NCBI GenBank assembly: GCA_023250515.1
Contig: JAHFAO010000010.1
Span: 1 to 34,356, forward strand
From: Deltaproteobacteria bacterium
Lineage (GTDB): Bacteria; Desulfobacterota; Binatia; UBA9968
DNA: 34,356 nt
Direction: 5' to 3'
In this document: in pieces, positions 1 through 34,356 of the stretch
Layout of the letters: each line of letters starts with the position of its first letter
Position numbering within the stretch: the stretch's first letter is position 1
Notes under the pieces: generated by a model
Seen by the model: only the letters and a program-made list of their open reading frames with translations
Told to the model about the DNA's origin: nothing
Database searches by the model: none
Position numbers and translations under genes: made by a program

Positions 1-153
1 AAAGTAAACAAGCCGAGTGATGTTGTATTTGCCGGTGAAGCCCGGAACGAGCCTTTGCTTGTGTTCATAGACCCGCCGCTCTAGATCACTTGTGACACCT
101 GTATAAAGGGTGCGCGATTTGTTGGTCATGATGTAAACGTAATATTGTTTCAT
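1..153 (-). CDS. GIY-YIG nuclease superfamily protein, C-terminus cut by window edge
   Basis: Reverse complement from the ATG at 153 reads MKQYYVYIMTNKSRTLYTGVTSDLERRVYEHKQRLVPGFTGKYNITRLVYF, a typical GIY-YIG N-terminus (YVYIM..LYTGVTSDL..R..EHK). Confidence 0.9.
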   Translation of the reverse strand, partial: MKQYYVYIMTNKSRTLYTGVTSDLERRVYEHKQRLVPGFTGKYNITRLVYF

Positions 154-222
154 CCTGCCTAACAGCGACTAGTCCGAGATTCTTCGTCGCTACGCTCCTC
201 AGAATGACATCCACCGCACACA

Positions 223-1578
223 TCAGCCTTCCGTCACCGCCTTGATTGACTCCCACGTGACATCCAAAAGGCTCTTAAGCTCATCTTCGGCTATTGTCAG
301 TGGCGGCATCAGGATGATCACATCCCCTAACGGCCGTATCATTACATCTCTCCTTCGAGCCTCGAGAATGACCTTATGCCCTATTCTTTTTTCCGGCGCG
401 TAGTTCTTGCGCCCGCTTTTATCCTCGACCAGCTCAATTCCGACCATGAAGCCCCATTGGCGGACATCAGCCACGTGAGACAGCGAGAGAAAATCCTCTT
501 CCAGCCTGCGCTTGAGATGCGCGATCTTATCCTGCATCCGTTCGAGAATCTTCTCCTTCTTGAAAATCTCCAAACTAGCGAGAGCTACGGCGCAGCCAAG
601 GGGATTTCCGGTGTACGTGTGCCCATGAAAAAAACTTTTGCACTCTCCATACTCACCGAGAAATGCGGAAAAGATCTCTTCGGTAGCCAGAGTCGCAGCA
701 AGGGGGAGATAGCCGCCGGTGATCCCTTTGGCCAGACAGAGAATGTCCGGGCTCACGCCTGCGTGCTCGCAGGCAAACATCTTGCCGGTGCGGCCAAAGC
801 CAGTGGCCACTTCATCGAGGATGAAGAGAATTCGGTTCTTGCGGCAGATTTCGCTTAGAGCTTTCACATAACCCAATGGCTGGGACCACATCCCCGCTGC
901 CCCCTGCATCAGGGGCTCCATGATAAAGGCGGCAAGGGAGTCCCTCTCCCTGGAAAGCTTCTCTTCGGCTTCTTGAATCGCGCTTTGAAGGGCATCCTGC
1001 TCATTCATGTTTTGAAAGTAGCGAAAGATATGAGGCGGGTTGAGACGCAGTACAGGAAAGAGAAGCGGACGGTGAAAGCGGTGAAAGGTCTCGGAGTAAC
1101 CGACGCTCATGGCCCCAATAGTGTCTCCGTGATAGGCCTCAACGAGGGAAGCGAAGCGCGTGCGCTCTTTCTCCCCTTTGAGCTGCCAGTATTGAAAGGC
1201 CATCTTAAGGGCCACCTCCACTGCCGTAGCTCCGTTGTCCGAATAAAAAACTCGGTTGAGTCCTGACGGAGCGATCTCGATAAGCTTTTCGGCAAGCTCG
1301 ATGCCGGGCACATGGCTCAACCCAAGAAAAGTGGAGTGGGCAACACGGCCAATCTGCTCCCTCAATGCCTCATCTAGCTCTTGCCTTCGATGACCAAAGA
1401 CGTTGCACCAGAGAGAGGAGACCCCATCCAGATATTTCCTGCCCTTGATATCAACGAGATAATGCCCTTCACCTTTGGCAATAATGCATGGCTCCTCTCC
1501 CATCCACTCCTGCATCTGGGTAAAGGGATGCCAGAGGTAGGTATGATCCAGCCGCTTCAGCTCGTTGTTATCTGTCAT
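223..1578 (-). CDS. bioA: adenosylmethionine-8-amino-7-oxononanoate aminotransferase
   Basis: ORF 223..1674; likely start is the internal [28 protein letters not shown] class III aminotransferase motifs ([36 protein letters not shown]). Next to bioF. Confidence 0.93.
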
Positions 1579-1755
1579 CCTTACCAATAGCCTCCGGTGC
1601 GAGCTTGGAGGGCGGGCGGCTGCCCCGAAAAAAGGCAGACGTCCGACACGGACGCTCTCAAAGAAGAGTGGCATCTTGGATTGATCATAATGGAGCAGAG
1701 GGGTAGAGACCCATCGGCTGCCATTGAGGGGCAGTCGGCCGCGCGACCCTTACAT

Positions 1756-2919
1756 CTACAGTTCATTCTTTGCTTTCTCGAACGCGCTTAGCGCCCGGTG
1801 GAGGTGCTCATGTGTATGCGTCGCCATGAGTGTGATCCGCAATCGAGAGCTCCCGGGAGGAACGGTGGGCGGGCGTATTCCCTGGGCAAAGACCCCTTGT
1901 TGCAATAACCGTTCTGAAAAGGCCATGCATTTCTGCGCATCACCGATGATGAGCGGTAGGATCTGGCTTTGACTCTGCCCTAGAGAAAAACCCAGCCTTT
2001 TTAGTCCTTCTCTGAGAGTCCGGCAGTTATGCCATAGGGCAAGACGTCTTTGCGGCTCTTTATTTAAAAGGTTAATGGCAGCAATGGCCATCGCAAGGAC
2101 AGCGGGTGGAAGAGAGGTGGTAAAGATAAAACTCCGAGAGCGGTTAATAAGAAGGTCGCGCAGCGCCTGGCTACCTGCCACATAAGCCCCAAAACCTCCC
2201 AGGGCCTTGCCCAGAGTCCCCATCTGAACTGGAACTCGTTTTCCTAGCCCCAATTTGGCTACGACGCCAGCCCCATTCGGCCCAAAGACCCCCGTGGCAT
2301 GGGCCTCATCAACCATAAGCATCGTCCCATATCGTTCCGCGAGATCAACGAGATCTGCAAGCGGGGCTTCATCTCCATCCATACTGAAGAGGGTCTCTGT
2401 AACAACTAGCCTTCGACCTTTCCCAGACGCTTTTTTTAACTCTTCCTCCAGGCGCTCCAAATCGCAGTGAGGATAGACTATTATCTTCGCCCGCGAGAGG
2501 CGGCAACCATCGATGATGCTGGCGTGGTTCAAGGCATCGCTAAAGATCACATCTCCTTCTCCCACCAGGGTGGAGAGGATACCAATGTTGGCTTGAAAGC
2601 CGGAGTTAAAAACCAGCGCGGCCTGAGTTCCTTTAAGCTCAGCGATTTTTTCTTCCAGCTCTTCATGGAGCGTCATGTTCCCCGATATGAGACGCGAGGC
2701 TCCAGAGCCACAGCCATAGCGATCAATGGCCTCTTTCGCCGCTTCGCGCAGCGCTGGATGATTGGCCAGTCCCAGGTAGTTGTTGGAGGAGAAATTCAGG
2801 ACCTCCTTGCCGTCGAGGATCAAAGTAGGCCCCTGCTCTCCTTCCACGCGGCGGAGTCTTCGATAGAGTCCCTCCTGCCTCATTTTCTCCAACTCATTTG
2901 GAATGAAATCCGTTGTCAT
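1756..2919 (-). CDS. bioF: 8-amino-7-oxononanoate synthase (KAPA synthase family)
   Basis: 387 aa; [69 protein letters not shown] are alpha-oxoamine synthase motifs. Confidence 0.92.
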
Positions 2920-3030
2920 CTCAAGGCTAGACTTATTATAAGGTAGGCTTCATGGCAACCAGGGAGGTTGGTTCTTGGTTTGTGATATAATCCGTGAACT
3001 TGATCTCCTAGGATCGGCCTATCATTCCCT

Positions 3031-4533
3031 ATGGCTCATAGCAGAGTAACCCTCGACGAGCTAATACAGCGAGCTACGAGCGGACAGAGCTTTAATCACC
3101 ATCTCCTTTTTCGCCCTTCCTTGGTTTATCAAATGCTCTTTGATCCCTTCTGGATCTGGTGTGAATACCACGCTCCCAAGGAGGAAGCCGTGGATGAGAA
3201 GAGCCGTTACGACGAGATGCGGCTCCAGCGGGGAAAAGAGTTCGAAGAGAGCTGGGTGCGGAGTCACTATCCCTCAGCGGTTGCGATCGAGCCGGATTTT
3301 GGCTTTGAAGCACTCAAGAACACCCTGCGGGCAATGCTGGAAGGGGCCAGGGCGATATACCAACCCCATCTGTGGGACCTAGGGGGAGAGACTTACGGGA
3401 AGGGTGACCTCCTAATCTGCGACGATAGCCGTGCGTCTGACCTTGGACCTTTTCACTACCGCTTGGTGGAGATAAAGAGGTCTGGATCCTTGCAGGATTA
3501 CCATGTTCTCCAGGCGGCCTTCTATAACCGGATGCTAGGAAAGCTACAGGGATATATTCCGGAGCAGATCACCCTTGTTCTAAAAGAGACTAAGGAGAGC
3601 GTGTCCTACGCTGATAGGGAAAAGGCGCTTGATGAAACGATTTTACGATGGAAGGCCTTGCGTGACGGAGATTTCGTTCCTGAACCAGGAAGGCCGCCAA
3701 GGGTTACGGCCTCGCCCTGGCGGCTCTATGGAAGCAAGCTCGTAGAAACAAGGAAGGATTTGGTCCTCTTGGCTGGTGTCCCCAGGGGAGAACGAGCGAA
3801 GCTTCGTAGGGCGGGAATCCACAGGGTCGATCAGCTCTGGAACCTACAACTAGAGGAGAGCTGCGAAATTCTTGGCGAACACTATGGGACCACAGCCTAT
3901 TATGTGACGCAGGCCTACAAGACAGGGCAGCCTATCCTTAAGCCTGGATGTCAGCTGACCATTCCCCGAGCCAAACGACTCCTATACTTTGACTTTGAAA
4001 CTTCTGATGAAGTGCATCCAACAGAACCTCCTCATATCTACCTCATCGGCTGCTGGGATGCGATGCGGGACCAGTACGTCAAATTTCTTGCCCGGGGAGC
4101 GGGAGATGAGGGGGGAATCTTTAACGGGTTCCTTGACTATGTCGGTGATTTGGAGAATACACGGCTATATCACTGGACCGATTTTGAGATTAGGCAGATT
4201 AAGAAAGTTATCCGGCGCTGGCCAGCTCTAGAGGGGCCATTGGAAAGATTGATCTCATGCTGTGTCGATCTCAAACAAACAATCCAATCGACTGTTTACC
4301 TACCCGTCCCCACATTTTCCATCAAATCTGTGGCTCCTGCTCTGGGTTTCAACTGGCGGCAGGCTCACATAGGGGCCTTTGAAGCGATGGTTTGTTACTG
4401 GAACTATTTGGATAGCAGGGAGAAATCCGAAATGGATAAAGCGATCCTTTATAACGAGGATGACTGCCTAGCCATGTGGCATGTTGATCAAGAGCTTACG
4501 AAACGTTTGACAAAAACGAACTTGATAGCGTAG
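3031..4533 (+). CDS. TM0106 family RecB-like putative nuclease (RecB/Cas4-like N-terminus plus RNase H-like C-terminus)
   Basis: 500 aa; LVEIKRSGSLQDYHVLQAAFYNRML (RecB-like), then LLYFDFETSDE, IYLIGCWD, YNEDDCLAMWHV (DEDD/RNase H-like). Confidence 0.78.
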   Translation: MAHSRVTLDELIQRATSGQSFNHHLLFRPSLVYQMLFDPFWIWCEYHAPKEEAVDEKSRYDEMRLQRGKEFEESWVRSHYPSAVAIEPDFGFEALKNTLRAMLEGARAIYQPHLWDLGGETYGKGDLLICDDSRASDLGPFHYRLVEIKRSGSLQDYHVLQAAFYNRMLGKLQGYIPEQITLVLKETKESVSYADREKALDETILRWKALRDGDFVPEPGRPPRVTASPWRLYGSKLVETRKDLVLLAGVPRGERAKLRRAGIHRVDQLWNLQLEESCEILGEHYGTTAYYVTQAYKTGQPILKPGCQLTIPRAKRLLYFDFETSDEVHPTEPPHIYLIGCWDAMRDQYVKFLARGAGDEGGIFNGFLDYVGDLENTRLYHWTDFEIRQIKKVIRRWPALEGPLERLISCCVDLKQTIQSTVYLPVPTFSIKSVAPALGFNWRQAHIGAFEAMVCYWNYLDSREKSEMDKAILYNEDDCLAMWHVDQELTKRLTKTNLIA

Positions 4534-4585
4534 GTTGCTTCGAAATCCAGGATTTTTTTCTCAGTTGCTTCAGCGAGGTTTGTAA

Positions 4586-5572
4586 ATGAAATTCGGGATG
4601 TTCGTAATCGGAGACTACCACCCTCAGGCGAACAAGTCTTTGAGCGATTATTATGAGCAGATGCTGGAACAGGTAAAATGGGCTGAGGATCTCGGATATG
4701 AGTGTTTCTGGTTTGGAGAGCACCACTTTGACTTTTTTGGAGTGATTCCCTCTCCTCCGGTTTTCATGTCCGTCGCGGCAAAGCGGACTACGAAGATCCG
4801 GTTGGGCGTCGCCGTATCTCTTCTTCCTTACCGTAATCCTATTTTTGTTGCAGAAGAATACGCGATGGTGGATGTGTTGAGCGGTGGCAGGCTGGACTTC
4901 GGCGTTGGCAGAGGAACGCCGCCGGAATTAGTGGGCTTCGGGGTCAAAGAAGATAACCGAGACCTACTGGTGGAAAGCCTCGAGGTGGTTAAGATGGCCT
5001 GGCGCGAAGGGAAGGTTTCTTTTAAGGGGAGATACCATCAAATTCATGACGTGTCATTAAACGTCACACCCGTTCAGAAACCCACTCCTCCGTTGTACTT
5101 CGCCGCCTTGAGTCCTGGCTCTTATAAGGTCGCAGGAGAGCAGGGGTATCCCATTCTCGGGATTCCTTTTGCGAGCTGCAAGGACATCGCCGAGGTCAAG
5201 GAGAAGGTGTCCTTTTATAAGGACACCCTTTCGCGCTTCGGGCATAATCCTGCTGCCTTTGATGTCGTTCAATGCTTTCATGCCCACGTGGCCCCAAGCG
5301 ATGAAGAGGCCGATAGAAACGCCAGAGGCGCCATGAGCCTCTACTATAATGCGCGACTTCACATAAGACCGCGTACTTACGATCAGCTTTATGGGGAAAG
5401 GATGATCATGGTGGGCGACCCTAAACGTTGCATCGGGCAAATAGAGGAAATCAGAGAGACGGGAACCAACTATATTATCTTCATGATGAACTTTGCCACC
5501 TTGGAGCAGAAAAAAATCCTCGAGTCCATGGAGATCATGGCTAAAGAGGTGATTCCAAAGTTCGCTGAATGA
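4586..5572 (+). CDS. LLM class flavin-dependent oxidoreductase (luciferase-like monooxygenase)
   Basis: 328 aa; MKFGMFVIGDYHP, FWFGEHHFDFFG, IRLGVAVSLLPYRNPIFVAEEYAMVDVLSGGRLDFGVGRG. Confidence 0.9.
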   Translation: MKFGMFVIGDYHPQANKSLSDYYEQMLEQVKWAEDLGYECFWFGEHHFDFFGVIPSPPVFMSVAAKRTTKIRLGVAVSLLPYRNPIFVAEEYAMVDVLSGGRLDFGVGRGTPPELVGFGVKEDNRDLLVESLEVVKMAWREGKVSFKGRYHQIHDVSLNVTPVQKPTPPLYFAALSPGSYKVAGEQGYPILGIPFASCKDIAEVKEKVSFYKDTLSRFGHNPAAFDVVQCFHAHVAPSDEEADRNARGAMSLYYNARLHIRPRTYDQLYGERMIMVGDPKRCIGQIEEIRETGTNYIIFMMNFATLEQKKILESMEIMAKEVIPKFAE

Positions 5573-5772
5573 ATCCATCTGCATACAGCCCCCCGGGAAA
5601 CAGTAGATCTCCTTCCACACGTCAGCACGCAATCGCATTTAAACTGAGTCCAGCCCGCACAGCCGCCTCAGGCCACCGGGTCAGTTACGGTTATTGACCC
5701 CTCGGCATAGAGTGTTATAGGGGTAGATGAGGCTACTGTATAATAGGTAATTACTGCAAAGGAGGGAAGCCT

Positions 5773-6795
5773 ATGTTGCGAAGCAGAAATTTCAGATTGG
5801 TCACAACCTCCTGGACTTTTTTTCTTGTCTTGCTCCTGGTAGTCGCCTTGCCGGTGTGGAGCGAGACTCTCGACGAGCTCCACAAGAAGGCTCTAAAAGA
5901 AGACGGGGTTCTAAACTGTTATTGTTCACTCGCTCAGATCAATGCAGAGAAGATTTACCCGGTGTTTGAAAAGCGCTTTCCCGGTATCAGGATCAACCAT
6001 GTGGATGCTACGTCCGATAAGCTTGCGGCTCGCGCTATCACTGAAGCTCGAGGGGGCAGGGTTATTGCTGATGTCCTGGAATTTGGACTTGAGAACGTAA
6101 TACAGGTTTATGAGCAGGGCCTTGTGCTAGAGAAGCTCCCGCCTGAAGCGGCAGACTATCCGGCTACCTTAAAAGGATCATATTGGGTTGCGAACAATAT
6201 GATCTTTTTCGTCGGTGCATGGAATACCGATCGGGTCAAGAAGCAGGAAGAGCCCAAGTCTTTTGACGATTTTGCCGATCCCAAATGGAAAGGCAGGCTG
6301 ATTGCTGAGCCGAGAGATGCGGAGCTGGTCATAGGGCTGATGCACAAGCACAAGAGCCTGGAGAAAGCCCGCGCCATCCTCAGTAAGATCGCCGCCAACA
6401 ACGTGGAGTTCCACAAGGGACACTCGCAGCTTGCAGAGTTATTAGTGGCCGGACAGGCAGGGGCTTGTTTTACCTGCTATTCTCACCATTATCCGCCGCG
6501 GATCAAGAAGGGGGCGCCGCTGGGTTATTTTCTTACAGAAGGAATCGCAGGGATCATCGTAGTTGCAGTCATGAAGAATCCGCCTCATCCGAACACCGCG
6601 TGGCTCTTCGCGCGGTGGGCTGCGTCAGAGGAGGGCCAAAAGGTTTATGCCATGGGCGGCCGCACACCGGCTCATCCGAAGGTCGAACCCACTGAGAAAA
6701 TCCGGCCGAAGACAATCTATGCGGTTGGGGCCGACGACGTGAAACAGTTTCCCAAGTACGAGAAGATATGGAAAGAGATATTCAAATTGCGGTGA
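5773..6795 (+). CDS. ABC transporter substrate-binding protein (extracellular solute-binding, Fe3+/polyamine type), paralog 1
   Basis: 340 aa with N-terminal signal peptide; ARAITEARGGRVIADV and WLFARWAASEEGQKVYAMGGRTPAHPKVEP. Closely similar to the next ORF. Confidence 0.87.
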   Translation: MLRSRNFRLVTTSWTFFLVLLLVVALPVWSETLDELHKKALKEDGVLNCYCSLAQINAEKIYPVFEKRFPGIRINHVDATSDKLAARAITEARGGRVIADVLEFGLENVIQVYEQGLVLEKLPPEAADYPATLKGSYWVANNMIFFVGAWNTDRVKKQEEPKSFDDFADPKWKGRLIAEPRDAELVIGLMHKHKSLEKARAILSKIAANNVEFHKGHSQLAELLVAGQAGACFTCYSHHYPPRIKKGAPLGYFLTEGIAGIIVVAVMKNPPHPNTAWLFARWAASEEGQKVYAMGGRTPAHPKVEPTEKIRPKTIYAVGADDVKQFPKYEKIWKEIFKLR

Positions 6796-6886
6796 GGGGA
6801 AACGAGCGTAAGAGAGAAGGCCACGCTTGTCGTAAACAGAGTATGAAACCAAAGCGGGTACAGGAAGCAAGGTTGACCTGACCTGA

Positions 6887-7933
6887 ATGGATTCGATAGA
6901 AGGAGGTTTTATGCATAGAAAAAAACGGCTAGGTTTTCTCATTCTTTGCGGTCTGATTCTGAGTTGCCTGCTCTTCCTCTCCTACTCGCCGGCAACGAGC
7001 CAGACCTTAGACGAGGTCTATAAGCAGGCGTTAAAGGAGGGAGGGACCCTTAACTTTTACGGGACCCTGGCCCAGATCAATGCAGCCAAAATTCTTCCTG
7101 AGTTCGAGAAGCGCTTCCCTGGGATTAAAGTCAATCACGTTGACGCCACTGCTGATAAACTTGCGGCCCGCGCTATTACCGAAGCCCGTGGAGGAAGAGT
7201 CATAGCGGACATTTTCCAATTTGCGCTTGAAAACATCGTGCAGGTCTACGAGCAGGGGCTTGTCCTGGAAAAGCTTCCACCCGAAGCGGCGGCCTACCCC
7301 GACAACTTGAAAGGTTCGTATTGGCTGGCGTCCGAACCGATCTTTATTATTGGCGCTTGGAATACGAACTTAGTCAAAAAAGCGGACGAACCCAGGCAAT
7401 TTGAAGACTTTGCCGATCTTAAATGGAAAAACAAGCTAATTGGCGAGCCCAGGGATGCAGAGCTGCTGATAGGCATGACTCACAAGTATAAGAGCATGGA
7501 GAAGGCTGTTTCCCTGCTTAAGAAGATTGCCACAAATAGTGTGGAGTTTCATAAAGGCCACTCCCAGCTTGCTGAATTGTTGGTGGCGGGTCAGGCCGCG
7601 GCCTGCATCACCTGCTACGCCCACCACTACCCGCCCCGAATCAAGAAGGGCGCTCCGGTCAACTATATGCTGGCGGAAGGAATCGCTACTATAACTGCAA
7701 CCGCGCTTCCGAAGGGCGCGCCTCATCCGAACACGGCGTGGCTCTTCGCGCGTTGGTCCGCTAGTGAGGAGGGACAAAAGGTTTATGCCATGGGTGGCCG
7801 GACGCCGGCCCATCCTAAGGTAGAGCCGGTTGAGAAGACTCGGCCGGAAAAAATCTACGCCGTGACTGCCGCCGAGCTTAAAGAGTTTTCTAAATACGAG
7901 AAAATTTGGAAAGAGATCTTCCGGCTCCGGTAA
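6887..7933 (+). CDS. ABC transporter substrate-binding protein, paralog 2 (start may be internal Met at 6911)
   Basis: 348 aa; long shared blocks with 5773..6795 (KRFPGIKVNHVDAT.DKLAARAITEARGGRVIADI; HKGHSQLAELLVAGQA.ACITCY.HHYPPRIKKGAP). RBS-like aggagg precedes the 6911 ATG. Confidence 0.87.
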   Translation: MDSIEGGFMHRKKRLGFLILCGLILSCLLFLSYSPATSQTLDEVYKQALKEGGTLNFYGTLAQINAAKILPEFEKRFPGIKVNHVDATADKLAARAITEARGGRVIADIFQFALENIVQVYEQGLVLEKLPPEAAAYPDNLKGSYWLASEPIFIIGAWNTNLVKKADEPRQFEDFADLKWKNKLIGEPRDAELLIGMTHKYKSMEKAVSLLKKIATNSVEFHKGHSQLAELLVAGQAAACITCYAHHYPPRIKKGAPVNYMLAEGIATITATALPKGAPHPNTAWLFARWSASEEGQKVYAMGGRTPAHPKVEPVEKTRPEKIYAVTAAELKEFSKYEKIWKEIFRLR

Positions 7934-7980
7934 GAGGCCTTTACGATCCATAGGTCTTGCGGCTGTGACAGGGGTCAAGC

Positions 7981-9711
7981 ATGTCTACGATCGCGCTGCC
8001 AAGAAGTGTCAGGGATACCATTCCGCTCTTCCGTGATCCTGCGCTGCTCATCCCTGTAGTAGGGACAGGGGTACTCATCTATTTGGCTATCCTGCCCCTT
8101 TTTATGCTTCTCCTGGGAAGTTTCCAGGCCGAGGTTGCTCCGCGTGAGTTCGTCCTTACATTGAAGAACTATAAGAACGCATATGCCAGCGAGTATACTT
8201 ACTCAACGTTCAAAAACTCGCTTATCTTTGCCGCCGGTTCTTCGGCGCTGACTTTCTTCTTTGGGACTCTGCTGGCATGGCTAGTCGAGCGCACAAACAC
8301 GCCGCTGAGAGTGGTTTTCATTCCGATTGCGGTGGTCCCGCTAATTTTGCCAGGGGTGCTGGAAGCGATTGCTTGGATCTTTCTCCTTAGCCCTAAGTTT
8401 GGTTACATCAATGTGGCATTGATGCACATCTTCGGTTTGGAGTCGGCGCCCTTCAATGTTTTTTCTCTTGGCGGAATGATTTGGGTTCATTCGGTCGGGC
8501 AGGTTCCGCTCGCCTTTCTAATGATGGTGGCGGCATTTAAGTCGATGGACCCTGCGCTCGAAGAATCCGCCATGATGTCCGGCGCTAATACTTCGCAGAC
8601 CCTGCGGCGGATTACGCTTCGTTTGCTCATGCCGACTTCAGCTTCCGTACTCCTCATCCTTTTCGTGCGCACACTGGAGTCTTTTGAAACCCCAGCTCTA
8701 ATTGGTATCCCGGCTCGCATCTATGTTTATACCAGTGAGATTTATCTCGCCTTCAATGAATACCCACCGGACTATGGTCGCGGGGCCGCGCTGGCGGTCG
8801 GCCTGCTCATTCTTAGCGCGGCTGGGGTCTGGCTTTACACGAGATCGACGCGTGAGGGGAAAAAGTTTCAAACCGTGACCGGTAAGGCCTTCAGGCCGCG
8901 TCAATTCGATCTCGGACCCTGGCGTTGGGTCGGTTTCGGATTTCTGATGGTTTATTTCTTGGTAGTCGTGCTTCTTCCCTTCTTAGTTATGCTGTGGGCA
9001 TCGTTTTTGCCATTCTTTGCCACTCCGAGTTCGGATGCCCTTGGAAAACTGACCTTCGAGAATTACCGATATTTGTTTGGTTTTAGGCCGTTTTGGGATG
9101 CGATGCAGAACAGCATCGTTCTAGCGTTAATGAGTGCAACCGTGGCGATGGTACTTACCTCTTTAATTGCCTGGATTGTTTATAAGAGCAGGCTTCCTGG
9201 ATCCTGGGTGCTGGATTTTCTCGCCTTCGTCCCCATTACCGTACCCGGCATAGTTCTTGGCATGGCACTCATCCTGCTTTATGTGGCCTTCCCAATTCCT
9301 ATCTACGGGACCATTTGGGTTTTAATGATCGCCTATGTCACAAGGTACATCCCATACGGGATGCGTTCGGCATCGGGGGCGATTCTGCAGATCCATGGCG
9401 AACTTGAGGAAGCGGCGGCCGCTTCAGGGGCCTCCTGGTGGGAAACTTTTAAGCGGGTCACCCTGCCGCTACTGAGACCCGGATTTGTCGCTGGATGGAT
9501 TTACATCTGTATTGTCTCCTTTCGAGAGTTTTCAACGTCTGTCCTCCTGGCCACCGGAGAGAGCCGAGTGTTGTCGATCTTACTCTTCACTATGTTCGAA
9601 CAGGGACAGGTGACGGTGGTGGCGGCGATCGGCATCTTGATGATCCTGACTCTACTGACCATTGTCGCAGTGTTTTACAAGCTTTCGGGTCGAGTTGGAA
9701 TTCAGACCTAA
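7981..9711 (+). CDS. iron(III)-type ABC transporter permease, two fused permease domains
   Basis: 576 aa, many TM segments; two EAA-type loops (EESAMMSGANTSQTLRRITLRLLMP and EEAAAASGASWWETFKRVTLPLLRP). Confidence 0.9.
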   Translation: MSTIALPRSVRDTIPLFRDPALLIPVVGTGVLIYLAILPLFMLLLGSFQAEVAPREFVLTLKNYKNAYASEYTYSTFKNSLIFAAGSSALTFFFGTLLAWLVERTNTPLRVVFIPIAVVPLILPGVLEAIAWIFLLSPKFGYINVALMHIFGLESAPFNVFSLGGMIWVHSVGQVPLAFLMMVAAFKSMDPALEESAMMSGANTSQTLRRITLRLLMPTSASVLLILFVRTLESFETPALIGIPARIYVYTSEIYLAFNEYPPDYGRGAALAVGLLILSAAGVWLYTRSTREGKKFQTVTGKAFRPRQFDLGPWRWVGFGFLMVYFLVVVLLPFLVMLWASFLPFFATPSSDALGKLTFENYRYLFGFRPFWDAMQNSIVLALMSATVAMVLTSLIAWIVYKSRLPGSWVLDFLAFVPITVPGIVLGMALILLYVAFPIPIYGTIWVLMIAYVTRYIPYGMRSASGAILQIHGELEEAAAASGASWWETFKRVTLPLLRPGFVAGWIYICIVSFREFSTSVLLATGESRVLSILLFTMFEQGQVTVVAAIGILMILTLLTIVAVFYKLSGRVGIQT

Positions 9712-9725
9712 TCGTGGGATAAGCC

Positions 9726-10826
9726 GTGATCGAAGTTCGCACTCTGGTAAAAACCTTTTCCGAACGTCGTGGCGACCACAGCGTAAAAGCGGTTGACCAG
9801 GTGACTTTTAAAGTCGAGGAGGGACGATTCTATACGCTCCTCGGGCCTTCGGGCTGCGGCAAAACCACGACGCTGCGATGCATCGCTGGACTCGAGAGGC
9901 CCGATTCGGGGGAGATCGAGGTTGCCGGCGCGAAGGTCTACTCGTCGTCGACCGGGGCTTTTCTCCCTGCGTATCGTCGGCCGATTGGGATGGTCTTTCA
10001 GAGCTATGCCATATGGCCTCATCTGACCGTCTTTGAAAATGTCGCGTTCCCCCTACGGGTGGGCAAACAGCGCTTGGGGAGTGGAGAAATCAGCAAAAAG
10101 GTCCGAAACGCGCTCGAACTGGTCGAACTTGGCGGCCTGGAAGAACGCATGGCGACTCAGCTATCGGGCGGACAGCAGCAGCGTCTCGCTCTGGCTCGTG
10201 CGCTTGTTCGCGAGCCCAAGGTGCTTCTGCTTGACGAACCGCTCAGCAATCTTGACGCAAAATTGCGCGAACGGATGAGGGTGGAGTTGCGCGAACTTCA
10301 ACGACGGCTCAGAATAACGACTCTATATGTCACCCACGACCAGATCGAGGCGCTTTCCATGTCCAATGTCGTCGCCGTAATGAGTGCGGGTGTGATTGTG
10401 CAAGAGGGTTCCCCGCGAGAGATCTACATGCACCCGAAAACGCAGTTCGTGGCGCAGTTCATCGGTTCCACGAATCAGTTGTCCGGCAAGGTGCGGAGCG
10501 TTAAGGGAGAAGGGTTGGTTTGCGTGGGCACAGAGGTGGGGGAGATCTCCTGTGGGATGATGGATGATGTCTCTTCCGGATCGGAAGTGGTGGTCGTGGT
10601 TCGGCCGGAAAGTGTAGTGCTGCATCGAAAGAGACCTGCGGAAGCGGCGAATGTGGTTGAGGGTAAAGTGGCGACGGTGATGTTTCTCGGCGAGTATCTG
10701 GACTGCGCCATTGAGCTTGGAAAAGTCGTTCTGCAAACCCACCAGCCGCACTCCTTAGACGTGCACCGTGGAGAAACAGTCTGGGTAGAATTGCCGCCGG
10801 GCGAGTGCATGGCCCTACCCCAGTAA
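9726..10826 (+). CDS. ABC transporter ATP-binding protein (PotA/FbpC-like)
   Basis: GTG start; Walker A GPSGCGKTTTLRCIAGLERP, signature LSGGQQQRLALARALVREPKVLLLDEPLSNLDAKLR, C-terminal TOBE-like region. Confidence 0.93.
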   Translation: MIEVRTLVKTFSERRGDHSVKAVDQVTFKVEEGRFYTLLGPSGCGKTTTLRCIAGLERPDSGEIEVAGAKVYSSSTGAFLPAYRRPIGMVFQSYAIWPHLTVFENVAFPLRVGKQRLGSGEISKKVRNALELVELGGLEERMATQLSGGQQQRLALARALVREPKVLLLDEPLSNLDAKLRERMRVELRELQRRLRITTLYVTHDQIEALSMSNVVAVMSAGVIVQEGSPREIYMHPKTQFVAQFIGSTNQLSGKVRSVKGEGLVCVGTEVGEISCGMMDDVSSGSEVVVVVRPESVVLHRKRPAEAANVVEGKVATVMFLGEYLDCAIELGKVVLQTHQPHSLDVHRGETVWVELPPGECMALPQ

Positions 10827-10896
10827 CAGTCAGTTCTCGATGACAGTTTCCAAGAATTACCCAGTCTCCGTCTTTCCCGCCAGCGGTTTCTTCCAT

Positions 10897-11148
10897 CTAG
10901 ATGCTGTTGAAAAGTGCTTTGCATGCTTCGACCCTTCGACTTGGGCTCAGGACAGGCTCCCTCGACTGCGCCTTTAGTCCCGAGCTTGTCGAGGGATCAG
11001 CATGAACGGACATGGGTTGCTCCGTTCGCCCTGAGCCCCTTCGACATTCCTAGCCGTTCGTCCTGAGACCTGTCGAAGGAAACGGCTGGCCCTGCTCAGG
11101 ACAGGCTAGTCGAAGGGTGAACGGAGAGTTTTTCAACAGTCCGTCTAG
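10897..11148. repeat. MITE-like intergenic element with imperfect terminal inverted repeats
   Basis: Left end ctagatgctgttgaaaagt matches the reverse complement of right end agtttttcaacagtccgtctag. Interior has alternating cttcgac / gtcgaag and ctcagg / cctgag inverted words and no convincing ORF. Confidence 0.7.
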
Positions 11149-11185
11149 TCCTGAAATAAACTTGAAGGGGTCGAAAGACTCGATT

Positions 11186-12547
11186 CTAAGCTGGCTCGGG
11201 CAGTTTGCTGCGCATGGTCACGAACTCTTCGGCTGCGGTCGGATGAATGCCGATGGTCGCATCAAACTGCGCCTTGGTGGCCCCACAGGTTATCGCCACA
11301 CTTAGGCCCTGTATGATCTCGCCCGCTTCTGGACCTACCATATGACAACCGATGACACGGTCCGTAGCCTGATCAACGATGAGCTTCATCATGGTGAGCT
11401 CGTCACGACCGGTCAAAGTATGTTTTAACGGTCTAAAGGTGGTCTTATAGACGTCGATCTTCCCATATCGCTCGCGGGCCTGCCTTTCGGTAAGACCCAC
11501 TGTGCCGACATTCGGAAGGCTAAAGACAGCAGACGGCACATTGGCATAGTTTGGCCTCGTGGGATTGTTATTGAAAAGGGTCTCAGCCACGGCCCGGCCT
11601 TCGGCGATAGCAACCGGCGTCAGATTGCGCCGGTCTGTGCAATCGCCAATGGCATAGACGCTGGATGCGGTCGACCGCGAATACCCATCCACGACCACAG
11701 CGCCCTTTCCGTTCATCTCGACTCCGACCTTCTCCAGACCCAAGGCCCGGGTATTAGGTAATCGACCTGTGGCAAACATGATTTGGCCCGCCTCCAGCGC
11801 CATTCCTCCGGTAAGGCTAGCACGTATGCCGTCTTTGACTTTTTCGATCTTTTCAATTTGGGTATTGAAGCGCAGGTCGATACCTCTCTTTTTCATCTCT
11901 GCTGCCAGCGCCGCACGCACATCATCGTCGAAACCGCGAAGAAACAACTGACCGCGGTGAACCTGCGTTACCCGCGCGCCAAGGCCATGGAAGATGCCGG
12001 CGAACTCGACGCCGACATAACCGCCGCCGACGACGATGACACGTTCAGGAAGTGCCGGAAGAAAGAACGCTTCATTAGAGGTGATGGCATGTTCGGATCC
12101 TGGAATCTCCGGCACTGTGGGCCAGGCCCCTGTGGCGACTAAAATGTGCTCGGCGGTATACCGCTTTTGGTCGACGACGACGGTATGCGGGTCAAGAATT
12201 TGAGCATGCCCATCAAGGATCGTGACACCAGCCTCATCGAGTAGTTTTCGGTAAACACGGTTCAGCCGCTCTATTTCAGCATTCTTATTAGCGATCAGCC
12301 TGGTCCAATGGATACGCCGCTCCCCAACGGTCCACCCGAAGCCAGCCGCATCTTCGAAATCCTCACTGAAATGGGCCGCGTACACGAGAAGCTTCTTGGG
12401 GATGCAGCCGACATTGACGCAGGTGCCACCTAGGTAACGCTCCTCCGCAATGGCTACCTTGGCGCCATAAGAGGCCGCTACCCGACTTGCGCGGACACCG
12501 CCGGATCCAGCACCGATCGTGAACAAATCATAGTCGTATCTGGCCAT
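11186..12547 (-). CDS. gor: glutathione-disulfide reductase-like pyridine nucleotide-disulfide oxidoreductase
   Basis: ORF 11186..12628; likely start MARYDYDLFTIGAGSGGVRASRVAA. Redox motif GGTCVNVGCIPKKLLVYA; C-terminal GIHPTAAEEFVTMR. Confidence 0.88.
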   Translation of the reverse strand: MARYDYDLFTIGAGSGGVRASRVAASYGAKVAIAEERYLGGTCVNVGCIPKKLLVYAAHFSEDFEDAAGFGWTVGERRIHWTRLIANKNAEIERLNRVYRKLLDEAGVTILDGHAQILDPHTVVVDQKRYTAEHILVATGAWPTVPEIPGSEHAITSNEAFFLPALPERVIVVGGGYVGVEFAGIFHGLGARVTQVHRGQLFLRGFDDDVRAALAAEMKKRGIDLRFNTQIEKIEKVKDGIRASLTGGMALEAGQIMFATGRLPNTRALGLEKVGVEMNGKGAVVVDGYSRSTASSVYAIGDCTDRRNLTPVAIAEGRAVAETLFNNNPTRPNYANVPSAVFSLPNVGTVGLTERQARERYGKIDVYKTTFRPLKHTLTGRDELTMMKLIVDQATDRVIGCHMVGPEAGEIIQGLSVAITCGATKAQFDATIGIHPTAAEEFVTMRSKLPEPA

Positions 12548-12682
12548 ATTCCTTGAGCCTTCCTTGCTTATGGTATAGTTCCCATAATAGTGAGCGCTGC
12601 CCTTTTCCTCAACAGAAAAAGTTGACATGAAAGCTCCTAATCGGATAGCTTTCTTTCAGCTAAAACAGTAGGAGATAGTTCC

Positions 12683-13603
12683 ATGCGAATCGCTGTACCC
12701 GATCTGATATCCAACTCATACTTTCCAGCTATTGCCGCTGTAGAGCTCGGATTCTTTAAATCCGAGGGCTTGGACGCAACCAAGGTCGAGCTCCTATTCC
12801 CTGTGCCCAAGACTATGGAGGCACTTCGGGATGGAGAGCTAGATTTCGTAGCCGGCTCCGCGCACGCCACATTGACGGCCTTCCGGGATTGGAACGGCGC
12901 CAGGCTTCTAGTCGCCCTGGCGCAAAGGATGTACTGGCTCCTGGTACTCCGAGCGGATCTCAAGGCCAAGCGCGGGGATGTTAACTCGGTCAAGGGCCTT
13001 CGCATCGGAGCCGCGCCGGGCGTGGACTTCGGCCTTAAGCGCCTTCTTGTCGAAGCAGGCATAGATATAGAACGGGTGCAGATCGGCCCCATCCCAGGAG
13101 CGACCGGCTCGGGCGTCTCCTTCGGAATCTCCGCGGCCAGGGCGCTTGAAGAGGGAAAGCTGGATGGCTTTTGGGCCAACGCCATGGGAGCCGAGATCGC
13201 CGTGCGCAAGGGCATCGGTACGATTGTCCTGGATGTCCGGCGCGGCGACGGACCGCCAGGGGCCCTTTACTACACTTTTCCTGCGCTGGTCACTACCGAA
13301 AAGAAGCTCGAGAAGGAGCCTGAGTCGGTAGGGGGCGCCATACGGGCAATCGTCAAGGCACAGAAAATACTTAGGGAAAACCCCTCGCTCGCGACAGAAG
13401 TGGGACAAAAGATCTACCCTCCCACCGAGGCAGGGCTTATCGCAGAGCTTATTAAGCGCGACCTTCCCTATTACGATCCGGTAATTTCCGAAGAGGTTGT
13501 GACGAGAATGAACCGTTTTGCCCAAGATGTTGGGCTTCTCTCCGGGCCGGTTCCCTACGATCAGGTCGTTGCCACCCGCTTCCGCCACCTATGGAAAGAG
13601 TAA
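12683..13603 (+). CDS. ABC transporter substrate-binding protein, NMT1/THI5/SsuA-like
   Basis: 306 aa; RIAVPDLISNSYFPAIAAVELGFFKSEGLDATKV, LDFVAGSAHATL, VKGLRIGAAPG. No obvious signal peptide. Confidence 0.78.
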   Translation: MRIAVPDLISNSYFPAIAAVELGFFKSEGLDATKVELLFPVPKTMEALRDGELDFVAGSAHATLTAFRDWNGARLLVALAQRMYWLLVLRADLKAKRGDVNSVKGLRIGAAPGVDFGLKRLLVEAGIDIERVQIGPIPGATGSGVSFGISAARALEEGKLDGFWANAMGAEIAVRKGIGTIVLDVRRGDGPPGALYYTFPALVTTEKKLEKEPESVGGAIRAIVKAQKILRENPSLATEVGQKIYPPTEAGLIAELIKRDLPYYDPVISEEVVTRMNRFAQDVGLLSGPVPYDQVVATRFRHLWKE

Positions 13604-13649
13604 GGGAGCGAGTTAGGGAAGACCAAAAGCATTTCCAAAGGAGAAAAAG

Positions 13650-14318
13650 ATGACCGGTCAAGAGTTTATTGGCTATCTCTACCGCAAGTACTATCCCGAA
13701 CTTGAGGGTCCCATCCTAGCTGTGCGAAAGGCCCTGGCCGAACTGGACCCTCAAAGTCCTTCCTTCCTCTCACTAATGCAAAGGCAAGCCAAAAGAGAGC
13801 TAAGGCATGCCTTAGCTTTTACCAAGGCGCTTCTGCAATATCCAGAACTCGACCATCATGAGCGGGCAGAGATCGCCGAACAGGCGGCCGATGAATACAA
13901 GCACCATGCCCTGATCAAGGATTATCTGAGGAGCCGAGGCGCGGATGTGGAAGATATTCCCGCAGATGCCTATGATTCCTATTTCGGCCAGTTTCTATCA
14001 GGGGATGTGGAGGCTTTCCGGCTTTGCAACATAGCGGAAAAATCGGCTGTGGTCTTTATGATTCATCTAAGCACTGTATCAAAGGATCCAGAGGTAAGAA
14101 GACTTGCAGCAGAGATCATCGGAGATGAAGAGGGTCATGAGGATAGGGTAAGAGAGAAGCTCGCCAGGGTAGCCGAAGACGAAAGAAGACGGGAATTCTT
14201 AGAGAGGCATTTTGTCCAAAGCTGGGCGTCGCAAAAGGAAGGGGTCTTTCTTGAAGCAAAGGAGCTCGGCATAGATCTCGATAAGGTTCTGGCAGAGTTT
14301 AGACAAGGAGGAAAGTAA
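13650..14318 (+). CDS. ferritin-like / diiron-type helical protein
   Basis: 222 aa all-helical; acidic/His motifs KRELRHALAF, ADEYKHHALI, IIGDEEGHEDRV resemble ExxH diiron ligands. Confidence 0.55.
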   Translation: MTGQEFIGYLYRKYYPELEGPILAVRKALAELDPQSPSFLSLMQRQAKRELRHALAFTKALLQYPELDHHERAEIAEQAADEYKHHALIKDYLRSRGADVEDIPADAYDSYFGQFLSGDVEAFRLCNIAEKSAVVFMIHLSTVSKDPEVRRLAAEIIGDEEGHEDRVREKLARVAEDERRREFLERHFVQSWASQKEGVFLEAKELGIDLDKVLAEFRQGGK

Positions 14319-14341
14319 ATATAAAAGAGTAGTAACTTATC

Positions 14342-15703
14342 ATGGCTAAAACCAAGGTCGTCTATGCTTGTCAGAGCTGCGGCTATCAGTCGCCCAAGTG
14401 GCTTGGTAAATGTCCCGACTGCAATCAGTGGAACACATTGGTCGAGGAGAGGATCGAGCGCCCCTCACATGCCCGCGAAGAGCTCACTCTCGGAACGAAG
14501 GAAGATCCATCACCGATTCCCGAGATCTCAACGGCTGAGGAGGGTAGGGTTCTTTCTGGGATCGGTGAGTTTGACCGCGTCCTGGGCGGGGGTCTAGTCC
14601 CAGGATCGGTCATCCTAATCGGCGGGGATCCCGGGATAGGAAAATCAACTCTCCTCCTACAAGCCTTCGATGCACTGAGCCAAAGGGGACTCACCTGTCT
14701 CTACGTTTCCGGAGAGGAGTCACAGAGACAGATCAAGATGCGCGCAGAAAGGCTCGGTGTCACTTCCCCTAACCTTCTTATTCTCAGCGAAACCTCCCTG
14801 GAGAGGGTCATTGACCATATCAGAAAGATCAAGCCCTCTGTCCTGGTTATCGACTCGATCCAAACCATCTTTTCCCCTTCCCTTCCCTCAGCGCCTGGAA
14901 GCATCAGCCAGGTAAGAGAGAGTTCAGGCTCCATTATCATCTTGGCGAAAAAAGGTGGCCTCAGCGCCTTTCTCATCGGTCATGTCACTAAAGACGGATC
15001 GATCGCGGGTCCCAGGGTACTCGAGCACATGGTCGATACCGTCCTCTATTTTGAAGGGGAGAGGGGCCACAACTTTCGCATCCTAAGGGCGGTCAAGAAC
15101 CGCTTTGGCTCCACCAACGAGATTGGTGTCTTTGAGATGAAAGAGGCAGGTCTTCGCGAGGTCAACAATCCCTCGGAGCTCTTCCTCTCTGAGAGGCCGC
15201 TTCAGGTTCCCGGATCCACGGTCGTTTGCAGCATGGAGGGGACGCGCCCCATCTTGGTTGAGCTTCAGGCATTAGTGAGCCCTTCCTTTTTAGCCGTGCC
15301 TCGGCGCACTACCATCGGTGTCGATCACAACCGGGTAGCCCTTCTGGTAGCCGTCCTGGAGAAAAAGATGGGAGCGAAGTTGTTCAATCAAGACATCTTC
15401 GTCAATGTAGCCGGAGGGGTCTACGTAGACGAGCCGGCGGTCGATCTCGGGATTATCGCTGCCGTCGCTTCAAGCTATCAAGAAAAAGCAGTCGAACCTA
15501 AGACCGTTCTCTTCGGCGAGGTAGGTTTGGCTGGTGAGATCCGGGGCATCGCTCAGGCTGAAGCACGCGTCAAAGAGGCCGGGAAATTGGGATTTAAGCG
15601 CTGCATCCTTCCCTTAAGCAATAGTCGCCAGTTGAGTCACATTAAAAATCCAGAGTTGATTGGAGTCGGTTCGTTGGCTGAGTGCTGGGAGATCTTGTTT
15701 TAG
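14342..15703 (+). CDS. radA: DNA repair protein RadA
   Basis: 453 aa; zinc finger CQSCGYQSPKWLGKCPDCNQWNT, Walker A GGDPGIGKSTLLLQ, KNRFGSTNEIGVFEM, Lon-like C-terminal domain. Confidence 0.97.
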   Translation: MAKTKVVYACQSCGYQSPKWLGKCPDCNQWNTLVEERIERPSHAREELTLGTKEDPSPIPEISTAEEGRVLSGIGEFDRVLGGGLVPGSVILIGGDPGIGKSTLLLQAFDALSQRGLTCLYVSGEESQRQIKMRAERLGVTSPNLLILSETSLERVIDHIRKIKPSVLVIDSIQTIFSPSLPSAPGSISQVRESSGSIIILAKKGGLSAFLIGHVTKDGSIAGPRVLEHMVDTVLYFEGERGHNFRILRAVKNRFGSTNEIGVFEMKEAGLREVNNPSELFLSERPLQVPGSTVVCSMEGTRPILVELQALVSPSFLAVPRRTTIGVDHNRVALLVAVLEKKMGAKLFNQDIFVNVAGGVYVDEPAVDLGIIAAVASSYQEKAVEPKTVLFGEVGLAGEIRGIAQAEARVKEAGKLGFKRCILPLSNSRQLSHIKNPELIGVGSLAECWEILF

Positions 15704-15726
15704 CTGGACCTCACCTCCAAGGGCGC

Positions 15727-16839
15727 TTATTCTTTCAGTTTGTATAACTGATGGGCGTTATCACGTCCGATTTTGCGTGCAAGATCCGCTGGTAGTCTTG
15801 ACAAGAAATCGAGCATTCTCTTGCGAATAAAAGACCCCCTTTGGGCGAAAAGCAGTCCTGGCCCTGAACCCCGCAGCAAGGGTGAAGCAAAGAACTGGTC
15901 CCCGCCGATAACGAACCGGTCTGGAAAATCCCTAAACAGATCCATCCATGCGGGCTTGATCTGACCTCCCGAATCAAAGACCAGGTTCCGGGGCACACCG
16001 CCTCCGATCCTGAGACTCATATATAGGTTGGGATGCTTTCTTAGCAACTGCCGGCTCAGAGAAACCGTCCAATGCCCGAGAAAATCCGAGCCGGCATGGG
16101 CCCAGACGACCTTGGCCTTCCGGTTATGCGCCAGGAACCGTTCAAAGGAAGCCCGGTTGGCGCGCAGGATTGATGGATTGGGGGGCGAGCTAAACCTACT
16201 CGGCAGGTCCATGTCCTCCGTAACGAGATCGAGGTGGAAGTCAATGACAACATCATAGCGTGCCGCTCTATCAGCCAGGACCAAAAAGAGCGGATGATCC
16301 GCAGGTACGGACTCATAGGGATGGCCCGCCGTATGGGAGAGATGATGTGCAGTCATTTCACCAAAGCCAACCGCACCTGCCCGGATAATTTCATCAGCCG
16401 TGGCTTCGAATCGGCGCCTGACCGGGTCCTCTAGATGGATCTCGCCTGCGGCATCTTGAATCATCGGATTCAAAGTTCCACCTCCACCTAAGAAAGCAAA
16501 ACGACCGGGATATTTTCTGATAGCAGAGATAAAGCTATCGTAATCGTGCAATGCCGGCATTCCGCTTACCTGAGGGGGAGGCATAACTACGCTCTTCTTG
16601 ATGCCTGCTTCATCCATCGCCTTTACTGCTGCTTTCACGGTTCTTTCATAGTCCGCGTTCGCTCCTCTTCCCCCTATCAGGTGGACATGAACATCTATCC
16701 ATTCAATCTTGCCAGCAGGATCGGCTTGCTGCGGAATTGCACGGCTCAACAGCGAAAAGAAAAGGAGGGCTCCAATGATCGTCGGAACTAGAGGTAGAGA
16801 GTTCTGGGTCCAACTTTTATCTGACCCACTCATCGTCAT
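15727..16839 (-). CDS. amidohydrolase family (PF04909-like) protein with N-terminal signal/TM segment
   Basis: 370 aa; hydrophobic N-terminus, IEWIDVHVHLIGG, VIDFHLDLV, VWAHAG, FVIGGDQFF. Confidence 0.82.
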   Translation of the reverse strand: MTMSGSDKSWTQNSLPLVPTIIGALLFFSLLSRAIPQQADPAGKIEWIDVHVHLIGGRGANADYERTVKAAVKAMDEAGIKKSVVMPPPQVSGMPALHDYDSFISAIRKYPGRFAFLGGGGTLNPMIQDAAGEIHLEDPVRRRFEATADEIIRAGAVGFGEMTAHHLSHTAGHPYESVPADHPLFLVLADRAARYDVVIDFHLDLVTEDMDLPSRFSSPPNPSILRANRASFERFLAHNRKAKVVWAHAGSDFLGHWTVSLSRQLLRKHPNLYMSLRIGGGVPRNLVFDSGGQIKPAWMDLFRDFPDRFVIGGDQFFASPLLRGSGPGLLFAQRGSFIRKRMLDFLSRLPADLARKIGRDNAHQLYKLKE

Positions 16840-16976
16840 TTATTATGATAAATGACGACAAACATGTCAAAAAAAGCTACCTCTGTTCTTTGGCGTTTTG
16901 CCTTCAACAGAATCACTCAGCGTTGCGTTTTGAATCCATCGGCTGTAGGGTCATGAGAGATCCTTGGAGGTAGACG

Positions 16977-17252
16977 ATGGCCAAGAACCCGACTAAAATC
17001 CCGGTAAGCGACCTTAAACAAGATCCATCTGCAACCCTCAAACGCGTCCGAAAATCCAAAGGTCCCTTGATCGTGACTCAGCGCGGCAGACCTGCTGCGG
17101 TGATGCTGAGTGTGGACGCTTACGAAAAAGGCAAGCAAGAGCGTGAAATCCTCAAACTCCTTGCTCGGGGTGAAAGAGAGATCGCTGTTGGCAAAGGATT
17201 CGATCTTGACGACGTGTTAGCTGAAGCTGACGAGCTTCTCTCTGAAGCGTGA
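16977..17252 (+). CDS. Phd/YefM-type antitoxin
   Basis: 91 aa; KIPVSDLKQDPSATLKRVRKSKGPLIVTQRGRPAAVMLSVDAYEK. Confidence 0.85.
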   Translation: MAKNPTKIPVSDLKQDPSATLKRVRKSKGPLIVTQRGRPAAVMLSVDAYEKGKQEREILKLLARGEREIAVGKGFDLDDVLAEADELLSEA

Positions 17253-17536
17253 GAGTAAGGTTTACACCGAGTGGGCGGTCCCAGTTTCTTGGAGCATTAA
17301 CGTACATCCGAAGAGACAATCCTCTGGCCGCTTAAAGATTCCGCGAGCGGGCCGAACAAGTTCTGAAGAGGCTCGAACGCTTTCCAAATTCGGGAAGGCG
17401 TTTGCCGGAGTTTCCAGATTTACCACATCGAGAGGTTGTTGTTGCGCCTTACCGGTTTTTCTATCGGGTGCAGAGAGCGGCAGTCGTTCCGTCGAGTTCC
17501 AAAACGGTCGAAGGTGGGAAACACCCACTGGTTTGA
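17249..17536 (+). pseudogene. RelE/ParE-type toxin interrupted by one in-frame TAA (17333-17335)
   Basis: Frame from the overlapping GTG: VRVRFTPSGRSQFLGALTYIRRDNPLAA*RFRERAEQVLKRLERFPNSGRRLPEFPDLPHREVVVAPYRFFYRVQRAAVVPSSSKTVEGGKHPLV. ParE-like core on both sides of the stop, same frame. Confidence 0.75.
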
Positions 17537-17569
17537 CTTGCCCCTCCCCATCTGCTACTTGTTTCTAAA

Positions 17570-17675
17570 TGCTAGGGGTGTCTGCCAACGGCGGACTGAG
17601 AGCTCGATATTATAACAATCGGGTAACCCTCTGAACCTGATCCGGATAGTGCCGGCGTAGGGAAGCGTGAAAGTC
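17570..17675 (+). promoter_or_regulatory. TPP riboswitch (THI element)
   Basis: Conserved blocks ctaggggtg ... gactgagag ... accctctgaacctgatccggatagtgccggcgtagggaa directly upstream of thiSGE. Confidence 0.95.
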
Positions 17676-17718
17676 ACTGTCCCGCCTCCAGATAGATCAG
17701 CAGCGGGGCCAACTTAAG

Positions 17719-17767
17719 ACCGTATTCCCTGGCCACTCTATGTGGTCATGTCGGATACGGTTTTTTT
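17719..17767 (+). terminator. intrinsic terminator, likely expression platform of the TPP riboswitch
   Basis: accgtattcc...ggatacggt stem with inner ggccac/gtggtc, followed by a run of seven T; ends just before the thiS GTG. Confidence 0.8.
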
Positions 17768-17772
17768 ATTAG

Positions 17773-17973
17773 GTGATTATCCATATCAATGGGGAAAAAA
17801 GAGAAATTGCAGGGGGGCTAAACATAGCCCAGCTCCTCGGGCAGTTGGGGATTCGTCCCGGCAGGGTAGTCGTCGAACTAAACCGGGACGTCCTTTCCCG
17901 TGAGGCCCACGACAAGACCTTCTTACAAGAAGGGGACATAATCGAAATTGTCAACTTTGTCGGTGGGGGATAG
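17773..17973 (+). CDS. thiS: sulfur carrier protein ThiS
   Basis: 66 aa, GTG start; MIIHINGEKREI...VVVELNRDVLSREAHDKTFLQEGDIIEIVNFVGGG with C-terminal GG. Confidence 0.95.
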   Translation: MIIHINGEKREIAGGLNIAQLLGQLGIRPGRVVVELNRDVLSREAHDKTFLQEGDIIEIVNFVGGG

Positions 17974-17990
17974 GGCATAAGAGGTGAAAG

Positions 17991-18764
17991 ATGAATGACC
18001 TTTTTAAGCTAGCCGACAAAAGCTACAAGTCTCGTCTCATTGTGGGGACAGGAAAATATAAAGACTTTCGCGAGACTCGAAAGGCCATCGAGGCTTCAGG
18101 AGCAGAGATTGTTACCGTCGCCGTGCGCCGGGTCAATATCACAGACCCCAACAAGGAGAATCTCCTCGACTATATCGATCCCAAGAAATATACCATATTG
18201 CCCAACACTGCTGGCTGCTACACTGCCGAAGAGGCCGTCCGGGCCTGTCGTCTAGCGCGTGAGGCAGGGGTAGGCAATATGGTCAAACTGGAGGTTATTG
18301 GAGACGAAAGGACCCTTTTTCCGGACATCCCTGTTACCCTTGAGGCCGCACGAGTCCTGATTAAAGAAGGCTTTATTGTCTTACCTTATATCAACGATGA
18401 CACAGTGGCGGCAAAAAAACTCCAAGAAATGGGATGCGCTGCCGTGATGCCCTTGGCGGCACCGATTGGCTCAGGTCTGGGAATTCGCAATCCCTACAAT
18501 ATTCGGATCATCTTAGAGCAAGCCACGGTTCCCGTGATTGTCGATGCTGGGGTAGGCACTGCCTCTGATGCCTCCATAGCCATGGAGCTGGGTTGCGACG
18601 GGGTATTGATGAACTCGGCTATTGCTGGCGCCAAGGATCCGCTCTTGATGGCGGAGGCGATGAAGCTAGCTGTAGAGGCTGGAAGAAAAGCCTTCCTGGC
18701 GGGGCGGATCCCGAAAAAACTCTACGCCACCGCCTCGAGCCCGCTGGAAGGCATCCTGGGTTAA
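17991..18764 (+). CDS. thiG: thiazole synthase
   Basis: 257 aa; [77 protein letters not shown]. Confidence 0.97.
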
Positions 18765-18772
18765 AATCTCCT

Positions 18773-19405
18773 TTGCGATCACGCTTCCCTAACTTTGATC
18801 TTTACCTGGTCACAGACCGGAACGAGACTCAGGGAAGAGACCTGCTCTGGGTTCTTCAACGGGCGTTGGACGGCGGGGTAAGGGCTGTTCAGCTCAGAGA
18901 GAAAGACCTTGGCGGTCGGGAACTCTTTGTTCTCGCTGAAAAGATCAAAACGATTTGTGAGCACTATGACGCGGGCCTCTTTATCAATGACCGCATCGAC
19001 GTCGCTCAAGGAGTCGACGCGGATGGGGTTCAATTGGGAAACGCCTCAATTCCTATCGAAGTCGTCCGAGATCTTCTCGGACCAAGAAAACTGATCGGGG
19101 CCTCCACCCACTCCATAAAAGAAGCGCAAGAGGCTGAGCGGGCAGGAGCCGATTTCGTTCTGTTTGGACCGGTATATTTCACTCCCTCCAAAGCCATCTA
19201 CGGAAAGCCTCAGGGCCTTGCCCACTTGAAAGAAGTGGTGGAAATAATTTCCCTTCCCGTTTATGCTATCGGAGGAATCAAGCCAGAGAATATACCTGAG
19301 GTAAAAGAAACCGGCATCCGAGGGGTTGCCCTGATCTCTGCAATCTTAAGCGCTCTCGACCCGCGGGCGGCCGCACAAGAGATGCTTAGACTCCTGAAGG
19401 GGTAA
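18773..19405 (+). CDS. thiE: thiamine phosphate synthase (probable TTG start inside ORF 18593..19405)
   Basis: FDLYLVTDRNE, AVQLREKDL, LFINDRIDVAQGVDADGVQLG, IGASTHS, GADFVLFGPVYFTPSK, VYAIGGI. N-terminal part of the ORF overlaps thiG and is probably not translated. Confidence 0.92.
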   Translation: MRSRFPNFDLYLVTDRNETQGRDLLWVLQRALDGGVRAVQLREKDLGGRELFVLAEKIKTICEHYDAGLFINDRIDVAQGVDADGVQLGNASIPIEVVRDLLGPRKLIGASTHSIKEAQEAERAGADFVLFGPVYFTPSKAIYGKPQGLAHLKEVVEIISLPVYAIGGIKPENIPEVKETGIRGVALISAILSALDPRAAAQEMLRLLKG

Positions 19406-19410
19406 ATCGC

Positions 19411-19716
19411 ATGAAAGAGATGGCGCAAGAAGTTTTAGAGTACTTTCGGGAGAACCTTGTGGCCGCCCTCGTCATCGCCCTTTTTGCTGGCTTTGCTGCC
19501 AGCAAAACCGTAGCGCATGGGGAAAAGGGTAACTTCGTTCTCTACCTAATTGTTGGGCTGTTGGGTTCTTTCCTGGGACAATACGCCATGCTCTACTTTG
19601 GCCTTAAGGAAACTATGGAGGAGCTAGCCGCCTTCCGCCTTTTCTTCGATTTCCTTGCCGCATATATCGGCTCTTTTATCCTGGCCGCTCTTATTCATTT
19701 CATCAAACCCAACTGA
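19411..19716 (+). CDS. small integral membrane protein, possibly GlsB/YeaQ/YmgE (transglycosylase-associated) family
   Basis: 101 aa; several hydrophobic segments with Gly-rich VGLLGSFLGQYAMLYFG. Confidence 0.5.
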   Translation: MKEMAQEVLEYFRENLVAALVIALFAGFAASKTVAHGEKGNFVLYLIVGLLGSFLGQYAMLYFGLKETMEELAAFRLFFDFLAAYIGSFILAALIHFIKPN

Positions 19717-19750
19717 GCCCACTCTGGCTCAGTCCGTAGAGCAAGTGGCT

Positions 19751-20152
19751 TTAAAAGCGCCGTCCAGACCTGGAATCCTCATAGCCCTCCTGATATCCAC
19801 GCTTTCTTCCTTCCTCATAGCGTTCACGACGGCCACGCTCCAAGCCTTCCTGATAACCGTCCGAATATCCCTGGTCATATGTGTCACGAGGAGCTGGGGG
19901 AGGCGGATAATACACGGCTGGAGGTGGATAATAGTAGATCACGCGTGAAGGCGGAGGGGCAATGAGAACTCGATCCAGAATGATGCCCGTCACAACACCG
20001 CCCAAAACTCCGGCAGCGATGGCTCCTCCGTTATTATGGTGATGCCTGACCACGACCACGTTACGGTGATGGCCACGGCCCCAGTGACCGGCAAAGGCTG
20101 AGCTAGGAACCATAAGCAGGACTAATATGACTACAAAACGAACGATTTTCAT
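19751..20152 (-). CDS. small exported low-complexity protein (His/Gly, Tyr/Pro and Gly-Tyr-Glu/Arg rich)
   Basis: 133 aa; signal peptide MKIVRFVVILVLLMVPSSAFA; ViiYYYPPPAVYYPPPPAP then repeated GYxEG/RR units. Confidence 0.65.
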   Translation of the reverse strand: MKIVRFVVILVLLMVPSSAFAGHWGRGHHRNVVVVRHHHNNGGAIAAGVLGGVVTGIILDRVLIAPPPSRVIYYYPPPAVYYPPPPAPRDTYDQGYSDGYQEGLERGRRERYEEGRKRGYQEGYEDSRSGRRF

Positions 20153-20368
20153 GGGCCTACTCTCCCTTAAATTTTGATGTCAGCCCAACCTCCCATTCCG
20201 TGCGTCTAAATTGATCACATCTTTGATACGGAAGCAAGAGGCCTGGAAATGCAAATGCCCTCGCCTGGGGCAATGCGATCGTCAAACGAACCCACGGGAG
20301 TTGTGGCAGAGCGGGACTCTCTGATAGAATCCGTGTAATTTCAGATAAGCTGCCGGTAAGAAATGTGA

Positions 20369-20444
<76 letters not shown>

Positions 20445-20535
20445 ATCCTTTTTCGTTGTATTTGCCAGAATTCTGTCAACAGGATATACCACCTGCAGAT
20501 TGACAATATGACTAGACCAGGACTATATTAAGACC

Positions 20536-20787
20536 ATGAATACAGTAAATGTGGCCACGTTGAAAGAAAAGCTCAGCTATTACCTTAAGCTGGTGAAAGA
20601 GGGACAGGAAGTCGTGGTCACGTCTCACCGGCACCGGGTTGCCCGTATCCTGCCCGCATCTGTACCCGACTCCCAGCTTACCGAGCCGTGTCGGCCCGTG
20701 AAGGATCTACTTAAGCTGAAAGGGGTAAGGCCCAGGCGCTCTGTCTCCGCTGTTAGAACACTCTTAGAAGATCGTCAGCACGGATGA
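20536..20787 (+). CDS. Phd/YefM-type antitoxin
   Basis: 83 aa; MNTVNVATLKEKLSYYLKLVKEGQEVVVTSHRHRVARILP; ATGA overlap with downstream toxin. Confidence 0.88.
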   Translation: MNTVNVATLKEKLSYYLKLVKEGQEVVVTSHRHRVARILPASVPDSQLTEPCRPVKDLLKLKGVRPRRSVSAVRTLLEDRQHG

Positions 20788-21200
20788 TCGTGTATCTCGA
20801 CACGTCCGTGGTCTTGCGGGTACTTTTTCACGAGCAGAATCCGGTGAAGGTCTGGGGTAAGTGGGACAAGGCGTACAGCAGCAGCCTGTGGCGTGTCGAG
20901 GCGCTGAGAACCGTGGATCGTCTTCGGCTTTCCGGGAATCTTTCTGACGGAGAAGTCGCCGACCTGGCAAGGGATATCCGGATTGTTCACGAGACGCTGT
21001 CAATCCATCCGCTCAGTGACAGGATCCTGCAACGGGCAAGCGAGTCCTTCCCGACGGTTGTGGGAACCCTGGACGCCATTCATTTGGCCACGGCGTTAGC
21101 CATACGCGAATTTGACAAAGTAGACCTTTTCTTAACCCACGACCTCCGGCTCAAGACAGCCGCTCGAAGTCTTGGATTGGAAGTTCTTGGGGTCGCATGA
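20784..21200 (+). CDS. vapC: VapC-type PIN-domain toxin
   Basis: 138 aa; MIVYLDTSVVLRVL, SSLWRVEALR, VGTLDAIHLATAL, LFLTHDLRLKTAA give the PIN acidic residues. Confidence 0.9.
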   Translation: MIVYLDTSVVLRVLFHEQNPVKVWGKWDKAYSSSLWRVEALRTVDRLRLSGNLSDGEVADLARDIRIVHETLSIHPLSDRILQRASESFPTVVGTLDAIHLATALAIREFDKVDLFLTHDLRLKTAARSLGLEVLGVA

Positions 21201-21219
21201 ATCCGGCGGGTGGCTCCAA
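21199..21219 (+). repeat. putative att-like direct repeat, copy 2
   Basis: Exact 21-nt copy of the tRNA-Thr 3' end including CCA; its first two bases complete the vapC TGA. Confidence 0.9.
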
Positions 21220-21278
21220 AGTTTTTAAAGTTTCTCAAGATGAGAATGTGTTAAGACTGGAACAAAGGAGAGGCTCCA

Positions 21279-22790
21279 ATGCGTTCGAAACCTTCGGAAT
21301 CAATAGCGCCCTTTCGCCTTCTAGAAGCGACAATCGACGATATTCACAGGGCCTACAAATCGGGGCAGCTCACATCGCGCCAACTGGTCCAGATGTATCT
21401 TGATCGCATAGAGGCGTATGACAAGAAGGGACCCGCCCTTAACGCGATCATCACGGTAAATTCCAAGGCCCTCGAAGAGGCGGACCGGCTCGATGCCGCA
21501 TTCAAGGCGTCAGGCCTTGTGGGTCCGCTTCACGGGATTCCGGTGATTATGAAGGATCAGGGCGACGCCAAAGGTATGCCGACGACGTTGGGCTCGGTGT
21601 TGTTCAAGAACTACTACCCGGACAGAGACGCCTTTGTAGTGGAGAAACTGAAAAAAGCTGGAGCGATCATTTTAGCGAAGGCCACCCTTGGTGAATTAGG
21701 AGGCGGTGACACGCATGGCTCTCTTTTTGGATCGACACGGAACCCTTACGCGCTGGATCGAACGGTCGGTGGTTCCTCCGGCGGTTCCGCGGCGAGCGTC
21801 TCAGCAAACTTCGCGACGGTGGCAGTCGGACAGGAGGGCTTGGCATCCATTCGCAGGCCGTCGACCTGGAACTCCATCGCTGGGATGCGGCCCACGGCTG
21901 GCCTTGTGAGCCGCGGCGGTGTTTATGCCGGCTGGCCAGAAATCGCCGGTTCTCTCGGCCCGATGGCCCGCACGGTCAGCGACCTGGCCATCCTGTTGGA
22001 CGTCATGGTCGGGTATGATCCCGAGGATCCTCTTACATCAAAGGGCGTCGGCCATGTTCCAGACAGCTACACAAAATTCCTCGACAAAAACGGCCTGAAA
22101 GGAGCGCGCATCGGGATCTTGCGTGAGTCGATGGGTCTCGGCTCCGAGCCCGACTCGGAAGACTTCAAAAAAATCACGGCAGTTTTCGACAAAGCAGTTG
22201 CGGAACTTAAAGCCGCCGGAGCCGAGATCGTTGACCCGATCGTCATTCCAAAGCTAAAGGAGTTGCTCGCGAAACGAGCGGGAAGCCCCACCGGAGGAGA
22301 GGAATCGTTCAAGGTGTTCTTCGACAGGAGCGCCAATCCCCCATTCAAGTCTCGTGAGGAGGCAACGCGGTCGCCGGACTTCGCCAAAGTCGTCCGACGC
22401 TCGCAAGACCGATGGACGAGGTCCTCAGATGCAACCGGACATTATGAGTACCTTAAGGCGCAAGACGAGTTGATGATCAATCTGCTAAAGGTCATGGCAG
22501 ATAACAAACTGGACGCCATCGTGCACAAGGCTGTCGAGCACCAGCCGACGCTCATCAGCCAGGGGGTAAACCCGCCTTACGTCGACCAGAAGGGGGCCCC
22601 GCATTTGAACACGTTCTTAGTATTCGTTCCCACGATCGTGGTCCCTGCGGGATTTACGCGCGACAACCTTCCCGCCGGGATCAGCTTCCTGGGACGGCCC
22701 TACGACGATGGAACGATGATAAAACTGGCCTACTCGTATGAGCAAGCGACCCACCATCGCAGGCCGCCAGCTAGCACAACCCCGCTTTAA
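21279..22790 (+). CDS. amidase signature family protein
   Basis: 503 aa; GPLHGIPVIMKDQ, VGGSSGGSAASVSA, VGQEGLASIRRPSTWNSIAGMRPTAGLVSRGG. Confidence 0.9.
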   Translation: MRSKPSESIAPFRLLEATIDDIHRAYKSGQLTSRQLVQMYLDRIEAYDKKGPALNAIITVNSKALEEADRLDAAFKASGLVGPLHGIPVIMKDQGDAKGMPTTLGSVLFKNYYPDRDAFVVEKLKKAGAIILAKATLGELGGGDTHGSLFGSTRNPYALDRTVGGSSGGSAASVSANFATVAVGQEGLASIRRPSTWNSIAGMRPTAGLVSRGGVYAGWPEIAGSLGPMARTVSDLAILLDVMVGYDPEDPLTSKGVGHVPDSYTKFLDKNGLKGARIGILRESMGLGSEPDSEDFKKITAVFDKAVAELKAAGAEIVDPIVIPKLKELLAKRAGSPTGGEESFKVFFDRSANPPFKSREEATRSPDFAKVVRRSQDRWTRSSDATGHYEYLKAQDELMINLLKVMADNKLDAIVHKAVEHQPTLISQGVNPPYVDQKGAPHLNTFLVFVPTIVVPAGFTRDNLPAGISFLGRPYDDGTMIKLAYSYEQATHHRRPPASTTPL

Positions 22791-22847
22791 CGTGAGCCAT
22801 GAGACATTCTCCGCCATCCACGCAACAAGACTAAACGGGAGGCAGAG

Positions 22848-23177
22848 TTGAAATTCTACCGATTGTACACCGGCGACGACGGGCAATCTCACTTCGAGCC
22901 ACTGGACACGAGCGACGCTTCGAAGCTTTTTAACACCGTCCACTCAGTGAAAGGGCTCTTATTTAGAAAAGAGTTCGCGCCGCACATTCTTAACTGGCAT
23001 CGAGCGCCACGGCGCCGATGGGTCATTACCCTCTCGGGTACTGTCGATATCGGTATCGGCGACGGCACCACCATGACCTTCGGCCCCGGCGATCTATTCC
23101 TCGCCGAAGACGTCACCGGCCAAGGGCACACGGCGACACCGCACAATTGGGTCAGGGCCTACGTGCACATTGAATAA
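22848..23177 (+). CDS. cupin-domain protein
   Basis: 109 aa; RRWVITLSGTVDIGIGDGTTMTFGPGDLFLAEDVTGQGHTA. Confidence 0.8.
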   Translation: MKFYRLYTGDDGQSHFEPLDTSDASKLFNTVHSVKGLLFRKEFAPHILNWHRAPRRRWVITLSGTVDIGIGDGTTMTFGPGDLFLAEDVTGQGHTATPHNWVRAYVHIE

Positions 23178-23379
23178 CTCTATTCCGAGAAGGAGGGCTT
23201 CTTTACCGAAATGGCGAAAAGACGCTTCTGCTCTTTCATCGTCAGGGCTACGCTTGTTTCCATCACCCGACATATTCACATTGCCGTTAACCTCTGACAG
23301 AGTTACTTTGCTACAACAACTCAAAAATCAACCGTTGACATAATACCCCATACCGGATATTTCTTGCCCAAAACAAGAG

Positions 23380-25197
23380 ATGGGCAGAAGGAGCGATACT
23401 TCGACTCGCATGAACGGTGGCCAGATTATCGTTGACTATCTGATCCAGGAAAATGTTTCCCATGCATTTGGCCTCTGCGGCCACGGAAACATCAGTTTTA
23501 TCGACGCGCTCTATGAGCGATCCGACGAAATTACTTCCTACTCCGTCCGTCACGAGTCCGTCTCGGGATTCATGGCGGACGTCTACTACAGGGTCGCTGG
23601 CCGTCCGGCCGCCACGTTTACATCCTGCGGCCCCGGCTCCGCCAATATGCCCATTTGTCTTGCAAACGCCTACTTCGACTCGGTTCCATACCTCGCCATT
23701 ACGGGAAACATCCCCACCAACCAGTTCAACAGGGGCGCCTTTCAGGAAACCTACCGCCACTACCAGGCGGACTTTCCCTCGGTCGTCAGACCTTTCTGCA
23801 AGCGCGTATTCCAGCCCACGCGGGCTGAGCAAGTTCCCCTCTTCACGCGGCAGGCATGGAAAACCATGGTTACCGGCCGCCCCGGGCCCGTTGTGCTCGA
23901 CGTTCCGTTCGATATTTTCAAGGAAGAAGCCGATGTCGAAATGCCCCAGGCAAAAGACTGGAACGCTAACATCTCATGCCGATGCGGCGCGGATCCGGAG
24001 GGGGTTCAAAAAGCAGTCGACATGCTGCTGGGTGCCAAGCGTCCCGTCATCATGATGGGCCAGGGAATCAAATACGGAGGGGCGACGGAAGAGCTGGTCC
24101 GACTGGCGGAACGCCTGCAGATTCCGGTGGTTTGTTCTTCGAGCGGCATGGGCGCTATCGACTCGAACCACCCGCTTGCGCTGGGCCTCATCGCTCGAAA
24201 CGGAACGTACCCGGCGAACCATGCCGCCCGCCAGGCGGATGTCCTGCTCGCCCTCGGCGTAAGGTTCGACGACCGCACATCGAGCAGTTGGCTCCCAGGG
24301 TATTCATTCAATATCCCTCCAACCAAGCTGATTCACGTGGATATCGATCCGGACGAGATCGCGCGCAACTACCCCGTGGCCCTTGGCCTCATGGCTGATG
24401 TGAGAACATTCCTTCGACAAGTACTTGGGGAGCTTGACCTCCGGAAGGCACAAACCGAGGTGCCAGCCGCGCGTAAGGCATGGCTGCGCGACATCGACCA
24501 CTGGCGGAAAGAGTGGGAAGAATGGACGGCTCCCGGCTACCAGTCGGATACCACACCGATTCATCCGCAACGTGCGGCGCACGAAATCGATAAGGCACTC
24601 CCCGATGACGCCATTTTGGTGAGCGACGTGGGGGTCCACCACAACTGGCTTCTCCAGTTCTGCCGCCCGAAAGGCGCCCACTCCCTGATCGGCTCAATGG
24701 GCTTCGGTGCCATGGGCTTCGGTGTGGCGGGGGTTCTGGGGGCAGCGATCGCCGCGCCCACCAGGCCGTGCATATCGGTCTGCGGAGACGGAGCCTTCCT
24801 CATGCACGCCAGTGTCATGGCCACGGCGGTCGAGTATAATATTCCGGCCATCTGGGTGGTGTGGAACAACTACGCATTCGCGTCGATCCGCGGACTGCAG
24901 CGTGGTTATCTCGACGGGCGCGAACTCGTCACCGACTTTAAGGAGCCGGACACAAAAGAGCCCTACAACCCCGACTTTGCCGCGATGGCCCGCGCCGCCG
25001 GCGTCAACGGAGTCCGGGTCGAGACGGCAAAGGATCTAGGCGAAGCGGTGAAGGCGGCTGTCAAGGCGAATGAGCCTTGTGTCATCGACGCGAATATTCA
25101 GGGAGAAGCAAACCCTGTCGGTGCGGGGGTGTGGGAACTTCCCGGATTGGGTCACGGGGAGCCGGCCATCGGTACGAGAACTATTATCGAGGGCTAA
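23380..25197 (+). CDS. thiamine pyrophosphate-dependent enzyme, acetolactate synthase-like
   Basis: 605 aa; GGQIIVDYLIQENVSHAFGLCGHGN, SVRHESVSGFMAD, TGRPGPVVLDVPFDI, TPP-binding GDGAFLMHASVMATAVEYNIPAIWVVWNN. Confidence 0.9.
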   Translation: MGRRSDTSTRMNGGQIIVDYLIQENVSHAFGLCGHGNISFIDALYERSDEITSYSVRHESVSGFMADVYYRVAGRPAATFTSCGPGSANMPICLANAYFDSVPYLAITGNIPTNQFNRGAFQETYRHYQADFPSVVRPFCKRVFQPTRAEQVPLFTRQAWKTMVTGRPGPVVLDVPFDIFKEEADVEMPQAKDWNANISCRCGADPEGVQKAVDMLLGAKRPVIMMGQGIKYGGATEELVRLAERLQIPVVCSSSGMGAIDSNHPLALGLIARNGTYPANHAARQADVLLALGVRFDDRTSSSWLPGYSFNIPPTKLIHVDIDPDEIARNYPVALGLMADVRTFLRQVLGELDLRKAQTEVPAARKAWLRDIDHWRKEWEEWTAPGYQSDTTPIHPQRAAHEIDKALPDDAILVSDVGVHHNWLLQFCRPKGAHSLIGSMGFGAMGFGVAGVLGAAIAAPTRPCISVCGDGAFLMHASVMATAVEYNIPAIWVVWNNYAFASIRGLQRGYLDGRELVTDFKEPDTKEPYNPDFAAMARAAGVNGVRVETAKDLGEAVKAAVKANEPCVIDANIQGEANPVGAGVWELPGLGHGEPAIGTRTIIEG

Positions 25198-25202
25198 GCT
25201 GC

Positions 25203-25501
25203 TTGAACCGTTTGAACGTTTTTAAATGAACTACCCGGCAGCAAGCCGCGGGGTATCAAAAACATTAATGAGAATTTATCCCAAAGCCGTCGCCCCCGAA
25301 TGTTTTTATCGGGGGTCCAGTCACAGTTTCGTCTGGATTCCCGATAGAAGCATTCGGGAATGACAGACTTTTAGAGGTCTGGGAATAGCTTTTACGCAGC
25401 AAGCTGCGGGAATTAACCCGCAGAGATTAAACAGGTCCCGGCTATCAATTCGTTTAAGTACATGGCAGGCCCGAGGTTACTTTGAACCGTTTGAACGTTT
25501 T
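25203..25501. repeat. intergenic repeat cluster bounded by a 20-nt direct repeat
   Basis: ttgaaccgtttgaacgtttt at 25203 and 25482; between them inverted words cccgaatgtttttatcggggg / ctggattcccgatagaagcattcgggaatgaca and gcagcaagctgc. Confidence 0.6.
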
Positions 25502-25537
25502 GAACGAATTGAACAGTTTTACTTGATCTAAGGAGGC

Positions 25538-26761
25538 ATGATGGCAACACGGAATCAGGAAATCAAAAACATGAAGCTGATTTCCCATCACGACTTGAAT
25601 GGATTCGGGAACGGAGGCGAAGGGGTTGCCCTCCAGCAGCTCCCGGATGGTCGGCGCATCTTCTGGATCGCGCACGAAAGTGCCCCCAAAGATGTCACCG
25701 CCGTAGACGTCAGCGACCTGGCCAACCCGAAGATCGTGCTGCAGACTGACTTGCCCTATCCGCACCTGCGCTCCAACTCCCTGGCGGTGCTGGGGGACTT
25801 GATGCTGGTGGCCTACCAATCGAACAAGCCAGGACTGCCAGGCACCGGCATGGGGATTTACAACATCAGCAATCCATCGGAGCCGAAGCGCATCGGTTTT
25901 CTGGACACCTCTGGCCCGTACTCCCGGGGGGTCCATTGTCTCTGGTTTGTGGATGGCGAGTATGCGCACATCTCAACCGGTGCGGCCGATTTCCAGCCCC
26001 GCAACCAGGATGACGACCAGTTTTACATGATCGTCGACGTTAAAGACCCCACTCATCCCGCTGAGGTGGGGCGCTGGTGGGTTCCGGGTATCCGGGAGGG
26101 GGACGATGCGCCCATGCCGGAGCGCCACCCGCGGTTTGACAGCGGTCACCGCGTGCATAACACCAATGTCTACCCTCAGCGCCCCGACCGGGCTTATCTA
26201 GGCTGGCTCGATTCGGGATTCATTATTCTGGACGTATCGGATAAGTCGCACCCCCGAATGATTAGTCAGGTAGACCACCATCCACCCTTCGCAGGGTTTA
26301 CCCACACGGTTTTGCCCCTCTTTAGCCGTGACCTGTTGGTGGTCACTGATGAGGCCAACGCTAATTTCGAACACTGCGAGGACTACCCCAAGCTGGCGTG
26401 GCTGGTGGACGTCCGGGTGGAGTCCAAGCCGGTGATGATTGGCAGCCTACCCCTACCCGATAAGGAAGACTTCTGCGCTCGCCCTGGCCGGTTCGGGGCC
26501 CACAATGTCCACGAGAACCAACCGCTGCCTCTCTCTTTCCAGTCCGACCAACTGGTGTTCGGTGCCTTCTTCAACGCCGGAGTGCGGGTCTATGATACCA
26601 GCAACCCCTACCAACCCAAAGAAGTGGCCTACTTCGTGCCGCAGATACCTCCCACAGCTCGGGCCAACTCAGTCAATGACGTATATGTGGACGAGAACAG
26701 GATTATCTACGCCATCGACCGGCTCAAGGGCGGGTTGTACATCCTGGAGTTGACCATCTAA
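25538..26761 (+). CDS. LVIVD-repeat (beta-propeller-like) protein
   Basis: 407 aa; repeated blades such as VTAVDVSDLANPKIV, GIYNISNPSEPKRIG, FIILDVSDKSHPRMI, VRVYDTSNPYQPKEVAYF. Confidence 0.78.
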   Translation: MMATRNQEIKNMKLISHHDLNGFGNGGEGVALQQLPDGRRIFWIAHESAPKDVTAVDVSDLANPKIVLQTDLPYPHLRSNSLAVLGDLMLVAYQSNKPGLPGTGMGIYNISNPSEPKRIGFLDTSGPYSRGVHCLWFVDGEYAHISTGAADFQPRNQDDDQFYMIVDVKDPTHPAEVGRWWVPGIREGDDAPMPERHPRFDSGHRVHNTNVYPQRPDRAYLGWLDSGFIILDVSDKSHPRMISQVDHHPPFAGFTHTVLPLFSRDLLVVTDEANANFEHCEDYPKLAWLVDVRVESKPVMIGSLPLPDKEDFCARPGRFGAHNVHENQPLPLSFQSDQLVFGAFFNAGVRVYDTSNPYQPKEVAYFVPQIPPTARANSVNDVYVDENRIIYAIDRLKGGLYILELTI

Positions 26762-26845
26762 ACAACAAATTCGTTGAATCAACCAAATCAATTCCCCAAC
26801 TCAAAAAAGTGGGGTGAACGATACGTTATAGGAAGGAGATAAACC

Positions 26846-27979
26846 ATGAGAGACGGATTTAAAGTCATCGATGCTGATCGGCACGTTTTGGAGCCATCTG
26901 ATCTTTACGCGAGGTATCTACCCGAGAAGTTTCGCAACCGGGTGCGGGTCGAGGGACCCAACCAGACGGTCCGTTACGTGGATGGGGAGCGGATTTCCGA
27001 TTCAGACCTGCGGCCGGATCGAGAGGTGGAGGACTTTGGCTACATCTTTGCAGGATCCAAGCGCTGGCGCGAATGCTTCGCGGATGCTTTGGCAGCTAAA
27101 TTTGATCCCGCCTCGAACCTGCGGGACATGGACCGCGAGGGTATCGACGTCAGCGTCCTCTTCCCGACCCTCGGCCTCTACATCATGTGGCGGGACAACC
27201 TGGACCCGGAGCTCAGCACCGCCATCTGCCGTGCCTACAACACCTGGCTGGCGGAATACTGCAGCTACAATCTGTCGCGCCTCCGCGGTGTGATGCTCAT
27301 TCCTTTACAAGATCCGGCCCGGGCAGTAACCGAGCTGCGGTACGCGAAAGAAAAACTTGGTCTCGTGGGCATCTTTTGGCGGCCCAACAAAATGTGCGGC
27401 CGGACAATGTCCAGCCCTAACTACTTCCCGATCTACGAGGCAGCATCCGACCTGGAGGCGCCGCTTTGCATCCACGAGGGCGCCCGCACCGTACTGCCCC
27501 AAGCCGGCTCGGATCGCTACAGCGAATTCGGCCGCCACGTCGCCTGCCATCCCCTCGAACAGATGCTCGCCTGTCTCAACCTCTGCGCGGACGGCGTGCT
27601 CGAGCGGTTTCCCCGCCTCAAGGTCGCCCACCTCGAGTCCGGATGCGGGTGGGTCCCGTTCTGGCTGGAGCGTATGGACGAGCACTGGGAGCACGAATCG
27701 CACGGCTCCGCTAAAACGACAAAGGAGAAACCTAGCTTTTACTTCAAGCGCCAGTGCTGGGTGAGCTGCGAGGCCGGAGAAGAGCTGGCGCCAACCTTTG
27801 TGGAGCACGTCGGGGAGGACTACTTGACGATAGCGACCGACTACCCGCACAGCGACGCGATTGACAAGTTCCCGGACAAAACCGTGGGCGCGCTCAGCGC
27901 AAACAATAAATTGTCCGCCGAAGCGCGGCGGAAAATCCTGTGGGACAATCCGGTGCGCCTTTATGGACTGGAGGGATAG
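26846..27979 (+). CDS. amidohydrolase (PF04909/ACMSD-like) family protein
   Basis: 377 aa; FKVIDADRHVLEP, SVLFPTLGLY, LRGVMLIPLQDPARAVTEL, PLCIHEG, KVAHLESGCGWVPFWLERMDEHWE, TIATDYPHSDA. Confidence 0.88.
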   Translation: MRDGFKVIDADRHVLEPSDLYARYLPEKFRNRVRVEGPNQTVRYVDGERISDSDLRPDREVEDFGYIFAGSKRWRECFADALAAKFDPASNLRDMDREGIDVSVLFPTLGLYIMWRDNLDPELSTAICRAYNTWLAEYCSYNLSRLRGVMLIPLQDPARAVTELRYAKEKLGLVGIFWRPNKMCGRTMSSPNYFPIYEAASDLEAPLCIHEGARTVLPQAGSDRYSEFGRHVACHPLEQMLACLNLCADGVLERFPRLKVAHLESGCGWVPFWLERMDEHWEHESHGSAKTTKEKPSFYFKRQCWVSCEAGEELAPTFVEHVGEDYLTIATDYPHSDAIDKFPDKTVGALSANNKLSAEARRKILWDNPVRLYGLEG

Positions 27980-27981
27980 AA

Positions 27982-29007
27982 ATGGCTACTTATCGTGTCG
28001 TCTACTGCGGGAGCAACCAGGTCCCCGTCAATCTAATCAAGCCGATCCTCGATGAGATCGACGCGGAGCTGGTGATCGCGAGGCCCAAAACCGACGCGGA
28101 GGTCGCGGAGGCGGGTCGCGACGCCGACGCGATGATCTTCCACGGCGCAATCCCTTTTACACGCGAGATTATTTCGCAGCTTAGGCGCTGCAAGATCGTG
28201 TGCCGGACCGGCGTAGGCGTGGATCGGATGGACCTGACGGCTGCCGCGGAGCACGGCGTGATCGTGGCCAACGCGGCGGGTTGCAACTCCGTCGAGGTTG
28301 CGGAGCAGACGATCGGCTTGCTTATCGCCGTCGCGCGAAAGCTCGTGCGCATGAACCAGTACGTGCACGAGGGACGTTGGCGGCGCCACACCGCCGAACT
28401 GCACGCCTATCGCGGCTCCGTCTCCCGCATCACGGGGCAAACCCTCGGCATCGTTGGGCTGGGTCATGTCGGGCGCCAGGTCGCTCCCCGCGCGCAGGGA
28501 CTGCAACTGCGCGTCCAGGCCGTGGATCCCTATCTGGACCCCAAGATCGCGGACGACCTTGGGGTGCCGCTCGTCTCCCTGGATGAACTTATCCGGACTT
28601 CCGACTTCATCAGCCTGCACGCTCCCCTCGCGGCGGCGGCCCGCAAAATGTTTGGCCGCGCCCAGTTCGCGGCCATGAAACCAACCGCATTCCTCATCAA
28701 CTGCGCCCGGGGCGGCCTTGTGGACACAGACGCACTGTACGACGCGCTCGTATCAGGTCAAATTGCCGGCGCGGCCCTCGATGTCACCGACCCCGAGCCG
28801 ATGCCAGCCGACCACCCCATCCTCACTCTTCCCAACGTCATCGTTACGGCCCACACCGCCGCCAATTCGAACGAGTCCTACGTCGACTGCCAAACGCATG
28901 CGGCGAGAGAGGTTGTGCGGGTCCTCAGCGGTCAACGACCCACCACAGAGATCAATGATCCGTGGCTGCTGGCCGAATCCCAGGACCAGGGATTCGGCGG
29001 GGTGTAA
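27982..29007 (+). CDS. D-isomer specific 2-hydroxyacid dehydrogenase (phosphoglycerate dehydrogenase-like)
   Basis: Start at internal MATYRVVYCGSNQVPVN; GQTLGIVGLGHVGRQVAPRAQGL, FISLHAPLAAAARKMFG, LINCARGGLVDTDALYDAL, HTAANSNES. Confidence 0.9.
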   Translation: MATYRVVYCGSNQVPVNLIKPILDEIDAELVIARPKTDAEVAEAGRDADAMIFHGAIPFTREIISQLRRCKIVCRTGVGVDRMDLTAAAEHGVIVANAAGCNSVEVAEQTIGLLIAVARKLVRMNQYVHEGRWRRHTAELHAYRGSVSRITGQTLGIVGLGHVGRQVAPRAQGLQLRVQAVDPYLDPKIADDLGVPLVSLDELIRTSDFISLHAPLAAAARKMFGRAQFAAMKPTAFLINCARGGLVDTDALYDALVSGQIAGAALDVTDPEPMPADHPILTLPNVIVTAHTAANSNESYVDCQTHAAREVVRVLSGQRPTTEINDPWLLAESQDQGFGGV

Positions 29008-29295
29008 GGGTGGTACGGTAGAGCTTCGGGGTTGTGAAAAGACTCGCGACCCCTTTTCTTCCCGAAGCAGGTGTCATCCCAACGCCGGTCCCAGCCGCGG
29101 AGCGCTTCATCGACCTGCGATACCTCAAGGCTGCCGGGATTCAATAGTTCCATCGTTGCGGCGACCGCCGGCCGACGACAGAAGGGGGCGAGGCTGTTGG
29201 ACACGCGAGATCAGCTGCCCCATTCAGGGACACTTCGTCCTGAAGGCTTTCACATTGCGGTAGCTAAGTTCCACAATATTTGAAATAGTGAAAAT

Positions 29296-29640
29296 ATGGG
29301 AAACAGGATTGCTGATATTGGCAAGATGAAAAGCATTGTCGATGGCGAGAATCGGCTAAGAACTGTCGACCTTAAGAAGACGGGGAAACTGGGTACTGAG
29401 AAAAATCCGGCAGTTGTTCATGTACGAACAGAAGAAAGACTCAAAGTGATCACCTCCCTGTTTAAAGAAAAGGGTTGGAAATACAAGATTGGACTGGAAC
29501 CAGACAAGCCGGAGGATATCACCGATCTGGAACGTCTATTGAATCCACCAAAGCCAAAAAGAGTCGAAAAGAAACTCGGACGTAATGAGCCCTGTTCATG
29601 TGGAAGCGGTAAAAAGTACAAAAACTGCTGTGGTCAGTGA
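29296..29640 (+). CDS. SEC-C metal-binding motif protein
   Basis: 114 aa; C-terminal [21 protein letters not shown]; resembles the PBPRA1643-type SWIM/SEC-C group. Confidence 0.8.
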
Positions 29641-29735
29641 TGAAGTGGTGTGAGGAGTTGAGGCGGCAATAATCAATAGGAGAGCGCGCGGTGTTCCGCG
29701 CGAGCTATCAAACACGATCATAAGGAGTGGATAAC

Positions 29736-29879
29736 ATGAGCAAAGGGCAGGACAGAAAGAAAGACCAGAAAAAGAAACCCATGAAGACCCTGATGGAAAA
29801 GAGGGCGGCCAAGTGGGCCAAGAAAGAGAACAAGGGGATGTTGAGCATAGCGCCCTCCGCTATGACAAAGAAGCGATAA
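29736..29879 (+). CDS. small Lys-rich protein, 47 aa
   Basis: ATG after aaggagtgg: MSKGQDRKKDQKKKPMKTLMEKRAAKWAKKENKGMLSIAPSAMTKKR. Absent from the ORF track because of length. Confidence 0.6.
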   Translation: MSKGQDRKKDQKKKPMKTLMEKRAAKWAKKENKGMLSIAPSAMTKKR

Positions 29880-29894
29880 TTCCGTTATCTGTGC

Positions 29895-30320
29895 TCAATC
29901 GTCGTAGTGTTCAGGCCGCACGGCGGCGCGTGAAGATTTCTTCTCCGCCTGGTGGCGCTTCCCCGCGAGGAGCTTAAGCTTGGCGCGCCGTGAGCGCTTT
30001 CTTTTCTGCCGGCGGATCCGTGCAATCTCTTGCTGTTCCGCAGACTCGGCTCCTCTGAGCTTCACCTCGATTTTGTCCAGCAGGATTCTCCTAGCCAAAA
30101 AACGATTGAGAGCCTGCGAGCGCTCTCTTTGGCACTTCACCCGAATGCCCGTGGGCCGATGGTGGAGCACAACACAGGTGGAAACCTTATTGACTTTCTG
30201 ACCGCCGGCTCCCGAAGAGCGAACAAATTGTTCCTCGATGTCCTGCTCCCGAACACTCAAAGCGCGCATGCGTTCTAACAGGGATTTTTCTTTCCCAGGT
30301 GAAACGATATTGAAAGCCAT
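29895..30320 (-). CDS. peptide chain release factor-like (RF-1 domain, GGQ) protein
   Basis: 141 aa; [49 protein letters not shown] and a basic C-terminal tail. Confidence 0.87.
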
Positions 30321-30779
30321 GGTCTAAGGTTTAGCACAGTAAGAGTCCCGGAACGAGGAAGACGACAGCAAATAAAAGAAGCAAAACAGGTGGTTGAAGA
30401 GGGCTATCAAGATTCGAGATCAAGATTCAAGACTTGACCGCGGTAATGTCTTCGAGTCACGATCACGAACACGGCTGTCATCTTCCTATTGCCCAGTGCC
30501 TCTTGCCTTCTCACGCCTCACAGCTCAGGCCGCACGCCTTTTTTCCATTTGACGCCTCGATTTTCGCGAGTACAATAAGCGGTTAATAAGGTTGGTCTGG
30601 CGCTTGATCGTCACAATCACGAACACGATCACGACTTGCTAATCATGGTTGGGTCCGTCCGATCCGCTCACATCTTTGCACGCACACCTCGGCTCGGATT
30701 GCCTTCTTATTGTAGGACCTCCGGGCTAAGCCCCGCTACGCAACAAAGCAAGCCCGACGCCAACACGCTTCTTCGACCC

Positions 30780-31670
30780 ATGCGCGCATTACTGTCGTAC
30801 CTTCCTGACCGGTCACAGATTACTGCATTCGTGGAGACCGTATTTTCCAATATAGTCGGAAACTTATTTTCTAGCATAATACTGTTGGTCGTAGGTTACT
30901 TGGCCGGTAGGTGGTCAGATTACACGTGTAAAACCAGGGCCTTTAGACGGATTTTCGGCACACGAGCGGGAAAATCGGGCGACCTGCTTATAGTTCTTGA
31001 CACTATTCGAGATACTCGACTCCTCCCATCGTCAGAGCAACAGAAAATCGGCATTTCTAATGCGGGCTCGTCTCAACCCGGCCCGCGATTTTTCAAATCG
31101 TTTCCGGATGGTCACATAACTGCCATTAATGGGCCCACAGGAAGTCTCCTGCCGGAATGTTCTGCAAGAGGGGCCGCTTATCTCCTTGAGGCCTTCAGAG
31201 GAGTCCGTGGACTTTCTGCTAAGACGATGTCTGATAATACAGCAAGTCCTCAGTGGAACGGCACGTTCATCACTCTTGGCAGCTCGTACTCGAATATCAA
31301 GACGGACGATATTAAACTTCTCCCAGAAAACCCATGGCTACTTAATGATTCAGGACAGTTTACATTCAAAGACGGGACTGCGATCACAGTCGAACAGCGA
31401 TATGACAAGGGATTGATAATGAAGCTTAATAATCCCTACTCTGACGGTCATGTTCTGATAGTGTGTGAAGGCCTCGGCGAATGGGGGACCTCGGGGTCCG
31501 CTTGGTTTCTAGCAAATAATTGGAGAAAACTAAACAAGCGATTCCGGAAGAATCCCTTCTTATTGGTTTTGGCAGTGACCAGCGGCACTGACGAGTCTGC
31601 CCGTGAATTGCAAGCGTATGGTCTAGAGAATTGGATGTGGCATGTAAAGAAGTATCTCCGCATCGTGTAA
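30780..31670 (+). CDS. uncharacterised protein with one N-terminal TM helix and a soluble domain
   Basis: ORF 30636..31670; likely start MRALLSYLPDRSQITAFVETVFSNIVGNLFSSIILLVVGYLAGRW. Soluble part includes FKSFPDGHITAINGPTG and LIVCEGLGEWGTSGSAWFLANNW. Confidence 0.65.
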   Translation: MRALLSYLPDRSQITAFVETVFSNIVGNLFSSIILLVVGYLAGRWSDYTCKTRAFRRIFGTRAGKSGDLLIVLDTIRDTRLLPSSEQQKIGISNAGSSQPGPRFFKSFPDGHITAINGPTGSLLPECSARGAAYLLEAFRGVRGLSAKTMSDNTASPQWNGTFITLGSSYSNIKTDDIKLLPENPWLLNDSGQFTFKDGTAITVEQRYDKGLIMKLNNPYSDGHVLIVCEGLGEWGTSGSAWFLANNWRKLNKRFRKNPFLLVLAVTSGTDESARELQAYGLENWMWHVKKYLRIV

Positions 31671-31794
31671 CTTGGTTGTTCCACCCACCTTTGCTTGTAC
31701 ACAATTCCGGCACGGCCAAGACTATTAAAATTCAAAATCCAGACACAGAGTGCCGCAGATGAGTTGGGAATACAGACGGCTATTGTGAATTTCT

Positions 31795-32208
31795 ATGGAT
31801 CCGTTTTCTGCGTTTAAGCCACTACGGAATAAACTAAGGCATTTCAGCTTCGAGTCAGTCCTATCGCTTTCGGTCAAGAAATTACACGACCTGAAGAACT
31901 TTCCAATTCAAGAAGTGACCAAGTACCCGCCCTGGTTTCTTCTCTTATTGATCAAGTGGTCTGCTCTCAATTCAGATCCAGGGTACCGAAGGTATCGAGA
32001 TGCGGGGAGAAAAATGTACCGGGAGTCTTTTCTCGCCTCTTCGTCCTTGGCGATGACACTCTGTCTCATCGCTTGGCCAAAAGTAAATGACAAGATTGTT
32101 ATGCCAGGCGCACATCCGGTCCCGCATTTCTCATCTCAGTTTCGTTTTCGTATCTATTGTGCGAGGTTCTTGCTCACGTCGATCCAGGGGTCGGCGATCT
32201 TCTCGTAG
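31795..32208 (+). CDS. hypothetical protein, possibly truncated
   Basis: 137 aa; MDPFSAFKPLRNKLRHFSFESVLSLSVKKLHDLKN...; 3' end runs into the antisense GST coding region. Confidence 0.35.
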   Translation: MDPFSAFKPLRNKLRHFSFESVLSLSVKKLHDLKNFPIQEVTKYPPWFLLLLIKWSALNSDPGYRRYRDAGRKMYRESFLASSSLAMTLCLIAWPKVNDKIVMPGAHPVPHFSSQFRFRIYCARFLLTSIQGSAIFS

Positions 32209-32939
32209 CGCGCGATATCCTCCGGCCGCAGCCACTTCGTGATCGCCGTCTCGTAGGACGGGCGAGTTTTGACGCGCTCCCACCACTTGGCAACGCCGGG
32301 CTTGTTGTCCCACATGGGCGAGAGCCTCAGCATCTCGAGCCGCACCATGTAGGGGATCGCCGCGATGTCGGCGAGCGAAAAGTCTGGCCCGGCGAGCCAC
32401 GGGCCTTTCTCGGTCGACTCCTCAATCCATTTGAGCAGCTTTTCGAAGCTCTTGGTCGCCTCTTTGCCCATCGGCGAGTTAAGGCCTTCCTCTACCCCTG
32501 CGCGCTTGTATTCGGACTGGCGCTGCAGCGGCGCCTTGGCGAGCTGGGCGTCGCGCTGCTCCTTCGAGAGGCTGGCGAGCCGCGCGCGGTTAGCGGTGGC
32601 GAAGGTGAAGACGATGCAGGCAGGATGGATGTATTCGTCCATCAGCTTCTTGAACAAATGCGCCCGCGTCCGGTCGAGCGGATGGCGCGGCATGAGGGGG
32701 GGTGTGGGAAAAGTGTCGTCGAGGTAGTGCATGATGACCGTGGATTCGACGATGACGTTCCCGTCATGCACGAGTGTCGGCACCACGCCGTTCGGGTTGA
32801 GCTTGAGATAGGCGGGGTCGAGCTGATCGCCGTTCAGGGCCATCAGGTGGCTTTTCCATTCCAGCCCTTTTTCCGCCAGGGTCAGCCGCGCCTTCTGGGC
32901 GCAGACGGACGTTGTCCCGTGATACAGTTCGAGCATCAT
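32154..32939 (-). CDS. glutathione S-transferase family protein
   Basis: 261 aa; MLELYHGTTSVCAQKARLTLAEKGLEWKSHLM, NPNGVVPTLVHDGNVIVESTVIMHYLDDTFP, WLAGPDFSLADIAAIPYM. Confidence 0.92.
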   Translation of the reverse strand: MMLELYHGTTSVCAQKARLTLAEKGLEWKSHLMALNGDQLDPAYLKLNPNGVVPTLVHDGNVIVESTVIMHYLDDTFPTPPLMPRHPLDRTRAHLFKKLMDEYIHPACIVFTFATANRARLASLSKEQRDAQLAKAPLQRQSEYKRAGVEEGLNSPMGKEATKSFEKLLKWIEESTEKGPWLAGPDFSLADIAAIPYMVRLEMLRLSPMWDNKPGVAKWWERVKTRPSYETAITKWLRPEDIARYEKIADPWIDVSKNLAQ

Positions 32940-33025
32940 TTTCTCCTTGTCTTTATGTGTTGAGGCCGCCCCTTCTCGAAGCCTAAACTATTCGATGAGA
33001 TAGCGATATGTCAACGTGACGGAGA

Positions 33026-33066
33026 GTTTGCTCTTGACGGCTCGCGCTCGACTGTATTACTAGCCC
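33026..33066 (+). repeat. 41-nt direct repeat with promoter-like sequence, copy A
   Basis: gtttgctcttgacggctcgcgctcgactgtattactagccc; one mismatch to 34058-34098. Confidence 0.9.
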
Positions 33067-33218
33067 GGATTATGCACTGTTGAAAATTACCCGAGTTTTT
33101 CTGCTTGGCGCCCTTTGCGCCTTTGCGCGAGATTCTCTGCGTGCGAATTGGATTTTCCATCGCGCCAAGACGCCAAGAACGCAAAGAATCTTCTATAACC
33201 TTTAAGCCCATAATCCGG
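33065..33218. repeat. inverted-repeat-bounded (MITE-like) element
   Basis: Perfect 10-bp termini ccggattatg (33065-33074) and cataatccgg (33209-33218); internal complementary cgcctttgcgcgagattc / gaacgcaaagaatc. No ORF. Confidence 0.7.
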
Positions 33219-33311
33219 AGGGGATATAAACCAAATGGTTTTCATTCCGATGTTACGCGGGAGCCCGTGTGTCTTGACACATCGCCGTGCAGTCTGGCAA
33301 ACCGATGAACG

Positions 33312-33644
33312 ATGAAGCTCCCCAACGGCGACCGCGCCGATCTCGGCACGAAGATCGAGGATTATGTGCTGAACCCTCGACATTGGGAGGGGCGCCATAA
33401 GGCGCGGGTTTTCGAGTCGGTCCTCGGCATTACGCTGGCCAACCGGGAAGTGTTGCGTCATGCCATTCTTTCGGCGGCCGAGAACTCGGACGAGGCCGAG
33501 CCACTCGGAAACAATGGTCATGGGGAGGTTTACGTTCTGCGTTTTCCGCTAGAAACGCAGCGAGGGCGCGCGACGGTTCTAACGGTGTGGATCATCCGAG
33601 ACAGCGAAGACTTCCCCCGGTTGATAACTTGTTATATACTCTAG
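33312..33644 (+). CDS. DUF6883-like domain protein
   Basis: 110 aa; MKLPNGDRADLGTKIEDYVLNPRHWEGRHKARVFESVLGIT...ATVLTVWIIRDSEDFPRLITCYIL. Confidence 0.75.
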   Translation: MKLPNGDRADLGTKIEDYVLNPRHWEGRHKARVFESVLGITLANREVLRHAILSAAENSDEAEPLGNNGHGEVYVLRFPLETQRGRATVLTVWIIRDSEDFPRLITCYIL

Positions 33645-33647
33645 ACC

Positions 33648-33893
33648 ATGATCGGCGAAATCAAAATGCATGACGTGGTGGCCTTGCTGCAAGACGTGCG
33701 AACGAAGCACTTCGAGAGCGGTCGGCCTTTGCTTTTACGCCGTGGTCAGATCGGCACCGTCGTGATGACTTACCCGGATGGCGCGCGCGAAGTCGAGTTC
33801 GCCGATCGCGACGGCCGCGCGTTTGCCATCTTACCCCTTCGGCCTGATCAGTTGATGGTTCTCCACGACACCCCCGATTTCGCGGCCGCATAG
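33648..33893 (+). CDS. DUF4926-like domain protein
   Basis: 81 aa, starts 4 nt after the upstream stop; MHDVVALLQDV...LLLRRGQIGTVVMTYPDGAREVEFADRDGRAFAILPLRPDQLMVLH. Confidence 0.78.
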   Translation: MIGEIKMHDVVALLQDVRTKHFESGRPLLLRRGQIGTVVMTYPDGAREVEFADRDGRAFAILPLRPDQLMVLHDTPDFAAA

Positions 33894-34057
33894 CCGAGCG
33901 CCAAAGTTCCCTTTGTCCGCTTCGGGCTAACCCAACCAGTCTTTCTCTTAGAGTTTTCTGGGATGGCAGTCGGGTCATTGCTTGACATTGCATCGACCGC
34001 GCATTGCGCCGCTCAAGGAAGTTCAGGTTCTGTTTGGTGTGTCGGCTTCACCGCACC

Positions 34058-34098
34058 GTTTGCTCTTGACGGCTTGCGCTCGACTGTATTACTAGCCC
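34058..34098 (+). repeat. 41-nt direct repeat with promoter-like sequence, copy B (upstream of hydrolase)
   Basis: gtttgctcttgacggcttgcgctcgactgtattactagccc. Confidence 0.9.
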
Positions 34099-34173
34099 CT
34101 TCAAAGCGCCGGTTCACAACAGGTTGGCTGCATCGATCCGGTCTCTGACTAACCTTCTTACTCAGGAGAAGAT

Positions 34174-34356
34174 ATGAACCAAATGGTTTTCATTCATGGG
34201 CCCGGGGCGGGAGGATGTGCCGAATCGTTTGTCCATCAGCTCAAACACTATCCGGGCAGCCTCGCGCCGACGTTGCCTGGACATCTGGAGGGAAAACCCT
34301 GTCCCAATGTGGAACGATATACGGAATGGTTGAGGGGATGGTTATGGTCCAAAGGT
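34174..34356 (+). CDS. alpha/beta hydrolase, N-terminus only (cut by window end)
   Basis: ATG at 34174 after aggagaa: MNQMVFIHGPGAGGCAESFVHQLKHYPGSLAPTLPGHLEGKPCPNVERYTEWLRGW; HGPGAGG oxyanion-type motif. Confidence 0.72.
   Translation, partial: MNQMVFIHGPGAGGCAESFVHQLKHYPGSLAPTLPGHLEGKPCPNVERYTEWLRGWLWSKG

Follow-up and report, generated by a model that had tools for sequence, protein, structure and literature searches.

The window, by which we mean the whole 34,356-nt stretch of DNA analysed, is one complete contig (G000:C173) of a fragmented metagenome-assembled genome (MAG; 342 contigs, 86% completeness, 5.9% contamination), and the gene at its right end is therefore visible for only its first 61 codons (34174–34356, plus strand). 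These codons share 84% protein identity with alpha/beta hydrolases (61 aa, compared with the copy in genome G001), and a full-length relative matches the Abhydrolase_6 family, in agreement with the earlier note that drew attention to the region. The 5' region of this hydrolase occurs twice in the same orientation (plus strand), to the right of a divergent GST-like gene (32157–32939, minus strand; Pfam GST_N/GST_C). A direct-repeat search of the window recovered both of the blocks described earlier, each repeated once, in the same order and with one mismatch: a 41-nt promoter-like block (33026–33066 and 34058–34098; 40/41 positions identical) and a 25-nt core at the start codons (33223–33247 and 34171–34195; 24/25). 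The core extends to 37 nt that include the ribosome-binding site and first codons (33211–33247 versus 34159–34195; 32/37, 86%). Given the base composition, the window would be expected to hold ~2e-14 chance pairs for a 41-mer and 5e-5 for a 25-mer. The only other direct repeats of at least 25 nt with at most one mismatch come from two tandem paralogous substrate-binding-protein genes (5773–7933), an ordinary arrangement.

Two small co-directional genes on the plus strand, separated by 3 nt, lie between the copies. Pfam confirmed their identities as DUF6883 (33312–33644; 110 aa; PF21814, E 4.4e-22) and DUF4926 (33648–33893; 81 aa; PF16277, E 1.5e-20) and matched no other families. The ~810 bp between the repeats had been thought to contain these two genes only; the two genes stand, but the interval also holds the pair's own 64-bp 5' flank (33248–33311, plus strand) and a dispersed stretch (33903–33969). 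The 64 bp were assigned to the pair on the strength of their alignment to G013 (87%) and, from 33272 onward, to G003 (85%). The left edge of the cargo given by the G013 homology (~33248) meets the end of the left repeat (33247), the two having been set independently; the right junction was placed within 33970–34057 (88 bp, unassigned). Read by eye, the dispersed stretch is a degenerate 3' gene end on the minus strand (...EKDWLG*PEADKG), possibly that of a VapB/DUF2281-type antitoxin gene, and its homologues flank DUF4926 on both sides in G005 and precede the pair in G013. Inspection of 33894–33970 by eye for RYYYAAC/GTTRRRY motifs gave no convincing attC site, and an Rfam scan of 31.5–34.4 kb returned only one chance miRNA match. 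Farther left, the first 50 residues of an ORF at 31795–32208 match the N-terminus of antiphage GapS1 (NCBIfam E 1e-6), apparently as a fragment, and an adjoining 344-aa ORF (30636–31670) has no family match.

The two copies of the hydrolase 5' region have fared differently. In the right copy, 60 nt separate the promoter block from the start block; the left copy has 84 nt more, and in place of its spacer (33067–33210) stands a dispersed, MITE-like element (33065–33218) whose 10-bp inverted ends, CCGGATTATG / CATAATCCGG, lie at 33065–33074 and 33209–33218. The core of this element (33104–33188) is a palindromic repeat (CTTGGCG..CTTTGCG..CGCGCCAAGACGCCAAG) with ~20 other matches within this genome and numerous ones among related genera. 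The first hydrolase ATG reads ATA in the left copy, and the second opens a 26-codon leader ORF (33235–33315, plus strand) composed of the relic start and the cargo flank, with a TGA that overlaps the DUF6883 ATG (ATGA). The overlap may allow translational coupling, and the hydrolase relic could in this way contribute to expression of the DUF pair.

Comparison with relatives indicates which copy belongs to the hydrolase. A pattern search found the promoter block in only 3 of 151 genomes of the class. In G524 it occurs once, with the spacer and start of the right copy, before an intact hydrolase and without DUF genes (88% identity over 34065–34356; the left block matches G524 at 28/30 over its central 30 nt). 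On the strength of this single-copy arrangement we read the right copy (34058–34098 and 34159–34195) as the native hydrolase 5' region and the left copy as a fragment, or relic. The G524 gene stands in another genomic context, without synteny to the window's left flank, and in G006, G005 and G001 an intact hydrolase is found at other loci with other promoters, again without the DUF pair; all four genomes are thus relatives of the kind that the earlier note proposed to look for. A further genome, G014, carries two hydrolase 5' fragments consisting of promoter, ribosome-binding site and ~15 codons (L034, 597–651; L036, 4537–4596), each directly before fragments of other toxin-antitoxin (TA) genes, and no close hydrolase was found in that genome. 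One of these fragments appears by eye to be joined to a DUF4160 fragment at a shared ATGCGCC. The 270-bp region of the G014 relic was considered as a copy counter and dropped, most of its matches being dispersed repeats.

Several features suggest that DUF6883 and DUF4926 form a TA pair of type II-like kind. The AlphaFold2 model of DUF6883 (pLDDT 96.2) consists of helices followed by a four-stranded sheet, and its best Foldseek matches in the PDB are CdiA-CT structures 6CP9 and 6CP8 (probability 1.0; TM 0.70 to 6CP9), at ~15% sequence identity. Both are listed as BECR-family enzymes with tRNA-Ile as their substrate, and their active residues are K, Y, H, R and T (PMC9086364). In the DUF6883 alignment, K14 and Y18 are invariant, T106 is near-invariant and R103 is present in most rows, as is H24, which is missing from the L144/L146/L147/L166/L167 subgroup; the resulting K-x3-Y, H and R-x2-T resemble the CdiA-CT active-site residues as mapped by spacing rather than by residue-level superposition. 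DUF6883 is modelled as a BECR-fold nuclease close to the CdiA-CT tRNases, a predicted ribonuclease toxin, and DUF4926 (pLDDT 89.5; weak SH3-like fold matches) as an SH3-like barrel and putative antitoxin.

The distribution of the two genes is consistent with these roles. Complete adjacent pairs occur at ~24 loci across the phylum, with further pairs in cyanobacteria. Among the loci examined, ~23 have an intact DUF4926 but a broken or missing DUF6883, and full-length DUF6883 lacking a DUF4926 partner turned up solely at contig ends or, in L165, inside a fused 435-aa frame. Such frequent orphaning of DUF4926 and not of DUF6883 is the asymmetry expected of an antitoxin and its toxin. The 435-aa frame of L165 (in G053) is perhaps a polymorphic-toxin-like fusion. 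The genome of the window has two more loci: a second pair (L136, G000:C84) flanked by a 239-nt coding repeat of 76% identity, and a third locus (L148, C255) in which DUF6883 is truncated. Searches of the pair against PADLOC and NCBIfam returned no match, sequence searches of the PDB with both families gave nothing significant, and no DUF6883 was found in phages; plasmids held 10 weak relatives, one of them under a gene annotated as a minor capsid protein. A literature search on DUF6883 found no paper.

A survey of the flanks of other loci, which the earlier note had recommended, revealed that repeated neighbour gene ends are a recurrent companion of DUF4926. The 1.2-kb left and right flanks of each of 46 DUF4926 loci were compared in search of direct repeats (E <= 1e-4); 560 sliding windows, drawn from twenty 20-kb stretches in related genomes, served as the control. 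Flanking direct repeats were present at 13 of the 46 loci versus 34 of the 560 control windows (Fisher p = 1.1e-5), the control matches being mostly tandem paralogous genes, about half of them from one stretch (L194). A tighter cut, set post hoc (>=85% identity, <=160 nt), left 7/46 versus 3/560 (p = 9e-7). Both 5' and 3' gene ends are involved. Where the downstream gene is repeated at its 5' end, it is hsdM in L149 (reduced to a 21-nt remnant in L150) or a beta-CASP nuclease in L161; 3' ends are repeated for UbiD in L152, acyl-CoA dehydrogenase in L145 and hsdM in L173, and the repeat in L142 is of DUF2283. At such loci one copy is an intact gene, the other a co-oriented fragment, and the two enclose DUF4926, alone or accompanied by DUF6883 and other TA genes. 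The layout seen in the window, a pair between broken and intact neighbour gene ends, therefore recurs in other bacteria.

Individual loci add some detail. In L145 (G020:C648), the acyl-CoA dehydrogenase 3'-end copies flank a nucleotidyltransferase-like gene plus the DUF6883/DUF4926 pair, and an additional partial copy of that 3' end lies inside. In L149 and L150, from two genera, DUF4926 directly precedes hsdM and is accompanied by a degraded antitoxin cassette or a VapBC-like pair. Cyanobacterial loci were considered as an independent set for the flank survey and dropped: HIP1-type GCGATCGC arrays dominate their repeats, which are mostly not gene ends, and only L205 has an apparent repeated gene 3' end.

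The repeated sequence in the window amounts to 78 nt; at these other loci, relic and intact copies differ in a way that bears on how the repeats arose. Across seven coding repeats, relic and intact copies differ at 74 synonymous and 50 non-synonymous positions. Duplication of a target followed by decay of the fragment should leave mostly non-synonymous coding differences, and the synonymous excess is significant against a synonymous fraction of 0.27 (p = 2e-14) and against 0.39 (p = 3e-6), a rough estimate for one neutral and one selected copy. In G012, one segment of the hsdM relic matches the intact G020 gene, from another genus, at 92% identity and the hsdM beside it at 72%; for the adjoining segment the order is reversed (90% to its own neighbour, 80% to G020), a mosaic that suggests recombination between lineages. 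The relics of UbiD and beta-CASP most resemble their own neighbours, as in-situ duplication predicts and as either model allows. Simple target duplication followed by decay would thus fit these loci poorly; their relic and intact copies look like two diverged functional homologues, and for that reason "duplication" may be the wrong word.

The surroundings of the pair leave room for different orders of events in the window. DUF4926 lies 2.4–3.2 kb from a gene for an arfB-like release factor in G000, G013 and G005 (arfB at 29895–30320 in the window, 1901–2326 in L020 and 8667–9092 in L024), with different genes between. The intervals contain different TA or defence-like genes, and the site is a possible integration hotspot. 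DNA identity of the DUF pair to G013 and G005 is 89–95%, and that of arfB 88–89%. Recent horizontal transfer was considered from the DNA identity and dropped, arfB being about as similar, so that identity alone is no proof of recent transfer. The vicinity of arfB may be a hotspot or a place that the DUF pair has long occupied; the hydrolase could be a newcomer in the window and the pair older there, while the geometry of the repeats favours insertion of the pair into the hydrolase 5' end.

The reading we prefer, with a probability of about one half, is that the predicted TA pair entered the 5' end of the hydrolase via recombination anchored in a neighbouring gene, leaving one complete promoter and start in place. 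Incoming DNA would have carried the DUF pair beside the 5' end of a homologous hydrolase; a crossover within the 5' homology would have joined it to the resident gene, and an illegitimate join in the first codons of the resident hydrolase would have closed the other side. The product would be a resident 5' fragment, the pair and a complete hydrolase, in that order, after which the resident fragment would have decayed, losing its start codon and acquiring a repeat element in its spacer. We regard the feature as real, its cargo as a predicted TA pair and the flanking by gene ends as recurrent; the mechanism is moderately supported.

Insertion of the pair together with duplication of its target, here ~140 bp of hydrolase promoter and start, in the same event is close to what the earlier note had proposed. 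The order and sharp start of both repeats agree with it, and so does the end of the left repeat where the cargo begins. The UbiD and beta-CASP relics, each nearest its own neighbour, count on its side as well. Insertion of restriction-modification genes with long target duplication was reportedly described by Nobusato et al. in 2000 (Gene 259:99), as related in PMC1643837 and PMC3031569. Such insertion, with target duplications of long and variable length, has been proposed for Helicobacter pylori restriction-modification genes, which gives the idea a precedent. Against these points, the copies at other loci have the look of diverged homologues, with coding differences mostly at synonymous sites, an hsdM relic segment resembles the gene of another genus more than the one beside it, and neither a transposition enzyme nor an end structure was seen. 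The synonymous bias and the G012 hsdM relic are the reasons why we favour, from sequence comparison, homology-anchored illegitimate recombination over insertion with long target duplication, which we consider unlikely.

Tandem or segmental duplication followed by decay, in which the hydrolase once stood twice (or the DUF pair had its ancestral place near arfB) before the upstream copy was reduced to its 5' end, would account for DUF4926 lying within ~3 kb of arfB in three genomes at an identity comparable to that of arfB itself, and for a hydrolase that is away from arfB in G524 and G005 and adjoins the pair in none of the relatives compared. The earlier note had named two full-length tandem hydrolases as the observation that would speak for such a history. 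No tandem of this family was found in the relatives examined (in L027 the hydrolase stands after a different alpha/beta hydrolase), but DUF4926 does occur near arfB without the hydrolase in G013 and G005. At least six unrelated neighbours would each need a tandem duplicate that lost exactly its distal part, and we judge this history improbable, more so than target duplication. An assembly artefact, with the repeat as a chimeric join at a metagenomic contig end, might be suspected from a contig that ends inside the hydrolase and from the fragmentation and contamination of the MAG. Mis-joining of one sequence would not produce copies that differ from each other (1/41, 5/37 and other spacers); hydrolase 5' relics also precede TA gene fragments in G014, and other examples of the layout are on 46–58 kb contigs, making an artefact very improbable.

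Known systems offer partial parallels to the account that we prefer. Like the restriction-modification insertions, the locus combines addiction-type cargo without a recombinase, long direct repeats of the target and a neighbour that stays usable; unlike them, it carries TA genes, its repeats are neighbour gene ends, and several copies look like diverged homologues. The single-copy region of G524 represents another context rather than a strain-level empty site. In Vibrio type VI secretion system (T6SS) clusters, effector-immunity modules are displaced by homology-facilitated illegitimate recombination (PMC5361080), and those arrays likewise show toxin-immunity cargo beside a conserved anchor gene, together with leftover gene ends and immunity genes that have been orphaned; the T6SS cluster itself is the anchor in that case, whereas here many unrelated housekeeping or restriction-modification genes serve as anchors and the pair is stand-alone. 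The predicted BECR fold of DUF6883 recalls the CdiA-CT tRNases of Klebsiella 342 and E. coli 3006 (PDB 6CP9 and 6CP8), which are C-termini of CdiA, whereas DUF6883 stands alone as a protein of 110 aa and is partnered by DUF4926. Unconventional circularizable structures and recombinase-less islands (PMC5426353) also hold recombinase-free cargo between direct repeats; those structures are excised between the repeats, whereas the present locus is known from linear sequence alone.

How chromosomal TA genes move between sites without a mobility gene is an open question. Tentatively, stand-alone TA pairs may spread without a recombinase by travelling with the end of a conserved neighbouring gene that serves as a homology arm; each landing would then leave the resident gene end truncated to one side of the pair and a whole gene to the other, and flanking relics would record where pairs had landed. 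A pair between a truncated and an intact neighbour gene end is a countable signature, which points to homologous neighbours as landing pads, and the layout suggests how TA genes enter beside a neighbour without destroying the neighbour's gene. DUF6883 and DUF4926 themselves gain a testable predicted function, as a BECR-fold RNase and its antitoxin.
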